A DNA stretch of 64,000 bases. Source: Allomuricauda sp. NBRC 101325. Its GTDB lineage: Bacteria > Bacteroidota > Bacteroidia > Flavobacteriales > Flavobacteriaceae. Each line of letters opens with the position of its first letter. Positions within the stretch are counted from its first letter, which is position 1. Position numbers and translations under genes: made by a program. The notes below the pieces were generated by a model that had not been told where the DNA came from, ran no database searches, and saw only the letters and a list, made by a program, of their open reading frames with translations. Of the stretch, positions 1 through 64,000 are shown piece after piece. The stretch spans positions 372,001 to 436,000 of the forward strand of contig NZ_BSQF01000002.1 in the NCBI RefSeq assembly GCF_030268205.1, given 5' to 3'.

Positions 1-25
1 AAAATACTTGCCCTTTACATAAAAG

Positions 26-60
26 AAAAGCTTCCAGTAATGGGAGCTTTTTTATTTTGT
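26..60. terminator. Bidirectional hairpin terminator
   Basis: A 10-bp stem (26-35 with 42-51, one G-T pair, 6-nt loop) is followed by a T-rich run on the + strand, and preceded by an A-rich run that gives a T-tail on the minus strand. It can end an unseen + strand gene left of the window and the minus-strand small gene whose stop codon is at 52-54. Confidence 0.75.
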
Positions 61-138
61 GGTGCGATTTACACTTACCAATAATAGACAAAAGTTGATC
101 GCGAGTAATAAAAGTAAAATGCTAAAAATTGAATTCAT
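52..138 (-). CDS. 28-aa membrane peptide, paralogue A
   Basis: A 28-codon reading frame starts at ATG 136-138 and stops TAA at 52-54. It encodes one hydrophobic segment (about residues 4-23) beginning MNSIFSILLLLLAIN and ending SVNRTTK. It aligns without gaps over all 28 residues to the peptide at 211-297: 13 positions are identical (including M1, N2, F5, N15, S22-V23-N24 and K28) and most others are conservative. A hairpin terminator with a minus-strand T-tail lies directly behind the stop. Two in-frame paralogues of exactly equal length, plus a terminator, argue strongly for a real gene. Function is unknown; the shape fits a single-pass inner-membrane small protein. I do not recognise the family. 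Confidence 0.7.
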   Translation of the reverse strand: MNSIFSILLLLLAINFCLLLVSVNRTTK

Positions 139-210
139 GGTTAGAGTTATTTATTACGTAACAATTGAACGATAAAAAACCCTACCTATTGTGCCGAAAA
201 AAATGTAAAC

Positions 211-297
211 CTATTTTTTTGAACCGTTTACGCTCCAAATCAAAAGCAAAGCGTTAACGATCAAAAGAAAGCTAAGTACTGTGAAAAAAGTGTTCAT
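211..297 (-). CDS. 28-aa membrane peptide, paralogue B
   Basis: A 28-codon frame runs from ATG 295-297 to TAG 211-213. It starts MNTFFTVLSFLLIVN and ends SVNGSKK, with one predicted transmembrane helix (about residues 4-21) and a short basic tail. It is the tandem paralogue of 52-138, 72 bp upstream on the same strand. The asparagine in mid-membrane (N15) and the S-V-N exit motif are kept in both copies, suggesting selected positions. The pair may be co-transcribed. No Shine-Dalgarno is seen, as expected in Bacteroidota. Function is unknown. Confidence 0.7.
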   Translation of the reverse strand: MNTFFTVLSFLLIVNALLLIWSVNGSKK

Positions 298-388
298 GTG
301 ATTTTTTGATTAATGGTTGTGGGGAACAGTGTTTGCTTATTAGATAGGAAAAGTCTGATAGGTTGCGTGGAAAATCAAGAAAAAATAA

Positions 389-411
389 AAGCCCGGGAAA
401 AACCCGGGCTT
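389..411 (-). terminator. Terminator of the cold-shock gene
   Basis: A perfect 9-bp GC-rich stem (389-397 with 403-411, loop of five A on the + strand) is followed on the minus strand by a T-rich tail (381-390). It sits 26 bp beyond the stop codon of the minus-strand cold-shock gene. Confidence 0.85.
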
Positions 412-436
412 CTTTATAAAAAAGTATACTGTTACC

Positions 437-631
437 TTAATCTATAACTTGTACATTAACGGCGTTCAATCCTTTTTTACCTTGTTGTAGTTCGAATTCT
501 ACAACATCACCTTCTCTTACTTCGTCGATTAAACCAGAAATGTGTACAAAGTGATCTTTGTTTGAACCATCTTCAGTGATGAATCCGTAACCTTTGGAAT
601 CGTTGAAGAATTTTACTGTTCCTTTACTCAT
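437..631 (-). CDS. Cold-shock domain protein (CspA family)
   Basis: A 64-aa single cold-shock domain starting MSKGTVKFFN. It carries the RNA-binding motifs KGYGFI (RNP1) and DHFVHI (RNP2). CspA-type proteins bind single-stranded RNA and DNA in the cytoplasm and act as RNA chaperones. The frame stays open to 712, but the family begins at the MSKG methionine (629-631), giving the usual 60-70 aa length. A TACCTTCG element at 661-668 (minus strand) is a plausible -7 promoter box. A strong hairpin terminator follows at 389-411, so it is probably monocistronic. Family certain; cold induction not shown. Confidence 0.95.
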   Translation of the reverse strand: MSKGTVKFFNDSKGYGFITEDGSNKDHFVHISGLIDEVREGDVVEFELQQGKKGLNAVNVQVID

Positions 632-718
632 AATTAAAATTGAAAAAATTAAATCTGCCGCGAAGGTACGTTTAATTTCATGATAATGAGATTTTAAACC
701 ATTTATTTTCAAAAATAA

Positions 719-1357
719 TTATGCTGTGGGGTCTGGGGTCAAACGCAAATATGGTTTTATCTCTTCAACACCCTTAGTAAATATGGTCTTGGCCTCTGCC
801 GTTGGAATAGAAGGACTTACCACAACCTTTTGTCCGTTTTCCCAATTCGCAGGTGTAGCAACCTTATGGTGTGCTGTCAACTGTAACGAATCGATAACAC
901 GAAGCAATTCATAAAAATTACGTCCTGTGGAGGCAGGATAGGTCAGCGTTAACTTGATCTTTTTATCAGGCCCGATAATGAACACCGAACGCACCGTAAG
1001 CGTATCGTTGGCATTGGGGTGGATCATATCATACAGGTCTGAAACCTTTCTTTCCACATCGGCAACGATAGGGAAGTTTACTTCGGTATGTTGGGTTTCG
1101 TTAATGTCCTTGATCCATTCTTTGTGCGATTCTGCACCATCCACACTCAAGGCCATCATTTTTACATTTCTTTTGGCGAACTCATCCTTGAACTTTGCCG
1201 CAGTACCCAATTCAGTGGTACAAACAGGCGTAAAATCAGCAGGGTGAGAGAACAAAATGCCCCATCCGTCGCCGAGGTATTCGTAAAAGTTAAGGGTTCC
1301 TTCAGAAGTTACCGCCGTAAAGTCTGGAGCGGTATCGCCTAATCTTAGCGTTGCCAT
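719..1357 (-). CDS. 1-Cys (Prx6-type) peroxiredoxin
   Basis: A 212-aa peroxiredoxin of the AhpC/TSA superfamily, reducing hydrogen peroxide and organic hydroperoxides in the cytoplasm. The active-site segment FSHPADFTPVCTTELG places the peroxidatic cysteine at C46, with the conserved T43 of the P-x-x-x-T/S-x-x-C motif. Length and the long C-terminal part (PANWENGQKVVVSPSI) match the Prx6 group rather than typical 2-Cys AhpC. It lies downstream of nothing obvious on its strand and is followed by the cold-shock gene 88 bp away. No OxyR-type operator was identified. Subfamily confidence is high; the in vivo reductant is unknown. Confidence 0.93.
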   Translation of the reverse strand: MATLRLGDTAPDFTAVTSEGTLNFYEYLGDGWGILFSHPADFTPVCTTELGTAAKFKDEFAKRNVKMMALSVDGAESHKEWIKDINETQHTEVNFPIVADVERKVSDLYDMIHPNANDTLTVRSVFIIGPDKKIKLTLTYPASTGRNFYELLRVIDSLQLTAHHKVATPANWENGQKVVVSPSIPTAEAKTIFTKGVEEIKPYLRLTPDPTA

Positions 1358-1512
1358 ATATTTTGATTTAAATTGATAATTTGGTTAATCCTATAAATTT
1401 AGGGGATTATTTCGACCTGTCGGTTTAAATGCGTTAAAACTGTATTAAACTTTTTTTGATGGATTTAAAGGTTTCGCGATAGATCACGACCAAAAGATTA
1501 ATACTTTTAAAT

Positions 1513-2055
1513 ATGCAAAATCAAGAACTCGAACAGCTACGTTATCCCATTGGAAAATTCCAAACACCCCCTGCAATTTCCCAAAATGATTTGGAGAATT
1601 GGATTTTGGTATTGGAAGAATTGCCCAAAAAATTGGAAGCCATGGTGGCCCCTCTGACGGAAGAGCAATTGGAAACGCCTTACCGCCCTGGTGGATGGAC
1701 CGTAAGACAATTGGTGCATCATATATCGGACAGTCACCATAACAGCTATTTGCGATTTAAATGGGCCTTGACCGAAGATAATCCCGTTATCAAACCCTAC
1801 AACGAGAAAGCTTGGGCCGAACTTTTTGATTCCAGAACCGCACCCATTCAAATGTCACTGGACCATTTAAAGGCGGTGCATGCCAAATTGGTGTATTTGA
1901 TCAAGGGATTGACAGCGGAACAGTTGCAACGAAAATTTACCCATCCAGATGGGAACCAAGAATCGACTTTGGAGCTAAATGTGGGAAGATATGCATGGCA
2001 CAGTAACCACCATTTTGCCCATATTGCCCATTTGATTGAGCGGGAAGGCTGGTGA
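1513..2055 (+). CDS. YfiT/DinB-superfamily metal-dependent hydrolase
   Basis: A 180-aa four-helix-bundle protein of the DinB/YfiT superfamily, resembling Bacillus YfiT and bacillithiol S-transferase BstA. The expected metal-binding histidines are present: H69-H70 in QLVHHISDSHH and H163/H167 in WHSNHHFAH. The N-terminal YPIGKF motif is typical of the YfiT group. Such proteins bind a divalent metal and are thought to act in thiol transfer or hydrolysis; the substrate here is unknown. Its stop codon (2053-2055) directly abuts the stop of the convergent acetyltransferase gene (2056-2058), leaving no room for a separate terminator. Confidence 0.85.
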   Translation: MQNQELEQLRYPIGKFQTPPAISQNDLENWILVLEELPKKLEAMVAPLTEEQLETPYRPGGWTVRQLVHHISDSHHNSYLRFKWALTEDNPVIKPYNEKAWAELFDSRTAPIQMSLDHLKAVHAKLVYLIKGLTAEQLQRKFTHPDGNQESTLELNVGRYAWHSNHHFAHIAHLIEREGW

Positions 2056-2577
2056 TTACAATTTTTTGGTCAATATCCACATCGGTTTTTCGGCTTCCAG
2101 TACACCTGGCAGCACCACTTCGCTTTCCCTTTTGATCACATAGCCATTTTTCTGATAAAAATGAATGGGATTGCCCTTTTGCATGGTGTCCAACCAAACC
2201 AGTTGTTTGTTCATGGATTTGGCTTTGGCCTCGATCCATTGCAATGTAAGTTTGCCCAATCCTTTGCCTGAATGCTCTTTTAGAAAATAAATTTTTTCCG
2301 CTTTCAAGGCTTCTTCTGGGGAGATTTCATCTATTCCACAACGCAATACCAGTTTTAAAATCCCCACGGTTTCCCCGTCGTAATTGATAAGATAATGGCC
2401 ATTACCGGGATCCTGTAATTCCTTTTCCACTACAGTTTTCGTCAACCCATTCGATATGTAGGGCGTTGGGTCGGCATTGGTCCATAAATGCAAATAATGT
2501 TCACGGTACGATTTTACACCCACTTCTAAATAGGAGTCTATGTTGGCCAAGGTTACAGGAATAAAATTAATTTCCAT
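2056..2577 (-). CDS. GNAT family N-acetyltransferase
   Basis: A 173-aa GNAT-fold acetyltransferase. The acetyl-CoA loop motif is visible as LKEHSGKGLGKLTLQWIE (Q/R-x-x-G-x-G/A type, here HSGKGLGK), followed by WLDTMQKGNPIHFYQKNGYV, the usual beta5-alpha4 region before the C-terminal strand. These enzymes transfer acetyl groups to amines on small molecules or proteins; the substrate cannot be read from sequence. The gene lies 24 bp downstream of the redoxin gene on the same strand and may be its operon partner. It ends back to back with the YfiT-like gene. Confidence 0.88.
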   Translation of the reverse strand: MEINFIPVTLANIDSYLEVGVKSYREHYLHLWTNADPTPYISNGLTKTVVEKELQDPGNGHYLINYDGETVGILKLVLRCGIDEISPEEALKAEKIYFLKEHSGKGLGKLTLQWIEAKAKSMNKQLVWLDTMQKGNPIHFYQKNGYVIKRESEVVLPGVLEAEKPMWILTKKL

Positions 2578-2601
2578 AGGATGAAAAAGTAAAGGCTAAG
2601 C

Positions 2602-3156
2602 TTATTTCCATTTGATATTACAACCCAAGCTCGGCTTTTGGTCTGAAGAAATGGATTTCCCATTCAAAAGTGCATCCAAGGCATTTCTGAGGTCCGCACC
2701 CGTTAAAGGAATCCCGTTTTGTGGCCTTGAATCATCCAATTGACCGCGATAGACCAATTTTAAATCAGCATCGAACAGATAAAAATCGGGCGTGCAGGCA
2801 GCATCGTAGGCTTTGGCCACCTCTTGACTTTCATCATACAAATATGGGAAGGTATAATCGGCTTCTATTGCCTTTTCTTTCATCAGATCCGGGGCATCTT
2901 GCGGATAAGTTTCCACATCGTTGCTGGAAATGGCAACAAAACCAATGCCCTTTGATTGATATTCCTTGGCCAATTTTGATATTTCCGGGTTTACATGGAT
3001 CACAAAGGGGCAGTGGTTGCAAATAAACATGATTACCGTTCCTTTTGCACCTTTTACCTCATCCAAAGAAAGGATGTTATCGGATACCGTATCCAACAAT
3101 GTGAAATTAGGGGCTTTTGTCCCCAACGGAAGCATGTTACTGGGCGTTCTGGCCAT
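2602..3156 (-). CDS. Thioredoxin-like redoxin (PRX_like1 type)
   Basis: A 184-aa thioredoxin-fold protein with a redox CxxC in FICNHCPFV (C46 and C49) and the family segment GVAISSNDVETYPQDAPDLM. This matches the AhpC/TSA-like redoxin group (PRX_like1), whose members lack an export signal here and probably act as cytoplasmic thiol oxidoreductases. The start chosen (MARTPSNMLPLG) is the first methionine, and a TATTTTTG -7 box on the minus strand (3181-3188) stands 24 bp before it. The DUF3276 terminator hairpin (3192-3215) lies immediately behind that promoter box. Confidence 0.88.
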   Translation of the reverse strand: MARTPSNMLPLGTKAPNFTLLDTVSDNILSLDEVKGAKGTVIMFICNHCPFVIHVNPEISKLAKEYQSKGIGFVAISSNDVETYPQDAPDLMKEKAIEADYTFPYLYDESQEVAKAYDAACTPDFYLFDADLKLVYRGQLDDSRPQNGIPLTGADLRNALDALLNGKSISSDQKPSLGCNIKWK

Positions 3157-3180
3157 TGAATGATGTTTTTACAGGTAGTG

Positions 3181-3188
3181 CAAAAATA
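3181..3188 (-). promoter_or_regulatory. -7 promoter element for the redoxin gene
   Basis: TATTTTTG on the minus strand matches the Bacteroidota -7 consensus TAnnTTTG, 24 bp upstream of the redoxin start. No clear -33 TTTG is seen at 19-21 bp. Confidence 0.5.
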
Positions 3189-3191
3189 AAA

Positions 3192-3215
3192 AACGACCTG
3201 CAAAAACAGGTCGTT
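3192..3215 (-). terminator. Terminator of the DUF3276 gene
   Basis: A perfect 9-bp stem (3192-3200 with 3207-3215, loop 3201-3206) is followed by a T-rich minus-strand tail. It is 25 bp past the stop of the DUF3276 gene. Confidence 0.85.
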
Positions 3216-3240
3216 GTATCTATTTTAAAAGTAAAATCCG

Positions 3241-3612
3241 TTAAATGTCGTCGAAATCCACATCGGTAAAACTCTCCGTGGTGGAGCCATTTTCACTAAA
3301 GGTATCTTCCTCCTTTTTAAAATCTTTTTGGTGACGTTCAGAAATTACTTCTTGCCCTTTTTCGTCAATAATGTAATCCATCATTTCATCCATGATTTCC
3401 TGAAAAGCGGTGAAATCCTCTTTGTAAAGATAAATTTTATGCTTTTTGTAATGGAAGGAACCATCGTCGTGGGTAAACTTTTTGCTTTCGGTAATGGTAA
3501 GGTAGTAGTCTCCAGCTTTTGTGCTTCTAACATCAAAGAAATATGTTCTTCTACCTGCTCTTAAGACTTTTGAATAAATCTCTTCCTGATCCATTAAATC
3601 TTTCTCGCCCAT
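3241..3612 (-). CDS. DUF3276 PUR-like nucleic-acid-binding protein
   Basis: A 123-aa protein of the DUF3276 family, the Bacteroidota counterpart of PUR-alpha-type proteins (Borrelia EbfC/PurA-like fold), which bind single-stranded DNA or RNA. The PUR repeat core is recognisable in KVLRAGRRTYFFDVRSTK and DYYLTITESKKF, followed by an acidic, low-complexity C-terminal tail rich in D, E and S. The start MGEKDLMDQEEIYSK is the first in-frame methionine; M7 is an alternative. The gene has its own terminator and stands between the redoxin gene and the ABC exporter. The precise role in Flavobacteria is not established. Confidence 0.88.
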   Translation of the reverse strand: MGEKDLMDQEEIYSKVLRAGRRTYFFDVRSTKAGDYYLTITESKKFTHDDGSFHYKKHKIYLYKEDFTAFQEIMDEMMDYIIDEKGQEVISERHQKDFKKEEDTFSENGSTTESFTDVDFDDI

Positions 3613-3686
3613 GTGGTTTAGTGTTATTTATCTTAGTTGTATTTTGTTACCAAAAATGTAAAAAAAAAGCTAATTCAGCAACTTTT

Positions 3687-5441
3687 TTAAGATTCTTTGC
3701 CCGAGAGTTGGTTGATGTAGAGATCCTTATAGTATCCCTCTTGGTTGTTCAATTCCTCATGGGAGCCCTCTTGAATGATTTTGCCCTGATCCAATACGAT
3801 GATCTTATCCGCATTTTTGGCAGACGAAACCCTATGGCTTACGATCAAGGTGGTTTTGCTTTCAGAAACCTTCTTCAAATTGTTCAATATCTCCTCTTCG
3901 GTTTCCGTATCCACTGCGGACAAACAATCGTCGAACAAATAGATTTTGGGGTCCTTTAAAAGTGCCCTCGCAATCGATACCCGCTGCTTTTGTCCACCAC
4001 TTAAGGTAATGCCCCGTTCCCCGAGAATGGTATCGTATTTTTTGGCAAAACCTTGAATGTTTTTATGTACCACGGCCTGTTTGGCAACGGCCACGATCTC
4101 ATCGTGGGTGGCATTTTCCTTACCAAATCGAATGTTGTTCTCAATGGTGTCGGAGAATAAAAAGGCATCTTGGGGTACAGCCCCAATGGCTTGACGTAAA
4201 TTATCCAAATTGAGTTGTTGAACAGGAACCCCATCGACCAAAACAGCACCGGATGAAACATCGTACAATCGGGCCACCAATTCCAAAATGGTCGATTTTC
4301 CTGAACCGGTTTTACCTAAAATCGCAACTGTTTCTCCAGCTTTTACTTTAAAGGAAACATCGTTCAAAGCTGTAATTTCAGTGTCCTCGTACGTGAAAGT
4401 GACATTCTTGAACTCGATATCGCCATGAATGGTTTTGCTTTCGGCAACGGTATTTTTGATCGCTGGCTCCACTTGCAAGAACTCATTGATTCTTTTTTGT
4501 GAAGCTTCGGCGCGTTGCACAATGGAAGTTAACCAGCCCACAACGGCCACAGGCCAGGTCAGCATGTTCACATACAGGATAAATTCGGCAATGATCCCAA
4601 CTGTTTCTATTTCTCCGTTGATGTATTGTTTTCCACCAATGTAGATCACAAAAATATTACTGATGCCGATCAACAAGATCATCAAAGGAAAGAACCAAGC
4701 GTTCACTTTGGCGAGGGACATGCTGGTGTCTTTACCTTCATTGGCCAAAACCCTCATTTGTTCATTTACACGTGGTTCAATACTATAGGCTTTGATCACG
4801 GAAATTCCTGAAAACGATTCTTGTGTAAAGGTGGAAAGGGAAGATAAAAATTCTTGCACCTTGGTACTTCTGGCATGAATGACTTTACTGATTTTATAGA
4901 TCAAAATCGATAAAATGGGCAGTGGCAACAAAGTGTAGGTAGCCAAAATAGGTGCCTTGATGAACATAAGGGGCACCAAACATATAAAAAGGGTCAAGGT
5001 CTGGATGCCGTACATGATCGCCGGCCCACCGTACATTCGAACTTCGCCCACATCTTCACTGATTCGGTTCATCAAATCCCCAATACGATTCTTTTTATAA
5101 AAGTTAAGGCTCAACCATTGATAATGGTCAAACACCTCATTTTTTAGATCATATTCAATATAACGAGACACGTTAATAATAGTCTGACGCATCAAAAAAG
5201 TGAAAAGTCCAGATAAAATAGCCGCCCCGATGATGATCAAGATGTATTGCAACAACAAGCCTTTTGCATCAGAAAGTGTGATCACATCAGCCATATATTC
5301 CTCCACCGCTTGGATGGATTTGTTCACATAGGAAGGCATGATCAAAGAAAAAATACGCGCAATGATCGTGATCAAAATGCCCACTAGCAGCTTAAACCAA
5401 TATTTTTTGAAGTATTTATTAAGGTGTTTCAGTTCCTTCAT
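3687..5441 (-). CDS. MsbA/MdlB-type ABC exporter
   Basis: A 584-aa half-transporter with six transmembrane helices in roughly residues 15-310, then an ATP-binding domain. The nucleotide-binding motifs are all present: Walker A GKTGSGKST, Q-loop AVPQDAFLFSD, signature LSGGQ, Walker B IYLFDDCLSAVD and H-loop SHR. It should work as a homodimer, or with a second half-transporter, to export lipids, drugs or peptides across the inner membrane. The gene is divergent from nusB, sharing a 173-bp intergenic region. The substrate cannot be told from sequence. Confidence 0.93.
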   Translation of the reverse strand: MKELKHLNKYFKKYWFKLLVGILITIIARIFSLIMPSYVNKSIQAVEEYMADVITLSDAKGLLLQYILIIIGAAILSGLFTFLMRQTIINVSRYIEYDLKNEVFDHYQWLSLNFYKKNRIGDLMNRISEDVGEVRMYGGPAIMYGIQTLTLFICLVPLMFIKAPILATYTLLPLPILSILIYKISKVIHARSTKVQEFLSSLSTFTQESFSGISVIKAYSIEPRVNEQMRVLANEGKDTSMSLAKVNAWFFPLMILLIGISNIFVIYIGGKQYINGEIETVGIIAEFILYVNMLTWPVAVVGWLTSIVQRAEASQKRINEFLQVEPAIKNTVAESKTIHGDIEFKNVTFTYEDTEITALNDVSFKVKAGETVAILGKTGSGKSTILELVARLYDVSSGAVLVDGVPVQQLNLDNLRQAIGAVPQDAFLFSDTIENNIRFGKENATHDEIVAVAKQAVVHKNIQGFAKKYDTILGERGITLSGGQKQRVSIARALLKDPKIYLFDDCLSAVDTETEEEILNNLKKVSESKTTLIVSHRVSSAKNADKIIVLDQGKIIQEGSHEELNNQEGYYKDLYINQLSGKES

Positions 5442-5565
5442 AAAAGGGGAGGACAGTTTTAGTCAGTTGTAAGACAATCCAGCAAATATATGTCTTTGGG
5501 AATAAAGTAAATGTTATAAAAGTGATAAGAAAAAAACTTTGGTAGGTAAGATTGAAATATAAGCT

Positions 5566-5573
5566 TACTTTTG
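5566..5573 (+). promoter_or_regulatory. -7 promoter element for nusB
   Basis: TACTTTTG fits TAnnTTTG, 41 bp upstream of the nusB start. A TTTG at 5538-5541 lies 24 bp further upstream, slightly too far for an ideal -33 box. Confidence 0.5.
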
Positions 5574-5614
5574 CGGAGCGAAAGCCAATTAATGACTTTA
5601 AAAGTTCTTTAGAC

Positions 5615-6562
5615 ATGCTTACCCGAAGGCACATTAGAGTAAAAGTGATGCAATGCATCTACGCATTGGTCCAATCCAAGGATGAATCCCTGCAAAAACA
5701 GGAAAAATTCTTAAGAGTGAGTATAGAGAACATGTATGTGCTCTACCTTCTAATTTTAAGCCTCCTGGCCGAACTGCACCGTTTGGCGGAAAAACATGTG
5801 AGCCACGCATCCAAAAAGTATGTGGCCACCGAGGATGACAACTACCCAGACCCAGAAAAATTCATTAAAAACCGATTGTTGCTGCAATTGGTCAACAATG
5901 ATGCGCTCAAAAATGAGCTTTCCAAACGAAAGTTGGATAACTGGTACTTGAATGAAGAGTACGTAAAGATCATCTACAAAGAAATTGTGGCCAGTGATAT
6001 TTATAAGGAATATATGATCAGTGGCGAAAGTTCCTATGCGGACGACCGTGAATTGGTGTTGAACCTATTCCGCGATATTATTGCGCCCAACGAAAAGATC
6101 TACGAGTATTTCGAAGATGATAAACTTACTTGGGTGGACGATTTTCCGATTGTGAACACCTTTTTGATGAAACGATTGAAAAAGGCCAAGCCCGATGTGT
6201 CCGAACGTTTCTTTTTACCAGCTTTGCTCAAGGATCAAGAGGATATGGAATTTGCCAATGAGCTGTTGACCAAAACCTTGCTCAACGATGCCAAATGGGA
6301 AAAGGAAATAGAGGGCAAAACCCCAAATTGGGACAACGATCGAATCGCAGAAATAGATTCCATTATACTAAAAATGGCTATTTGTGAGTTATTAAATTTC
6401 CCTTCCATACCCGAAAAGGTAACTTTGAACGAGTATTTGGAAATTGCCAAGGAATACTCTACGCCAAAGAGCAGCATCTTTATCAACGGGGTGTTGGATA
6501 AGCTGGCGAAGGAGTACAAAACCTCGGGTAAATTGCAAAAAATAGGCAGGGGTTTACAATAA
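5615..6562 (+). CDS. nusB: Transcription antitermination factor NusB
   Basis: A 315-aa protein with the NusB RNA-binding helical domain at the C-terminus (LNDAKWEKEIEGKTPNWDNDRIAEIDSII and ICELLNFPSIPEKVTLNEYLEIAKEYSTPKSS are diagnostic). NusB with NusE (S10) binds boxA RNA and supports antitermination of rRNA operons. Proteobacterial NusB is about 140 aa; the extra N-terminal half is normal for Bacteroidota. The start is set at MLTRRHIRVKVMQ (5615), the conserved family N-terminus, rather than the longer open frame from 5552. It leads a run of + strand genes with the DUF1573 lipoprotein and yajC. Confidence 0.95.
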   Translation: MLTRRHIRVKVMQCIYALVQSKDESLQKQEKFLRVSIENMYVLYLLILSLLAELHRLAEKHVSHASKKYVATEDDNYPDPEKFIKNRLLLQLVNNDALKNELSKRKLDNWYLNEEYVKIIYKEIVASDIYKEYMISGESSYADDRELVLNLFRDIIAPNEKIYEYFEDDKLTWVDDFPIVNTFLMKRLKKAKPDVSERFFLPALLKDQEDMEFANELLTKTLLNDAKWEKEIEGKTPNWDNDRIAEIDSIILKMAICELLNFPSIPEKVTLNEYLEIAKEYSTPKSSIFINGVLDKLAKEYKTSGKLQKIGRGLQ

Positions 6563-6601
6563 AACAATAATTGTTTAATTTTGGAGAAACAAATTTTTAT
6601 C

Positions 6602-7078
6602 ATGAAAAGAATAACAACAATTTTTAGTTTGCTTATGGCTGTGGCCTTGGTAAGTTTTTCTTGCAAGGACAAAGCTTCTGAAAAAATAGTTGCTGATAAC
6701 GTACAGACAGCTGAATCTAGGGATGATGCACAGAAGTTGCTTCCCGTAATGACATTTGAAAAAGCAGAGCACGATTTTGGAACCATCCAAAGAGGAACTC
6801 CACAAGAATATGCATTCGCTTTTACAAATACAGGTAACGCCCCATTGATCATAACCGATGCTAAAAGTAGCTGTGGATGTACCGTTCCAAATCCTCCAAA
6901 AGAGCCTATCGCTCCAGGAGAAACTGGTGAGCTATTGGTTAAATTCAACGGATCTGGACAAAACCAGGTTACCAAAACCATCACTGTTACTGCAAATACT
7001 GCCAAAGGTTCCGAAATTTTGAGAATCAAAGCATTTGTACAAGCTCCAGAGGCTATGCCAGCTGGTCCAGTAAAATAA
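6602..7078 (+). CDS. DUF1573 lipoprotein
   Basis: A 158-aa exported lipoprotein: the signal sequence MKRITTIFSLLMAVALVSFSC ends in a lipobox with C21. It is followed by one DUF1573 immunoglobulin-like domain (HDFGTIQRGTPQEYAFAFTN, then SSCGCTVP, then APGETGELLVKFN). The paired cysteines in SCGC are typical of the family. Starting at the second methionine (6602) puts the signal peptide in place. It lies 39 bp after nusB and 14 bp before yajC, a common Flavobacteriaceae gene order. Role unknown; probably periplasmic or outer-membrane associated. Confidence 0.9.
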   Translation: MKRITTIFSLLMAVALVSFSCKDKASEKIVADNVQTAESRDDAQKLLPVMTFEKAEHDFGTIQRGTPQEYAFAFTNTGNAPLIITDAKSSCGCTVPNPPKEPIAPGETGELLVKFNGSGQNQVTKTITVTANTAKGSEILRIKAFVQAPEAMPAGPVK

Positions 7079-7092
7079 TTTTAAAGACCTGA

Positions 7093-7386
7093 ATGGAAAA
7101 CCTAGGACAATTTTTACCTCTGATTTTGATTTTCGCCGTGGCGTATTTCTTTATGATTCGCCCGCAGATCAAACGTCAGAAGGATGAGAAGAAATTTACA
7201 TCGGAATTAAAAAGAGGTGATAAGATCATCACCAAAAGTGGGCTTCACGGCAAAATCGTGGAATTGAACGACAAGGATTTTTCTTGCGTGATCGAGACCA
7301 TGGCCGGAAAATTGAAGTTTGACCGCTCTGCCATCTCCATGGAAATGAGCAAGAAACTCAACACTGCTCCAGCTGAAAAAAGCTAA
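7093..7386 (+). CDS. yajC: Preprotein translocase subunit YajC
   Basis: A 97-aa YajC protein: one N-terminal transmembrane helix (LPLILIFAVAYFFMIRPQ) with the conserved MIRPQ-x-K-x-x-K segment, then the cytoplasmic domain with GDKIITKSGLHGKIVEL. YajC associates with SecDF and YidC at the inner-membrane Sec translocon. It ends the nusB-DUF1573-yajC cluster; a clear terminator hairpin follows at 7411-7436. Confidence 0.95.
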   Translation: MENLGQFLPLILIFAVAYFFMIRPQIKRQKDEKKFTSELKRGDKIITKSGLHGKIVELNDKDFSCVIETMAGKLKFDRSAISMEMSKKLNTAPAEKS

Positions 7387-7410
7387 GGTTCCGAAAACCA
7401 TAATTTAAGG

Positions 7411-7444
7411 CGTCCTCCCAAGCAATTGGGGGGACGTTTTTTTT
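7411..7444 (+). terminator. Terminator after yajC
   Basis: An 11-bp stem (7411-7421 with 7426-7436, one G-T pair, 4-nt loop) is followed by eight T. It closes the nusB-DUF1573-yajC unit. Confidence 0.9.
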
Positions 7445-7468
7445 GTATCTTATTCCAAATTTGAAATT

Positions 7469-8818
7469 ATGGCAACACGTAGACAATTCGTAAAAAAGGG
7501 TTCATTGTACATGGCTGGTTTGGGGGCATCCTTTGCCCTACCAATGGATGTTCTGGCATCGGTTCGGCGAACCATTAGTCCCAACGATAAAATTCAGGTG
7601 GGATTGATCGGCTGTAACGGTATGGGATTTTCCGATTTGAGCTCCATGTTACAAAACAGCGAAGTGGAAGTGGTGGCCCTATGCGATGTGGACGAAAATG
7701 TGTTGCGTGAAAAAACGGCCGAACTGGAAAAGGGAGGCATTAAAAAGCCAAAATGGTATTCCGATTATAGAAAATTACTGGAAGATAAAGATATTGACAT
7801 TGCCATTATTGGAACGCCCGACCATTGGCACTGCCTTCAGCTAACCGATGCTATTGATGCAGGAAAAGATGTGTATTGTGAAAAGCCGATTGCCAATTCC
7901 GTGGCTGAAAGTGAAGCCATGTTGGCCAAAGTGAACGCAAGCGACCGAATGGCGCAAATAGGGCAGTGGCAACGTAGCGAACCTCATTTTGTAGATGCCA
8001 TCAACTATGTGCATTCGGGTAAATTGGGCCAAATTCGTTTGGTAAAGGCGTGGGCCTACCAAGGGTGGATGCAATCCATTCCCGTGTTGCCCGACAGTCC
8101 TGTGCCCTCTGGTGTGGATTACGATATGTGGTTGGGGCCTTCACAAAGCCGACCTTTCAATAAGAATAGATTCCATTTTAACTTTCGATGGTATTGGGAC
8201 TACGCAGGTGGTTTAATGACCGATTGGGGCGTGCACATGATCGACTATGCGCTTTATGGCATGAAAGCTTCCGATCCCAAATCCGTAATGGCGATGGGGG
8301 GTAAGTTTGCCTATCCCAACGATGCAGCCGAAACGCCAGATACCTTGCAGACCATTTACGATTTCGGGGATTTTTCCCTGCTTTGGGAACACGCTACAGG
8401 CATCGATGGTGGCAACTACGGCCGAAACCACGGCGTGGCCTTTATCGGGAACAACGGCACCTTGGTGCTCGACCGTGGGGGTTGGGAAGTGATTCCTGAG
8501 CACGACCGACCACATTGGAGCCAAGATCTAGGGCCTAAAATAGAAGCTGTGCCCTTGCAAAAAGGCATTGGACAAGGATTGGGATTTCACACCAAAAATT
8601 TCTTGGAAGCGGTTAAAACCCGAGACGCCTCTATTTTAAAAGCACCGATAAAAGTGGGTTATGATGCCGCCATGGTAAGCCATTTGGGCAACATTGCCTA
8701 CAAAACAGGCGAACGTTTGTTCTGGGACGCCGAAAACAAAAAGTTCAACGATGCCAAGGCTGATGCCTTACTGATGAACGAATACCACAACGGTTGGGAG
8801 TTTCCGAAGATGGGTTAG
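7469..8818 (+). CDS. Tat-exported Gfo/Idh/MocA oxidoreductase
   Basis: A 449-aa NAD(P)-dependent oxidoreductase. The N-terminus MATRRQFVKKGSLYMAG is a twin-arginine signal (R4-R5), then the Rossmann motif VGLIGCNGMG (about 44-53) and the family EKP motif (DVYCEKPIA, near residue 135). The C-terminal domain has GGLMTDWGVHMIDYALYG, as in secreted Gfo/Idh/MocA enzymes acting on sugars or cyclitols. Tat export would carry a folded cofactor-bound enzyme to the periplasm. It has its own short upstream region after the yajC terminator. The substrate is unknown. It is the last conserved gene before the accessory segment. Confidence 0.93.
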   Translation: MATRRQFVKKGSLYMAGLGASFALPMDVLASVRRTISPNDKIQVGLIGCNGMGFSDLSSMLQNSEVEVVALCDVDENVLREKTAELEKGGIKKPKWYSDYRKLLEDKDIDIAIIGTPDHWHCLQLTDAIDAGKDVYCEKPIANSVAESEAMLAKVNASDRMAQIGQWQRSEPHFVDAINYVHSGKLGQIRLVKAWAYQGWMQSIPVLPDSPVPSGVDYDMWLGPSQSRPFNKNRFHFNFRWYWDYAGGLMTDWGVHMIDYALYGMKASDPKSVMAMGGKFAYPNDAAETPDTLQTIYDFGDFSLLWEHATGIDGGNYGRNHGVAFIGNNGTLVLDRGGWEVIPEHDRPHWSQDLGPKIEAVPLQKGIGQGLGFHTKNFLEAVKTRDASILKAPIKVGYDAAMVSHLGNIAYKTGERLFWDAENKKFNDAKADALLMNEYHNGWEFPKMG

Positions 8819-8852
8819 AGAATTTTTGGAAATGCACTAATCGGTTTTATAC

Positions 8853-8871
8853 ACGTTGTTGTGTGTAGTGC
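8853..8871. repeat. Left inverted end of the AAA+ cassette
   Basis: The sequence ACGTTGTTGTGTGTAGTGC is an imperfect inverted copy of 10958-10973 (allowing a 3-nt gap, two mismatches). The two copies bracket the two AT-rich genes exactly: this copy ends one base before the stop codon of the AAA+ gene. The spacing and dyad character recall integron attC half-sites; that reading is inference. Confidence 0.6.
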
Positions 8872-8872
8872 T

Positions 8873-10057
8873 TTATCCATCTTTTTTAACTAGCAGTTCC
8901 ATCACGGATTTCACGAATGTGTCTTTTATCTTTTTATTTAAGTCTCGCATATTTTTATATTGTCCTACATTAATTCGATACAGAATGTCTGTTGCAATAT
9001 TTTCTGGTAGTTCAAAATCAAAGTTCGTATTAAATTTCTCAATAATATTCTTGATTCTGAATTCAACAAACTTTTCTTTATGGCTGTGAAATAAAGGCAT
9101 AAAATATCCTTTATAATCAAATCTAGACCTTAATTCAGGTGAAATTCTTTTCGGAAATTCCTCTTTACTAATATTTGAAGTGAAAATTATAATGAATCCA
9201 TTTAGGTCAATTTCTTCTGCCATTGAACTTACCATTTTTCCACTTTCAAGTACATCTAGAAAATAATTAAATAGAGTAGAGTTGGACTTTTCAAATTCGT
9301 CAATTAGAATTACTCCAATATCTGACTCTTTTATTTTAATGAAAATTTCCCCAGCTTCACTACCGATGTAACCTCTTGGACTTCCAATAAGTGAGTTCAA
9401 GGCATTATCACTACTGTAATTTCCGAAATTAATTTTCGCAAGTTTTGACTTGCCACCTAAAGATTTGTGTATTGCTCTTGCTACTTCTGTTTTTCCAACT
9501 CCAGAATCTCCCATTAGGAATAAAGACAATATTTTGTGTTCTCCAAGTTTATTAAAAACTCTAAAATTTCTGATTAGTTCTGAAAAGTCATCTTTGAATT
9601 TTTCGTGACCATAAATGTGATTTGAAAATAAATCGTTGAAGTCTTGAATTTCTTCACTATTTAGGTCAATAATTCTTTTATGATTTAATTTTTTTGTTTT
9701 TATACTGTTGTCAACAACATTGTATTCAACTTCGATATCTTCTATTGAGTCTATATCTATAAAATTCTCAAAACAATATCTCAATTCATATTCAAATAAT
9801 TCTTTGTGTTTATTGTCAGCTATAAAAATTGTGTCATAAGGAAACTTTGGTAAAACAAGTTCTGCGTTGTATTGTATCCTATCCAAGCTGACTAAAGATG
9901 AAATGTCCACTATTTGATAGTTTTCATCTACCTCATTGATTTTTTCAAAGTTTAATAAACCATCAGTAACACTAATTATTTCTTTGCCTTCTTCTGATTT
10001 TAATTTTTTATAAAAGTCAAAATATTGCTTGTCGAAAAATAATAACTGTGTTCTCAT
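8873..10057 (-). CDS. ClpA/B-type AAA+ ATPase, accessory
   Basis: A 394-aa protein with an unrecognised N-terminal region (1-145) and one AAA_2/ClpB-like ATPase module. Motifs seen: Walker A GDSGVGKT (183-190), pore-loop-like segment GSPRGYIGSEAGE (225-237), Walker B VILIDEFEK (249-257), sensor-1 asparagine N295 in FTSN, arginine-finger region ELRSRFD (308-314), then a small C-terminal lid. There is only one ATPase domain and no Clp N-domain or ClpP-binding tripeptide that I can see, so it is not a housekeeping Clp chaperone. Its ATG overlaps the stop of the upstream gene (TAATG), implying coupled translation. Codon use is strongly AT-biased compared with neighbours. Likely role: ATP-driven remodelling partner of the upstream protein. 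Confidence 0.85.
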   Translation of the reverse strand: MRTQLLFFDKQYFDFYKKLKSEEGKEIISVTDGLLNFEKINEVDENYQIVDISSLVSLDRIQYNAELVLPKFPYDTIFIADNKHKELFEYELRYCFENFIDIDSIEDIEVEYNVVDNSIKTKKLNHKRIIDLNSEEIQDFNDLFSNHIYGHEKFKDDFSELIRNFRVFNKLGEHKILSLFLMGDSGVGKTEVARAIHKSLGGKSKLAKINFGNYSSDNALNSLIGSPRGYIGSEAGEIFIKIKESDIGVILIDEFEKSNSTLFNYFLDVLESGKMVSSMAEEIDLNGFIIIFTSNISKEEFPKRISPELRSRFDYKGYFMPLFHSHKEKFVEFRIKNIIEKFNTNFDFELPENIATDILYRINVGQYKNMRDLNKKIKDTFVKSVMELLVKKDG

Positions 10058-10929
10058 TAATTAGGTTCATTAGGAATTGTTACATTCTGAATAATCGCTA
10101 ATAAATCTATGTAATGAAATTCTTTGTCTTCGTCTTTAGAACTAGCAAAAAGAAAGTCGGTGTTTTCTTTTTTTGCGGTATATTGACTGTCTTGAATTTC
10201 TTTTACTTCTTCTTTATTACTGATCATATTTTGCATAGAACCGATTTCTTGAAAAAACTCTAAAGAGTTTTTTAGGGAATCTATCTTTATTTTTCCCTTG
10301 TATAAACCGACAACAGAAACTTTTCCAATAAACAAGTCGTCAACGCTATATGAACTTTCAAATTCGCTTTCAAACGTCATTGGTATTTTGACGAGAAGTT
10401 CATCATCATTTTCAACCATTATGCCTTTCATTTTATAGGCATAATCTTTAAACATAGAGTTGAATAAGTTGTTTATGTCAAAACCATTTGCTCCAGGAAT
10501 ATTCATTCCTTTAAATGAACCACTAGTAAATAGCTTTACAGTTCTTAATTCGGGTTCATTTTCCAATGTGAGATTGACATTATCAACTTTGATTAGACTT
10601 CCTTCTTGTACATTTTTGAAACTAGTAATTAAGTTGCTTTTTTCTATTATTTCATTTAAAATAATTGATTTAGTAGTTTTTATTTCAAAGGTTTCAAGAA
10701 CTTTTTGAGAATCAGATTTTAAGTTTTTACGTCCTGCTTCTCCTTCCAATGATGCTCCTGCTATATTGAAAAGGTTAAGAAAATTAACACCTAACTTTCC
10801 TCTGTAATCAACTTCTTTTCCGTCAACTTTATCTGTTTGCTTTTCCTTACTCAATGCAATAACATTACTCAACATCATTTTGATTTCGTAAACTTTTGGA
10901 AAATTAATATAGTAAATGTTGAAAATCAT
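10057..10929 (-). CDS. Uncharacterised partner of the AAA+ ATPase
   Basis: A 290-aa protein that I cannot assign firmly. It has no signal peptide or clear membrane segment. The layout (an initial beta strand IYYINFPKVYEIKMML, a variable charged stretch, then G-rich segment LGVNFLNLFNIAGASLEGEAG, then alpha/beta region) loosely recalls DUF6414-type proteins, a weak resemblance from memory. It is the first gene of a two-gene, same-strand unit: its TAA overlaps the ATG of the AAA+ gene by one base. It is very AT-rich, like its partner, and flanked outside by the right inverted end at 10958-10973. It may be a sensor or substrate adaptor for the ATPase. Confidence 0.7.
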   Translation of the reverse strand: MIFNIYYINFPKVYEIKMMLSNVIALSKEKQTDKVDGKEVDYRGKLGVNFLNLFNIAGASLEGEAGRKNLKSDSQKVLETFEIKTTKSIILNEIIEKSNLITSFKNVQEGSLIKVDNVNLTLENEPELRTVKLFTSGSFKGMNIPGANGFDINNLFNSMFKDYAYKMKGIMVENDDELLVKIPMTFESEFESSYSVDDLFIGKVSVVGLYKGKIKIDSLKNSLEFFQEIGSMQNMISNKEEVKEIQDSQYTAKKENTDFLFASSKDEDKEFHYIDLLAIIQNVTIPNEPN

Positions 10930-10957
10930 TATTTTAATTTATTATGGATGTTTCTGA

Positions 10958-10973
10958 GCATTACACACGACGT
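10958..10973. repeat. Right inverted end of the AAA+ cassette
   Basis: GCATTACACACGACGT is the imperfect reverse complement of the left end at 8853-8871. It lies 29 bp upstream of the start of the first cassette gene. Joined head to tail, the two ends would form a dyad-symmetric site. Confidence 0.6.
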
Positions 10974-11050
10974 TTAAGATATGATTCGTTTTAATGAATT
11001 ATATCGACCGATAAGTGAAGTTAGGGTTTTTCTGGTTAAAATTCCGCCGT

Positions 11051-11083
11051 CAATTGACGAATACCCTTTTTGAGTTGATAGAT
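11051..11083. repeat. Direct repeat, left copy, flanking the TA module
   Basis: This 33-bp segment matches 12040-12072 at 28 of 33 positions in the same orientation. The first 12 bases (CAATTGACGAAT) are identical. The copies enclose the toxin-antitoxin pair, 989 bp apart start to start. Confidence 0.7.
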
Positions 11084-11134
11084 GGGGGAAACGCAGTAAC
11101 CAAAAGGAAAGTTTATGCTTGTTTGAATAAATTT

Positions 11135-11638
11135 TTACTCAAAAAGCTGGCCGATAGTCTTCATGGGCAAAAACATTTTTTTGCTATCGGGCAATATTAT
11201 AAAACCGTACTTGGTGTAGAATTTTTCAGCAGCAGCGTCCAACGGATCAACCACTACGGCAAAAGAGCCTATGGTTTTCGATAATTCATAGCTTCTTTTT
11301 AAGGCATCCACCAAAAGCAATCTCCCGATGCCCTGCCCTTGAAATTTTTGGTCAATGGCCAATCGCCCAAGTAATGTAGTTGGAATGGCTTTGTAGTATC
11401 TGGGTAATTTTTTCTGTATTTCGTTTGGAACAAGATTTAAGGGAATACTGTTGTTCGATAAGGTGTAATAACCTTTATTAAGATTAGTTGGGGCCTCTTT
11501 AATTACAAAACAAGCGGCAAGTTTTCTTTTAATGTCTTGATTTGCTTGTTTGTGGAGGTATTGGTCCAACATTTCCTTTCCACAAGAAAAATAGGATTTC
11601 TTGTGTTTGGAATGTAAAGGCTCTGTAATTTGGCTCAC
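11135..11638 (-). CDS. GNAT toxin of a TacAT-like module
   Basis: A 167-aa GNAT acetyltransferase of the toxin group (TacT/AtaT/KacT-like), which acetylates aminoacyl-tRNA and stops translation. Visible features are the N-terminal segment FSCGKEMLDQYLHKQANQDIKRKL, the substrate-pocket strand GYYTLSNNSI, the acetyl-CoA motif QKFQGQGIGRLLL, and the end segment AEKFYTKYGFIILPD with the tyrosine typical of this toxin family. It overlaps the antitoxin gene by 4 bp (ATGA), the usual antitoxin-first order. Target tRNA unknown. Confidence 0.9.
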   Translation of the reverse strand: MSQITEPLHSKHKKSYFSCGKEMLDQYLHKQANQDIKRKLAACFVIKEAPTNLNKGYYTLSNNSIPLNLVPNEIQKKLPRYYKAIPTTLLGRLAIDQKFQGQGIGRLLLVDALKRSYELSKTIGSFAVVVDPLDAAAEKFYTKYGFIILPDSKKMFLPMKTIGQLFE

Positions 11639-11934
11639 TGATCAAAAAGGGATTTAAACTCTTCGGCGGCTTTTGTGAGTGCTATGTTGGGTGCCTGCGG
11701 ATTCATAATGGCATCAAAAAAAACCTCGCTATCTTTTTGGGAAGCAAGGATTCGCTCTTTTTCGTCTATGATTTCTTGTGCCTTTTCTTGGGCAGCCTTT
11801 ACAACAAAATCGGTCAAATTTCGATAACCTCCCAAACGAGCTGCTTTTTCAAAGAAAACCTTTTGCTCTTCGGGAAGTCGAGTGTCAAACCGTGCATTTT
11901 TTAGCTGTAATTCTTTTGATGCCAAGTTGTTCAT
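11635..11934 (-). CDS. DUF1778 antitoxin (TacA-like)
   Basis: A 99-aa protein of the DUF1778 family, with an N-terminal ribbon-helix-helix DNA-binding domain (NARFDTRLPEEQKVFFEKAARLGGYRNLTDFVVKAAQEKA) and a C-terminal toxin-neutralising tail (FFDAIMNPQAPNIALTKAAEEFKSLFDQ). RHH antitoxins of this class bind the GNAT toxin and repress their own promoter. It is the first gene of the pair, with 4 bp overlap to the toxin. The operator should lie in 11935-12039, where no clear palindrome was picked out by eye. Confidence 0.9.
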   Translation of the reverse strand: MNNLASKELQLKNARFDTRLPEEQKVFFEKAARLGGYRNLTDFVVKAAQEKAQEIIDEKERILASQKDSEVFFDAIMNPQAPNIALTKAAEEFKSLFDQ

Positions 11935-12039
11935 TTTTTACAAATGTACGGATTAATTACGTACTTTTTTAAATTCGTTTCGGTTTATAAATTAATTAGG
12001 AAGATAAATTTAGAGTAGATAGACCTATAACGTCTTTGC

Positions 12040-12072
12040 CAATTGACGAATGTCCCTTTTAAGTTGATGGAT
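12040..12072. repeat. Direct repeat, right copy, flanking the TA module
   Basis: The second copy of the 33-bp imperfect direct repeat (28/33 identical to 11051-11083). It ends 10 bp before the stop codon of the YdeI-like gene. Confidence 0.7.
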
Positions 12073-12082
12073 TTACAAAACG

Positions 12083-12673
12083 TTACCGATACCCATCATT
12101 TAACCCAACTCCATCCTTGATCATCGGGAGAATTTTTTCCAACCTACGCAGTTTGGTTTTTTCCTGTTTGGCCTCTGCAATGTATTCGCAGAACTCCTTT
12201 TGTTTGTAGGGGGTAAAATTTTCAAAAGCCTTTTGTAAAGTTGGGTGCTTTTTTAGCTCTGCGTGCAGCAAATCGGGAATCTCAACTTTATTCGTTTTTT
12301 CGGGTTGAATCTCCAAGCCCTTTTTCTGGTTTTCCAAAGATTCCGTCATGTAGGCCAAAACGGCCATGTCATCCACTTCATCCAAAGCGGTAAACTTCCA
12401 GTGTCGCATGCCCTTGGTTTTGCCTTCTTGGGCATTTTCCAACACCTTTTTTGGGTCTTTTAAGAACACCCCATTAAAAAACCACACCCCAAAATGGGAT
12501 TTGAACTTACAAATACCAAAAACATTTTTACCCTCGATGGTGTAGACAGGAAAACTCCATTTAAAGGTTTCTTCAGCTTCCGTTTTTAAGGCCAATTGGC
12601 GCAAATGCGCAATGCCATCCCTAAAGGGATGTTCCTGTTCGTAATAGGCTTCCAGTTTTTCTGACTTTTCCAT
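12083..12673 (-). CDS. DUF1801/YdeI-like protein
   Basis: A 196-aa cytoplasmic protein with an N-terminal DUF1801 domain (ETFKWSFPVYTIEGKNVFGICKFKSHFGVWFF) and a C-terminal bacteriocin-protection YdeI/OmpD-associated region (LLHAELKKHPTLQKAFENFTPYKQKEFCEYIAEAKQEKT). The combination is common in Bacteroidota. The biochemical role is not established. It follows pepT on the same strand with one base between stop and start, so it is probably co-transcribed. Confidence 0.85.
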   Translation of the reverse strand: MEKSEKLEAYYEQEHPFRDGIAHLRQLALKTEAEETFKWSFPVYTIEGKNVFGICKFKSHFGVWFFNGVFLKDPKKVLENAQEGKTKGMRHWKFTALDEVDDMAVLAYMTESLENQKKGLEIQPEKTNKVEIPDLLHAELKKHPTLQKAFENFTPYKQKEFCEYIAEAKQEKTKLRRLEKILPMIKDGVGLNDGYR

Positions 12674-12674
12674 C

Positions 12675-13904
12675 TTACTTGATTTGCGTTGCAGTAAGTT
12701 CGCAAATTTTCACGATAGTTAGGGTCGCCTTTTCCATACTTTCCAAGGGAACATATTCGTATTTTCCATGAAAATTGTGTCCGCCAGCAAAAATATTGGG
12801 GCAGGGCAATCCCATAAAACTCAATTGGGAACCATCCGTACCCCCTCTGATCGGTTTTATGATGGGAGTTATGCCCAGCGATTCCATGGCCTCTTTGGCA
12901 ATCTCCACAATATGAAAAACAGGCTCCACCTTTTCGCGCATGTTTTTGTATTGATCTTCGATGCTCAAGCTGAGGTAATCCCCATATTTTTTATTGAGCT
13001 TGGCCGTAATGTCCGCCAACATTTCTTTTCGCGCCGCAAATTGGGTGGCATCGTGATCTCGAATGATCATATCGATTTCCGCATGCTCAATTTCACCTTT
13101 AATTTTATGCACATGAAAAAAGCCCTCAATCCCCGTAGTGTGTTCAGGCACCTCGCGTGGGGGCATCAAACTTAAAAACTCGTTGGCTATGCCTATGGCA
13201 TTTACCATTTTGTTCTTTGCATAACCAGGGTGCACACTTTTTCCTTTTATGGTCACTTTGGCCTTGGCGGCATTGAAATTTTCGTATTCCAACTCCCCAA
13301 TCTGACTACCATCCATGGTGTAGGCCCATTCTGCACCGAATTTTTCAACATCAAACTTGTGGGCGCCTCGACCAATTTCTTCATCAGGGGTAAAACCAAT
13401 CCGAATTTTTCCATGCTTGATCTCTGGATGGTTGATCAGGTATTCCATGGCCGTGATAATTTCCACAATACCCGCTTTATCATCGGCACCCAAAAGGGTA
13501 GTGCCATCTGTGGTGATCAAGGTTTGTCCTTTGTATAGCAGAAGATCTTCAAAATAATCCGGAGATAGCACAATGTCCTTGCTTTTGTTCAGCACAATGG
13601 CACTCCCATCATAATTCTCGATGATCTGAGGTTTTACATTTCTACCCGAAAAGTCAGGGGATGTGTCAAAATGGGAGATGAAACCAATAGCAGGCACTTT
13701 TTTATCAATATTGCTTGGTAGCGTCGCCATGATGTAGGCGTTTTCATCAATCGAAACCTCTTCCATTCCTATTTGATGTAGTTCCAAGACCAACTTTTTG
13801 GCCAAGTCCCATTGCTTTTCGGTACTTGGTGTTGTTTTGGAATAGGGGTCACTTTGGGTATCGATTTGAACGTATTCCAGAAATCGGGGCAGTAGTTTTT
13901 CCAT
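12675..13904 (-). CDS. pepT: Peptidase T (tripeptide aminopeptidase)
   Basis: A 409-aa M20-family metallopeptidase matching PepT in length (E. coli 408 aa). It removes the N-terminal residue of tripeptides in the cytoplasm. Zinc-site motifs are seen: [32 protein letters not shown] and the later [11 protein letters not shown]. The start is placed at [18 protein letters not shown] (ATG 13902-13904), the family N-terminus; an upstream methionine at 13937 would add 11 residues. The DUF1801/YdeI-like gene follows directly. Confidence 0.95.
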
Positions 13905-13995
13905 GTTTGGCTTTTTACCAAAAATAAGGCTATTCAAGGGTAATTTTCTAGAAGAAACACATTAAAAAAAGTATCTTTCGGGAACAAAACAGCAT

Positions 13996-14421
13996 TTGCT
14001 TTTGAAACCTCTCATTCTTTTTCTTCTCTTTTTAATTACCCAAATGGGTCATGCCCAAATGGAATGCATGCTCGGTGTCGGCGGCAAGGATGATGATACC
14101 ATTGTTAAGGTTTTTGAACTTTCCGAAGAGCAACAAAAAAGTTTAAGAAATTGGAGTGCCGAACTTAAAGTGCGCAATGATATCCTAAAGGATAAGGCCA
14201 GATTTCTGATGAAAAAAAACGAGGAAAGCTCTCCAGAAGTTCTCATGACGGTATCTGGTCAGTACAGCACCCTTATGGACAGCATGAAACAAAATGTTCG
14301 GATGATGGATAAACGGTTGTTGAACTTGTTCAATGAGGTGCAATACGAACGTTATTTAAAATTGTGCGAACAGATGACCTTGCGACCCATCTATATAAAT
14401 AGGTTGCTCAACGAAAATTAA
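13996..14421 (+). CDS. Secreted protein of unknown function, TTG start
   Basis: A 141-aa protein with a signal peptide (MLLKPLILFLLFLITQMGHAQ, cleavage likely after GHA) followed by a mostly helical, charged domain. No family is recognised with confidence; its helix pattern (FELSEEQQKSLRNWSAELK, then MMDKRLLNLFNEVQYERYLKLCEQ) loosely resembles Spy/CpxP-like periplasmic proteins. The only start that keeps the signal peptide is TTG at 13996. It lies 56 bp before pyrD on the same strand. Function not assigned. Confidence 0.75.
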   Translation: MLLKPLILFLLFLITQMGHAQMECMLGVGGKDDDTIVKVFELSEEQQKSLRNWSAELKVRNDILKDKARFLMKKNEESSPEVLMTVSGQYSTLMDSMKQNVRMMDKRLLNLFNEVQYERYLKLCEQMTLRPIYINRLLNEN

Positions 14422-14452
14422 AATTATTGCTGCGTACTGTTTTAGGAGTTTT

Positions 14453-14460
14453 TATTTTTG
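14453..14460 (+). promoter_or_regulatory. -7 promoter element for pyrD
   Basis: TATTTTTG, 17 bp before the pyrD start codon, fits the Bacteroidota -7 consensus. Confidence 0.55.
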
Positions 14461-14477
14461 TCCAAATTTCATGCTGA

Positions 14478-15518
14478 ATGTATAAAATCCTTATTCGCCC
14501 CATCCTCTTTTTGTTTGATCCTGAAACCGCACACCACTTTTCATTTTGGGCGATAAGAGTTAGTTCAAAGTTGGGACTCAACCATCTTTTCAAAAGTATT
14601 TTTAAGGTAAACGACCCTCGATTGGAACGTGAGGTTTTCGGTATAAAGTTCCCAAATCCGGTAGGTCTGGCCGCTGGTTTTGATAAGGATGCCAAACTAT
14701 ACAATGAGTTTTCAGATTTTGGCTTCGGTTTCGTGGAAATTGGAACCTTAACGCCAAAGGGACAACCGGGCAACCCCAAAAAGCGATTGTTTCGATTGTT
14801 GGCGGATAAGGCCATCATTAACCGAATGGGATTCAACAACCATGGTGTTTTTGAGGCGGTGGAGCAATTAAAGAAAAAACACCGCGTATTGGTGGGTGGA
14901 AATATTGGAAAGAATAAAGTGACCCCGAACAACGAAGCCGTAAAGGATTATTTGATTTCTTTTGACGCCCTTTTTGAGCATGTGGATTATTTTGTGGTGA
15001 ATGTGAGTTCACCCAACACACCAGGATTACGCGAATTGCAGGATAAAAAACCTTTGACGGATCTCCTCAATCAATTGAAAGTGCAAAACGGGAAATTGGG
15101 CAAGAAATTGGAACAAAACGAGAAACCGATCCTTTTAAAAATAGCACCCGATTTAACAGATGATCAATTGTTGGACATTATCGATATAGTAAAGGCAACC
15201 AAAATCGACGGGGTAATTGCGACCAACACCACCATTGAGCGTAAAAACCTTAAATCCCATTTGTTGTTGACCGAAGAACAAGGAGGATTGAGTGGAAAAC
15301 CGTTAACGAAAAGAAGTACCGAAGTGATCCGATTTTTGTCCGAGAAAAGCAATAAGGCATTCCCGATCATTGGGGTGGGAGGAATCCATTCTGCGGAAGA
15401 TGCCCTTGAAAAATTGGATGCAGGAGCAGACTTGGTGCAATTGTACACAGGCTTCATTTACGAAGGCCCTGCGCTCATCAAAAAAATAAATAAAGCTATC
15501 TTAGCTAGGATGTCTTAG
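14478..15518 (+). CDS. pyrD: Dihydroorotate dehydrogenase (quinone), class 2
   Basis: A 346-aa FMN enzyme that oxidises dihydroorotate to orotate in pyrimidine synthesis, passing electrons to the quinone pool. The N-terminal helices ([25 protein letters not shown]) are the membrane-association domain of class 2. FMN/active-site motifs: [21 protein letters not shown], and [13 protein letters not shown] with the catalytic serine of class 2, then IIGVGGI near the C-terminus. It is followed after 2 bp by the LysE-family gene. Confidence 0.96.
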
Positions 15519-15520
15519 CT

Positions 15521-16180
15521 ATGAACTCTTTGCTTTTTTTTACACTGGAATCCATTAATTATTCCATCCTTATTGGATTTGTGATTTCGGCTTTGGCCTT
15601 GGCCATTTCCCCAGGTCCAGACAATATTTTTGTACTGACCCAGAGCATTAGCAAAGGCACAAAATCAGGTTTGGCCACTGTAATGGGACTTATGTCAGGT
15701 TGTTTGGTGCATACTACATTATTGGCCTTTGGGGTTTCCGAGATCATTAAAAGAAGTGATACTTTATTCTTTGCCATCAAACTTTTTGGAGCCCTTTATT
15801 TATTGTATTTGGCCTATATGGTTTATCGAAGTGATGCTTCCATATTGTTGGATGAAAAAAAGGAAAAAGCAAGCTCACCCATGAAGCTTTTCCGTATCGG
15901 TTTTACCATGAATGTGCTGAATCCGAAAGTAACCATCTTCTTTTTGGCCTTTTTTCCTGGTTTTTTGTTCAGTGATGAGCTGAATACCGTGATTCAGTTT
16001 TACGTATTGGGATTTATTTTTATCCTGAGCGCTTCGCTGGTTTTTGGTTCCATTGCTGTTTTGGCAGGGAGCATTTCCACCTATTTGAAGCAACATAAAA
16101 ACACTGGGCTGTACCTAAAATGGGTGCAAATCATCGTTTTTGTGGGTATTGCATTGTATCTATTGCTATCGGATAAATAG
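15521..16180 (+). CDS. LysE/RhtB family exporter
   Basis: A 219-aa inner-membrane protein with about six helices. The family signature ALAISPGPDNIFVLTQSISKG (G-x-x-x-G-x-x-x-S/T context) is at the N-terminus, and NVLNPKVTIFFLAFFPGF is the conserved mid-protein NPK motif. LysE/RhtB proteins export amino acids or derivatives. The gene starts 2 bp after pyrD and likely shares its transcript. Substrate unknown. Confidence 0.92.
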   Translation: MNSLLFFTLESINYSILIGFVISALALAISPGPDNIFVLTQSISKGTKSGLATVMGLMSGCLVHTTLLAFGVSEIIKRSDTLFFAIKLFGALYLLYLAYMVYRSDASILLDEKKEKASSPMKLFRIGFTMNVLNPKVTIFFLAFFPGFLFSDELNTVIQFYVLGFIFILSASLVFGSIAVLAGSISTYLKQHKNTGLYLKWVQIIVFVGIALYLLLSDK

Positions 16181-16194
16181 TGCTATTTTTACCC

Positions 16195-17064
16195 ATGCCT
16201 ATGCCAAAAGTAAAAATCATAGAATGTCCTAGAGATGCCATGCAGGGTATCAAAACCTTTATTCCCACCAAGGAAAAGGTAAAGTACATCCAGTCTTTAT
16301 TGGGCTGTGGTTTCGATACCATTGATTTTGGAAGTTTTGTGTCGCCAAAGGCGATTCCGCAAATGCAGGATACGGCGGAGGTATTGGCACAACTGGACCT
16401 TTCCCGAACCCAAAGCAAACTTTTGGCAATCGTGGCGAACCTGCGAGGGGCTGAAGATGCCTGTCAACATGAAGCCATAAAATATTTAGGATTTCCTTTC
16501 TCCATTTCCGAAAACTTTCAAATGCGGAACACCCACAAGACCATTGATCAGTCGGTGGAAACCTTAAAAGGTATTTTGGAATTGGCACAAGCCCACGATA
16601 AAAAAGTGGTCACCTATATTTCCATGGGATTTGGAAATCCATACGGTGATCCTTGGGATGTGGATATAGTAGGGGAGTGGACGGAAAAATTGGCTGAAAT
16701 GGGCACGAATATTTTATCGCTTTCCGATACCATTGGTAGCTCGACCCCAGAAGTAATCGAGTATTTATTTTCCAATTTGATTCCGAAATATCCCGAAATT
16801 GAATTTGGGGCCCATTTGCATACCACGCCAACCAAATGGCACGAGAAAGTGGAGGCTGCCTATAAGGCAGGGTGTCGTCGTTTTGATGGGGCCGTGCAGG
16901 GATTTGGCGGTTGTCCCATGGCCAAGGACGAACTCACAGGAAACATGCCCACCGAAAAGATGTTGTCCTACTTTACAACCCAAAAGGCTGATACTGGGGT
17001 AAATTGGATGGTATTTGAAGCCGCTTTCAACAAAGCCACTGAGCTTTTTTCAGTCTATCATTAG
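16195..17064 (+). CDS. Hydroxymethylglutaryl-CoA lyase
   Basis: A 289-aa TIM-barrel lyase that cleaves HMG-CoA to acetoacetate and acetyl-CoA at the end of leucine breakdown. Diagnostic segments: IIECPRDAMQGI (substrate and metal site), DFGSFVSPKAIPQM, HLHTTP with metal-binding histidines, and the signature GGCPMAKDELTGN with the catalytic cysteine. Candidate starts are GTG 16180, ATG 16195 and ATG 16201; the first ATG is used here, and ATG 16201 (MPKVKIIE) is equally possible. It follows the LysE gene closely. Confidence 0.94.
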   Translation: MPMPKVKIIECPRDAMQGIKTFIPTKEKVKYIQSLLGCGFDTIDFGSFVSPKAIPQMQDTAEVLAQLDLSRTQSKLLAIVANLRGAEDACQHEAIKYLGFPFSISENFQMRNTHKTIDQSVETLKGILELAQAHDKKVVTYISMGFGNPYGDPWDVDIVGEWTEKLAEMGTNILSLSDTIGSSTPEVIEYLFSNLIPKYPEIEFGAHLHTTPTKWHEKVEAAYKAGCRRFDGAVQGFGGCPMAKDELTGNMPTEKMLSYFTTQKADTGVNWMVFEAAFNKATELFSVYH

Positions 17065-17131
17065 ATTTTATTGAACAAAAACCAGCTTATATGTTAAATG
17101 TTAAAATTTATTTAAATTAAGTCTAAATAAA

Positions 17132-17163
17132 TTTGGTTGATGGCATGTGTAAAAATATATTTG
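17132..17163 (+). promoter_or_regulatory. Bacteroidota -33/-7 promoter of the porin gene
   Basis: TTTG (17132-17135) is separated by 20 bp from TATATTTG (17156-17163), matching the consensus TTTG-N19-21-TAnnTTTG. The porin start codon is 22 bp downstream. This is the cleanest promoter in the window. Confidence 0.85.
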
Positions 17164-17185
17164 CCGCGCATTTTAAAAATGACAC

Positions 17186-18361
17186 ATGAAAAAATCAATC
17201 ATCTTTCTAGCATTACTGGTATCAACTTTTGCATTTGCACAAACGAGCACAGACTCGATTCAATTAGATCCCCAAAAACAAATCAATGCAGCGCAACGCT
17301 TATTATCTGGGAATTACGGTTCGGCGGTAACCGTTGGCGCTTATGGCGAAATGCTGTATAATCAACCCAATGGACAAAATGGGGAGTTGGATGTACAACG
17401 TTTGGTGGTTTTATTTGGATATAGATTTGATGATCGTACCCAATTTGTAACCGAAATTGAATTCGAGCACGTAGAAGAGGTTTATGTAGAACAGGCTTTT
17501 GTGAACTACATGGCCGCTCCAAACTTTAACATTAGGGGAGGTTTAATGTTGGTGCCCATGGGAATCATCAATGAATTCCACGAACCCACCACCTTTAACG
17601 GTACTGAGCGTCCAGCCATGGACAATGTGATTGTTCCGACCACTTGGAGAGAACTGGGTGTAGGTGTCACAGGTAGGTTCAACTCCATTTCTTTGGGATA
17701 TCAGGCCTATATTTTCAATGGTTTTAAATCCACGGAAGCCGATGGTGAAGGTGGGGTAACTGGAATGTTGAGAGGCTCCAGTGGACTTAGGGGCGGTAGA
17801 CAAAAAGGTATCCAATCCACTATTAACAAACCTAACCTTTCCACCAAATTGGATTATTATGGTATTCCAGGACTTCGATTGGGCTTTTCTACTTATTTGG
17901 GACGCACACAGGCCGAAGATGATGTACAGGAATTGGATGGTTCCGATGTGGGCATGGCCATGTTTGGATTGGATGCCCGTTATGCATACCAAAAGTTTAC
18001 AGCAAGGGGTCAGTTCGTACATGCTTCATTGGCTGATACGGAGGCATACAACAACCTTACCGGAAATAATTTAGGTAGTGCCCTTCAAGGATGGTATGTG
18101 GAAGGTGCCTATAATGTCCTTCCTTTTGGCAATAGACAAAAATTGTTCGCTTTTGTCCGATATGAAAACTTTGATACTCATGCCAGTACCGCAGGAAATC
18201 TATTGGAAAACGATGCCTACAATAGAACTGATGTAACAACCGGACTTACCTACCATATTGCGCCAGGGGTTGTGGTTAAGGGTGATTATCAATTTAGAAG
18301 CAATGCGGCAGATAGTGATGTAACAGACCTGTTGAATTTTGGAATAGGTGTTTGGTTCTAA
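17186..18361 (+). CDS. Outer-membrane porin-like beta-barrel protein
   Basis: A 391-aa exported protein: signal peptide MKKSIIFLALLVSTFAFAQ, then alternating amphipathic beta strands and a C-terminal phenylalanine (GIGVWF), the outer-membrane barrel signature. The segment VTEIEFEHVEEVYVEQAFVNY and FNIRGGLMLVPMGIINEFHEPTTF are typical of the phosphate-selective porin O/P-like group of Bacteroidota. It is probably a passive channel. It heads a cluster with the FMN-binding and four-helix membrane proteins (46 bp to the next gene, which also has its own -7 box). The solute is unknown. Confidence 0.87.
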   Translation: MKKSIIFLALLVSTFAFAQTSTDSIQLDPQKQINAAQRLLSGNYGSAVTVGAYGEMLYNQPNGQNGELDVQRLVVLFGYRFDDRTQFVTEIEFEHVEEVYVEQAFVNYMAAPNFNIRGGLMLVPMGIINEFHEPTTFNGTERPAMDNVIVPTTWRELGVGVTGRFNSISLGYQAYIFNGFKSTEADGEGGVTGMLRGSSGLRGGRQKGIQSTINKPNLSTKLDYYGIPGLRLGFSTYLGRTQAEDDVQELDGSDVGMAMFGLDARYAYQKFTARGQFVHASLADTEAYNNLTGNNLGSALQGWYVEGAYNVLPFGNRQKLFAFVRYENFDTHASTAGNLLENDAYNRTDVTTGLTYHIAPGVVVKGDYQFRSNAADSDVTDLLNFGIGVWF

Positions 18362-18395
18362 TAAAATCACTCTATCACTATTCAGTCTAAATTAA

Positions 18396-18403
18396 TATAT
18401 TTG
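18396..18403 (+). promoter_or_regulatory. -7 element for the FMN-binding gene, nearly leaderless
   Basis: TATATTTG stands only 4 bp before the ATG of the FMN-binding gene. Transcription from it would begin at or a few bases past the ATG, so either the mRNA is almost leaderless or the site is fortuitous. Confidence 0.4.
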
Positions 18404-18407
18404 AAAT

Positions 18408-18938
18408 ATGAAATGGATGAGGGTTTACGGTTTTTTTTTAGCCTTATTGCTGCTCTTTGGGTTTGTAAATCCAAATGAGCTCAATAAAAGAGCGTTAAAA
18501 GAAGTTGCCAAAACGTTTGAAACCGAAAGTTTCACAGTTGAATCCATCACTTTTTCTGATGAGCAAAATGTAAATCTTCCCATACAGATAACAGGTCAAA
18601 ACTTTTTTCGAGTAAAGAATGCAGAAATCCTATTGGGCTACGCATTTTTTGACCAAGCACCGAGCAAAACTGCCAAATTTGATTATTTGGTGGTTTTTGA
18701 TGCTCATTTGAAAGTGATAAATACCAAAGTGCTTGTCTATCGGGAAGAATATGGTGGGGAAATCGGCAGTAAGAGATGGCTCAAGCAATTTTTGGGTAAG
18801 ACGGGCGGAAACCGTGTAAGTGTTACCTCCAACATCGATGTTATTTCTGGTGCCACAATTTCTGTGAATTCCATGACCAAGGCTATGGATAATTTGTTGG
18901 TTACAATCGGAATGCTTCAAGATAAAAACTTGTTATGA
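18408..18938 (+). CDS. Exported FMN-binding domain protein
   Basis: A 176-aa protein with an N-terminal membrane or signal segment (VYGFFLALLLLFGFV) and an FMN-binding domain. The motif SGATIS near the C-terminus matches the (S/T)GAT(S/T) site where FMN is covalently attached to threonine, as in RnfG/NqrC-type proteins; IDVISGATISVNSMTKAMD is that segment. It probably carries electrons on the periplasmic face. Its stop overlaps the start of the next membrane-protein gene by 4 bp (ATGA), indicating a functional pair. The electron donor and acceptor are not visible in the window. Confidence 0.87.
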   Translation: MKWMRVYGFFLALLLLFGFVNPNELNKRALKEVAKTFETESFTVESITFSDEQNVNLPIQITGQNFFRVKNAEILLGYAFFDQAPSKTAKFDYLVVFDAHLKVINTKVLVYREEYGGEIGSKRWLKQFLGKTGGNRVSVTSNIDVISGATISVNSMTKAMDNLLVTIGMLQDKNLL

Positions 18939-19432
18939 TGGCCTATGATGGTTTATTGACAAGATTTCCCAAGGAGATAAAACTTTTTATCGCTGTTTTT
19001 GTTTGTATGCTTTCAGTTGGATTTTTTACTGGTCTGTTGTTTGTAAATCAAACCGATTCAAATACACCAGCTGGCATTGAGGAAAACTATCTGGGCAATG
19101 AGGAGGATGAGGAAGCCAAAGTAATGAAATTTGAAAAAGGGGATAGGGAAATGTTGACCATTATCCATACCCATATCCTTTCCATGTCGTTCATCTTTTT
19201 TTTATTGGGGGGTTTGGTTTGGTTGGCAAAAGCACCGAAGAAACTCAAACTTTTCTTGACCATTGAACCGTTTCTTTCCATCATCCTAACGTTTGGTGGA
19301 ATCTACCTGATGTGGTCGGGTGTTAGCGGGTTCAAATATGTCGTTATAATTTCAGGGATTTTAATGACATTAACTTTTGTTACTTCCGCATCCTTAGTGC
19401 TTTGGCAATGTTTGAGAACCCAGGGTTCCTAG
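18935..19432 (+). CDS. Four-helix membrane protein, FMN-protein partner
   Basis: A 165-aa integral membrane protein with about four helices (near 16-37, 83-101, 108-126, 131-156). A periplasmic acidic loop lies between helices 1 and 2 (GIEENYLGNEEDEEAKVMKF), and a conserved-looking H-T-H at the start of helix 2 (IIHTHILSMSFIFF) could ligate heme; that is inference. It overlaps the FMN-binding gene by 4 bp. I do not recognise a named family. It converges with, and overlaps by 4 bp, the minus-strand gene at 19429. Confidence 0.75.
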   Translation: MMAYDGLLTRFPKEIKLFIAVFVCMLSVGFFTGLLFVNQTDSNTPAGIEENYLGNEEDEEAKVMKFEKGDREMLTIIHTHILSMSFIFFLLGGLVWLAKAPKKLKLFLTIEPFLSIILTFGGIYLMWSGVSGFKYVVIISGILMTLTFVTSASLVLWQCLRTQGS

Positions 19433-19779
19433 TTTTCAATAAAAGTATAATTGATATCTTCCATACCCAACAGTTCCACTTTTCGCGTTTCCATGTTTAA
19501 AAGGGTCAATAATTCAGTTATTTCTTCACGGTTTACCAAGATAATAAAGTGCTTCTTGCCTACTGAAATTGGAATTTTGCGTTGCTGGCTCCAATGTTTC
19601 AATTGATTTTCCCAATAGGCAATATCCAATTCTTCTATATAAGATTTCAAAGCTTCCAACTCCCATTCATACAACTCAAAACAAAGATTGTTGAAGATGA
19701 GCTGGAACAATTTACTGTGATTGCAAAAGGTAACTGTTCCGTTTTTGGATTGACTAATGATGTTCAATGATTTGCACAT
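19429..19779 (-). CDS. Conserved protein of unknown function (116 aa)
   Basis: A 116-aa cytoplasmic protein, probably one of the small Bacteroidota-restricted families (DUF6686-like from memory, not certain). It starts MCKSLNIISQSKNGTVTFC and has a helical middle (LYEWELEALKSYIEELDIAYWENQL) and a C-terminal strand region. There is no signal peptide. It stands alone between the membrane-protein gene and guaB. Function not assigned. Confidence 0.75.
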   Translation of the reverse strand: MCKSLNIISQSKNGTVTFCNHSKLFQLIFNNLCFELYEWELEALKSYIEELDIAYWENQLKHWSQQRKIPISVGKKHFIILVNREEITELLTLLNMETRKVELLGMEDINYTFIEN

Positions 19780-19901
19780 AGTAAAGATTTGAACCCTAAA
19801 GATACTAATTATTTATAATGATTCTAAATAAATTAAAAAAGAATGATTTCGGTCAAAATAAATGCAAAGTGGTAAGGGTAGGTAATCAATTAAATTAGTG
19901 G

Positions 19902-19909
19902 TATATTTG
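19902..19909 (+). promoter_or_regulatory. -7 promoter element for guaB
   Basis: TATATTTG lies 23 bp upstream of the guaB start and fits TAnnTTTG. No good -33 TTTG is visible. Confidence 0.6.
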
Positions 19910-19932
19910 CACGCAATTAATCCGTAATTGCA

Positions 19933-21405
19933 ATGGAAGCTCACCAAAACAAAATTGTTGGCGAAGGACTCACATACGACGACGTTCTACTTGTGCCAGC
20001 ATATTCAGAAGTTCTCCCCCGAGAAGTTAACATTCAATCCAAATTTACACGTAATATTACCATCAATGTGCCCATAGTTTCGGCCGCGATGGATACCGTT
20101 ACCGAATCTAGAATGGCAATTGCCATGGCTAGGGAAGGTGGTATCGGGGTATTGCACAAAAACATGACCATGGAGGAGCAAGCCCTCAAGGTCCGCAAGG
20201 TAAAACGTGCCGAAAGTGGCATGATCATGGATCCTGTTACGCTTCCATTAAATTCTTTGGTGCGAGATGCCAAAGCAAGTATGAGAGAACACAGCATTGG
20301 GGGTATTCCCATTGTTGATGCCGATAAAAAATTGATTGGAATTGTGACCAATCGTGACCTTCGCTTCGAGAAAAACGAAAACAGACCTATTTCTGAGGTA
20401 ATGACTTCTGAAAACTTGGTTACTGTTGGTGAGGGTACTTCCTTACAACAAGCCGAAGTGATCCTCCAAGAAAACAAGATTGAAAAACTTCCTGTTGTAA
20501 ATGAAAAGGAAGAACTTGTTGGCTTGATCACGTTTCGAGATATTACCAAATTGACCCAAAAACCGATTGCGAACAAAGACCAATACGGTCGTTTGCGCGT
20601 GGCAGCTGCCATTGGGGTTACTGCCGATGCTGTTGATCGTGCCGCGGCTCTGGTAAAAGCTGGAGTGGATGCCATCATTATTGATACGGCTCATGGTCAC
20701 ACTAAAGGTGTGGTGGGCATTTTAAAAGAAGTTAAAAAAGCATTTCCAGAATTGGAAGTGGTGGTAGGTAACATTGCCACCGGCGAAGCTGCCAAATATT
20801 TGGTAGAGGCAGGTGCCGATGCCGTTAAAGTAGGTATTGGACCAGGTTCCATTTGTACCACTCGTGTAGTGGCTGGTGTAGGTTTTCCACAGTTTTCTGC
20901 TGTTTTGGAAGTTGCTGCTGCCCTTAAAGGTACTGGTGTTCCAGTAATTGCTGATGGTGGAATCCGATATACAGGTGACATTCCTAAAGCGATTGCTGCC
21001 GGAGCGGATACGGTAATGTTGGGTTCATTGTTGGCAGGTACCAAGGAATCCCCTGGAGAAACCATCATTTATGAAGGTAGAAAATTCAAATCGTACCGAG
21101 GAATGGGCTCCGTGGAGGCCATGAAACAAGGTAGTAAGGATCGTTACTTTCAAGATGTTGAGGACGACATCAAAAAATTGGTTCCTGAAGGTATTGTGGG
21201 TCGTGTGCCTTATAAAGGTGAGCTCTATGAAAGTATGCACCAATTTATTGGTGGTCTTAGGGCTGGTATGGGATATTGTGGTGCAAAAGACATTGCTACC
21301 TTAAAAGAAACCGGTCGTTTTGTGAAGATTACAGCAAGTGGTATTCACGAAAGCCATCCTCATGATGTGACCATCACTAAAGAAAGTCCAAATTATAGTA
21401 GATAA
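19933..21405 (+). CDS. guaB: IMP dehydrogenase
   Basis: A 490-aa enzyme that oxidises IMP to XMP with NAD+, the committed step of GMP synthesis. It has the barrel domain interrupted by two CBS domains (about residues 95-215: [17 protein letters not shown] and [19 protein letters not shown]). The catalytic cysteine is in [15 protein letters not shown], and the mobile flap region is [10 protein letters not shown]. Length and domain order are standard. It is probably monocistronic. Confidence 0.97.
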
Positions 21406-21425
21406 AAAATGAAGATGAAATTGGG

Positions 21426-21941
21426 TTACTTACCTGCGTAAGTGGCCCAATCTTTGTCTTTGTAGATGTTGTCGCCAAAATATTTGGCAATCTGTAAAAA
21501 GGGTTCCACTTTCTGATATCCTGGCACAGGAGACAACATATTGATTTTTTCATCCAAGAAAACCACGGTCGGGTAACTCAATTGACCCTGTAAAAGTGCC
21601 GCAGCCAATTCGTGGTAGCCATTTCTGCCAGACGGTACAAACTTGAAGGTTTTACCATTGTACTCAATAGGGTCTTTTCCTTCGGCATTCATTTTTACCA
21701 TGTAAAAATTATCCTGCATGTATTTGGCAACTTCTGGATTTTGGAAGGTATCCTTGTCCATTTTCTTGCACCACCCACACCAGTCCGTGTACACATCAAT
21801 AAACATTTTTTTAGGTTGGGCATCAGTTTGGGCCAATGCAACTGCTTCTTCCCATGAAAGCCACTTTATATCTTGTGCCTGGGCTTGAAATCCAATGAAT
21901 AGAAGAAAAAATAGGCTGATTTGGGTATATATGGTTCGCAT
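21426..21941 (-). CDS. Secreted thioredoxin-like protein
   Basis: A 171-aa periplasmic thioredoxin-fold protein. The signal peptide MRTIYTQISLFFLLFIGFQAQA is followed by a domain with CGWC (C55/C58, in YTDWCGWCKKMDKDTF) and the cis-proline segment YPTVVFLDE. This resembles the DUF255/thioredoxin_7 group common in Bacteroidota, which assists disulfide handling. The start is set at M13 of the open frame (21939-21941), where the signal peptide begins. It converges with guaB, with 20 bp between stops. Confidence 0.9.
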   Translation of the reverse strand: MRTIYTQISLFFLLFIGFQAQAQDIKWLSWEEAVALAQTDAQPKKMFIDVYTDWCGWCKKMDKDTFQNPEVAKYMQDNFYMVKMNAEGKDPIEYNGKTFKFVPSGRNGYHELAAALLQGQLSYPTVVFLDEKINMLSPVPGYQKVEPFLQIAKYFGDNIYKDKDWATYAGK

Positions 21942-22011
21942 AGTATGTGAATTTTGATGTAATCGTCGTTGCTTCAATACAAAACTAACGAAAATTGTGC
22001 CAAAAAAGTAT

Positions 22012-22425
22012 TCAGCGCCAGAGTTCTAAAATGAATATCAAAACGGAAACTGTCAAAGCTAATGGGGCATAATATCTGCTATCCATTTTAGCGAAATGGG
22101 TTTGTTTTATGCTTTTAAAAAATCCCAAATATTTAAAGTCGCCAACGGCTCTCACTAAAAATAGGATTCCAATCGCCACAGAAATATAATGAAGTCCTGA
22201 AAAGCTGATAATTTCCAAAAAGGGATTCAGGTAAATTAGGGCGAAGAACGCCAATAACAACGCAATTATTGATGTTCCCACTTTTCCAGGTTTCAACTTT
22301 AGGGTGCCATCCGTGCCAGAAGGCAATACGGCCGTAGGGTCTTTTACACCAAAAAGGGCCCAATAAAAATGGAGCCCTGATAAAAAGATAAATATGATGG
22401 AAAGCAATAAGGAAATTACATCCAT
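22012..22425 (-). CDS. DUF3995 membrane protein
   Basis: A 137-aa protein with about four transmembrane helices, fitting the DUF3995 family (SGLHFYWALFG near the N-terminus, then GTLKLKPGKVGTSIIALLLA, then LVRAVGDFKYLGFFK). The role is unknown. It starts 2 bp after the lysA stop codon on the same strand and is likely co-transcribed with it. Confidence 0.85.
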   Translation of the reverse strand: MDVISLLLSIIFIFLSGLHFYWALFGVKDPTAVLPSGTDGTLKLKPGKVGTSIIALLLAFFALIYLNPFLEIISFSGLHYISVAIGILFLVRAVGDFKYLGFFKSIKQTHFAKMDSRYYAPLALTVSVLIFILELWR

Positions 22426-22427
22426 AT

Positions 22428-23666
22428 TTACTTTACGGTTTCTTTTTTGGTGGTTTCAAACAGTTCCTTTACATCCACCTGATTGGCCAAGATGTCATCG
22501 AAAGTCTCTCTTTTTCTGATCAAATGGGCTTTTCCATTGTACCAAAGTACTTCCGCAGGACGGTATCTGGAGTTATAGTTGCTCGCCATGGTAAAGCAAT
22601 AAGCTCCCGCATTTCTAAAGCATAAAATATCGCCTTCAGAAATTTCATTGATTCTACGGTTGCTGCCAAACGTATCCGTTTCACAGATATAACCTACCAC
22701 GGAGTAGTATCTTTCCCTACCTTTTGGATTGCTGATATTTACGATTTCGTGACTGGAACCGTACAACATGGGACGAATCAAATGGTTAAAACCGGAATCA
22801 ACGCTTGCGAAAACAGTGGAAGTAGTTTGTTTTACCACATTGACTTTGGCCAAGAAATAGCCAGCTTCGCTTACCAAGAATTTACCTGGCTCAAAGGCCA
22901 AGGTCAACTCCCTGCCATATTCTTTGCAGAACTCATTGAACCTTGAGGATAGTTTTTTACCCAATTCATCAATATTGGTCTGGATATCCCCTTCTTTATA
23001 AGGTACTTTAAAACCGCTACCAAAATCGATAAACTCCAAATCTTTGAAGTTTTTGGCTGTGTCGAACAATATTTCAGAAGCATACAAGAATACATCGATA
23101 TCCAAAATATCACTTCCCGTATGCATGTGGATACCGTTGATGTTCATATTGGTCAGCTCCACAATGCGCAATAAATGCGGAATTTGATGGATGCTGATTC
23201 CAAATTTGGAATCGATGTGGCCCACGGAAATTTTGGAGTTTCCACCCGCCATTACGTGTGGGTTAATTCGGATACACACAGGAATATCGGGATGCTTGCT
23301 TCCAAACTGTTCCAAAATGGAAAGATTGTCAATATTCACTTGAACACCAAGTGCAGCAGCTTCCTCAATTTCTTCCAAGGATACACCATTTGGGGTAAAA
23401 ATGATGGACTCTGGTTTAAAGCCGGCCAAAAGTCCTAATTTTACCTCTTGAATGGATACCGTGTCCAAACCACTTCCCAAACTGTTCAACAGCCTAAGAA
23501 TGCTTACATTGGACAATGCTTTTGCGGCATAATTCAACCGAAGACTCGGAACACTCTTAAAAGCTTTGGTAAGCTTTTGGTATTGCGAAGTGATCTTATC
23601 GGCATCATACACATAAAGTGGTGCGCCAAATTGTTGTGTCAGTTGAAGTAAATCCTTAGAATTCAT
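22428..23666 (-). CDS. lysA: Diaminopimelate decarboxylase
   Basis: A 412-aa PLP enzyme that decarboxylates meso-diaminopimelate to lysine. The PLP lysine is in LRLNYAAKALSN; other family motifs are INPHVMAGGNSKISVGHIDSKFG, HMHTGSDI and the dimer-site CETDTFGSNR. The start MNSKDLLQLTQQFGAPLYVYD (ATG 23664-23666) matches the family; the longer open frame to 23768 lacks homology-like sequence. A TTG-N20-TAGTTTTG promoter is found upstream at 23685-23715. DUF3995 follows. Confidence 0.96.
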   Translation of the reverse strand: MNSKDLLQLTQQFGAPLYVYDADKITSQYQKLTKAFKSVPSLRLNYAAKALSNVSILRLLNSLGSGLDTVSIQEVKLGLLAGFKPESIIFTPNGVSLEEIEEAAALGVQVNIDNLSILEQFGSKHPDIPVCIRINPHVMAGGNSKISVGHIDSKFGISIHQIPHLLRIVELTNMNINGIHMHTGSDILDIDVFLYASEILFDTAKNFKDLEFIDFGSGFKVPYKEGDIQTNIDELGKKLSSRFNEFCKEYGRELTLAFEPGKFLVSEAGYFLAKVNVVKQTTSTVFASVDSGFNHLIRPMLYGSSHEIVNISNPKGRERYYSVVGYICETDTFGSNRRINEISEGDILCFRNAGAYCFTMASNYNSRYRPAEVLWYNGKAHLIRKRETFDDILANQVDVKELFETTKKETVK

Positions 23667-23684
23667 GTGATAAAAGTATTTGGG

Positions 23685-23715
23685 CAAAACTAGACAATGC
23701 ATGGGATGTCCACAA
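23685..23715 (-). promoter_or_regulatory. Promoter of lysA
   Basis: On the minus strand TTG (23713-23715) is followed after 20 bp by TAGTTTTG (23685-23692), matching the Bacteroidota -33/-7 pattern. The lysA ATG is 18 bp downstream. Confidence 0.65.
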
Positions 23716-23830
23716 GAAAATAGAATATTTTTATAAAAATATAACACATTGTTTGATTTGCAACTCAAACGGTTTAGTCCTATGGTTGCGGCTTTAGCCG
23801 TTTGGTTGTATTTTTAGGCAAACATCAACC

Positions 23831-24469
23831 ATGAAACTTCCGCTATTTCCATTACAATCTGTTTTTTATCCAGGGGAAACCGTACCGCTCCATATTTTTG
23901 AGGAGCGCTACAAACAACTCATTAAAGATTGCAGAAAGGAGGCCATGACATTCGGCATTCCCGTTTTCATCAACAATAAGATTTCATACGGTACCGAGGT
24001 ACAATTGGTGGAAGTGGTAAACACCTATGATTCGGGCGAAATGGATGTAATCTGTGTGGCCCGTCAAGTATTTAAGGTCTTGACTTTTGCAGAATTTATG
24101 GATGGCAAATTATATGCAGGGGGAGAGGTCGAATTCTTGGAAATGGAAAACAGTGCAGCCGATAACCTTCGCTTGGAAGTGATGCAAAAAGTAGAGGAAC
24201 TTTACGGAATCATGGATGTGCCGTTTACCACCATTTCGCCCAAACAATTCAACAGTTATACTCTGGCCCATAAAATGGGATTGTCTTTCCAACAGGAATA
24301 TGAATTGTTGCTGATGACCAAGGAAACAGACCGCCTAAATTTCATTAAAACCCATCTGGAGGCAACCACCCAAGTGTTGAACGAAGTCAACCGAACCAAG
24401 TCGGTAATCGAATTGAACGGACATTTTAAAAACTTTGATCCATTGAACTTTCAGGATTTTAAGTTGTAG
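23831..24469 (+). CDS. LON substrate-binding domain protein
   Basis: A 212-aa stand-alone LON N-terminal (substrate-binding) domain, without the ATPase or protease parts. Signature: LPLFPLQSVFYPGETVPLHIFEERYKQL. Such proteins (YcbZ/LonN-like) are widespread; their role is unclear and may be as peptide-binding adaptors. It precedes sucC by about 100 bp. Confidence 0.92.
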   Translation: MKLPLFPLQSVFYPGETVPLHIFEERYKQLIKDCRKEAMTFGIPVFINNKISYGTEVQLVEVVNTYDSGEMDVICVARQVFKVLTFAEFMDGKLYAGGEVEFLEMENSAADNLRLEVMQKVEELYGIMDVPFTTISPKQFNSYTLAHKMGLSFQQEYELLLMTKETDRLNFIKTHLEATTQVLNEVNRTKSVIELNGHFKNFDPLNFQDFKL

Positions 24470-24537
24470 CGTTTCAAATAATACATATTTATAGGTAATT
24501 AATCAATTATCAACTTCAATATCTCCCTAGTGTTGTT

Positions 24538-24545
24538 TATTTTTG
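24538..24545 (+). promoter_or_regulatory. -7 promoter element for sucC
   Basis: TATTTTTG, 25 bp before the sucC start codon. Confidence 0.55.
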
Positions 24546-24570
24546 TCATCAAACAAAAGTAAATTCACAG

Positions 24571-25764
24571 ATGAATCTTCACGAATATCAAGGAAAAGAG
24601 ATTCTAGCCAGTTTTGGTGTTAGAATCCAGCGAGGAATTGTTGCACACAATGCCAAGGAAGCGGTAGAGGCCGCAAAACAACTTACGCAAGAAACCGGTA
24701 CCGGATGGCACGTTATCAAAGCTCAGGTACATGCAGGTGGTCGTGGTAAGGGCGGCGGTGTAAAACTTGCCAAGAACTTGAAAGAAGTGGAAGAGTTGGC
24801 AGGAAGTATCATCGGGATGAACCTTGTGACTCCGCAAACATCTGCTGAAGGGAAAAAAGTACACCAAGTATTGATCGCGGAAGATGTGTATTACCCAGGT
24901 GATAGCGAAACCAGCGAATTCTACATGTCTGTTTTGTTGAACAGAGGTAGCGGAAAAAATATGATCATGTATTCTACCGAAGGTGGTATGGATATCGAGG
25001 AAGTGGCTGAAAAGACCCCTCATTTGATTTTTACCGAAGAGATTGACCCTGCAATGGGACTTTTGCCATTCCAAGCGAGACGCATTGCCTTTAATTTAGG
25101 TTTGTCCGGAACAGCATTCAAGGAAATGACAAAATTCGTAAGCTCTTTGTACAAGGCTTATGTTGAAAGTGATTCCAGTCTTTTCGAGATCAACCCTGTG
25201 TTGAAGACTTCCGATGATAAAATTATGGCTGTTGATGCCAAAGTGACCATTGATGATAATGCGCTTTACAGAAGAAAAGCATATGCAGAAATGCGTGACC
25301 TACGTGAAGAGAACCCAATCGAGGTAGAAGCTCGTGAAGTAGGATTGAACTATGTGGATTTGGATGGTAACGTAGGTTGTATGGTAAATGGAGCCGGTTT
25401 GGCAATGGCTACCATGGACTTGATCAAGATGGCAGGCGGAGAGCCGGCCAACTTCTTGGACGTTGGAGGTACTGCAGATGCCAAAAGGGTAGAGGAAGCT
25501 TTCCGTATTATCCTTAAGGATCCAAACGTGAAAGCAATTTTGATCAATATCTTTGGTGGTATCGTTCGTTGCGATCGTGTAGCCCAAGGTGTTGTGGATG
25601 CCTATAAGAACATGGGAGATGCAATTCAAGTTCCAATTATTGTAAGATTACAGGGAACCAATGCCGAATTGGCGAAAGAAATAATCGATAATTCCGGTTT
25701 GGCGGTACATTCTGCCGTTCAATTTAAGGAAGCAGCAGATAAAGTTAAAGCAGTTTTGAGTTAG
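24571..25764 (+). CDS. sucC: Succinyl-CoA synthetase beta subunit
   Basis: A 397-aa ATP-grasp enzyme subunit that works with SucD in the citric acid cycle (succinyl-CoA + NDP + Pi to succinate + NTP + CoA). Motifs: MNLHEYQGKEILASFGV at the N-terminus, KAQVHAGGRGKGGGVK in the ATP-grasp fold, FEINPVLKT, and the C-terminal GGTADAKRVEEAF and NIFGGIVRCDRVA. sucD is not adjacent, as is common in Flavobacteriaceae. A strong terminator follows at 25789-25823. Confidence 0.97.
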   Translation: MNLHEYQGKEILASFGVRIQRGIVAHNAKEAVEAAKQLTQETGTGWHVIKAQVHAGGRGKGGGVKLAKNLKEVEELAGSIIGMNLVTPQTSAEGKKVHQVLIAEDVYYPGDSETSEFYMSVLLNRGSGKNMIMYSTEGGMDIEEVAEKTPHLIFTEEIDPAMGLLPFQARRIAFNLGLSGTAFKEMTKFVSSLYKAYVESDSSLFEINPVLKTSDDKIMAVDAKVTIDDNALYRRKAYAEMRDLREENPIEVEAREVGLNYVDLDGNVGCMVNGAGLAMATMDLIKMAGGEPANFLDVGGTADAKRVEEAFRIILKDPNVKAILINIFGGIVRCDRVAQGVVDAYKNMGDAIQVPIIVRLQGTNAELAKEIIDNSGLAVHSAVQFKEAADKVKAVLS

Positions 25765-25788
25765 ACTCAGAAACTCGATTTATAAGCT

Positions 25789-25829
25789 AAAAAGGGCAAG
25801 GTTGAATCAACCTTGCCCTTTTTGTTTGT
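25789..25829 (+). terminator. Terminator after sucC
   Basis: A perfect 16-bp stem (25789-25804 with 25808-25823, loop AAT) is followed by T-rich sequence. The A-rich 5' arm makes it potentially bidirectional. Confidence 0.95.
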
Positions 25830-26120
25830 AAGAAGTTCGGGCTGTTGAAACGTCAGTGTTTTAAAGGGTTTGCGGTCAATTCAATATGTTTTTATAGGTA
25901 TGATTTTGGTATTCTCAAGATATTTGGAATAATGTTGAAAACCCCTTAAAATCAATACGTTATTGAAAAGTTAAATAAACTAAACATTTGTTAAATCTCA
26001 GAAAAGTGTAACAATTTAATTTTTTAATCGTCTTATTTTTGAAGTGTCATTAAAAAGGGAATCATAATCACCCCTGTTTTTGACAAATCATTAATCATCA
26101 TTAATCAAAAAACAAAAATC
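25830..26120 (+). other. Intergenic region upstream of a secreted protein
   Basis: About 290 bp with no open frame that looks coding. It contains a -7 box TATTTTTG at 26034-26041, 79 bp before the next start codon, so the 114-aa secreted protein seems to have a long 5' leader. The leader is AT-rich; no stable structure was found by eye. Confidence 0.4.
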
Positions 26121-26465
26121 ATGAGAAAAATTAAAACTGTTTCTACGGTATTGGCGCTATTCGCCGTAATGAGTGTATTTGCCAACAAAGGCAAAAAGAA
26201 AGTAGCCAACGAAAACAACAACCTTAGCGGTCAGATTTACGAAATGTTGAAAGACAACCAATTTAATTTGGAGGAGTCTGGCGATTTAACAGCTGAAGTC
26301 AGTTTCATCATCAATGAAAAAGGCGAAGTTGTTGTACTTTCTGTGGAAACCAAAGATGAAATTTTGGAAGGCTTCGTAAAGAGCCGTTTGAACTACAAAA
26401 AAGTGGCTTCTTCCGCTGTAGTTCCTGGTAGAGTTTACGAAGTTCCAGTAAGAATTACCGCCTAA
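26121..26465 (+). CDS. Secreted protein of unknown function (114 aa)
   Basis: A 114-aa protein with a signal peptide (MRKIKTVSTVLALFAVMSVFA) and a domain that looks like a short alpha/beta TonB-C-terminal-like fold (LTAEVSFIINEKGEVVVLSVETKDEILEGFVKSRL). The pattern hydrophobic strand, NEKGEV turn, strand, helix is seen in several Flavobacteriaceae periplasmic proteins. No function is known. It stands alone, with its own promoter region and terminator, suggesting individual regulation. Confidence 0.8.
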   Translation: MRKIKTVSTVLALFAVMSVFANKGKKKVANENNNLSGQIYEMLKDNQFNLEESGDLTAEVSFIINEKGEVVVLSVETKDEILEGFVKSRLNYKKVASSAVVPGRVYEVPVRITA

Positions 26466-26493
26466 TAGACGGAAATTATTTTGAGTTAGTTAG

Positions 26494-26524
26494 AAAAGGC
26501 CCTGATATTCAGGGCCTTTTTGTG
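26494..26524 (+). terminator. Terminator of the 114-aa secreted protein
   Basis: A perfect 12-bp stem (26494-26505 with 26509-26520) is followed by T residues, 28 bp past the stop codon. Confidence 0.92.
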
Positions 26525-26548
26525 TACTAAAACCAATGTTTTTGAGTT

Positions 26549-26986
26549 ATGTATGTACTGAATAGCAACGAAAACCAAGCGCCTATGGGTACATACGAAG
26601 AAAAACTCAGTATTCTTTCGGAGATGATCGCCTTCGCTAGGGTGGATCATTCCCTTAATCAGGCAGAGTATGAATTTCTGCTGAAGGTGGCCTTGAATCT
26701 TGGTGTCGATAGACCGACTTTCGATGGATTGCTAAAAGAAAGGTCTCCGCAGGTTCGGCTTAAAACCCAAGGAGAACGCATCGTACAATTTCATAGATTG
26801 TTATTGTTGATGAACATTGATCGCGAGCAGCACCGCAAGGAAATCAATACACTTTATAATATTGGATTAAAAATGGGGCTTCCCCCCGTGGCCATTGGTC
26901 AAGTTTTGGAAGTGATGCACAACTACCCCGACAATATTATTCCGCCAGATGTCCTCATCAATATCTTCAAGGCACATTATAATTAA
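26549..26986 (+). CDS. TerB-like helical protein
   Basis: A 145-aa all-helical protein with the layout of TerB-like domains (EEKLSILSEMIAFARVDHSLNQAEYEFLLKVALNLGV; A-R/K-V/A-D-G-x-L-type loop here ARVDHSLN). TerB-like domains often bind divalent metal through acidic loops; D33 and E40 could do so. There is no signal peptide. It precedes hsp20 by 116 bp. The family assignment is by pattern and moderately sure; no role in tellurite resistance should be assumed. Confidence 0.7.
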   Translation: MYVLNSNENQAPMGTYEEKLSILSEMIAFARVDHSLNQAEYEFLLKVALNLGVDRPTFDGLLKERSPQVRLKTQGERIVQFHRLLLLMNIDREQHRKEINTLYNIGLKMGLPPVAIGQVLEVMHNYPDNIIPPDVLINIFKAHYN

Positions 26987-27033
26987 TGTCATAATGGCAT
27001 TGTAATATTCCAATAACATGTCTAAATGACATG
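26985..27033 (+). promoter_or_regulatory. Two palindromes upstream of hsp20
   Basis: AATGTCAT-A-ATGGCATT (26985-27001, one mismatch) and CATGTC-N5-GACATG (27017-27033, perfect) both contain an ATGTC/GACAT dyad. They are about 70-118 bp before the hsp20 start, and the first overlaps the stop codon of the preceding gene. This looks like a repressor or stress-activator operator pair. Confidence 0.5.
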
Positions 27034-27102
27034 ATTTTTGCATTGGTACACGTTTTGTTTTTTACTGTGTGATTTAAATGTTTAACTAAAAATTGAATCG
27101 CC

Positions 27103-27528
27103 ATGAGTATAGTAAAAAGAAACAACCTGTTTTTCCCATCCTTGATGAACGATTATTTGAATCCTGACTGGTTTGGAGGTACAGATAAGTGGAATACTTC
27201 TGTTCCCGCAGTCAATATAAAGGACAATACAGAAAATTTTGAATTGGAACTTGCTGTTCCAGGTATGAAAAAAGATGATTTCACTGTAGAAATCGATAAC
27301 GATGTGTTAACCATTTCCAGTGAAGTAAAATCTGAAAATGAAGAAAACAAAGAGAATTATACCAGAAAAGAATTCTCATATACTTCTTTTAAAAGAGCCT
27401 TTACCTTGCCAGAAACCGTTGACGGTGGTAAAATCGACGCTAAGTATGAAGATGGGGTTTTAAAATTGACATTGCCCAAAAGGCAAGAGACATTGCCAAA
27501 ACCAAAACGATTGATTGAAATCGCCTAA
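27103..27528 (+). CDS. Hsp20/alpha-crystallin small heat-shock protein
   Basis: A 141-aa small heat-shock chaperone that holds unfolding proteins under stress. The alpha-crystallin domain covers about residues 30-130 (PAVNIKDNTENFELELAVPGMKKDDFTVEI, then YTSFKRAFTLPETV, then YEDGVLKLTLPKRQE with the GVLxLxLPK signature). Two palindromes (26985-27033) lie upstream and a GC-rich terminator downstream, so it is probably a monocistronic, stress-controlled gene. Confidence 0.95.
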   Translation: MSIVKRNNLFFPSLMNDYLNPDWFGGTDKWNTSVPAVNIKDNTENFELELAVPGMKKDDFTVEIDNDVLTISSEVKSENEENKENYTRKEFSYTSFKRAFTLPETVDGGKIDAKYEDGVLKLTLPKRQETLPKPKRLIEIA

Positions 27529-27597
27529 AAACCGAAAGATATTAGAACACCAACTAGAAGGTGTTTCATGATGGTTAGTTTAGTTGGTTAGTTTGAG

Positions 27598-27632
27598 GTG
27601 CGCCCCTGCAGATGCGGGGGCGCACTTTTTTT
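27598..27632 (+). terminator. Terminator after hsp20
   Basis: A perfect 9-bp GC-rich stem (27598-27606 with 27617-27625) is followed by seven T. Confidence 0.9.
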
Positions 27633-27635
27633 GGT

Positions 27636-29174
27636 TTACTCCATAGGTTCGGTCAAAACGGCTATGCACGACATAATTCCTTCAAAATAATTGCCTAGGC
27701 GTAAATTTTCGTTGGGAGCATGAATGCTGTTATCGGGGTTCGGAATACGAAGGGAAACCCCTGGAACACCGAGCGTATTGATGAACGGTGCAATGGGTTG
27801 TGAACCTCCTGTGGTCCTCATGTTTACAAATTGGTCGTCAAAAAGTCGTTCCATGGCTCGGTTGAGCATTTTGCCCATGGAAGAATCAAAATCAGTGCGA
27901 AATGGTTTGGAACCCAATTTATAGGTAAACGATGCCAATTTTGGATACAGACTACGCTCCTCATCGGTTGGAATGGAGTCCACCAAATGAAAACCCTGAT
28001 CTTCAATATATTGTTTCAAGGACTCCATTAATTTTTTGCCATCCGATTCTGGAACCAAACGCATATCAATTTCCGCAATGACTTCGGAAGGGATAATGGT
28101 TCTCACTTCCTTACCCACCCAAGCGGATTTCAAACCTCTGATGTTCAAAGATGGATATTGCAATGCCTCTTGATAAGTTGCCCCTACTTTATCGGGCGAT
28201 GCAATGCCTAAATTGGAAGTTATGGTGTCCATGTTTTCGGGAACTTGGTTCAATTTCTCCTTTTCACTTTCGGATAAGGAAATACCATCATAAAACCCTG
28301 GAATTTGAACAATGCCCTCGTCATTTTTTAAAGAACCCAAGAGTCTGGAAGCCATAAAAATGGGGTTTGGAGAAAAGTTTCCGTATTGCCCACTATGCAA
28401 TGCTCGTTTCGCTCCAAAAATCGTCAAGGTGGCTGAGGCCATCCCTCTTGCACCATAGGTCAAGGTGGGAAGGTTGGATAAATGGCGGGTTCCGTCCATA
28501 ATCAAAATACCATCTGCAGCCAATAATTCACCATGTTTTTGAACCACTTCAGGTAAGTCGGGCGAACCCAATTCCTCCTGAAAATCCATAATCACCTTAA
28601 TATTGTATTCTGGGGTCTTGCCCAACTTTTCCAAAATACGTAGCGCAGAAATAAAAGCCATCGATGGGCCTTTGGAATCTGAGGCAGACCGTGCAAAAAT
28701 GCGCCAATCCATATCCAAATCGGTTTTATCCAAATTTGCGTTCAAGATTTCCCATTTTCCTTCTTCCGTTTTTGATTTTAAAACGGGTGCATATGGACTG
28801 GGTTGATGCCATTCGGTGGAGTCCACAGGTTGACCATCAATTTGGCAGTAGAAGAGTAAGGTCTTTGTTTTTTTAGGGTATTTTTTTTCTGCAAAGAGCA
28901 AGGGAGCACCTTGCATTTCCAATCGTTGGGTTTGGAACCCGAGTTCAGAAAAAATGTTGGTGCATTCCTGAAGATTGGCTTCTATTTGCTCAGGGTAATT
29001 CCCATCATTCGGAATGGTTAAGAAATCCAATAGACTTTTTACGGAACTCTTGAATTCTTTTTGGGTTGCCGTTTCAATTTGTTTTTTGCTTAGTTTCTGG
29101 CCTTGGACGCCCAAAGCGATAAAAAAGGTCAGTAAAGTGGTCAGGTAAAGGTTGGTCGGTTGTGTTGGTTTCAT
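27636..29174 (-). CDS. Exported M20-family peptidase
   Basis: A 512-aa zinc dipeptidase of the M20/M25/M40 family. It carries a signal peptide (LYLTTLLTFFIALGVQGQ), unlike cytoplasmic PepT. Zinc-site and dimer motifs: FYCQIDGQPVD (where H is usually the first ligand, here Q-I-D), RSASDSKGP, DFQEELGSPD and the C-terminal RIPNPDNSIHAPNENLRLG. Its start overlaps the uvrB stop by 4 bp. The Q in place of the usual H at the first zinc ligand position is worth noting; S-A-S-D-S-K-G-P replaces the more common G-A-x-D-D/M-K-G. Confidence 0.88.
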   Translation of the reverse strand: MKPTQPTNLYLTTLLTFFIALGVQGQKLSKKQIETATQKEFKSSVKSLLDFLTIPNDGNYPEQIEANLQECTNIFSELGFQTQRLEMQGAPLLFAEKKYPKKTKTLLFYCQIDGQPVDSTEWHQPSPYAPVLKSKTEEGKWEILNANLDKTDLDMDWRIFARSASDSKGPSMAFISALRILEKLGKTPEYNIKVIMDFQEELGSPDLPEVVQKHGELLAADGILIMDGTRHLSNLPTLTYGARGMASATLTIFGAKRALHSGQYGNFSPNPIFMASRLLGSLKNDEGIVQIPGFYDGISLSESEKEKLNQVPENMDTITSNLGIASPDKVGATYQEALQYPSLNIRGLKSAWVGKEVRTIIPSEVIAEIDMRLVPESDGKKLMESLKQYIEDQGFHLVDSIPTDEERSLYPKLASFTYKLGSKPFRTDFDSSMGKMLNRAMERLFDDQFVNMRTTGGSQPIAPFINTLGVPGVSLRIPNPDNSIHAPNENLRLGNYFEGIMSCIAVLTEPME

Positions 29175-31156
29175 GATTCTTGAAGCGACTTGATTTCGTC
29201 CCGTAGTTTGGCCGCTTCCATAAAATTAAGGTCTTTTGCCGCTTTTTCCATAGCTTTTCTCTTATCACGAATCAATTTTTCTTTTTGATCTTGGGTCAAA
29301 TAGGCCAAATCGGGTTCTGCAGCACGCAATTCTTCTTTTTCAAAATGGTAGGTGGACACCGAATTTTTGGCAAGCGCACTGTCCAAACTCTTGTTCAAGG
29401 CTTTTGGAGTGATGTTGTGCTCTTTGTTGTAGCTCATCTGTTTTTCCCTGCGGTAATTGGTCTCGTCGATGGTTTTTTGCATACTATCGGTAATCTTGTC
29501 CGCATACATAATGGCTTTTCCGTTTAGGTTACGGGCAGCGCGACCCACCGTTTGTGTCAGGGAGCGGTTACTTCTCAAAAATCCCTCTTTGTCTGCATCC
29601 AAAATGGCAACAAGCGATACTTCGGGCAAGTCCAATCCCTCACGCAAAAGGTTTACCCCGATCAATACATCAAACAATCCTTTACGCAAGTCTTGCATGA
29701 TCTCCACGCGTTCCAAGGTATCCACATCACTGTGAATATAACGGCATCGAACATTGATGCGGCTCAGGTATTTGGTAAGTTCCTCCGCCATTCTTTTGGT
29801 TAATGTAGTGACCAAGGTTCGTTCATCCAATTCAACCCGTTGCTGAATTTCCTCTACCAAATCATCAATTTGGTTTTCGCTGGGTCTAACTTCGATAATG
29901 GGGTCCAACAAACCTGTAGGACGAATAATCTGTTCCACATACACCCCTTGACTCAGCTCCAATTCGTAATCCGCGGGCGTGGCACTCACATACAACACTT
30001 GGTTTTGCAACAATTCGAACTCCTCGAACTTTAAAGGGCGGTTGTCCATAGCAGCAGGCAAACGGAATCCATATTCCACTAAATTTTCCTTTCGGGAGCG
30101 GTCGCCACCGTACATGGCATGCACTTGGGGAATGGTCACGTGGCTTTCATCGATCACCATTAAATAATCTTCTGGGAAATAGTCCAACAAGCAGAAAGGT
30201 CTGGTGCCGGGCTCACGACCATCCAAGTAGCGGGAATAGTTTTCAATACCCGAGCAATAACCCAGTTCGCGAATCATTTCCAAATCAAAATTGGTACGTT
30301 CCTCTAAGCGTTTGGCTTCCAGTGGTCGCCCTATTTCTTTGAAATAGTCCACTTGCTTCACCAAATCATCCTGAATATCGCGAATCGCATTTTGCAACAC
30401 ATCCGGAGAGGTCACAAACATATTCGCTGGGTAAATGTTTAACGAATCATATACCTCGATAACATTATTGTTGAAAGGATCTAGGGCTTCAATTTCCTCG
30501 ATTTCATCCCCGAAAAAGTGAATGCGAAAGGCATGGTCGGCATAACCGGGGAACACATCCACCACGTCACCTTTTACCCTAAAGTTTCCATTTCGGAAAT
30601 CCGCGGTGCTCCGAGCATAGAGACTCTGCACCAATTGTTTTAAAAATTTGGTACGGGAAATCACTTGATCCCGATGAATGGTAATCACATTCTTTTGAAA
30701 TTCCACTGGGTTTCCGATACCATACAAACAGGAAACCGATGCTACCACCAACACATCCCTTCGTCCTGAAAGCAGGGAAGAGGTAGCACTCAAACGCAAC
30801 TTTTCAATATCCTCGTTGATGGAAAGGTCTTTTTCAATATAAAGTCCACTCGTTGGAATATAGGCTTCAGGCTGGTAATAATCGTAGTAGGATACAAAGT
30901 ATTCCACCGCATTGTTGGGAAAAAACTGTTTGAACTCCGAATACAACTGAGCCGCCAAGGTCTTGTTGTGTGCCAAAACCAAAGTGGGTCGCTGTACGCT
31001 TTCCACCACATTGGCCACGGTAAAGGTCTTCCCGGAACCTGTTACACCCAACAAGGTTTGATGGGAGACATCACCCTCAATTCCTTCAACAAGTTGCTTT
31101 ATTGCTTGAGGCTGATCGCCAGTAGGTTCAAAGTTCGAAACAATCTGAAATTTCAT
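29171..31156 (-). CDS. uvrB: Excinuclease ABC subunit B
   Basis: A 661-aa UvrB helicase-like damage-loading subunit of nucleotide-excision repair. Motifs: Walker A LLGVTGSGKTFT, the DNA-inserting beta-hairpin region YYDYYQPEAYIP, DESH (motif II), helicase motif VGRAARN, and a C-terminal UVR domain (RDKRKAMEKAAKDLNFMEAAKLRDEI) that binds UvrC. The start MKFQIVSNFEPTGDQPQAI is canonical. The M20 peptidase gene follows with 4-bp overlap. Confidence 0.97.
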   Translation of the reverse strand: MKFQIVSNFEPTGDQPQAIKQLVEGIEGDVSHQTLLGVTGSGKTFTVANVVESVQRPTLVLAHNKTLAAQLYSEFKQFFPNNAVEYFVSYYDYYQPEAYIPTSGLYIEKDLSINEDIEKLRLSATSSLLSGRRDVLVVASVSCLYGIGNPVEFQKNVITIHRDQVISRTKFLKQLVQSLYARSTADFRNGNFRVKGDVVDVFPGYADHAFRIHFFGDEIEEIEALDPFNNNVIEVYDSLNIYPANMFVTSPDVLQNAIRDIQDDLVKQVDYFKEIGRPLEAKRLEERTNFDLEMIRELGYCSGIENYSRYLDGREPGTRPFCLLDYFPEDYLMVIDESHVTIPQVHAMYGGDRSRKENLVEYGFRLPAAMDNRPLKFEEFELLQNQVLYVSATPADYELELSQGVYVEQIIRPTGLLDPIIEVRPSENQIDDLVEEIQQRVELDERTLVTTLTKRMAEELTKYLSRINVRCRYIHSDVDTLERVEIMQDLRKGLFDVLIGVNLLREGLDLPEVSLVAILDADKEGFLRSNRSLTQTVGRAARNLNGKAIMYADKITDSMQKTIDETNYRREKQMSYNKEHNITPKALNKSLDSALAKNSVSTYHFEKEELRAAEPDLAYLTQDQKEKLIRDKRKAMEKAAKDLNFMEAAKLRDEIKSLQES

Positions 31157-31224
31157 AGCGTAAAAATAGTAAAGGATAGCCTAAGGAACACAGGTCTTTA
31201 GGATAACTTTTAGCTATTCCGCCC

Positions 31225-32058
31225 CTACAAATCGCGCTTCTTCAACAAGGCGTAGGACAAATAAATAAAAATGGCGGTCCAAGCGATTACGATAAGATAC
31301 TCGTACCAATACGTATGGTAATCAAATTTAAAATCTTCCCCGATTTGGTTACCAATCGTCTGAACAGCGGACAATCGCGTGAACGGTTCCTTGATCATGT
31401 TGGACATGGATTCCAATGGAAATAGGCTCTTCACTTTTTTGGCAGCATCCCAGCTCATGACTTTCCAACCCATCAATCCGAAAGCCAATTGTTCCAAGAT
31501 GGTCCAGATGATCAAGAATCCAAGTGCAAAAGCAGAGCGTTTTACCAAAATCCCCAAGAAAAGACAAAAGGAGAAGAAAGCGACCAACTTAAAGAAAAAG
31601 GCCACCAAAAATCCAAGATCAGAAAATATGATGGAGATTTCGTTGTAATCGGAATAGGCCAAGCCAAGAATCATGGACACCACAAAAACAAATAGGGTAG
31701 AAATCCCTGCAAAGGAAACAACCGTCAACACCTTTGAAAGGATGAATTCCTTTTTGGATAAACCATCAATCAAGTTCTGTTTGATGGTTTTATTGCTGTA
31801 TTCGTTGGACATCATGGACACGATCACAATGGCCAAAAACAATTTGAACAAAGCGGTAACAAAACTGTTGAAGTGCCAGATGTATGGAAAATTAAAGATT
31901 CCTTGGTCGGCCAAATGAAACTGGACAGGTCCAATGTCAAATTTAATGGCTGCCACCAATGCGATAGAGGTCAATAGTACAAAATAGGCGATGATAAGCA
32001 CCTTACTTGCCCTATTGTTCCACAGTTTTATAAATTCTATTTGAAGTAGACGTAACAT
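31225..32058 (-). CDS. ABC transporter permease (ABC-2 type)
   Basis: A 277-aa integral membrane protein with six predicted helices, starting MLRLLQIEFIKLWNNRASKVLII as ABC-2 permeases do. The cytoplasmic NEYSNKTIKQNLIDGLSKKEFILSKVL segment is the coupling helix region. It pairs with the ATPase encoded 11 bp upstream on the same strand (32070-32966). The substrate is unknown. Confidence 0.9.
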   Translation of the reverse strand: MLRLLQIEFIKLWNNRASKVLIIAYFVLLTSIALVAAIKFDIGPVQFHLADQGIFNFPYIWHFNSFVTALFKLFLAIVIVSMMSNEYSNKTIKQNLIDGLSKKEFILSKVLTVVSFAGISTLFVFVVSMILGLAYSDYNEISIIFSDLGFLVAFFFKLVAFFSFCLFLGILVKRSAFALGFLIIWTILEQLAFGLMGWKVMSWDAAKKVKSLFPLESMSNMIKEPFTRLSAVQTIGNQIGEDFKFDYHTYWYEYLIVIAWTAIFIYLSYALLKKRDL

Positions 32059-32069
32059 TCGTTTTTTGA

Positions 32070-32966
32070 TTAGTTGTTGTTGGTCAGGGTTAAAAATTGT
32101 TCTTCGAGGCTTTCTTTTCGTTTTACCAAATGGGATAAAACAATTCCTTTTTCAAAAAGCATTTTGTTCAAAGTTTCGGCATCCATTTCCTCTTTGAGAT
32201 AGGCCGTTAAAGTACCGTTGAAGTTTTCCAGCTTACCAAAACTGGCATTCTTTTCCAGTAAACTGATGAGTTGCTCCATATCGTTGGTGCGCAATTCAAA
32301 AAAGCCATGACTGGCCAACATACTATCCACGGGGCCTGAATATAAATTCACCCCTTTGCGAAGAATAACCACATGGGAACACACTTTTTCCACTTCATCC
32401 AACAAGTGGGAGGCCAACAAAATGGTAGTGCCTTGACCTGCAATGGTTTTAATGATCTCTCGAATTTGATGGATTCCCTGGGGGTCCAGACCGTTGGTGG
32501 GTTCATCCAAAATAAGGATTTCTGGGTCGTTGAGCAGGGCAGAGGCAATGGCCAAACGCTGTTTCATCCCTAATGAATAGGTTTTGAACTTGCTGTTTCG
32601 ACGGTCCCAAAGTCCGACCAATTCCAATTTCTCTTGAATCTTGGTTTCGGGCACTTCCTTGATCTTGCATACCAACTTTAAGTTTTGGATAGCCGTCATG
32701 TACGGGTAAAAGTTGGGACGCTCAATAATGGCGCCCACTTTTTTAAGGGCTTGGTGGGTGGAGGTGTTGCCGTCGAACCAACTGAATTCCCCAGAAGTTC
32801 GGTTCACAACGTTCAAAATTATGCCCAGCGTAGTGGACTTGCCACTACCATTAGGTCCCAAAATACCATAGACATTTCCCTTTTCAATGGTAAAGGAAAG
32901 GTCGTTTACGGCAGTGAGGTAACCAAATTTTTTAGTGAGATGGTTTACGGTCAGTATTGTTTCCAA
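32070..32966 (-). CDS. ABC transporter ATP-binding protein
   Basis: A 298-aa ATPase for the adjacent permease. Motifs: Walker A GPNGSGKST, Q-loop at AIIERPNFYPYMT, signature YSLGMKQRLA (LSGGQ replaced by SLGMK, usual in the drug/antibiotic exporter group), Walker B ILILDEPTNGLD, and H-loop SHLLDE. The C-terminal extension (about 215-298) is also typical of that group. First gene of the two-gene operon. Confidence 0.94.
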   Translation of the reverse strand: METILTVNHLTKKFGYLTAVNDLSFTIEKGNVYGILGPNGSGKSTTLGIILNVVNRTSGEFSWFDGNTSTHQALKKVGAIIERPNFYPYMTAIQNLKLVCKIKEVPETKIQEKLELVGLWDRRNSKFKTYSLGMKQRLAIASALLNDPEILILDEPTNGLDPQGIHQIREIIKTIAGQGTTILLASHLLDEVEKVCSHVVILRKGVNLYSGPVDSMLASHGFFELRTNDMEQLISLLEKNASFGKLENFNGTLTAYLKEEMDAETLNKMLFEKGIVLSHLVKRKESLEEQFLTLTNNN

Positions 32967-33044
32967 GAGATGCTATCGTTTTTTGAATGGTTTATACTAA
33001 CTTGACGATGTTTATCAAGATTTGTTACAAAATAATCAAATACA

Positions 33045-34121
33045 ATGTCCGAAGAAAAATTGATGTCGAAAAAGAAACCAGCATATCCCATAAGCAAGGA
33101 GCTGGATGAATATTTGGATTATTACAACCGAAAAATCGAGATTCCCATCCACTATGAAGACTTATTGCGCTTTTCTGGAAGTGTTGCCGTATACGATGCC
33201 AATGATGAGGACACCCTTTGGGTGCGGGTGTATTATCCCGAATTTGATAGGGATGAAATCGATTTGGCGTTAAAAAGGGTCTATTCCATTTTCGTTTCCG
33301 ATGGTAGCGATACCATTTTGCAATATTTGAATGTGGATTATGTGGACTATTGTACGTTTGGGAACTCCAAGCCTTTTCGCATCAAAGTGCGTAATATTTT
33401 GAACGACAACTACACTTTGTTATATGTGAAAAAGACAGATGCTTCACGAGTGTACGGCTTGGAATTGGAGCATATGCTCTCCCCGTACAGCATCAACTTT
33501 GTGATTTATCAAAACACCCTGATTGAGGAGCATATTGTTGGCATTCCTGGGGATCTGTTCATTAAAAAAAATCTTCCAGAATGTTCTTCTTTTGATAAGG
33601 CGCAAATCGCCAAGGAGTTCGTGAAGTTCAACGAGCGTTGTATGATACGTCTCTTGGGAGATATGCGTTCCTACAATTATGTGGTGGTGCCCACCCACGA
33701 TTTTGACAGTGTGGTGTATAAAATTCGGGCCATCGATTTTGACCAACAATGTTACGAAGGCAAGCTCAAGGTGTACCGTCCACAGTTTTTTAAGGAAAAC
33801 AATGTAATGGTCGATTTGGTGCAAAGCAAACTCACGATTAATTCAGTGGAGCAATATATCGTGGAGGAGCGTTCCATTATTGCCAAAAGAATCTTGAGCT
33901 GGGGCAGAAGATTAAAAGTGCTTTTGGAAATTTGCAAAAAGGACAAGATCTCTACCCCCGAGAATATAGAAATGCTCAAAACCCAATTACGGGAATTGAC
34001 CGGCGATATCAACTTTAGGGATAGCAAGAATATGGGCGATATTTTGACCCATGCCTTGGATTTTGTAAAGCGAAATTATGAGGATGTAAGTATGAAACAG
34101 ATTATAGAGAAAAAGTTCTAG
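33045..34121 (+). CDS. Conserved protein of unknown function (358 aa)
   Basis: A 358-aa cytoplasmic protein without signal peptide or clear membrane segment. I do not recognise a domain. The N-terminal part (MSKKKPAYPISKELDEYLDYYNRKIEIPIHYEDLLRFSG) is acidic and aromatic; the middle (FVKFNERCMIRLLGDMRSYNYVVVPTHDFDSVVYKIRAIDFDQQCYEGK) has a D-F-D-Q element that vaguely recalls kinase-like folds (H-D-F/D-F-D), inference only; the C-terminus is helical. M1 or M7 can be the start. It converges with and overlaps by 4 bp the nucleoid-associated-protein gene. Probably a Flavobacteriaceae core protein. Confidence 0.78.
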   Translation: MSEEKLMSKKKPAYPISKELDEYLDYYNRKIEIPIHYEDLLRFSGSVAVYDANDEDTLWVRVYYPEFDRDEIDLALKRVYSIFVSDGSDTILQYLNVDYVDYCTFGNSKPFRIKVRNILNDNYTLLYVKKTDASRVYGLELEHMLSPYSINFVIYQNTLIEEHIVGIPGDLFIKKNLPECSSFDKAQIAKEFVKFNERCMIRLLGDMRSYNYVVVPTHDFDSVVYKIRAIDFDQQCYEGKLKVYRPQFFKENNVMVDLVQSKLTINSVEQYIVEERSIIAKRILSWGRRLKVLLEICKKDKISTPENIEMLKTQLRELTGDINFRDSKNMGDILTHALDFVKRNYEDVSMKQIIEKKF

Positions 34122-35176
34122 CTCTTCTGTTCCTTGTTGAAATACACCAAATAATAGTACATCTGACGTTCTTCGTCCCAACCTTTTTCCACAAATTTTT
34201 CAGCGGATTCTGGATTGATGAAATCCAACTTGATCTGAATATTGGTGTCCAAGTTGATCACGTTTTTGATTTTCCTACGTGCATCGCTCACGGCTTTGTT
34301 CGCAATATCAAAATTGGAAACGTCCTCAATACTGTACTTGGGACCCTTTTCTACTTTGTAGTGTTTAAACTCGGGAATCAAATCTGGATTTTCCATCACC
34401 TCGTTCAAGAATGATGTTTCTTCGAAGTTGTCATTCTTCGCAAAGTGGTTCACGGCACGGTTCATAAACAAAACCTCTTGTTGCTTGTCTTCCGCGGGCA
34501 ATACCACATCCTTTGCAAAGTTTTGACAGAACTTCAGGTAATTTTTGGTGTAAAAGTTCTCATCGGTCAAAGGAACAAGTCCCAAAAAGTTTTCTACCCA
34601 ATATTTGGCATCGTAGCGGTTGCTGTCCACCGACAAAATTTTGTAACCTTCTTCTTTATCAATATTAAACACCACGCAACCCTTATCCAATTTGTTGATG
34701 TTAATCCCTTGGCGAATCAAGATTTCAAGGTTGTTTTCCTGTTCTTTAAACTGAAGGAAATCGTGCTTCAATTCACTTTTGAAAATACCAACGGCATCGG
34801 TTTTTTGGTTATCGATGACCATATCCGAAAAATGAACTACATACACCTCTCCGCTTTTAATATGCGGGTGGTTCGATTGTTCGAACAAATGAGTGGTAAT
34901 CGTTTTTGAAATTTGATGCTGATCTGCAGGGTTTTCAAAAATTCCCGAAACAGCCTTATAAATATCATTGAACTCCACATCCACATCGTTTCCAAATCGA
35001 TAGTAATTTTCTTCTTTTTCACGGAAAGGCTTAAAGAAATATTCTTTCAACAAACCAGCCATTTCATCGTTCAACGAAAAAGGTTCGGAGGATAAAAAAG
35101 CAGCTTCGTTTTTACTTTTATTACCTACGCGGTGGAGTGAAATACTTTCAATTTGGGCGTTGTATAGGTTAATCAT
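34118..35176 (-). CDS. Nucleoid-associated protein (NdpA/YejK family)
   Basis: A 352-aa member of the 37-kDa nucleoid-associated family. The start MINLYNAQIESISLHRVGNKSKNE and the segment VYVVHFSDMVIDNQKTDAVGIFKSE are typical. These proteins bind DNA and are found on the nucleoid; their exact function is not settled. The pRiA4b ORF-3-like gene lies downstream of cca-ctaA, 55 bp upstream of this gene on the same strand. Confidence 0.88.
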   Translation of the reverse strand: MINLYNAQIESISLHRVGNKSKNEAAFLSSEPFSLNDEMAGLLKEYFFKPFREKEENYYRFGNDVDVEFNDIYKAVSGIFENPADQHQISKTITTHLFEQSNHPHIKSGEVYVVHFSDMVIDNQKTDAVGIFKSELKHDFLQFKEQENNLEILIRQGININKLDKGCVVFNIDKEEGYKILSVDSNRYDAKYWVENFLGLVPLTDENFYTKNYLKFCQNFAKDVVLPAEDKQQEVLFMNRAVNHFAKNDNFEETSFLNEVMENPDLIPEFKHYKVEKGPKYSIEDVSNFDIANKAVSDARRKIKNVINLDTNIQIKLDFINPESAEKFVEKGWDEERQMYYYLVYFNKEQKS

Positions 35177-35231
35177 ATTTGGGCAATGGGTTTAGGGTAA
35201 AGGGTTAATGGTTTAAGGTAAAAGGGGAGGA

Positions 35232-35741
35232 CTAATTCCAGTTTTCGTCAAAGTCCATATCATCGTAGCTGTCCAAAAGGTCATCATAATCACCTTCTTC
35301 TTCTTCATCCATTTCATCAGCTTCGAATTTTTTCTCTGGTGGAGAATCCGGAAGTTCCCCAAAACTGAACAACACATTCGGATAAACGCGTCCGTCTTCC
35401 TTTTCAACAATATCGGCAAGCTCCACAAAAAAGGTCCACATACTGAAAAAATCGTACACATAGATCAATTTCGGATTGTTTTCGGTCATAATGTCCTCCA
35501 AAAATGTCTCGTTCATCAATCGAACATCCGAACCACTTTCGCTTATGTCAAAAAGTGCGATTTCCTCATCTTGGTTCCATTCCTCGTCACAAGTGTAAAA
35601 AGATGCCATTTCACTGCCCTCAAAACCAAAAGCTTGGGTAATGGCGTTATGGAAATCTTCTAAAGTTGAGCTTTCTTCAATCTCGATATCCCTAAAGGTA
35701 TCTTCCTCAGCATCAAGTATTATCCTGATTTTATAAATCAT
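35232..35741 (-). CDS. pRiA4b ORF-3-like protein
   Basis: A 169-aa protein of the plasmid pRiA4b ORF-3 family, widespread in Bacteroidota chromosomes despite the plasmid name. The segment MIYKIRIILDAEEDTFRDIEIEESSTLEDFH is the domain start, and the C-terminal 40 residues are extremely acidic (DEMDEEEEGDYDDLLDSYDDMDF). The start is set at M12 of the open frame (ATG 35739-35741), the family N-terminus. It follows ctaA on the same strand by 43 bp. Function unknown; no sign that it is mobile here. Confidence 0.85.
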   Translation of the reverse strand: MIYKIRIILDAEEDTFRDIEIEESSTLEDFHNAITQAFGFEGSEMASFYTCDEEWNQDEEIALFDISESGSDVRLMNETFLEDIMTENNPKLIYVYDFFSMWTFFVELADIVEKEDGRVYPNVLFSFGELPDSPPEKKFEADEMDEEEEGDYDDLLDSYDDMDFDENWN

Positions 35742-35784
35742 CCAAAAAATTTTAGAGTGGGCACAAAGGTACAATAAATAGCCC

Positions 35785-36798
35785 TTATTTGGTAAATCTA
35801 TGCAGCGTAAACGTCATGGCGGCCAATAAGAAAAATGCACCGATCTGATGTGCAATTCCCAACCAAAGAGGAACGGCATAAATCAGCGTTAAAACACCCA
35901 ACAAAAATTGAACAAATACTAAAGTAAATAGCGTTATCAATCCTTTTTCCTGCAAAGGTGTACGTTCCATTTTTCCAGTTTTGAACCAAATAAATGTGAT
36001 AATACCTACCACTACATATGCCAGATATCGGTGCACAAACTGCACGCCACTTTTTCCTTCAAAAAAGTTTTTGATGAAAGGCTGTTGTTCGATATAGACC
36101 GTTTCGTGAATCAGTTTTCCATCGCTCATTAAAGGCCAATGGTTGTGGATAAATCCCGCATCCAAACCGGCTACAAACGCCCCCCAAACGATTTGAATCA
36201 GTAATAGCACCAATCCAAAACGAATCAAGTTTCGGATGCCTGTATTGATTTCTTTTTTGGTGGGATAGATGAGGTCCAACGCCACCCAAAGGCTGTAAGC
36301 GAAAGTCAAAAATGCAGTGGTCAAGTGGGCTGCAAGTCTAAAATGGGATACATCGGGACGGTCTACCAAGCCACTTTTTACCATATACCAACCCAAAAAG
36401 CCTTGAAATCCACCCATAATGAGCAAAATCACACATTTTTTAATGGTGGGTCTATCTAATTTTTTAGTGAACAAGAAAAACAAAAAGGGTAGGATGAAAA
36501 CGATACCAATAAATCTTCCGATAAATCGGTGCAGCCATTCCCAGAAATAGATGTCCTTGAAATCCTCTAGGTCAAAATGACTGTTGAGCTTTTGGTACTC
36601 GGGATATTGTTGGTACAATTCAAAGGCTTCTTGCCATGCCTCTTCGGTCATGGGGGGCAAAGTGCCGTGAATCAATTTATAGTCTGAAATGGAAAGTCCG
36701 GAATGGGTAAGTCGGGTAATGCCTCCCACCAATACCATTACAAAAATGAGAAAACACCCCGTTAACAACCAATACACAACGTATTTGTTCTTTTTCAT
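35785..36798 (-). CDS. ctaA: Heme A synthase (COX15/CtaA)
   Basis: A 337-aa inner-membrane protein with eight predicted helices that oxidises heme O to heme A for cytochrome oxidase. Conserved features: VLVGGITRLTHSGLSISD at the first periplasmic loop, EWLHRFIGRFIGI, HFRLAAHLTTAF, and HRYLAYVVVG with LGIAHQIGAFFLLAA, giving the heme-ligand histidines. The start overlaps the cca stop by 4 bp. Confidence 0.94.
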   Translation of the reverse strand: MKKNKYVVYWLLTGCFLIFVMVLVGGITRLTHSGLSISDYKLIHGTLPPMTEEAWQEAFELYQQYPEYQKLNSHFDLEDFKDIYFWEWLHRFIGRFIGIVFILPFLFFLFTKKLDRPTIKKCVILLIMGGFQGFLGWYMVKSGLVDRPDVSHFRLAAHLTTAFLTFAYSLWVALDLIYPTKKEINTGIRNLIRFGLVLLLIQIVWGAFVAGLDAGFIHNHWPLMSDGKLIHETVYIEQQPFIKNFFEGKSGVQFVHRYLAYVVVGIITFIWFKTGKMERTPLQEKGLITLFTLVFVQFLLGVLTLIYAVPLWLGIAHQIGAFFLLAAMTFTLHRFTK

Positions 36799-38219
36799 TC
36801 GGACTTGACTTTTAAATTCAATGCTTTACCCTTTTCCAACATAAATTGAAAGGCGGCTTCGTATTCATTTGGGATTTCCCCTTCCAAAATCGCCTCTTTG
36901 ATGGCATCTTTGATAATCCCAATTTCTTTGGAGGGTTTTAAGTTGAAGGTTTCCATAATTTCTTCCCCAGAAACTGGAGGTTGGAAATTTCGGACATGGT
37001 CACGTTCTTCAACTTCCACTATTTTTTGACGAACAATCTTAAAGTTGTTCTTGTATTTTTTCTGCTTTTTCGGATTCTTGGTGGTAATGTCCGCTTCACA
37101 AAGGGTCATTAGGTCTTCCACGTTATCCCCGGCATCAAAAACCAATCTACGGACCGCGGAATCGGTTACATGGTCTTCGGATAGAATGATGGGGCGTGAG
37201 CTCATCATGACCATTTTTTGAACGAATTTCATTTTTTCGTTCAAGGGCATTCGTAGCCTTTTAAAGAGTTTGAACACCATTTTAGAGCCCACAAATTCAT
37301 GCGCATGGAACGTCCAACCAATTTTCTTATGGAATTTTTTAGTTGGGGCTTTCCCGATATCGTGCAAAAGGGCCGCCCAGCGCAACCAAAGGTTGTCGGT
37401 GGTTTCCGAAATATTATCGACCACTTCCAAGGTGTGCCAAAAATTATCTTTGTGGCGTTGCCCCTCAATTTCTTCGATGCCCTGCAATGCGGTTAATTCG
37501 GGTAAAATTAATGGGAGCAATCCTGTTTTGTGCAGCAATGAAAATCCGATGGAGGGTATGGGACTCATCAATATTTTGTTGAGTTCATCCACAATCCGCT
37601 CTTTGGAAACAATTTTAATGCGCTCTTGGTTTTCAGTTATGGCTTGCAGAGATTTTAGCTCGATGTTAAAATGCAATTGGGTTGCAAACCGAATGGCACG
37701 CATCATGCGCAAAGGGTCGTCGGAATAGGTGATGCCCGGCTCCAATGGGGTGCGAATGATTTTTTGGTCCAAATCGCCCAGTCCATTAAAAGGATCTAAT
37801 AATTCACCGAAATTGGATTCATTCAGCGATAACGCCATGGCATTTATGGTAAAGTCACGACGGTTTTGGTCATCTTCCAACGTACCATCCTCAACAATGG
37901 GTTTTCTGCTATCGCGGTGGTAACTTTCTTTTCGAGCCCCCACAAACTCCAATTCCAAATCTTTGTGTTTGATCATGGCGGTGCCAAAATTCTTAAAGAC
38001 CGAAATTTCAGGTTTACCTTCAAGCTTGGAGGCCACTTTTTTCGCGAGTTCAATACCGCTGCCAATGGCAACAATATCAATATCTTTTGGTGTATTTCTT
38101 TTTAAGAAATAATCACGCACATAACCACCGATAACGTAGGCATCCACGCCCAATTCGTCAGCGGCTTCTCCAATGAGTTTAAAAATGGGATGTTTTATGG
38201 CTTCTAAATGAACCTGCAT
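36795..38219 (-). CDS. cca: CCA-adding tRNA nucleotidyltransferase with HD domain
   Basis: A 474-aa class II tRNA nucleotidyltransferase that adds or repairs the 3'-CCA of tRNA. Motifs: YVIGGYVRDYFL, catalytic DIDIVAIG, RRDFTINAMA, DPLRMMRAIRFA, and a C-terminal HD domain (RWAALLHDIGKAPTK). It overlaps ctaA by 4 bp and follows the threonylcarbamoyl-AMP synthase gene by 7 bp, so three to four genes probably form an operon. Confidence 0.95.
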   Translation of the reverse strand: MQVHLEAIKHPIFKLIGEAADELGVDAYVIGGYVRDYFLKRNTPKDIDIVAIGSGIELAKKVASKLEGKPEISVFKNFGTAMIKHKDLELEFVGARKESYHRDSRKPIVEDGTLEDDQNRRDFTINAMALSLNESNFGELLDPFNGLGDLDQKIIRTPLEPGITYSDDPLRMMRAIRFATQLHFNIELKSLQAITENQERIKIVSKERIVDELNKILMSPIPSIGFSLLHKTGLLPLILPELTALQGIEEIEGQRHKDNFWHTLEVVDNISETTDNLWLRWAALLHDIGKAPTKKFHKKIGWTFHAHEFVGSKMVFKLFKRLRMPLNEKMKFVQKMVMMSSRPIILSEDHVTDSAVRRLVFDAGDNVEDLMTLCEADITTKNPKKQKKYKNNFKIVRQKIVEVEERDHVRNFQPPVSGEEIMETFNLKPSKEIGIIKDAIKEAILEGEIPNEYEAAFQFMLEKGKALNLKVKSE

Positions 38220-38226
38220 CGTTTAT

Positions 38227-38787
38227 CTATTCCCGAATTACCTTCACCTGTCCATTATTACTCAATTTAATAATGGAAGAGGGTGAGGGGTTTTGATTTA
38301 CATCGGGCAAATTTACCACATAGTCCACTCCTTTTAAAATTTCTGGGCTTATATCCTTAAACTGTTTTGGGGTGGGCTCTCCAGAAATATTCGCCGAGGT
38401 GGATACAATGGGTTTTCCAAACTTATTTATTAGGTATTGACAGAATTTATCCGAAGCCACTCGAATGGCCAAGGTATTGTCATCGGCAACCAAATTTTCA
38501 GCAATTCCTTTAGGCTCATCAAAAACAATGGTGGTGGGTTTGGTGGCCAAATCCATGATGTCGTAGGCCACTTCGGGAACTTCTTTTACATGGCGTTCCA
38601 ACATCGCTTGGTTGGAAACCAAACAAATGAGCGCCTTGCTATCTTCCCTTTTTTTAAGGGCATAGACCTTTTTTACGGCTTCTGGATTCGTAGCATCGCA
38701 GCCAATGCCCCAAACCGTATCGGTAGGGTAGAGGATAAGGCCTCCTGCCTTCAAAATTTCATTACAATTGTTGATTTCCTGATTCAT
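38227..38787 (-). CDS. L-threonylcarbamoyladenylate synthase (Sua5/YrdC/YwlC family)
   Basis: A 186-aa enzyme that makes threonylcarbamoyl-AMP for the tRNA modification t6A. Motifs: GGLILYPTDTVWGIGCDATN, KKREDSKAL and the phosphate-site KPIVSTSANISGEP. It belongs to the short YrdC type without the Sua5 C-terminal domain. It is the first gene of a probable operon with cca and ctaA; tRNA maturation links it with cca. Confidence 0.95.
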   Translation of the reverse strand: MNQEINNCNEILKAGGLILYPTDTVWGIGCDATNPEAVKKVYALKKREDSKALICLVSNQAMLERHVKEVPEVAYDIMDLATKPTTIVFDEPKGIAENLVADDNTLAIRVASDKFCQYLINKFGKPIVSTSANISGEPTPKQFKDISPEILKGVDYVVNLPDVNQNPSPSSIIKLSNNGQVKVIRE

Positions 38788-38816
38788 ATCCCTGCAGAAA
38801 ATAATGGTTATCTAAA

Positions 38817-39935
38817 TTATTCGGATGCGGTTAGTTGAGTGGCCAACTCATAAATTTTGGCTATTTGATTTGACTGCTCATAATTTTGTTCTATATGTTT
38901 ACGTCCTTCAGCTCCCAAAGTTTTGGCAAGTTCAAGGTCATTGCAGAGTTCGAGCATATATTTCGCCATTCCATCCACGTCTTTTTCATCCACTAAAAAC
39001 CCCGTTTTGTTATGCACAACAAGTTCTTTAATTCCTCCATGTTTGGTGCTAACAATGGGTAGACCTGACGACGAGGCCTCCATAATACTAACGGGCGAGC
39101 CTTCCATATCACCATTGGGTGCCGTGATGGAATGTTGCACAAAGGCCATTGATTTGCCCATTATCTCTGAAATTTCATTTTGGTTCAATATGCCAGTAAA
39201 TGTTACGGATTTTTCAATGTTCAGCTCGGTAATCAAATTTTGGCATTCTTCATAAAGCCCCGTTTTATTGCCAACAAAAATGAGCTTGGCATCTGGGTGT
39301 TTTTGCAAGACTTGGTTAAATGCTCTGATGGTATATAGCGGGCCTTTTTTCGGGGTCAATCTGCCTACAGCAAGAAAGGTTTTTGGTTTTATATTCTCTC
39401 TATTTGCTATAAATTTAGAAGTGTCAACCCCACATGGAATAATATGGATTTTTTCTTTCTTTGCTCCTAAATCAACCAACGCCGTCTTCATGTCTTGGGA
39501 AACAACAATAATGCTGGATGCATAATTGAACAAGCTTTTGTAATTGCTTTTATATTGATGGAGTAATTTTTTATCGGTGGCATCGTGACCATGAAATATT
39601 ACCATTAACGGAATGTTCAAAGATTTACATGGCGATACCATATGCGATGCGCTCATCCCATAATTTGCAAGGACCACATCGATTTTGTTTTGTCTTAGAA
39701 ATTTTTTCATGCCATAATCGCTGAAAAAATTATTCCTTCCTACAAATATTTTCAACACCTTATGTAAAATCCAAAATGGCCAGGGGCTCAGTATATTACC
39801 ATTTTCCAATCGCTCGGGATATCGTCCACCATAAATCGTATACGTCTCAAATAAGGCATTGAATCCTTTGATTTGATCTCTTATAAAGGTTTCCGAATAC
39901 GCATGTTTTTCCGTTCTGGTAATACATATTTTCAT
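38817..39935 (-). CDS. GT4-family glycosyltransferase
   Basis: A 372-aa GT-B fold glycosyltransferase (family 4). The C-terminal donor domain has FLAVGRLTPKKGPLYTIRAF, NLITELNIEKSVTFTG and the E-x7-E motif region SPVSIMEASSSGLPIVSTKHGGIKELV. It uses an activated nucleotide sugar to extend a surface glycan. It borders the glf-containing polysaccharide locus. Sugar specificity unknown. Confidence 0.92.
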   Translation of the reverse strand: MKICITRTEKHAYSETFIRDQIKGFNALFETYTIYGGRYPERLENGNILSPWPFWILHKVLKIFVGRNNFFSDYGMKKFLRQNKIDVVLANYGMSASHMVSPCKSLNIPLMVIFHGHDATDKKLLHQYKSNYKSLFNYASSIIVVSQDMKTALVDLGAKKEKIHIIPCGVDTSKFIANRENIKPKTFLAVGRLTPKKGPLYTIRAFNQVLQKHPDAKLIFVGNKTGLYEECQNLITELNIEKSVTFTGILNQNEISEIMGKSMAFVQHSITAPNGDMEGSPVSIMEASSSGLPIVSTKHGGIKELVVHNKTGFLVDEKDVDGMAKYMLELCNDLELAKTLGAEGRKHIEQNYEQSNQIAKIYELATQLTASE

Positions 39936-40055
39936 GATGGAGACTTTTGTATGGTTTGTAAAATTAGTTCAATCTAAAAAATGAGGTAGGAAAAAAGGTT
40001 TTCTTGAAAAAATAGAATCACAAAATTAAGCATATGCGATAATATTTAATATTTC

Positions 40056-40063
40056 TATTTTTG
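40056..40063 (+). promoter_or_regulatory. -7 element, nearly leaderless, for the GT2 gene
   Basis: TATTTTTG ends 5 bp before the ATG of the GT2 gene. Transcripts would start within a few bases of the ATG. Confidence 0.45.
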
Positions 40064-40068
40064 CCAAG

Positions 40069-40902
40069 ATGAGTCCGAAAGAAATAGAACCACCGAAGAT
40101 TTCCGTTATCGTAAGTACCTATAATGCCGAAGAATGGCTAGAGAAAGTGCTTTGGGGCTTCAATTGTCAAATTTTCAAGGATTTTGAAGTGGTAATTGCC
40201 GATGATGGGTCTGGTCCAAAGACCAAGGCTTTATTGGATGAAATGTCCGAAAAGGTATTTTACGATATTGTTCATGTTTGGCAGGAAGATGATGGGTTTC
40301 AAAAGTCCAGGATTCTGAATAAGGCTGTTGAGGCCTGTAGTGCTGACTACATTATAATGACGGATGGGGATTGCATTCCCCGTGAAGATTTTGTTGAGGT
40401 GCATTACATTAATAAGGAGGAAGGTTATTTTATATCAGGAGGCTACTATATGTTGCCCATGAACATCTCCAAAATGATCACCAAGGAGGATATTGAACAG
40501 CAAAACTGTTTTCATATTCATTGGCTCAAAGAAAAAGGAATTCCCAAAACATTTAAGAACAATAAATTGACTGCTAGTGGGGTTGTTTCCAAATTCCTGA
40601 ACACCTTTACGCCCACAAATGCCAGTTGGAACGGACATAATTCTTCCGGTTGGAAAAAGGATATTTTAAATGTGAACGGTTTTGACGAACGGATGCAATA
40701 TGGTGGTCAGGACCGTGAATTGGGCGAGCGCCTGTTCAATTTCGGAATTAAATCCAAGCAATTGCGATACAGCGCCGTTTGCGTGCATTTAGATCATAAA
40801 AGAGGGTATAAAACTCCAGAATCCATTGCAAAAAACCAGGCTATTCGAAAAGAAACTAGGTCTCAAAAAGTAGTTTGGACCCACTACGGCATTACCAAAT
40901 AG
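40069..40902 (+). CDS. GT2 glycosyltransferase with galactosyltransferase-type C-terminus
   Basis: A 277-aa GT-A fold enzyme. N-terminal GT2 motifs: ISVIVSTYNAEEWLEKVL and VIADDGSGPKTKALLD, then the metal-binding DGDC. The C-terminal segment GFDERMQYGGQDRELGERLFNFGIK is the glycosyltransferase family 7 C-terminal (galactosyltransferase-like) motif. It converges with the next gene and the two coding regions overlap by 19 bp (40884-40902). Confidence 0.92.
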   Translation: MSPKEIEPPKISVIVSTYNAEEWLEKVLWGFNCQIFKDFEVVIADDGSGPKTKALLDEMSEKVFYDIVHVWQEDDGFQKSRILNKAVEACSADYIIMTDGDCIPREDFVEVHYINKEEGYFISGGYYMLPMNISKMITKEDIEQQNCFHIHWLKEKGIPKTFKNNKLTASGVVSKFLNTFTPTNASWNGHNSSGWKKDILNVNGFDERMQYGGQDRELGERLFNFGIKSKQLRYSAVCVHLDHKRGYKTPESIAKNQAIRKETRSQKVVWTHYGITK

Positions 40903-41687
40903 TAAGCCAGTTCGTTCTTTTTTTCCAGTCTTTTCAATTCTCTGAAACGCTCCAAAACACCCAATGCGTTCAGGTAACAAATGGTCAAGCCTTTTTTGCC
41001 ATCTAAAATCCCTAATCGGATAATGTAATGGTTGAAAAATTTCCAAAAGGGCTTAACCGTCATCAAAAGATAATTGAAATGCTTTTCTTTATAGAAATCT
41101 TCTTTGGCTTTTAAGCGACCATAGCAAAGCATTTTACTTTTATAATCCTCGTAGTTCTTATAGCAAAAGTGCAACAACTTTTCATTTAAAATTCCGGAGG
41201 TACCATCCACCTCAAGGGTTTCATGGACAATTTTCTTATCTGTAAACTGAGCCTTGCTTTTTCTGAAAAGCCTGTGGTTTTTATCCGTTTGCCAACCACT
41301 GTAATTTAGGGGTTGGTTTTGAAACATGAACTTTCTATAAAACCAATACGCCTCATGTGCATTTGGATTGTTGATGGTTGCGGTGATTTCTTTTTGAAGG
41401 CTATCTGTTACCACTTCATCGGCATCTAAAAACAATACCCAGTCATTGGTTGCTTGCTTTAGTGTAAATGACTTTTGAGCTGTAAAATTCTCGAAGGGAT
41501 TCTGAATCACTTTAACCTTGGGATGATCGAGGAGGTATTCATAAGTGCCATCGGTGCTATAGGAGTCCACAACGATTATTTCATCGGCAAATGAAATGGA
41601 TTCAATACACTTTTCAATGTAACCTATTTCGTTGTAGGTAATAATAAGTGCTGATAATTTTTGCTTTGGGGTGCTCAATTCAGCCAT
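40884..41687 (-). CDS. GT2 glycosyltransferase (WaaE/KdtX-like)
   Basis: A 267-aa GT2 enzyme similar to LPS-core beta-glucosyltransferases of the WaaE/KdtX group. Motifs: LSALIITYNEIGYIEKCIESI, DEIIVVDSYSTDGTYE, and LFLDADEVV. In other bacteria these add the first neutral sugar to LPS core heptose or Kdo. Its 3' end overlaps that of the + strand GT2 gene by 19 bp. Confidence 0.92.
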   Translation of the reverse strand: MAELSTPKQKLSALIITYNEIGYIEKCIESISFADEIIVVDSYSTDGTYEYLLDHPKVKVIQNPFENFTAQKSFTLKQATNDWVLFLDADEVVTDSLQKEITATINNPNAHEAYWFYRKFMFQNQPLNYSGWQTDKNHRLFRKSKAQFTDKKIVHETLEVDGTSGILNEKLLHFCYKNYEDYKSKMLCYGRLKAKEDFYKEKHFNYLLMTVKPFWKFFNHYIIRLGILDGKKGLTICYLNALGVLERFRELKRLEKKNELAYYLVMP

Positions 41688-41812
41688 ATGCTTTTTATTG
41701 GTATGTGGTTAGCTGTTTCTAAATCTAAAACAAAAAAAATGATTAAAAATTGTTTTACTTGTTATTTTTCTTACAACAATCAAATCTACAATTTCCCTAC
41801 TCTTTTTTTGTT

Positions 41813-41836
41813 AAAACTGTATACCGGAACAGTTTT
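41813..41836. other. Inverted repeat downstream of glf
   Basis: AAAACTGT (41813-41820) and ACAGTTTT (41829-41836) form an 8-bp perfect dyad with an 8-bp spacer. It lies in the 200-bp gap between glf (whose 3' end is 52 bp away) and the GT2 gene start. No T-run follows on either strand, so a terminator is not convincing; an operator for the minus-strand GT2 gene is possible. Confidence 0.35.
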
Positions 41837-41887
41837 ATCCAATAGATATAATTGGGAAAAATTGGTTGCGTGAAAAAAGTCGAGGAT

Positions 41888-43015
41888 TTATTTCAACGCC
41901 AATTGAGAACTAAATAATTTTCTTGTTTTGGACAACGCAGCGCCAATAACTTGGTGCATATCGTAATATTTATATTCTGCTAGCCTACCCCCAAAAATAG
42001 TGCTCTCGCTTTTTGTCATTTCCTTGTAGAGGTTGTAGCGTTGCGTATTTTTTAAATCATTTATGGGGTAAAATGGCTCATTTTGGGAGGAAGCTTCCAA
42101 TGGGTACTCTTTTGTGATTACCGTATTTTTTTGGGTGCCGTACTCAAAATGTTTATGCTCAATGATTCTGGTAAAAGGGATTGAGGCTTCCGTATAATTT
42201 ACCACAGCATTTCCTTGGAAATTAGGCATTTCCATTGCTTCATGCTCAAATGTAAGACTGCGATATTCCAGTTTTCCATGTTCGTAATTGAAATACTCAT
42301 CAATTTTACCCGTGAAAACCACCTGTTTTGCCAATCGTGATAATTCAGACCTGTCTTTGAAAAAATCAACATTGGTTAGGCACTTTACATTTTTTAGGAG
42401 ACCTTCTGTTAATTTGTTGTATCCGCCAATCGGAATTCCTTGATAGGTGTCGTTAAAATAATTGTTATCAAAAGTAAATCGTAACGGGAGTCTTTTTATA
42501 ATAAAGGGAGGTAGTAAAGTGGCTTTTCTGCCCCATTGCTTTTCCGTATATCCTTTAATCAGTTTATGATAAATGTCCTCCCCAACCAGTGAAAGAGCCT
42601 GTTCCTCTAAATTGGTTGGTTTTGAATTTTTGTAAGCGCTTGTTTGTTTGTTCAGAATTTCCTTTGCCTCTTCTGGATTTTTTGTGCCCCATAACTGATA
42701 AAAAGTATTCATGTTAAAGGGCAAATTATAAAGCTTGCCCTCAAAATTTGCCAAAGGCGAATTGGTATATCTGTTGAAGGGGACGAAACTATTTACATAG
42801 TCCCAAATAGTTTTGTCATTGGTGTGAAAAATATGCGCCCCATAGGTATGCACATTGATGCCATGGATATTCTCACAAAAGGTATTCCCACCTAGGTGGT
42901 TCCTTTTGTCTATAACAAGGCATTTTTTGTTGTTTTTTGTGGCCTCGTGGGCAAATACAGCCCCAAATAACCCAGCGCCAACAATTAAAAAGTCGTAATC
43001 GGCAGTAACCTTCAT
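41888..43015 (-). CDS. glf: UDP-galactopyranose mutase
   Basis: A 375-aa FAD enzyme that converts UDP-galactopyranose to UDP-galactofuranose. N-terminal dinucleotide-binding fold: FLIVGAGLFGAVFAHEATK; other motifs are NHLGGNTFCENIHGINVHTYGAHIFHTND and the conserved RLPLRFTFDNNYFNDTYQGIPIGGY. This fixes galactofuranose as a building block of the surface glycan made here. The gene is divergent from the putative galactofuranosyltransferase (43111) with a 95-bp shared gap. Confidence 0.95.
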   Translation of the reverse strand: MKVTADYDFLIVGAGLFGAVFAHEATKNNKKCLVIDKRNHLGGNTFCENIHGINVHTYGAHIFHTNDKTIWDYVNSFVPFNRYTNSPLANFEGKLYNLPFNMNTFYQLWGTKNPEEAKEILNKQTSAYKNSKPTNLEEQALSLVGEDIYHKLIKGYTEKQWGRKATLLPPFIIKRLPLRFTFDNNYFNDTYQGIPIGGYNKLTEGLLKNVKCLTNVDFFKDRSELSRLAKQVVFTGKIDEYFNYEHGKLEYRSLTFEHEAMEMPNFQGNAVVNYTEASIPFTRIIEHKHFEYGTQKNTVITKEYPLEASSQNEPFYPINDLKNTQRYNLYKEMTKSESTIFGGRLAEYKYYDMHQVIGAALSKTRKLFSSQLALK

Positions 43016-43110
43016 TGCTAGAAGTTTGATTTAATGAAGGGTTATGCTGGGTCGGCAAGTTATGAATTACTTTAAAGAAAAAATATATATTTGATAAAAG
43101 GTATTCCCAA

Positions 43111-44154
43111 ATGCCCAAACTTAACCGCTACTACATATCTAGAAACTATAAGTTTTCTAAAAATGCTGCTTCCAAACCAAAAATGGATTGTGAGACCGTC
43201 TTGTCAATGATTGGTTTTAAGAATCTTGGGTTTGAGCAGACCAACCATCCAAGTTCGGCCCTTGGAGCCATCATCAGCTTTTTTGGAATTACCAAAGGAT
43301 TGATTTTGCTACCCTTTTCATCGGTTTTATGCATGCAATATCCTTTGAGCAAGTTTTATAACTATCAAATAGGTATTGCCAAACTAAAGGGATGTAAAAT
43401 AATCCTTATTGTTCATGATGTTAAAACCTTAATGGGGAAGAACAAGGATGTGAAAAAGGAGATGAAACGCTTCAATCGAGCCGATGTTCTTGTTTTGCAC
43501 AATCAAGTAATGATGGACTGGTTTACGGAAAATGGATATAGAGGTAAAATGGTTCCCTTGTTTTTGTTCGATTACTTATTGGGTAATGGTCAAAATCTGC
43601 CGGACACGCCCCAAATCTTTGAAAAAAATGTGGTTTTTGCAGGAGGTTTGGGTATGGAAAAGAGTGCCTTTTTATATCAACTGGATGATTTGAAAGAAAC
43701 AGATTTTAATTTGTGGATCTATGGAAGTGGATATCAAAAGGAAAAAGTAAGTGCAAGTTCAATTTTGGACTACCAAGGGGTTTTTGCTCCGGATGAAGTT
43801 TTGCATAAAATGAAGGGTAACTACGGACTTGTGTGGAACGGCAACTCAATTAAGGAATGCGATGGTGCCTTTGGAAAGTACATCCAATTTAACAATCCAC
43901 ATAAAACATCACTTTATTTATTGGCTGGGTTGCCTATTATCGTGTGGAACAAAGCGGCGGTTGCCAATATTGTAGAAAAAGAGGGGATAGGGTTTGCAAT
44001 TTCATCATTGAAAGAACTTTCTGAAAAACTAAATGCGATCGATTCAGAAACTTATTTCAGGATGGTTTCCAATGTCTCATCAATTAGAAATAAAATAAAG
44101 AACGGCCACTTTTTGCAAGTGGCCGTCGAAAAAGCTCTAATTTCTATTTCTTAA
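43111..44154 (+). CDS. Putative galactofuranosyltransferase (Gtf3-like)
   Basis: A 347-aa GT-B-like glycosyltransferase. The pattern IILIVHDVKTLMGKNKDVKKEMKRFNRADVLVLHNQVMMDWF, then VVFAGGLGMEKSAFLY, then YGLVWNGNSIKECDGAFGKYIQFNNPHKTSLYLLAGLPIIVW resembles Gtf3 and the beta-1,6-galactofuranosyltransferase WbbI group. Its neighbour glf supplies the donor, supporting galactofuranose transfer (inference). The last 50 bp of the gene contain a hairpin that serves as terminator for the opposite dapD gene. Confidence 0.83.
   Translation: MPKLNRYYISRNYKFSKNAASKPKMDCETVLSMIGFKNLGFEQTNHPSSALGAIISFFGITKGLILLPFSSVLCMQYPLSKFYNYQIGIAKLKGCKIILIVHDVKTLMGKNKDVKKEMKRFNRADVLVLHNQVMMDWFTENGYRGKMVPLFLFDYLLGNGQNLPDTPQIFEKNVVFAGGLGMEKSAFLYQLDDLKETDFNLWIYGSGYQKEKVSASSILDYQGVFAPDEVLHKMKGNYGLVWNGNSIKECDGAFGKYIQFNNPHKTSLYLLAGLPIIVWNKAAVANIVEKEGIGFAISSLKELSEKLNAIDSETYFRMVSNVSSIRNKIKNGHFLQVAVEKALISIS
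44090..44126 (-). terminator. dapD terminator inside the convergent coding region
   Basis: A perfect 10-bp stem (44102-44111 with 44117-44126, 5-nt loop) is followed on the minus strand by a T-rich tail (44090-44101). It lies 35 bp beyond the dapD stop and fully within the 3' end of the galactofuranosyltransferase gene. Confidence 0.75.
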
Positions 44155-44160
44155 AGAAAC

Positions 44161-44976
44161 TTATACTGCTACATCATGCTCTCTAAGGGCATTGTTCAGC
44201 GATGTCTTTTTATCTGTACTTTCTTTTCTTTTACCAATGATCAATGCACACGGCACTTGAAACTCCCCAGCAGGGAATTTTTTGGTATAACTTCCTGGGA
44301 TGACCACTGATCTTGCAGGTACTCTTCCTTTCAATTCAATTGGTTTGTCACCAGTTACATCAATAATTTTGGTTGAGGCGGTCAAAACCACATTCGCACC
44401 CAAAACAGCTTCTTTTTCAACACGAACACCTTCCACAACAATACATCTAGAACCGATAAAGGCATTATCTTCAATAATTACCGGAGCAGCTTGCAACGGT
44501 TCCAAAACACCTCCGATACCAACACCACCACTCAAGTGAACGTTTTTACCGATTTGTGCACAGCTTCCCACCGTGGCCCAAGTGTCAACCATAGTGCCTT
44601 CGTCTACATAAGCACCAATATTTACATAACTAGGCATTAAAATGGTTCCTTTGGAAATATAGGCTCCGTGACGTGCCACTGCGTGAGGTACCACACGAAC
44701 ACCTTTTTCTTGATAGCCTCTCTTCAACGGAATTTTATCGTGGTATTCAAAAATGCCAGCTTCAAGTACTTCCATTTTTTGGATGGGGAAATAAAGTACT
44801 ACGGCTTTCTTTACCCATTCATTGATCTGCCATCCATCTTCGGTTGGCTCTGCACAACGCAATTCACCCATATCGATAAGGTCAATTACCTCTCGAATGG
44901 CAACTTGGGTCTCTTCTTCTTGCAACAACTCTCTATTGTCCCACGCTTTTTCAATTAGCGTTCTTAAATCTGTCAT
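44161..44976 (-). CDS. dapD: Tetrahydrodipicolinate N-succinyltransferase
   Basis: A 271-aa left-handed beta-helix acyltransferase of the succinylase branch of lysine and diaminopimelate synthesis. Motifs: hexapeptide repeats from about residue 105 (VVPHAVARHGAYISKGTILMPSYVNIGAYVDEGTMVDTWATVGSCAQIG) and GGVGIGGVLEPLQAAPVIIED. The start MTDLRTLIEKAWDNRE (ATG 44974-44976) is canonical; the frame stays open upstream without homology. A -7 box lies 16 bp before it. Confidence 0.96.
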   Translation of the reverse strand: MTDLRTLIEKAWDNRELLQEEETQVAIREVIDLIDMGELRCAEPTEDGWQINEWVKKAVVLYFPIQKMEVLEAGIFEYHDKIPLKRGYQEKGVRVVPHAVARHGAYISKGTILMPSYVNIGAYVDEGTMVDTWATVGSCAQIGKNVHLSGGVGIGGVLEPLQAAPVIIEDNAFIGSRCIVVEGVRVEKEAVLGANVVLTASTKIIDVTGDKPIELKGRVPARSVVIPGSYTKKFPAGEFQVPCALIIGKRKESTDKKTSLNNALREHDVAV

Positions 44977-44992
44977 TTTCTTAAAATTTTTA

Positions 44993-45000
44993 CAAAGATA
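44993..45000 (-). promoter_or_regulatory. -7 promoter element for dapD
   Basis: TATCTTTG on the minus strand, 16 bp upstream of the dapD start. Confidence 0.55.
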
Positions 45001-45053
45001 AGCCCCATGGCAGAATATTAAGAGCATTTTTAAGGGCATAACATTTTTAAGGT

Positions 45054-45061
45054 TATTTTTG
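45054..45061 (+). promoter_or_regulatory. -7 promoter element for ruvX
   Basis: TATTTTTG, 13 bp upstream of the TTG start codon of ruvX. Confidence 0.6.
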
Positions 45062-45074
45062 CCAAAAAATTGTC

Positions 45075-45485
45075 TTGGCTAGAATTTTGGCATTGGATTA
45101 TGGAAAGGTAAGAACGGGAATCGCGGTTACCGACGAGCTGCAATTGATTGCTTCCGGACTTACCACTGTGGAAACGCCAAAACTTTTGGATTTTTTGGGG
45201 GATTACCTTCAAACAGAATCTGTAGAACGATTTGTGGTTGGCTTGCCCAAACAAATGGATAATAGTGAATCCGAGTCCGAAGTACTGATCCAAGAATTTT
45301 TAAAAAAATTAGTGACCAAGTTCCCTAGTATTCCCGTGGAACGCCAAGATGAACGATTCACCTCTAAAATGGCCGTGCAATCCATGTTGGAAAGCGGGTT
45401 GAAAAAGAAAAAGAGAAGAGAAAAGGCCTTGGTCGATGAAATAAGTGCCACGCTGATTTTGCAGGCATACTTAAACCGTTTTTGA
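45075..45485 (+). CDS. ruvX: Holliday junction resolvase RuvX/YqgF
   Basis: A 136-aa RNase H-fold protein of the YqgF/RuvX family, implicated in pre-16S rRNA 5'-end processing and Holliday junction resolution. Motifs: RILALDYGKVRTGIAVTDE at the N-terminus, FVVGLPKQMD, and VERQDERFTSKMA, then KALVDEISATLILQAYL. The only start that yields the full first strand is TTG at 45075. def follows after 3 bp, in a common gene order. Confidence 0.93.
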   Translation: MARILALDYGKVRTGIAVTDELQLIASGLTTVETPKLLDFLGDYLQTESVERFVVGLPKQMDNSESESEVLIQEFLKKLVTKFPSIPVERQDERFTSKMAVQSMLESGLKKKKRREKALVDEISATLILQAYLNRF

Positions 45486-45488
45486 TTT

Positions 45489-46079
45489 ATGATTTTACCC
45501 ATTGTGGCGTACGGGGACCCCGTTTTACGAAAGGTAGCAAAGGATATTGATTCGGAATACCCAAAATTGGATGAGTTGATCAACAATATGTGGGAGACCA
45601 TGTACAATGCCCATGGCGTTGGATTGGCAGCGCCCCAAGTTGGTTTGCCCATTAGAATGTTTGTGGTGGACACGACTCCTTTTGCTGATGATGAGGATTT
45701 GACCGAAGAGGAACAAAAACAATTGGATGGCTTCAAAAAAGTGTTCATCAATGCTAAAATTGAAGCCGAGAGTGGCAAGGAATGGGATTTTAGTGAGGGC
45801 TGTTTGAGCATTCCGGACATTCGCGAAGATGTAAGTCGTAAGCCAGAAATCGTTATCAGTTATTTAGATGAAGATTTTAAACCCCACAAAGAAACCTATG
45901 ATGGGTTGTTGGCAAGGGTAATTCAGCATGAGTACGATCATATTGAGGGAATTTTGTTCACAGATAAATTATCATCATTAAAAAAGCGACTGCTTAAAAG
46001 TCGTTTGGAAAAAATTTCCAAGGGAAAAATCACTGCAGACTACAAAATGAGATTTCCCGATATCAAAAAACGACGTTAA
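45489..46079 (+). CDS. def: Peptide deformylase
   Basis: A 196-aa metalloenzyme that removes the N-formyl group from nascent proteins. All three motifs are present: GVGLAAPQVGL (motif 1), EGCLSIPDIREDV (motif 2, metal cysteine) and QHEYDHIEGILF (motif 3, HExxH). An insertion with acidic residues (about 60-80) is seen in other Bacteroidota deformylases. It is co-transcribed with ruvX. Confidence 0.97.
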   Translation: MILPIVAYGDPVLRKVAKDIDSEYPKLDELINNMWETMYNAHGVGLAAPQVGLPIRMFVVDTTPFADDEDLTEEEQKQLDGFKKVFINAKIEAESGKEWDFSEGCLSIPDIREDVSRKPEIVISYLDEDFKPHKETYDGLLARVIQHEYDHIEGILFTDKLSSLKKRLLKSRLEKISKGKITADYKMRFPDIKKRR

Positions 46080-46105
46080 AAAAATCGCAGTTCCTTATAA
46101 AAACA

Positions 46106-46113
46106 TATTTTTG
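46106..46113 (+). promoter_or_regulatory. -7 promoter element for the DUF5606 gene
   Basis: TATTTTTG, 19 bp upstream of the DUF5606 start codon. Confidence 0.6.
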
Positions 46114-46132
46114 CGCGCATAAATTATTTTAA

Positions 46133-46582
46133 ATGGCATTAGACAAAATTTTATCTATCGGAGGTAAACCAGGACTTTACAAATTGTTGACCCAAACCCG
46201 TGGTGGTTTTGTGGGAGAATCCCTTTTGGATGGCAAACGAGTTACCGTGGGCTTAAGAAGCAATGTAAGTGTACTTTCGGAAATCGCCATTTACACCTTG
46301 GAAGAAGAGGTGCCGTTGAAAGAGGTTTTCCAAAAAATCAAGGAAAAGGAAAACGGAAATAAAACTTCTGTGAGCCACAAGGCCGATAAAATTGAGTTGG
46401 AAGAATATTTCTTCGAAGTGCTTCCCAATTATGATGAGGATCGAGTGTACGCCAGCGACATCAAAAAAATCATTCAGTGGTACAACATTCTTTTGGACAA
46501 CAACATCACTGAATTTGTTGAAGTTGAGGTAAAGGAAGAAGAGGCACCAGCTGCCGCCGATGCCTCCGCTGAGGAAGAATAA
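46133..46582 (+). CDS. DUF5606 family protein
   Basis: A 149-aa protein of the Bacteroidota-restricted DUF5606 family. The N-terminus LDKILSIGGKPGLYKLLTQTRGGFVGESL forms an SH3-like barrel pattern; the C-terminus is acidic, low-complexity and alanine-rich (VEVKEEEAPAAADASAEEE). Function unknown. It follows def by 53 bp but has its own -7 box, and it converges with the GH20 gene after 9 bp. Confidence 0.88.
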   Translation: MALDKILSIGGKPGLYKLLTQTRGGFVGESLLDGKRVTVGLRSNVSVLSEIAIYTLEEEVPLKEVFQKIKEKENGNKTSVSHKADKIELEEYFFEVLPNYDEDRVYASDIKKIIQWYNILLDNNITEFVEVEVKEEEAPAAADASAEEE

Positions 46583-46591
46583 ATCTTATTC

Positions 46592-48172
46592 CTATTCTTT
46601 TTTCCAGTCAATCAATTTACTCGGGTAATAATTGACGTTCATTTTTTCCAGATAGGGAACCTGTTTGGCCAATCTTTCTTTGTAGTCCTCCCAGTTGAGT
46701 TGTTCTGAAGATGTCCAGCCCAATTCGGCATAACCAATCGCTCTTGGAAAGGCCAAATACTCCAGTTCGGCACTATTGCTAATGGTTTCGGACCAAAGTG
46801 GTGCTTCAATACCCAGAATATTTTCTTTGGGAAGTCCCTCCACATAGGTTTCAGGATCCCATTGGTAGCCCACATTAACGGGAATGTAGGCCGCCCAGTG
46901 TAATCCATATTCCGAAATGGAATCGTATTGCATATCCAAATAAGCTTTTTTGGCTGGAGAAATAATAATTTTCGAACCATTTTCAGCAGCTTTTAAAGCG
47001 TGCTCTGGTTCGTTCCAAAGTTGTACCACGGATGAGCCATCAATCTTGGCTTGGGCAATCTCATCCCATCCAATCATGATTTTACCGTGCTTTTGCACAA
47101 TTTTTTCCACCTTTTCCACAAAAAGGATGTAATCGCTCTTTTTGGTCACATGGCTTTCATCACCCCCAATATGAAAGTAAGGGCTTGGCGACATGGCGGC
47201 AATTTCGCCGATCACATCATCCAAAAAGCTATAAACCGTATCTTTTTGGGCATCAAATGAGCTGTAACCCACTTTCATATCGGTTCTTACTCTTGGCGTT
47301 TCCGCCTGACCTGCTGCATGTAAGAACGGATAACTTAAAGAGGCCGAGTTCGTATGCCCTGGCATATCCATTTCAGGAACAATTTGAATGTGTCGCTCCG
47401 CTGCGTAGGCAACAATATCTTTATACTCCTCTTGGGTGTAAAAACCACCCTCGCCGCCTCCAACTTCACTTTGACCACCCACTTCGGTAAGTTTGGGCCA
47501 CGATTTGATTTCGATACGCCATCCTTGATCATCGGTTAGGTGCATGTGAAGCGTATTGTATTTGTAGTACGCCAAAATATCGATGTATTTTTTGACTTCA
47601 TCCACCGTAAAAAAATGACGGGCCACATCGAGCATGGAACTTCTGTAGGCCAGTTTGGGAGCATCCATAATTTTTCCAGAGGGAATCACCCAAAGAGGCT
47701 GGTCTGTCAACGTATCATTACTTTGCTCAGGAATCAATTGTCTTAAGGTTTGAATCCCACGAAAAGCACCAGCGGCCGTTTTGGCATTCAATAAAATGGA
47801 ATCCTTTTTAATGTAAAGTTGATAGGCTTCAGGATTATCCAATTCTTCGCTATCCGATTGATTGATGTAGATCAATCGCTCCAAAGTGTTTTCAGAAGTG
47901 GAATTCACTCCTAGATTTAATCCTGTTTTCCCCTTTATTTTTTCAGAAAGAAATCGCCCTACTTTTTCAAACTCAGGGTCAGTGGTTGAGGTGTAAATCG
48001 CTGTACCAGCACCCAATCCAAAAGCACTGTTTGTCGGAATGGTCTTTACGGGTTTTGGAATTAGAGCGACCGCAGAAAGGTCGGTTTTTGGAAAATTGAT
48101 TTCCTTTTTTTGTTCTTCGCAAGCTGCTATGCAGAGCACTGCAGTAAACAGCAAAATTGATTTTTTGATCAC
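46592..48172 (-). CDS. GH20 beta-N-acetylhexosaminidase lipoprotein
   Basis: A 526-aa exported enzyme with a lipobox signal (SILLFTAVLCIAAC, lipidated C18) then a GH20b N-terminal domain (about 30-160) and a GH20 catalytic barrel. The catalytic D-E pair is in FHIGGDESHVTK; other motifs are HMHLTDDQGWRIEIKSWP and EMDMPGHTNS. It hydrolyses terminal GlcNAc or GalNAc from glycans such as chitin oligomers or glycoconjugates. The SGNH hydrolase gene lies 11 bp upstream on the same strand. Confidence 0.94.
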   Translation of the reverse strand: MIKKSILLFTAVLCIAACEEQKKEINFPKTDLSAVALIPKPVKTIPTNSAFGLGAGTAIYTSTTDPEFEKVGRFLSEKIKGKTGLNLGVNSTSENTLERLIYINQSDSEELDNPEAYQLYIKKDSILLNAKTAAGAFRGIQTLRQLIPEQSNDTLTDQPLWVIPSGKIMDAPKLAYRSSMLDVARHFFTVDEVKKYIDILAYYKYNTLHMHLTDDQGWRIEIKSWPKLTEVGGQSEVGGGEGGFYTQEEYKDIVAYAAERHIQIVPEMDMPGHTNSASLSYPFLHAAGQAETPRVRTDMKVGYSSFDAQKDTVYSFLDDVIGEIAAMSPSPYFHIGGDESHVTKKSDYILFVEKVEKIVQKHGKIMIGWDEIAQAKIDGSSVVQLWNEPEHALKAAENGSKIIISPAKKAYLDMQYDSISEYGLHWAAYIPVNVGYQWDPETYVEGLPKENILGIEAPLWSETISNSAELEYLAFPRAIGYAELGWTSSEQLNWEDYKERLAKQVPYLEKMNVNYYPSKLIDWKKE

Positions 48173-48183
48173 GGTTGTTTAGT

Positions 48184-48828
48184 TTATTTTACGTAGTCTT
48201 TGATTACATCGTACCAGATGTCGTAACCTTTGGCATTCATGTGCAGGCCATCCTCCACAAAAATGTCGTGTTTTACTTTCCGTTCGTCCAGCATGGGATA
48301 CCAAACATCAATAAAATCGACACCATTGGTCTCGGCTGCCAATTGTTGTAATTTTCGATTCAAACGGCGGTACCTACCCCTATATTTCCATCGAGAGATA
48401 CTCGGCTTAGCCGAAATTAACACGATTTCCATGTCGGGATTTTTTTCTTGAAGCGTTCTTAAAATACGCTGGGAGGTTTCAAGAATGGCCTTGGGCCGTT
48501 TTTTGGCGAAAATATCGTTGTCTCCCTCATAAATAAAAACTTTAGTAGGGGTGTAGTCTAAAATGGTTTCATCCAAATAATGTTCTAAATCTGAAAATTG
48601 GGACCCTCCAAAACCTGTGTTCAATACTTGTTGGTCTGGAAAACGTTCCTGCACATCTTTCCAAAAACGAATACTGGAACTTCCCGTAAAAACAATGGTG
48701 GGTTGGTTGGCGTCCCAAATAGTGTCGTACTTTTTTTGAATGGCCTCTATTTCTTGTGCAAAACCTTCAGGGTTCTGTGCGTGAATCAAAAAGGGAGCAA
48801 AAAATAGGGCAATCAAAAAATACTTCAT
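48184..48828 (-). CDS. Secreted SGNH/GDSL hydrolase
   Basis: A 214-aa exported esterase with a signal peptide (MKYFLIALFFAPFLIHAQ). The SGNH blocks are visible: VFTGSSSIRFWKD (block I with nucleophile Ser), GFGGSQFSD (block II), EGDND (block III) and DGLHMNAKGYDIW (block V, D-x-x-H). It probably removes acyl or acetyl groups from sugars. The GH20 gene follows 11 bp later, so deacetylation and hexosaminidase action may be coupled (inference). Confidence 0.92.
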   Translation of the reverse strand: MKYFLIALFFAPFLIHAQNPEGFAQEIEAIQKKYDTIWDANQPTIVFTGSSSIRFWKDVQERFPDQQVLNTGFGGSQFSDLEHYLDETILDYTPTKVFIYEGDNDIFAKKRPKAILETSQRILRTLQEKNPDMEIVLISAKPSISRWKYRGRYRRLNRKLQQLAAETNGVDFIDVWYPMLDERKVKHDIFVEDGLHMNAKGYDIWYDVIKDYVK

Positions 48829-48920
48829 TGTATTTGGGTTTTCTAAAAAATCAGAGTTGAAGATAGTGATATTTTAAGTTTTTAAGGTTGTTGAAAAATT
48901 GCCATTCACAATGCATTAAC

Positions 48921-49031
48921 CGTCAGTTCGAGTTTTTCTGTAAGGAAAAGTATCGAGAACAAGGTTATTTCTCGATACAGTTTTTATATGGTTTCGACTT
49001 CGCTCAACCATCAAAAACCACTCGAAATGAC
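48921..49031. repeat. Nested palindromic intergenic repeat
   Basis: Outer arms start GTCAGTTCGAGT (from 48922) and end ACTCGAAATGAC (49020-49031), imperfectly complementary. An inner perfect 9-bp stem pairs 48950-48958 with 48970-48978. The segment GGTTTCGACTTCGCTCAACC (from 48990) is typical of dispersed palindromic elements in Flavobacteriaceae genomes. It occupies most of the 278-bp gap before mazG; no coding frame is seen there. Confidence 0.65.
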
Positions 49032-49083
49032 AATTTTCTAATAAGTTCATTTTGATGATGGGAATTTCAAGAAAGGGTCTTCG

Positions 49084-49091
49084 TATTTTTG
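49084..49091 (+). promoter_or_regulatory. -7 promoter element for mazG
   Basis: TATTTTTG, 15 bp upstream of the mazG ATG. Confidence 0.5.
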
Positions 49092-49106
49092 GTCAAAATC
49101 CACAGC

Positions 49107-49880
49107 ATGAATACTAGATCGGAACAGTTGGCCGCTTTTGACCGCCTTTTAACCATTATGGACGAATTACGGGCGCAATGTCCTTGGGATAAAAAGCAGA
49201 CCATGCAAACGCTTCGTCATTTGACCATTGAGGAAACCTACGAGCTGGGCGATGCCATTTTGGATAACGATTTGGAAGAAGTCAAAAAGGAACTGGGCGA
49301 TATTTTGTTGCACATTGTGTTTTATGCCAAAATAGGTTCCGAAACCCAAGATTTTGATATTGCCGATGTGGCCAATGGCATTTGCGAAAAACTCATCAAC
49401 CGTCATCCACATATTTATGGCGATGTAAAAGTGGAGAATGAGGAGGAGGTAAAACAGAATTGGGAGAACATTAAATTGAAAGAGGGCAAAAAAAGTGTGC
49501 TCGAGGGTGTGCCGAATGGATTGCCATCTTTGGTAAAGGCCAACCGAATCCAAGACAAAGTAGCAGGGGTGGGGTTTGATTGGGAGCATCCTGAACAGGT
49601 TTTTGAAAAGTTGAAAGAGGAGTTGGCGGAGCTTCAAGTTGAAGTGGAAGCCAATAATGCAGATAAAATGGAATCCGAGTTTGGCGATGTGCTATTTTCT
49701 ATGGTCAATTATGCCCGTTTTTTAAAAATCAATCCAGAAAATGCCTTGGAACGCACCAACAAAAAGTTCATCAAAAGATTTCAATATTTGGAACAAAAAG
49801 CCAAAGAGGCTGGAAAATCTTTGAGTGAAATGACCTTGGCCGAAATGGATGTGTATTGGGAAGAGGCCAAACAACTTTAA
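49107..49880 (+). CDS. mazG: Nucleoside triphosphate pyrophosphohydrolase MazG
   Basis: A 257-aa protein with two MazG folds, which hydrolyses (d)NTPs to the monophosphate and PPi. First domain: CPWDKKQTMQTLRHLTIEETYELGDAI and EVKKELGDILLHIVF, with the metal-binding E-x-x-E and E/D-x-x-D. The second is ELAELQVEVEAN with FGDVLFSMVNYARF. The start MNTRSEQLAAFDRLLTIM (49107) is family-like; a TTG at 49089 would add six residues. Confidence 0.95.
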   Translation: MNTRSEQLAAFDRLLTIMDELRAQCPWDKKQTMQTLRHLTIEETYELGDAILDNDLEEVKKELGDILLHIVFYAKIGSETQDFDIADVANGICEKLINRHPHIYGDVKVENEEEVKQNWENIKLKEGKKSVLEGVPNGLPSLVKANRIQDKVAGVGFDWEHPEQVFEKLKEELAELQVEVEANNADKMESEFGDVLFSMVNYARFLKINPENALERTNKKFIKRFQYLEQKAKEAGKSLSEMTLAEMDVYWEEAKQL

Positions 49881-49931
49881 ATTTATCCGTAAGCTAACGT
49901 AAAGTTTGGGGACAAATGTCTCCGATCTGGC

Positions 49932-49939
49932 TATATTTG
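49932..49939 (+). promoter_or_regulatory. -7 promoter element for the MATE gene
   Basis: TATATTTG, 22 bp upstream of the GTG start of the MATE gene. Confidence 0.6.
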
Positions 49940-49961
49940 CCATCCTTTTTAAAATACCGCA

Positions 49962-51329
49962 GTGTTTCAGAACTATACCAAAGAGTTTGCCTATAACCTA
50001 AAACTGTCCTATCCCGTTATTTTGGGGATGCTGGGGCATACTTTTGTGGCCTTTGCCGACAATATTATGGTAGGGCAATTGGGTACAGCAGAGTTGGCTG
50101 CTGTTTCATTGGGTAATAGTTTTGTCTTCATCGCGATGTCCTTGGGAATTGGTTTTTCAACAGCGATTACACCTTTGGTGGCCGAAGCGGATGGTGCAAA
50201 AGATATTGCTTCGGGTAAAAATGCCCTAAAACATGGTTTGGTGCTTTGTACCATATTAGGTTCGGCACTGTTTGGACTCATCTTACTGGCCAAACCTTTA
50301 ATGCACCATATGAAGCAACCGCCAGAAGTGGTGGAGCTTGCTTTGCCGTATTTGGATTTGGTGGCATTCTCTTTGGTGCCCTTGATCATTTTCCAAGCAT
50401 TTAAACAGTTTTCAGAGGGACTTTCTGAGACCAAATATCCCATGTATGCCACCATTTTGGCGAATGTGGTGAACATTACCCTTAATTATCTGTTCATTTT
50501 TGGTTCGTTCGGATTTCCAAAATTGGGTGTTGTGGGTGCTGCGGTCGGAACCTTGGCATCACGGATCATTATGGTGATTTATCTCTGGTTCATTTTAAAA
50601 CGAAAAGAAAAATTCAAGCCTTATATGACTCATTTCAATTTTAAATTGATAGAGAAAAAGGTGATGAACAAAATTATAGGTCTCGGTTTTCCATCTGCTT
50701 TGCAAATGTTTTTTGAAGTGGCCATTTTTACCGCAGCAACATGGTTAAGTGGGGTGTTGGGGAAAAATCCACAAGCGGCCAACCAAATCGCCCTGAACTT
50801 AAGCAGTATGACCTTTATGGTCGGTATGGGGTTGAGTGTGGCGGCTATGATTCGCGTTGGTAACCAAAAAGGACTTCGCAACCATATAGATTTGAAGCGT
50901 ATTGCAGAATCCATCTTCTTCCTAACGCTGATTTTGGAAATTGGTTTTGCTATTTTATTCTTATTGGGCAGACATTGGTTCCCAACCATTTATTTGGATG
51001 TGGACGATATTGTGAACCAATTTGATAATACCGAAGTAATCATTATCGCAGCACAATTGTTGTTGGTCGCAGCTTTTTTTCAAATTTCAGACGGGTTACA
51101 GGTGGTGGTTTTGGGAGCCTTAAGAGGGTTGCAAGATGTTAGGATACCCACGCTCATCACTTTTATTGCTTACTGGTTGATTGGTTTCCCTATCAGTTAT
51201 TATTTGGGATTGCACACCAGTTTGGAAAGCACTGGAATTTGGATTGGATTGTTGTCGGGGCTTACTGCATCAGCGTTATTGTTGTATCTTCGATTCAATT
51301 ATTTGACCAAGAAATTGATTACACAATAG
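49962..51329 (+). CDS. MATE family multidrug/cation antiporter
   Basis: A 455-aa membrane protein with 12 predicted helices in two homologous halves. The N-terminal half has YPVILGMLGHTFVAFADNIMVGQLGTAELAA, and the second half starts near residue 240 (KVMNKIIGLGFPSALQMFFEVAIFTAATWL), as in NorM-type exporters. The start is GTG at 49962. It should export cationic compounds using a proton or sodium gradient. Substrate unknown. Confidence 0.94.
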   Translation: MFQNYTKEFAYNLKLSYPVILGMLGHTFVAFADNIMVGQLGTAELAAVSLGNSFVFIAMSLGIGFSTAITPLVAEADGAKDIASGKNALKHGLVLCTILGSALFGLILLAKPLMHHMKQPPEVVELALPYLDLVAFSLVPLIIFQAFKQFSEGLSETKYPMYATILANVVNITLNYLFIFGSFGFPKLGVVGAAVGTLASRIIMVIYLWFILKRKEKFKPYMTHFNFKLIEKKVMNKIIGLGFPSALQMFFEVAIFTAATWLSGVLGKNPQAANQIALNLSSMTFMVGMGLSVAAMIRVGNQKGLRNHIDLKRIAESIFFLTLILEIGFAILFLLGRHWFPTIYLDVDDIVNQFDNTEVIIIAAQLLLVAAFFQISDGLQVVVLGALRGLQDVRIPTLITFIAYWLIGFPISYYLGLHTSLESTGIWIGLLSGLTASALLLYLRFNYLTKKLITQ

Positions 51330-51332
51330 TTT

Positions 51333-51411
51333 CGTCACCCTGAGCTTGACTCAGGGTCTCATCATAAAATGAAAATCGATATGGGATGTTGAAACAAGTT
51401 CAATATGACGT
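51333..51411. repeat. Palindromic intergenic repeat (CCCTGAG...CTCAGGG)
   Basis: An inner perfect stem CCCTGAG (51338-51344) with CTCAGGG (51350-51356) sits inside outer arms CGTCA (51333) and TGACG (51407-51411). This is the dispersed repeat commonly seen between Flavobacteriaceae genes. It fills the gap after the MATE gene and may act as its terminator structure. Confidence 0.7.
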
Positions 51412-51463
51412 ATGTAAAAAACATAAATATTAGACTCCACAATTGGAATCAAAATAAGAACAC

Positions 51464-51691
51464 ATGGAACTACCTAAATTTTTATTGGCTGATAACACGG
51501 ATTTTCCAGATGCCATTTTTATTGTCCATACCGAATATCCAAGATTCATCATCAACCTAGAGAATGATGAGGTGGAGTGGATGGAAGAATTTGCCAAGGA
51601 AGACGAAGCGGATTTAATGGATGAAACCGAAAGTTTGGTGGAGGCCGCTACCGCTTTTTATGATCGAGAAGTCTCCAGATACGACCAATAA
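51464..51691 (+). CDS. Small acidic protein of unknown function (75 aa)
   Basis: A 75-aa cytoplasmic protein, rich in D and E (WMEEFAKEDEADLMDETESLVEAA). It has no recognisable domain. Its stop codon overlaps the start of the PAP2 gene (TAATG), indicating translational coupling with the lipid-phosphatase gene. Seems to be a conserved small Bacteroidota protein; function not assigned. Confidence 0.8.
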   Translation: MELPKFLLADNTDFPDAIFIVHTEYPRFIINLENDEVEWMEEFAKEDEADLMDETESLVEAATAFYDREVSRYDQ

Positions 51692-52260
51692 TGCTGGAAC
51701 AGCTACTGCAAGCCGATAAAGAACTGTTTTTGTTCCTCAATGGATTGGGAACAGAAACTTGGGACGGTTTTTGGATGTTCATGACGACCACCAGAAATTC
51801 GGCACCGCTTTATCTGTTATTGTTGTATTTATCCTACCGAAACTTTGGTTGGAAAGGCACAGGAATCGTTTTAGTTGCCATTGCCTTGTTGATTACGTGT
51901 ACCGACCAATTGTCCAACTTTTTTAAATACGGTATTGGCCGACTTCGACCTTGCCACGACCCTGAAGTGAGCCCCGTAATGCGATTGGTAAAAAGTTATT
52001 GCGGTGGTCAATTTGGATATTTTTCCGCCCATGCAGCCAATTCGTTTGGACCGGCCATTTTCTTTACCGTCATGTTCAAGCATAAAGTAAAATACATTTC
52101 TTGGATATTGTTGCTTTGGGCCTGCATCGTGGCCTATAGCCGCATTTATATTGGAGTGCACTATCCATTGGATGTGTTAACAGGAGCTTTGGTAGGTTCA
52201 CTTTTCGGATGGTTGTTTGCCAAGTTGGCTATATTTGCTTTCCAAAAAACAGGGGTATGA
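51691..52260 (+). CDS. PAP2-family phosphatase (lipid phosphatase)
   Basis: A 189-aa membrane phosphatase with the PAP2 motifs: KYGIGRLRPCHDP (motif 1, K-x6-RP), FSAHAANSFG (motif 2, where SAH replaces the usual PSGH) and YSRIYIGVHYPLDVLTG (motif 3, SR-x5-H-x3-D). Such enzymes dephosphorylate undecaprenyl-PP or lipid A. It overlaps the next gene by 4 bp (ATGA), supporting a role in lipid-linked sugar metabolism. Confidence 0.92.
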   Translation: MLEQLLQADKELFLFLNGLGTETWDGFWMFMTTTRNSAPLYLLLLYLSYRNFGWKGTGIVLVAIALLITCTDQLSNFFKYGIGRLRPCHDPEVSPVMRLVKSYCGGQFGYFSAHAANSFGPAIFFTVMFKHKVKYISWILLLWACIVAYSRIYIGVHYPLDVLTGALVGSLFGWLFAKLAIFAFQKTGV

Positions 52261-53918
52261 TCTCGACCACCAGATATTGGTTTTACATTGCACTGATTGT
52301 TCTGGTGTACATTATTGGGATGTTCGCGACCCTGTTCGAGAACGATTCTGCCCAATTTGCAGTAATGGCCATGCGCATGGTGCAGGAAAATGATTTTCTA
52401 AGTCTTTTCAAGGGTCCAGAGGAGTATCTGGACAAACCCCATATGCATTATTGGTTGGCGGCCATTTCATATAAGATTTTTGGAATCCATGATTGGGCGT
52501 ACCGCATTCCAGGTATTTTATCTACTTTATTGGGCGCTTACAGCTGCTATGGACTTGGTAAACTGCTTTACAACAAAGATGTAGGTCGATTTGCTTCCTT
52601 GATTTTTATGACGGCCCAGACTATGGTTTTGGCCAATATCGATGTCCGTACCGATGCCGTTTTAACAGGATTTACCATTTTTTCCATTTGGCAGTTGGCA
52701 ACCTATATTGAAAAAGGTACACTTAAAAGTATTGCGTTGGGAGCTTTTGGAGCAGGAATGGCATTTTCCACCAAAGGGCAGATTGCCTTGGTCGTGATTG
52801 GAATCTCGATACTATGTCACTTGGCCTATACACGAAAGTGGCAACGATTGCTGAACTGGAAATTACTGGTTGCCCTTTTGGTTTTTGGGTTGACCATTAC
52901 TCCGATGTTGTATGCTTACTACCATCAATTTGATTTGCATCCTGAAAAAGTGATTCGGGGAAAGGATCATCGTAGTGGAATCTTTTTTATTTTCTGGGAG
53001 CAGAGTTTTGAACGCATGAGCGGTGAAGGCGTTGGGAAGAACAGTAGTGACTTTTTCTTTTTCTTCCACACTTTTTTATGGGTGTTTTTGCCTTGGACAG
53101 TGCTTGCGCTAATAGGTTATTGGACAAAAGTTAAAGCTTTTTGGGAAGCGAAATTTGCGTATCGACCTAATCTTGAGTTTTTAACGGTTGGTGGGATTTC
53201 TATTTTGTTCCTGCTTATCAGTTTCGCCCAGTTTAAATTGCCGCACTACATGAACATTTTGATGCCGTTGTATGCTATCCTTTCGGCCGCCTTTTTATAT
53301 GTTTTGCATCAACAGGAAAAATTGAAAATGGCCAAAGTGATTTTGGGCATCCAATATTTTATATTGGGATTGGTAGTGGTATTTACCTTGTTGATAAGCT
53401 TTTTGGTCTTCAAATTGGAACATTGTTACAGTTATTTGTTCTTGTTGATAGCATTGGCTTTGACGGTTTATTTTGTTTTGAAAAAAGAGACCGCATATGC
53501 CAAAATAGTAACCGTTGCCATTTTTAGTGCTGTTGTGCTGAATGGTTACATGAATGCCCAATTTTATCCGAAATTACTAGAATACCAGGGAGGTTCTAAC
53601 ATGGCGGAGCAGGTAAAAAAGCATCAAATCCCAGTGGGTAAAATCTATAAAATCAATGGAGAAAGGCATACGTGGGCCTTGGATTTTTATGACAGGGATC
53701 CTGTTAACATAATATCTGTTTCTGACTTAAAGAATTTGGATGATGTTTGGGTGTATGCAACCGATGACGAATTGAAACAATTGGATGAAAATGGAATTGA
53801 TTGGGACGATCAAATTACAGTTGACCAATTTAGAATTACCCGTTTGCAGATCAAGTTTTTGAATCCAAATACTCGAGAGGATAGGCTGAACAAAATGCAT
53901 TTGGTGCACTTGAACTAA
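52257..53918 (+). CDS. GT39/ArnT-like membrane glycosyltransferase
   Basis: A 553-aa integral membrane protein of the PMT/ArnT superfamily. The first periplasmic loop has the acidic pair in FENDSAQFAVMAM and YLDKPHMHYWLAAISYKIFG, the catalytic D-x-H type context. About 11-12 helices precede a soluble C-terminal domain. These enzymes use polyprenyl-phosphate sugars as donors at the periplasmic face. The start at 52257 overlaps the PAP2 stop (ATGA); longer in-frame starts read into that gene. The acceptor (lipid A, protein or glycan) is unknown. Confidence 0.9.
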   Translation: MISTTRYWFYIALIVLVYIIGMFATLFENDSAQFAVMAMRMVQENDFLSLFKGPEEYLDKPHMHYWLAAISYKIFGIHDWAYRIPGILSTLLGAYSCYGLGKLLYNKDVGRFASLIFMTAQTMVLANIDVRTDAVLTGFTIFSIWQLATYIEKGTLKSIALGAFGAGMAFSTKGQIALVVIGISILCHLAYTRKWQRLLNWKLLVALLVFGLTITPMLYAYYHQFDLHPEKVIRGKDHRSGIFFIFWEQSFERMSGEGVGKNSSDFFFFFHTFLWVFLPWTVLALIGYWTKVKAFWEAKFAYRPNLEFLTVGGISILFLLISFAQFKLPHYMNILMPLYAILSAAFLYVLHQQEKLKMAKVILGIQYFILGLVVVFTLLISFLVFKLEHCYSYLFLLIALALTVYFVLKKETAYAKIVTVAIFSAVVLNGYMNAQFYPKLLEYQGGSNMAEQVKKHQIPVGKIYKINGERHTWALDFYDRDPVNIISVSDLKNLDDVWVYATDDELKQLDENGIDWDDQITVDQFRITRLQIKFLNPNTREDRLNKMHLVHLN

Positions 53919-54787
53919 TCCACAGCTTCCAGTTTTGGCTTTTTAAAGTGATAGAAAACCCCAAATAGTGAAGTAAGGGCGGTTATCAAAAAGAAGGTAA
54001 AGCTTATTCCGATAGATGTGCTCTCATCCAATCCCAACCATTTAGCACCATACAAAAATGTGACTTCACGACTTCCAATACCCCCAATGGTCAAAGGGAT
54101 CACCGATACAATGGACGAAATCAAAAAGACAAAAAGATATTCAACCGTATCAATTTCAATGGATAACGCTTTCAAAATAAAAAGTACACAGACCAATTGG
54201 GCCAATTGCACAAAGGCCGAAAACCCAATGGATTTCCAAAAAATAGGTAATATGGACGTGAAAAAGGTTTTGTTCACAAACCAAAAAACCACCACACTCA
54301 AAGGAATTGCCACCACGAACAATACATAAAAACTTTGGAAAAACTCATTTTTGGATAGCAAGGCAAGGCTGCAAGCATACACAAACAGCATTAACATTCC
54401 ACTTAACCTATCCAAAAGTATGCTGGCAAATACTTTTTTTGTGCCTGGTTGAAATTCTTTTTGAATAACATACCCTTTGTAAGCATCACCTCCAATACCC
54501 CCAGGTAAGAAGAGGTTATAGAACATGCCCAATAGGGATAATTTTAAATTGCTTAAATGCGAAAGCTTGGCACCAATTTGATGGAAATACATATTGGTTC
54601 TAAAAGCTGATAAAACTTTGGAAAGTACAAAAAAGACTACAGCCAAGAACAAATAGAAAGGGTTGCTCTTTTTTAAGGTCTTAACGACATCACTCAACTC
54701 TATTTTGGTGAAAATAAAGTAGATCAGCACTGCACTAATTACAATTTTTAGGGCAGTGATTAGCTTTTTACGCAGCTTTTCCGTCAC
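53915..54787 (-). CDS. YbhN/UPF0104-like flippase-type membrane protein
   Basis: A 290-aa membrane protein of the lysylphosphatidylglycerol synthase transmembrane (YbhN/AglD) family, with about eight helices. The segment LGMFYNLFLPGGIGGDAYKGYVIQKE is the family signature, and SVIPLTIGGIGSREVTFLYGA the second one. It overlaps the upstream GT2 gene by 20 bp and converges with the GT39 gene, overlapping it by 4 bp. Flipping of a polyprenyl-linked sugar is plausible from context. Confidence 0.9.
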   Translation of the reverse strand: MTEKLRKKLITALKIVISAVLIYFIFTKIELSDVVKTLKKSNPFYLFLAVVFFVLSKVLSAFRTNMYFHQIGAKLSHLSNLKLSLLGMFYNLFLPGGIGGDAYKGYVIQKEFQPGTKKVFASILLDRLSGMLMLFVYACSLALLSKNEFFQSFYVLFVVAIPLSVVVFWFVNKTFFTSILPIFWKSIGFSAFVQLAQLVCVLFILKALSIEIDTVEYLFVFLISSIVSVIPLTIGGIGSREVTFLYGAKWLGLDESTSIGISFTFFLITALTSLFGVFYHFKKPKLEAVD

Positions 54788-55730
54788 CTATGCTGATTTT
54801 TTTGATGCGATATGGTCTTTTCTGTTGCGATTCGTAATATGTGCGAATCAAGAGTTCCATCACAATTCCGATAGTGAATAATTGGATGCCTCCCACAATG
54901 AACATCATCCCGAAAATAAGCAACGGCCTACTTCCGATATCCTCACCAAATCCAAGTTTTACGATCAACAAATAAAGGTTGATGAAAATCCCAAGAATCA
55001 CCAACAAAACCCCAAAGATTCCGAATAAGTGTATGGGGCGCTGGAAGTATTTTCGAATGAAAAGCAACAACATCATATCGGCAATTACCTTAAAAACGCG
55101 CTCCAATCCGTATTTGGAAACTCCAGCATGCCTAGCGTGGTGCTTTACCGGAACCTGTTTGATCTGTGCTCCTTCCAAAAAGGCCAAAAGGGTAATAAAA
55201 CGGTGCATTTCACCATACAGGTTCAAGCTTTTCGCAATATCTTTTGTGAACACCTTTAGCGCACAACCGTTGTCCTTAATATCCAATTTGGTGACTCTGC
55301 GTACCAAAAAGTTGGCAATTTTAGACGGAATTTTTTTGACCAGGGAATCCTTTCTTTTCTGTCGGATACCGGTTACCAAATCATACTCCCCACTAACCGC
55401 GTATTCCAACATATGGGGAATGTCCGAAGGGTCGTTTTGCAGGTCGCCATCCATGGTGATGATGTATTCGCCTTCGGCATAATCGATTCCAGCCGCGAGT
55501 GCCAAACTTTGGCCGTAGTTCTTTTTCAATTCAATGAGATGAACCTTTTTGTCATCCATTTCCTTGACCTTGAAACGGGTCTTATCCGTGGAGAAATCAT
55601 CCACATATATAATTTGATAATTGTACCCTTCAAGGCTTTCGTTGATTTTTTGGGTCAAAAGAACCACATTGTCCTCTTCGTTGTACAAAGGAACCACAAT
55701 GGATAAAAGGGAATCGGTAACAGTGCTCAT
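54768..55730 (-). CDS. Polyprenyl-phosphate glycosyltransferase (GT2, ArnC/DPM1-like)
   Basis: A 320-aa GT2 enzyme with a GT-A domain (SIVVPLYNEEDNVVLLTQKI, IIYVDDFSTDKTRFKVKEM, YIITMDGDLQNDPSDIP) and two C-terminal membrane helices (FGIFGVLLVILGIFINLYLLI and LLIFGMMFIVGGIQLFTIGI). This arrangement is seen in ArnC and GtrB, which transfer a sugar to undecaprenyl phosphate. The adjacent flippase-like and GT39 genes would use the product. Confidence 0.93.
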   Translation of the reverse strand: MSTVTDSLLSIVVPLYNEEDNVVLLTQKINESLEGYNYQIIYVDDFSTDKTRFKVKEMDDKKVHLIELKKNYGQSLALAAGIDYAEGEYIITMDGDLQNDPSDIPHMLEYAVSGEYDLVTGIRQKRKDSLVKKIPSKIANFLVRRVTKLDIKDNGCALKVFTKDIAKSLNLYGEMHRFITLLAFLEGAQIKQVPVKHHARHAGVSKYGLERVFKVIADMMLLLFIRKYFQRPIHLFGIFGVLLVILGIFINLYLLIVKLGFGEDIGSRPLLIFGMMFIVGGIQLFTIGIVMELLIRTYYESQQKRPYRIKKISIGDGKAA

Positions 55731-55765
55731 TAAGTATAAAATCTGTGCAAATTTATCGCTTTTAT

Positions 55766-56809
55766 TTAAAGTTCCTCGGTAATCTTGTCCAATAGGATTT
55801 TTGCGGCGTAGAATGGCGAAATCTTATGCTCTTCTATTTCGGTCAACAATCTTGATTGTTCGGTTTTAAAAGTCTCCTTTTGATGGAAATATTGTTTGAT
55901 GTAATCATCTACCGTCTGAAGGAACCAATTTTTATTCTGTTGTTGACGGTTATTCTCAAAAAAGCCGTTCGATTTGGTATGGTCTACAAATTGCTGTACC
56001 ATTTCCCAAATTTCTTTTATGCCTGAATTTTCCAAGGCAGAACATTTTTTCACTTTGGGTGTCCAACCGTTTGATTTAGGTGGATAAAGATGAAGAGCCC
56101 GAGAAAATTCGCTAACAGCAAGCTTGGCATTTTCCAAATTGTTGCCATCCGCTTTGTTGATGGCAATACCATCTGCCATTTCCATAATGCCCCGTTTGAT
56201 CCCTTGCAGTTCGTCGCCAGCACCTGATAATTTCAACAAAAGGAAAAAATCGACCATACTGTGGACTGCAATTTCACTTTGGCCTACACCAACAGTTTCA
56301 ACCAAAATAACATTGTAGCCTGCTGCTTCACAAAGGATAATACTTTCTCTTGTTTTTTGCGCCACACCACCCAATGAGTTGCCAGAAGGGGAGGGGCGAA
56401 TAAAGGCATTTGGATCTTTCGCCAAGGTTTCCATTCGGGTTTTGTCCCCTAAAATGCTTCCCTTACTGAGTGAACTGGTCGGGTCTACCGCCAAAACGGC
56501 AACTTTGTTGCCTTTTTCCGTCAAGGTTTTGCCCAAGGTTTCAATAAAAGAACTTTTGCCAACCCCTGGAACTCCTGTAATTCCCAATCGGATACTGTTC
56601 GATGGCTGGGCCAAACATTTTTCAATTACAGCATTTGCTTTTTCAAAATGGGTAGGATTGGTACTTTCCAAAAGGGTGATGGCCTTGGCCAACATGGCTT
56701 TGTTGCCTTCAAAAATACCTTGGGCCAAATCGTCCGCAGAAAGTTGCTGTTTTCTGATGGCCTTTATTTTGGAAATCGTGTCCGAGGGTATTTTGCTTTT
56801 GTTTGCCAA
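55766..56809 (-). CDS. meaB: MeaB/ArgK-type GTPase
   Basis: A 347-aa G3E-family GTPase that loads or protects methylmalonyl-CoA mutase. Walker A is GVPGVGKSSFIE, followed by AVLAVDPTSSLSKGSILGDKTRM and IILCEAAGYNVILVETVGVGQSE, then NKADGNN (G4-type). It is not next to a mutase gene in this window. It is monocistronic as far as can be seen. Confidence 0.95.
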   Translation of the reverse strand: MANKSKIPSDTISKIKAIRKQQLSADDLAQGIFEGNKAMLAKAITLLESTNPTHFEKANAVIEKCLAQPSNSIRLGITGVPGVGKSSFIETLGKTLTEKGNKVAVLAVDPTSSLSKGSILGDKTRMETLAKDPNAFIRPSPSGNSLGGVAQKTRESIILCEAAGYNVILVETVGVGQSEIAVHSMVDFFLLLKLSGAGDELQGIKRGIMEMADGIAINKADGNNLENAKLAVSEFSRALHLYPPKSNGWTPKVKKCSALENSGIKEIWEMVQQFVDHTKSNGFFENNRQQQNKNWFLQTVDDYIKQYFHQKETFKTEQSRLLTEIEEHKISPFYAAKILLDKITEEL

Positions 56810-57019
56810 GAGTGCTTTGGATAGGGTTTATGACGAAGTTATAAAGTTTTTGTGGGTAAACATAGTCTGGTTCCTGTGAGATTCTAACAATTTTAAAACC
56901 ATTTCACATAAATTTAATAGCTGTTTAAGCGGACATCCGAGTACAAATTGGTACCTTTTCATTCCACAATCAGTTGCCAACAGGTCACTGGTTTATACGA
57001 ACCTATAAACATTTAAAAG

Positions 57020-57445
57020 ATGAAGACTATTTTTGAGGCAAAGGCCACGAATACAGGCGGTAGGTCTGGTCATGTTGAAAGTGAGGATGGTGTATTGGAT
57101 TTTCCAATTAGCATGCCCACTTTAAAAGGAAAGACCGATCCTAAATCCACCAACCCCGAAGAACTTTTTGCTGCGGCATATTCCAGCTGTTACGGTGCGG
57201 GATTGCAAGCCGTTGCCAAGCAACATGGGATTGACGATTTGGGAGATTTTAGCGTAACTGCCACTATATCCCTAAATTCTGAGGAAGAAGGCTTTTTCTT
57301 GGAGGCCATTTTGGATGCGTATTTGCCAACTGTAGATAAAAAAATGGGGGAAACTTTGATGAAGGATGCCCATGAAATTTGTCCGTATAGCAAAGCAACA
57401 AGAGATAATATTACCGTTCATTTAAATTTATTATTGGACGAGTAA
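57020..57445 (+). CDS. Organic hydroperoxide resistance protein (OsmC/Ohr)
   Basis: A 141-aa peroxidase. The two redox cysteines are in AAAYSSCYGAGLQ and AHEICPYSKATRDN, and the motif NPEELFAAAYSSC is the usual Ohr/OsmC signature. It reduces organic hydroperoxides in the cytoplasm. It has its own terminator downstream. Confidence 0.94.
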   Translation: MKTIFEAKATNTGGRSGHVESEDGVLDFPISMPTLKGKTDPKSTNPEELFAAAYSSCYGAGLQAVAKQHGIDDLGDFSVTATISLNSEEEGFFLEAILDAYLPTVDKKMGETLMKDAHEICPYSKATRDNITVHLNLLLDE

Positions 57446-57467
57446 AATTTATAACTCATTGAATAAG

Positions 57468-57502
57468 AATCCCGTTGGTGTAAATCAACGGGATTTTTTT
57501 GT
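57468..57502 (+). terminator. Terminator after the OsmC/Ohr gene
   Basis: A perfect 10-bp stem (57468-57477 with 57486-57495, 8-nt loop) is followed by a T-run, 22 bp past the stop codon. Confidence 0.93.
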
Positions 57503-57529
57503 TAAAATTCATCAAAAAACAAACTAATT

Positions 57530-57555
57530 TGCAACGTTGCATTTTTTGCATCGTC
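57530..57555 (+). promoter_or_regulatory. ECF-type promoter of the sigma-factor operon
   Basis: GCAAC (57531-57535), embedded in the perfect 12-bp palindrome TGCAACGTTGCA (57530-57541), is followed after 16 bp by CGTC (57552-57555). The AAC-N16-CGTC pattern is the usual extracytoplasmic-function sigma promoter, 42 bp before the GTG start of the sigma gene, so autoregulation is likely. No house-keeping -7 box is seen. Confidence 0.6.
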
Positions 57556-57596
57556 ATTAAGTCGAACAACTAATAAAACCGAACATAGAACCAAGT

Positions 57597-58133
57597 GTGC
57601 TCCATATTGAGCTTGTAGAAAGGTGCAAGGTGAACGATCGCCAGGCACAGATGAAACTCTATCGACAGTATTGCGATGGTATGTTTTGTGTGGCCATGCG
57701 CTTTCTAAAAAATGCGGATGATGCGGAGGATGTGGTTCAGGAGTCCTTTATAAAGGCATTTCAGCGAATTGCCCAATTTAAAGGGGAGGTAACGTTCGGA
57801 GCTTGGTTAAAGCGAATTGTGGTCAACGGGAGCATTGATTTCTTGAAATCGAAACACCAACAAACGGTGGAACTGAACGAAAGTTACATGCATGTTGCGG
57901 AAACGGATGATTGGTCGGTGGAAGAGGGCATTTCGATTGAGCAGGTGAAGGAAGCGATTGAGGAGTTGCCACAGAAATATAAATATGTAGTGCAGTTGTT
58001 CTTGGTGGAGGGATATGATCATAGTGAAATCTCCCAAATCATGGGAATCACAGAAACAACATCGAGGACGAGATTGCTTAGAGGAAAAGCACAGTTGAAA
58101 GAAAAACTAAAAGATTTGGCTTATGGCACGTGA
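57597..58133 (+). CDS. ECF RNA polymerase sigma factor
   Basis: A 178-aa sigma-70 family ECF regulator. Region 2: YRQYCDGMFCVAMRFLKNADDAEDVVQESFIKAFQRI (DAEDVVQ, -10 recognition helix), region 4: IEELPQKYKYVVQLFLVEGYDHSEISQIMGITETTSRTRLLRGKAQLKE. The start is GTG 57597, which keeps the conserved HIELVERCK beginning. The next gene overlaps by 11 bp and encodes a one-helix membrane protein, the expected anti-sigma position. Confidence 0.94.
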   Translation: MLHIELVERCKVNDRQAQMKLYRQYCDGMFCVAMRFLKNADDAEDVVQESFIKAFQRIAQFKGEVTFGAWLKRIVVNGSIDFLKSKHQQTVELNESYMHVAETDDWSVEEGISIEQVKEAIEELPQKYKYVVQLFLVEGYDHSEISQIMGITETTSRTRLLRGKAQLKEKLKDLAYGT

Positions 58134-58725
58134 TCTTAGAGAAATATTTGAAAAGGAACGAGAGGAGAAAAAGTATCGCATGAAAGAAGGACATGCGGAT
58201 CGGTTTTTGTCCAAATTGGAGGAGGAATTACCTAATGATCCACCCAAGCGCAAAGTAATTTCACTTTGGATGCAGATTGCGGCTTCGGTTGTTGTCATCA
58301 TCGGACTCTCTTTCTTTTACTTCAATTCGAATTCAGATGTGGTCAATCCCGATGAAAATGTTACGGTCGTTGATCGTAATAATCAACCTTCGGATGTGCA
58401 GACCATTTCTTTGGGCGATTTATCCCCCGATCTAAGAAAAATCGAAGCATATTACACCACGAATATCAATCTGCAATTGTCCGATTTAGCAGCGGATCCA
58501 GAAAACAAGGAGCTGGTGGATGGATATATGGACCGTTTGGCCGAATTGAACAAAGAATACCAACGATTGAACCAAGAGTTGAACGAATTGGGCCCCAATG
58601 ATCAAACCATCAATGCCTTGATCATGAACCTTCAGCTAAGGTTACAATTGTTGGAAAAATTAAAATCAAAGTTGAATCAATTAAATACATCAAAAAATGA
58701 ACAGGAATCATCAGAAATTGTTTAG
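58123..58725 (+). CDS. Putative anti-sigma factor
   Basis: A 200-aa protein: an acidic/basic cytoplasmic region (1-47), one transmembrane helix (about 48-68, WMQIAASVVVIIGLSFFYF), and a periplasmic part with a long helix region rich in L, N and E (residues 100-195). It follows the ECF gene with 11-bp overlap, so it is probably the membrane anti-sigma factor. It lacks an obvious zinc-binding ZAS motif (no HxxxCxxC). The periplasmic helices could sense partners or stress. It overlaps the third gene by 29 bp. Confidence 0.8.
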   Translation: MARDLREIFEKEREEKKYRMKEGHADRFLSKLEEELPNDPPKRKVISLWMQIAASVVVIIGLSFFYFNSNSDVVNPDENVTVVDRNNQPSDVQTISLGDLSPDLRKIEAYYTTNINLQLSDLAADPENKELVDGYMDRLAELNKEYQRLNQELNELGPNDQTINALIMNLQLRLQLLEKLKSKLNQLNTSKNEQESSEIV

Positions 58726-60136
58726 CGGTTTACTCCTTGTGCTGGTAGGGTTTACCTGCCATGCACAGGAGAAATCCAAAACATTCAAGGAAACGTACAA
58801 CGTCAACAACGAGACAGAGTTGAGCATCAACACCAGTTATGCCGACATCGAGTTTGAAACGTGGACCAAAGATCAGGTTGAAATCACAGCTGTAATCGAG
58901 CTGGAAGGCGTGGACGATGCAGAGGCCAAATCTTATTTTGAAAAGGATTTGGTGAAAATTATGGGAAACAGTAAGGAGATAGAAGTGAGCACCGAAGGTT
59001 CCGCACCATTTAGTTATGGTTATAGAACTGTGGATATTGCCTCAGAAATACCTTCAGTGGCAGAAATTATAGCCAATGTGGATATTCCTGAAATTGTAAT
59101 CCCTGAGATTGCGGTAATCCCATCCATGCCAAACATGCCACCGATGCCACCCATGCCGCCCATCGATTTTGATTACGATGCCTATAAAAAGGATGGTGAC
59201 AAGTACATGAAAAAATGGAAAGAGGAGTTTGATAAATCTTTTGATAAGGAATATAAAAAGCGCTTTGAGGAATGGGGCAAAGAAATGGAAGAGAGAGCCG
59301 CCGAGCGCGAAGAGCAACGCGAAGAGCTAAGGGCGCAAAGAGAAAAAATTAGAGAAGAGCAGGAGAAAGTACGTGAAGAAATGCATGAGCGTCTACGTGA
59401 ACAACGAGAGGAAGTGCGTGCGCAACAAGCAGAAATCAGACAAATGCAACGGGAAGCTGCACGTACCATTCAAGGAAGTTCCAATGTCTACTATTTTTCT
59501 TCCGAAGGGGAGCATAAGGAATACAAGGTCAAAAAACGAATCATCATTAAAATGCCGAAGTACATTAAAGTCAATATGAACGTTAGGCATGGAGAGGTAA
59601 AATTGGCCGAAAACGCCAAAAACATTAAAGCAAGCTTGTCTTATGCAAGCTTGCTTGCTTCTACCATCGATGGCAAGAATACCGATATCAGGGCGTCTTA
59701 CTCTCCCGTGATTGTGCAGCAATGGAACTACGGGAACTTGAGCACCGATTATTCCGATGATGTAAACTTGAAGGCAGTGAAAGAATTAAAGTTGAACAGT
59801 GTATCCTCAAATGTGGTCATTGGCGAGGTGGCCAGCAAGGCTTTGGTGAAGAGTAGTTTTGGTTCGGTTAACATCAATTCGGTGGCAACTGGTTTTACCA
59901 ACCTTGATATTTCCATGGAAAATGGGGAATTGGATTGTAAGTTGCCAGCAACCCCGTTTGTTATTTCGGTGGATGAAAGCAGTGCGGGTTCAGTTTTGAA
60001 TTATCCAAAAAGCTTAAAATTGGTTTCTACCAAGTCCAATACAAGCAAAACCCATAAAGGGTATAATATTAGTAAAAACGATGGTAAGGCCATTACCATT
60101 AAATCAAAGTATAGTGAAGTGGTTCTTAAGCAATAA
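58697..60136 (+). CDS. Secreted DUF4097-like protein with charged helix
   Basis: A 479-aa exported protein. After the signal peptide (MNRNHQKLFSGLLLVLVGFTCHAQ) come a beta-rich domain (30-130, ETELSINTSYADIEFETWTKD), a proline-methionine stretch (about 142-156), a long highly charged E/R/K-rich helix (about 164-256, coiled coil or single alpha helix) and a C-terminal beta repeat domain (from 270; strands such as NMNVRHGEVKLAENAKNIKASLSYASL). The end part resembles the DUF4097 putative-adhesin repeat. Overlap of 29 bp with the anti-sigma gene shows coupled synthesis. It may report cell-envelope status to the sigma factor; inference. Confidence 0.82.
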   Translation: MNRNHQKLFSGLLLVLVGFTCHAQEKSKTFKETYNVNNETELSINTSYADIEFETWTKDQVEITAVIELEGVDDAEAKSYFEKDLVKIMGNSKEIEVSTEGSAPFSYGYRTVDIASEIPSVAEIIANVDIPEIVIPEIAVIPSMPNMPPMPPMPPIDFDYDAYKKDGDKYMKKWKEEFDKSFDKEYKKRFEEWGKEMEERAAEREEQREELRAQREKIREEQEKVREEMHERLREQREEVRAQQAEIRQMQREAARTIQGSSNVYYFSSEGEHKEYKVKKRIIIKMPKYIKVNMNVRHGEVKLAENAKNIKASLSYASLLASTIDGKNTDIRASYSPVIVQQWNYGNLSTDYSDDVNLKAVKELKLNSVSSNVVIGEVASKALVKSSFGSVNINSVATGFTNLDISMENGELDCKLPATPFVISVDESSAGSVLNYPKSLKLVSTKSNTSKTHKGYNISKNDGKAITIKSKYSEVVLKQ

Positions 60137-60218
60137 CTTCACAAAATCAATTATCCCAAAGAACCACTTCTTATCTTTTTTGACTTTCCAACCTTCCTAA
60201 AGTCAAAACCTATATTTC

Positions 60219-60911
60219 CTAATGCATTTCTTCTTTTAGGAACGATTTAAAATTCTTTTTGAAACGATTCAACCTAGGAATGGAAACATTCTGAACATAA
60301 CTGTTGTTGGGATTTCTTCTTTCGTAATCTTGGTGATATTCCTCAGCTTTCCAAAATTTGTCGAATTTGGTCACTTCGGTAACAATTGGACTTGGATATG
60401 TGTTTTCAGCCTCTAACTTATCGATGTAGGTTTCGATAATCTTCTTTTCCTCAGCATTTTTATAAAAGGCAATGGAACGGTATTGCGCACCACGGTCTGG
60501 ACCTTGTCTGTTAAGGGTAGTGGGGTCGTGTGAACCAAAAAACACCTGAACCAATTGTGTGAATGAAATTACTTTAGGATCGTAAAAGACTTCCACTGCT
60601 TCTGCATGATGGGTTCTACCATAGGAGACCTCTTCATAGGTCGGATTGGGCTCGGTACCTCCTGAGTAACCTGAATACACTTCTTTAACACCCTTAACAC
60701 TTTCAAAAATGGCTTCGACGCACCAAAAGCATCCGCTTGCAAAATAGGCCGTTTCATACTGTTGTAATTCTTCTGATGTCAATTTTGGGGTTTCAACCAC
60801 ATGGGTGGGAGTTTCCTGCGCAGTTTCTTTTTCTTCGGACTTTACTTTGGATTGGCAACTTGTGGATACAAAAAGGAGCAAAATTGCCAATGGGAATTTT
60901 ATAAACTTCAT
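60219..60911 (-). CDS. msrA: Methionine sulfoxide reductase A lipoprotein
   Basis: A 230-aa MsrA that reduces methionine-S-sulfoxide in proteins. The lipobox signal ILLLFVSTSCQSK places it in the periplasm, unlike cytoplasmic MsrA. The catalytic motif is YFASGCFWCVEAIFESVKGV, with the later YSGGTEPNPTYEEVSYGRTHHAEAVEV and FFGSHDPTTLNRQGPDRGAQYRS. The start is set at the signal-peptide methionine (60909-60911), M42 of the longer open frame. Confidence 0.95.
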   Translation of the reverse strand: MKFIKFPLAILLLFVSTSCQSKVKSEEKETAQETPTHVVETPKLTSEELQQYETAYFASGCFWCVEAIFESVKGVKEVYSGYSGGTEPNPTYEEVSYGRTHHAEAVEVFYDPKVISFTQLVQVFFGSHDPTTLNRQGPDRGAQYRSIAFYKNAEEKKIIETYIDKLEAENTYPSPIVTEVTKFDKFWKAEEYHQDYERRNPNNSYVQNVSIPRLNRFKKNFKSFLKEEMH

Positions 60912-61313
60912 GATGTTTTTATGCTTAGTTGCATGAAGATACCAAGTATTACATGAATGGTCGTTAAAATTTGTTAATCGTTGCTTCAAATTGTGCAATT
61001 CTAGATAAAGAGGGTCGCACTTCGATTGAATCAAAATTCCTACAATTCCTACAATATATAATCATAAGTATAATCTTTTTCCTACAAATATATATTTGAT
61101 AATCAAATACTTACAAAGCCCTACAAAATTAATGATCGATGAAATGCACATGCTTTCGGTAAGGTGAAAATGACCTAAAAAACGTTCGTCGACGATAAAA
61201 TGCACTTCAGCCAAGAAAAGTTTTTATAACGAAAAAAAGGGGTCGTTGAGCGACCTAAATCTTCCCTCGGGTGCCCTCGAAAGTAATTTTACTTCGTATT
61301 AAAAACCCAAATC
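60912..61313 (+). other. Motif-rich intergenic region
   Basis: A 402-bp gap with several repeated elements: four CCTACAA boxes (61039-61045, 61048-61054, 61081-61087, 61120-61126), a 17-bp palindrome TATTTGATAATCAAATA (61093-61109), a direct repeat GATRAAATGCAC (61138-61149 and 61194-61205), GACCTAAA twice (61172 and 61252) and a small hairpin GGTCG-TTGAG-CGACC (61241-61255). No coding frame is seen. Regulatory function is likely but unknown. Confidence 0.5.
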
Positions 61314-61550
61314 ATGAAAACAATTTTAACCATCATCGCAGTAACTTTTTTCGGAACCATGGCAATGGCTCAAGACTTGAATAAAGAAGTTAAAGTGGAA
61401 ACTATTTCTAAAGGAGTTGAGTTGAACATCGATATGCAACAAAACGATATTAAGGATAGAAAGATGGCAAGATTGTACAAGTTCAAAAACTCAAGGGTTA
61501 AAAAAGAACTTTCCTTTACAACTAAGAGAAACAAAGCAAAATTGGCGTAA
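61314..61550 (+). CDS. Small secreted basic protein (78 aa)
   Basis: A 78-aa protein with a signal peptide (MKTILTIIAVTFFGTMAMA, cleavage before QD) and a mature domain of about 59 residues rich in lysine (KMARLYKFKNSRVKKELSF). Domain not recognised. Its TAA overlaps the ATG of a 35-aa membrane peptide (TAATG). The upstream region is unusually long and full of repeated motifs, suggesting tight control. Function unknown. Confidence 0.75.
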   Translation: MKTILTIIAVTFFGTMAMAQDLNKEVKVETISKGVELNIDMQQNDIKDRKMARLYKFKNSRVKKELSFTTKRNKAKLA

Positions 61551-61657
61551 TGATGATATTTGAAATAATGATACCGTTTACGTTGTTTTTAAGTGTGGCA
61601 TTCGTATTGGCCACCATCGTATTCTCTTTAAGGGAAAGAAAATTTACAGGAAATTAA
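61550..61657 (+). CDS. 35-aa membrane peptide coupled to the secreted protein
   Basis: A 35-codon frame from ATG 61550-61552 to TAA 61655-61657. It starts MMIFEIMIPFTLFLSVAFV and ends in a positively charged SLRERKFTGN, giving one transmembrane helix (about residues 8-26) with a basic cytoplasmic tail. The ATG overlaps the preceding stop by one base (TAATG), and a hairpin terminator follows 28 bp after the stop, so the operon ends here. Too short for routine gene finders. Function unknown. Confidence 0.72.
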   Translation: MMIFEIMIPFTLFLSVAFVLATIVFSLRERKFTGN

Positions 61658-61685
61658 GTTGTTTCGGGATATTAGGTTACAAAGA

Positions 61686-61715
61686 GGTCGGCATTAGCCG
61701 GCCTTTTACTTTTTG
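61686..61715 (+). terminator. Terminator of the small-protein operon
   Basis: A 7-bp GC stem (61686-61692 with 61697-61703, one G-T pair) is followed by T-rich sequence. It lies 28 bp past the 35-aa peptide stop. Confidence 0.85.
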
Positions 61716-61721
61716 TACGGG

Positions 61722-62948
61722 TTAAGAATCCACAGAATTGAATTCCTCGATCACTTCTTCGAACTCAATGCGGTAGTAAGTCCCTTTTTTGTCGTAATCC
61801 CTACTGATGGTACCCCTAAGCTGTCTGGCCAGGTTGTAAATCAACTTTAATCCCAAAGAATTGGTTGTTTTTGGATTGATATCTTCCGAATAGCCAATTC
61901 CATTGTCTCCCAAGCACAGTTCATATCTATTATCTCCAATTTTGTGGACCGCTACATGGATTTCTCCCTTAGCATCCACAATACCATATTTGAGCGCGTT
62001 GGTTATGGTTTCGTTAATGATAAGGCCTAAAGGAATAACGGTATCGATGCTTAACTTATGCTCATCGATATCCAAATGCATCTTAATTTGGCTGTCACCG
62101 CCCTTTACCGAGCGTACCAAATAATCGCAAAGTTCTTGAACGTAGGGCTTAAGTTCAATTTTAGATAGATAATCGTCGCGCTTATAAAGCATTTCGTGCA
62201 CCATGGCCATGGAAACCACGCGGTTTTGACTGCTCTTGATAATGTTGGCAATCTTTTCATCTGCAATGGCCCTCGATTGTAGGCTCAATAAACTGGATAC
62301 GGTCTGTAGGTTGTTCTTTACCCTATGGTGCACTTCTTTGAGCAAGGTTTCCTTTTCATTGATCCGCTCTTGGATCTCGTTACGCGACTTGTATAATTTA
62401 TGATGTGCCCGAAGTAAGTTTCTTCCAAAAACACCGCCTAAAAGATAAACAGCAAAAATGGCACTTAGGTAGGCAAACCAATCACGGGATTCTACTGGTA
62501 CCGAATTTTCGGTAATACTAAATTCACCGGTATCATAAATAAACAATATGGTCAATACGGCCAGGTTGATAATGAGGTATAACTGTCCAAAAACCTTGGT
62601 GGTCACGTACCCCGCAAATACTATGATCGCCAATACAAATATGAAAGGACTCTCAATGCCACCACTAAAAATAGTGATGATAATGGCCCCGTTCATGGAA
62701 AGTATCGAAGTTAAATTGTAGGTAAGAATAAGATTGTTGTGCTTTGCATACAACAGTGTGTTCAACAGATTTACAAAGGCATAGGCTAAAAAGGTGTACG
62801 GAATAACGCCCTCTATTTTTAGAAAGAAGAAACATATCATTCCAAATATAGCAGCAAAAATGGATGAACTATAGTTAACCTTGAGTATCAAATCAATTTT
62901 GTCTTGTATCCGATATTTATCCTTATCAGGAATTTTCATATGCTGCAC
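61722..62948 (-). CDS. Sensor histidine kinase (HisKA_2 type)
   Basis: A 408-aa membrane histidine kinase: N-terminal membrane domain of five to six helices (about 27-175), a coiled-coil linker, then the HisKA_2 dimerisation motif KEVHHRVKNNLQTVSSLLSLQSRAI with the phosphorylated histidine H207 or H208, and the ATPase domain with N-box LIINETITNALKYG and G-box GDNGIGYS. There is no adjacent response regulator in the window. Similar HPK11-like kinases respond to membrane or light signals; the signal here is unknown. M4 is an alternative start. Confidence 0.92.
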   Translation of the reverse strand: MQHMKIPDKDKYRIQDKIDLILKVNYSSSIFAAIFGMICFFFLKIEGVIPYTFLAYAFVNLLNTLLYAKHNNLILTYNLTSILSMNGAIIITIFSGGIESPFIFVLAIIVFAGYVTTKVFGQLYLIINLAVLTILFIYDTGEFSITENSVPVESRDWFAYLSAIFAVYLLGGVFGRNLLRAHHKLYKSRNEIQERINEKETLLKEVHHRVKNNLQTVSSLLSLQSRAIADEKIANIIKSSQNRVVSMAMVHEMLYKRDDYLSKIELKPYVQELCDYLVRSVKGGDSQIKMHLDIDEHKLSIDTVIPLGLIINETITNALKYGIVDAKGEIHVAVHKIGDNRYELCLGDNGIGYSEDINPKTTNSLGLKLIYNLARQLRGTISRDYDKKGTYYRIEFEEVIEEFNSVDS

Positions 62949-63050
62949 ATGAATATTGCTCTTACTTCCTAAAGGTTGAAAAGTGGGGAGTAAAAGTTAG
63001 CGTTATGGGGCGTAATTAAGGCGTAAATCTACCTAAGTTTTTGGTATAAA

Positions 63051-63082
63051 AAAAGTGGCAGCCATAAATAACTGCCACTTTT
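63051..63082 (-). terminator. Terminator of secA
   Basis: A perfect 11-bp stem (63051-63061 with 63072-63082, 10-nt loop) is followed on the minus strand by T-rich sequence, 21 bp past the secA stop codon. Confidence 0.92.
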
Positions 63083-63102
63083 AAGAGGGATGGTATTGGG
63101 AA

Positions 63103-64000
63103 TTAGTCCTCGACCAATACCCACTCACCTTTATCCAATAAGGGTTCCGCTTGTTTGTATTTCATGGACTTGCTTTCGCCGGACATTACATTTTTAATGG
63201 TAACCCTGTCATTTCTACCAATTTTCGGTTTTTCCCTGGTAATGGTCTCTGTAATCGATGGTCTTTGGCCTTGCGTTTGCCCTGCAGCTCTGTTTTGAGC
63301 AGCCAACTCGTCACTATTTGGAATTTCCTCTTTAGAGGTCTGTAAATTCTCCTTAGGTCTTCGAACCGTTCTTGCTTCTTGGATTTGTGAAGTGTTCTCA
63401 GAAGGCAATTCTCCTTTGAACAAGAAGGAAATCACTTCTTTGTTCACTTTATCGATCATTTCCTTGAAAAGCTCAAAGGCCTCAAATTTATAAATAAGCA
63501 ATGGGTCTTTTTGCTCGTGCACGGCCAACTGAACGGATTGTTTCAGCTCATCCATTTTGCGCAAGTGCGTTTTCCAAGCATCATCGATAATGGCAAGCGT
63601 AATGTTCTTTTCAAAATCGGTAATCAATTGCTTCCCGTTGGAATTATAGGCTTTTTCAAGATTGGTGACCACATTCAACGATTTGATGCCATCCGTAAAT
63701 GGAACCACAATACGTTCAAATTTGTTGGTCTCGTCCTCGTACACCTTTTTGATCACTTGGAAAGCAACTGTGGCGCTGCGCTCCATTTTGTCTTGGTAGT
63801 ATTGATAGGATGCCTTATAAATGGTGTTCGCAATTTCTTGGAATCCCATTTTTTTGAACTCATCTTCACTGATTGGTGAAGTGATGGAGAAGTATTTGAT
63901 CAACTCGAACTCAAAGTTCTTGAAATCATCGGCCATTTTATTGCTCTCAGCAACGGCTTCACAAGTGTCGTAGATCATGTTGGCGATGTCCACCTTCAAA
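63103..64000 (-). CDS. secA: SecA, C-terminal part (truncated by window edge)
   Basis: The last about 298 residues of the preprotein translocase ATPase SecA; the 5' part lies beyond base 64000, so the gene is incomplete here, not broken. The segment LIYKFEAFELFKEMIDKVNKEVISFLFKGEL and DDAWKTHLRKMDELKQSVQL belong to the helical scaffold domain (long helix and two-helix finger). The C-terminus KYKQAEPLLDKGEWVLVED lacks the zinc-binding CxCxSGxxxxxC(H/C) linker, as in other Bacteroidota. Confidence 0.93.
   Translation of the reverse strand, partial: LKVDIANMIYDTCEAVAESNKMADDFKNFEFELIKYFSITSPISEDEFKKMGFQEIANTIYKASYQYYQDKMERSATVAFQVIKKVYEDETNKFERIVVPFTDGIKSLNVVTNLEKAYNSNGKQLITDFEKNITLAIIDDAWKTHLRKMDELKQSVQLAVHEQKDPLLIYKFEAFELFKEMIDKVNKEVISFLFKGELPSENTSQIQEARTVRRPKENLQTSKEEIPNSDELAAQNRAAGQTQGQRPSITETITREKPKIGRNDRVTIKNVMSGESKSMKYKQAEPLLDKGEWVLVED

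Follow-up and report, generated by a model that had tools for sequence, protein, structure and literature searches.

Two consecutive open reading frames of 28 codons, here named P1 and P2, lie on the minus strand near the start of the window (the 64,000-nucleotide stretch of DNA analysed, positions 372001-436000 of contig C2 in a 3.69 Mb genome), and the locus raises the question of whether such short frames encode proteins and, if so, what these proteins may do. The original prediction described a tandem pair of paralogous membrane peptides kept at equal length, possibly a small inner-membrane protein family or a type-I-toxin-like one. Both frames were found exactly as described, the sequence of P1 being MNTFFTVLSFLLIVNALLLIWSVNGSKK and that of P2 being MNSIFSILLLLLAINFCLLLVSVNRTTK, and a recount reproduced 13 identical residues out of 28 in a gap-free alignment. 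On the minus strand, a peroxiredoxin gene is followed by csp, a terminator, P1, P2, a stem, and then a convergent PPIase gene, which is a cyclophilin-FKBP fusion; the neighbouring genes were confirmed by Pfam (Table 1). The terminator predicted after P2 stood in part: a T-rich tail is indeed present on the minus strand, but the stem is common to the convergent PPIase gene, and the terminator scan scored its plus strand only.

Table 1. Features of the P1/P2 locus and the related long paralog; positions are those of the window unless a contig is named.
Feature	Position	Strand	Basis or context
P1, 28-aa mini-protein with one predicted membrane helix, first member of the pair	211..297	-	Frame, conservation, family profile E 2.3e-13
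P2, 28-aa paralog of P1	52..138	-	Frame, conservation, family profile E 6.5e-11
P1 element CGCAACC-N-ATCTA, putative ECF-sigma promoter	341..367	-	Site match; conserved in 54/55 P1 loci
P2 element GTAGGGT-N-TGTTA, putative FecI-type ECF-sigma promoter	159..185	-	Site match; 48/48 P2 loci
csp, cold-shock domain protein, upstream neighbour (context outside the system)	437..631	-	PF00313, E 4.4e-19
Terminator after csp, preceding the P1 element	387..413	-	Terminator scan; conserved hairpin in 27-row alignment
Stem after P2, common to the convergent PPIase gene	24..53	.	Plus strand scored in scan; hairpin in 27-row alignment
Long paralog, 59 aa, outside the window	C2:346638-346817		Also L083:6638-6817; distance to the pair 25 kb; clustered neighbours CrcB, P-II and AmtB

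Coding capacity was assessed from the pattern of substitutions. The pN/pS ratio was 0.17 for P1 (20 aligned rows) and 0.21 for P2 (18 rows), values that reflect purifying selection. Compared with the nearest relative, synonymous differences outnumber nonsynonymous ones, by 11 to 3 in P1 and by 7 to 6 in P2, with second codon positions unchanged in both frames; the frames thus show a third-position bias and selection on residues. These data demonstrate that P1 and P2 are real coding genes under purifying selection. Between the two copies in this genome, synonymous differences are saturated (17.2 of 18.2 sites) and P1/P2-type pairs were found in other genera too, indicating that the duplication is old. 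Equal length is not the conserved trait that it had been taken for, because 16 of the 18 aligned rows have a P2 of 27 aa, the length of 28 aa being confined to this genome and its closest relative.

The same frames are conserved among relatives. The order csp-P1-P2-PPIase is held by 19 of 23 congeners, and the remaining four (G003, G004, G006 and G014) gave shorter matches over the pair region. The named loci found with the peptides (n = 30) belong mostly to Allomuricauda, Flagellimonas or Muricauda, with one from Croceitalea, and the pair is present in 29 of them, the long paralog taking its place in L080. A profile (A4) was built from 57 helix segments, and its matches cover all of the subfamilies described below (A, B, B' and C). 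It was compared with a decoy obtained by reversing 29 of the same 57 rows: among 299 genomes from the family to which the window belongs, apparently Flavobacteriaceae, A4 matched 177 at E<=0.01 and the decoy 5. Together with the third-position bias of the congener frames, this bears out the statement that the pair is hard to explain by chance. No convincing member was seen outside that family among 196 order-level genomes searched with short and long profiles; the short profile gave 8 outside-family genomes at E<=0.05 (best 0.0143) and the long profile gave 17 (best E 0.0015), and these weak matches, being either partial or in an odd frame, were judged to be due to chance.

Searches of profile libraries returned no score above the curated cut-offs of Pfam and NCBIfam for P1, P2 or the long form, and nothing significant in PHROGs and PADLOC, which carry no curated cut-offs, or in a PDB sequence search with profile A3 alone; the sole library matches listed, both far from significance, were Pfam PsaX for P2 (E 9.4) and a PHROG for the long form (E 2.4). 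Titles and the beginnings of abstracts held no mention of the mini-protein family or of its two upstream elements. The family is of a known kind, the single-helix small membrane proteins; a conserved group of ~28 residues, detected in ~59% of the 299 sampled genomes, it is covered by none of the models in these libraries. What is unusual is the division of putative promoters between neighbouring paralogs.

The genome under study holds three family copies, with a fourth match at only E 6.15, and the wider family falls into four subfamilies. Subfamily A, of 26-36 aa, occupies the csp/PPIase locus with one or two copies per locus. Subfamily B comprises the long form (53-61 aa), found with genes for an aminotransferase (ilvE-like), PRA-PH (MazG-like), CrcB, P-II and AmtB, not all of which are present in each locus; "ilvE-like" and "MazG-like" are labels of our own, the Pfam assignments being Aminotran_4 and PRA-PH. 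The long form ends in YKKA(V/I) in 11 of 13 aligned sequences, in YKEAV in this genome, and in YSIS in one. Subfamily B', known from seven loci, is 28 aa long and ends in SVNK(K/R)T(D/E)P or similar; five of the seven have the MazG-like gene nearby, and in three of these the aminotransferase gene is close as well. Subfamily C adjoins a uracil-DNA glycosylase gene (PF03167), ends in most cases in LAPTGS or a close variant, and is likely akin to the rest of the family, although more weakly than the other subfamilies. In one set of 30 returned loci, the PPIase gene was present in 22, csp and peroxiredoxin alone in 1, the surroundings of subfamily B in 6, and none of the tested neighbours in 1. 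Across the paralogs, no common neighbour gene was found that would name a partner.

Conservation along the helix was examined in A4. All 57 rows have M1, L11 and N15; F4 and S22 each occur in 56 of them, L8 in 54, and L18 and L19 in 52 each. The positions F4-L8-L11-N15-L18-S22 follow a 4-3-4-3-4 heptad pattern, and the periodicity of conservation is maximal at 100 degrees per residue, a signal matched in strength by 0 of 20,000 column permutations. AlphaFold was run on a monomer of the long form, since P1 and P2 are under the 30-aa minimum of the tool; it returned one helix over residues 2-30, with a pLDDT of 94 over residues 1-20 and a mean of 67.7, the tail being of low confidence. One helix per short protein is therefore a matter of structure prediction for the long form and of sequence and the common profile for P1 and P2. 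Taken together, the coding signature, the conservation and the predicted helix support the originally predicted small inner-membrane protein family, with membrane location deduced rather than observed. Under the positive-inside rule, the positive charge at one end suggests an N-out/C-in orientation, and the tail of the long form, mostly ending in YKKA(V/I), is predicted to be cytoplasmic. A buried Asn promotes helix association in membranes, and the conserved face would be suited to act as a membrane zipper with N15 in its core. With its invariant Asn and heptad face, such a short helix offers a natural example, of minimal size, of how membrane helices may recognise one another.

The regions upstream of the two genes were examined in a 27-row alignment, in which rows L005 and L069 represent one and the same genome. 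The conserved non-coding blocks are the csp terminator, the P1 and P2 elements, and the last hairpin; the block before P1 reads ACGCAACC...ATCTA with a CCCCA/AACC/ATTAA leader, and that before P2 reads GTAGGGT...TTGTT. The P1 element, as GCAAC-N17/18-TCT(A/T), occurs in 54 of 55 P1 loci, with a spacing of 17 in 37 and 18 in 17. The loose pattern GCAAC-N14-19-TCT(A/T) recovered 33 of 34 genus loci and 21 of 21 distant loci; the strict pattern CGCAACC-N14-17-ATCTA recovered 33 genus loci and 12 distant ones, so that 9 of the distant loci were recovered by the loose pattern only, and L020 is a P1 locus without the element. The P2 pattern GTAGGG-N10-20-TGTT was present in 34 of 34 genus and 14 of 14 distant P2 loci, with a spacing of 16 in 47 of 48. 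It should be noted that some of the 34 genus loci are closely related to one another (L054/L077, L058/L064 and L076/L078 share most or many 40-mers). The two elements exclude one another, a P1-type element being found in 0 of 48 P2 loci and a P2-type element in 0 of 55 P1 loci; this count follows the transfer of two single-copy loci (L028 and L049) from the P1 list to the P2 list, made after their elements were seen, because they are without a P1 element and carry a P2 element. Without these two loci the P2 count is 46 of 46, and had both stayed the P1 count would be 54 of 57. For the long form, 12 of 13 loci have a TAnnTTTG box instead, which corresponds to the sigmaA consensus reported for flavobacteria in the available part of PMC9723704. 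The terminator scan found none between P1 and P2, and thus P1 transcription may run into P2.

Genome-wide, the strict P1 pattern has 4 sites in this genome versus 2 in the backwards control, and the P2 pattern has 2 versus 2. Among the strict P1 sites are that of P1 itself and one before an ECF sigma operon linked to recA, with two others elsewhere. In the recA-linked operon, the P1-type site lies just after recA and is followed by a lipoprotein-like frame, an ECF sigma gene with Sigma70_r2 and r4_2 domains, and a putative anti-sigma frame for which no convincing Pfam match was obtained. The loose P1 element recurs ~500 bases upstream of this sigma gene, shortly before an ATG, in 22 of 22 genus genomes, a count of uncut copies that includes the present genome (the copy in G007 is incomplete, and in G014 the sigma matches were all weaker, with no ortholog seen). 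It stands in sense orientation at about 976-995 in L188-L209, and the L193 copy ends in TCTT. The recA-linked operon looks autoregulated, as judged from this arrangement. Of the two P2-type sites, one is that of P2 itself. The other falls in the space that separates an ECF sigma gene from its FecR gene (PF04773), ending 23 nt short of the latter; it is kept with one change in G008, the one other genome compared, and was seen in these two close genomes only. These observations led us to infer that the upstream elements are candidate ECF-sigma promoters, with P1 probably read by the recA-linked ECF sigma and P2 by a FecI/FecR-type sigma. If so, they could serve as handles on two Bacteroidota ECF sigma factors, one of them beside recA.

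Three further sites in the window and genome were recorded. A P1-type site at window positions 41843-41870 (-) precedes a gene for a family 2 glycosyltransferase (40884-41687, -) by ~155 bases. The fourth strict P1 site is on the opposite strand inside another frame and is probably due to chance. A further ECF sigma gene is found at window positions 57597-58725 (+) with a membrane-protein-like neighbour, maybe its anti-sigma factor; this neighbour has no Pfam match, and neither a P1-type nor a P2-type element was found in the vicinity of the sigma gene.

The reading that we favour, and hold to be somewhat better than an even bet, is that P1 and P2 are two inner-membrane regulators, each under a different ECF sigma factor and acting via one helix face. 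Two distinct ECF promoters would allow two envelope signals to raise one variant each: either signal would free its own sigma factor, one increasing P1 and the other P2. The products would then enter the inner membrane as a single helix, N-out/C-in, and the heptad face with its buried Asn would pack against itself, against paralogs, or against one common larger membrane protein, and this packing could adjust the activity or assembly of the putative larger partner. The apparently separate stress-type switches suggest that P1 and P2 adjust something in the membrane under different stresses.

Several other explanations were weighed against this one. The type-I-toxin proposal holds that P1 and P2 are type I toxins or pore-forming stress peptides whose strong expression would depolarise the membrane and slow growth. 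Small size and hydrophobicity agree with it, and so does one Rfam family of plasmid antisense RNAs, at a score below its threshold: of 14 matches at E<=1 in window positions 1-1500, all under their gathering scores, RF00489 (plasmid ctRNA) fell on the terminator hairpin on the plus strand (E 1.8e-5, 34.3 bits versus a gathering score of 50), a match that we read as the hairpin alone. However, the loci are fixed housekeeping loci, and PADLOC gave no match. An antisense RNA over the pair had been suggested as worth seeking, but among the 27 aligned rows no antisense promoter-like site of three kinds was conserved (best column 1/27), a scan that would overlook promoters of a different type. Furthermore, 600 stretches in viral contigs fit the pattern and 0 were confirmed as family members, and no relative was confirmed in phages and plasmids searched with P1. 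The toxin reading is thus not supported and is considered very improbable. Even harder to credit is the idea that the frames are leader peptides with a regulatory role, or open frames that arose by chance and have no protein function. Short frames are common here (44 of at least 20 aa in 3 kb), but chance is refuted by the selection on residues and the decoy comparison, and leader peptides were rejected because no sense gene lies after P2, the next gene being convergent.

Single-helix subunits stabilise respiratory enzymes or transporters, and P1 and P2 might likewise be small fixed structural subunits of one membrane complex, with the expression pattern secondary. The strong conservation, the single helix face and the fixed loci speak for this, but genes for a membrane complex are absent beside the pair, the two genes have separate stress-type upstream elements, and the csp/PPIase locus varies between one and two copies; we regard the structural role as unlikely, though worth keeping in view. 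Of a similarly low order of probability is a variant in which the family supplies interchangeable zipper subunits that would compete for, or co-assemble in, one complex, its composition reporting the active envelope or nutrient signal; here the recA-linked ECF sigma would serve P1, the FecI-type ECF sigma P2, and the housekeeping sigma the long form. Doubt may also fall on the promoters themselves, since the elements could be binding sites of ordinary regulators, with the products still membrane mini-proteins. The genome-wide counts near those of the control would fit this, and the elements are unlike the ECF-type motif as described in the available part of PMC9723704; yet they are two-part elements with a near-fixed spacing of 16 to 18, and they occur upstream of the ECF-sigma operon in all 22 genomes and of the FecR gene, for which reason ordinary regulators are deemed rather improbable.

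The preferred reading, of two membrane regulators under different ECF sigma factors, has parallels in known systems. MgrB, AcrZ and MgtS are, like P1 and P2, short proteins with one helix, and are considered to act by packing against a larger membrane protein, as P1 and P2 may do; however, the likeness is one of build, MgrB has 47 aa versus the 28 of P1 and P2, and the present family differs from the three in having several paralogs with one common face. Phospholamban/regulin zippers have a membrane helix with a heptad face, and designed membrane zippers that contain Asn place this polar residue in the core, as N15 may be placed here; both are likenesses of pattern only, the former being eukaryotic and the latter synthetic, whereas P1 and P2 are bacterial. 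For the long paralog alone, and by its neighbourhood of P-II and AmtB genes alone, an analogy may be drawn with sP36 of Methanosarcina mazei, a small protein of 61 aa linked to AmtB and to a P-II protein, which is proposed in the accessible text of PMC10714827 to inhibit AmtB1 by mediating the AmtB1-GlnK1 interaction. sP36 is archaeal and moves between cytoplasm and membrane, whereas the 59-aa long paralog is bacterial with a predicted membrane helix. As for the promoters, the accessible portion of PMC9723704 describes SM6, an ECF-type motif of Flavobacterium psychrophilum; it resembles the putative P1 and P2 promoters in being assigned to an alternative sigma factor in a related bacterium, but has a CGT box in its -10 region, compared with ATCTA for P1 and TGTTA for P2.

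Two minor observations concern the other subfamilies. A 62-aa predicted membrane frame at L083:6933-7121 (-), with sub-cut-off family matches only, separates the long paralog from the MazG-like gene. Members of subfamily C overlap the glycosylase gene tail to tail at L098:1384-1587, L100:1399-1584 and L103:1474-1650, as well as in L162-L168 and L170.
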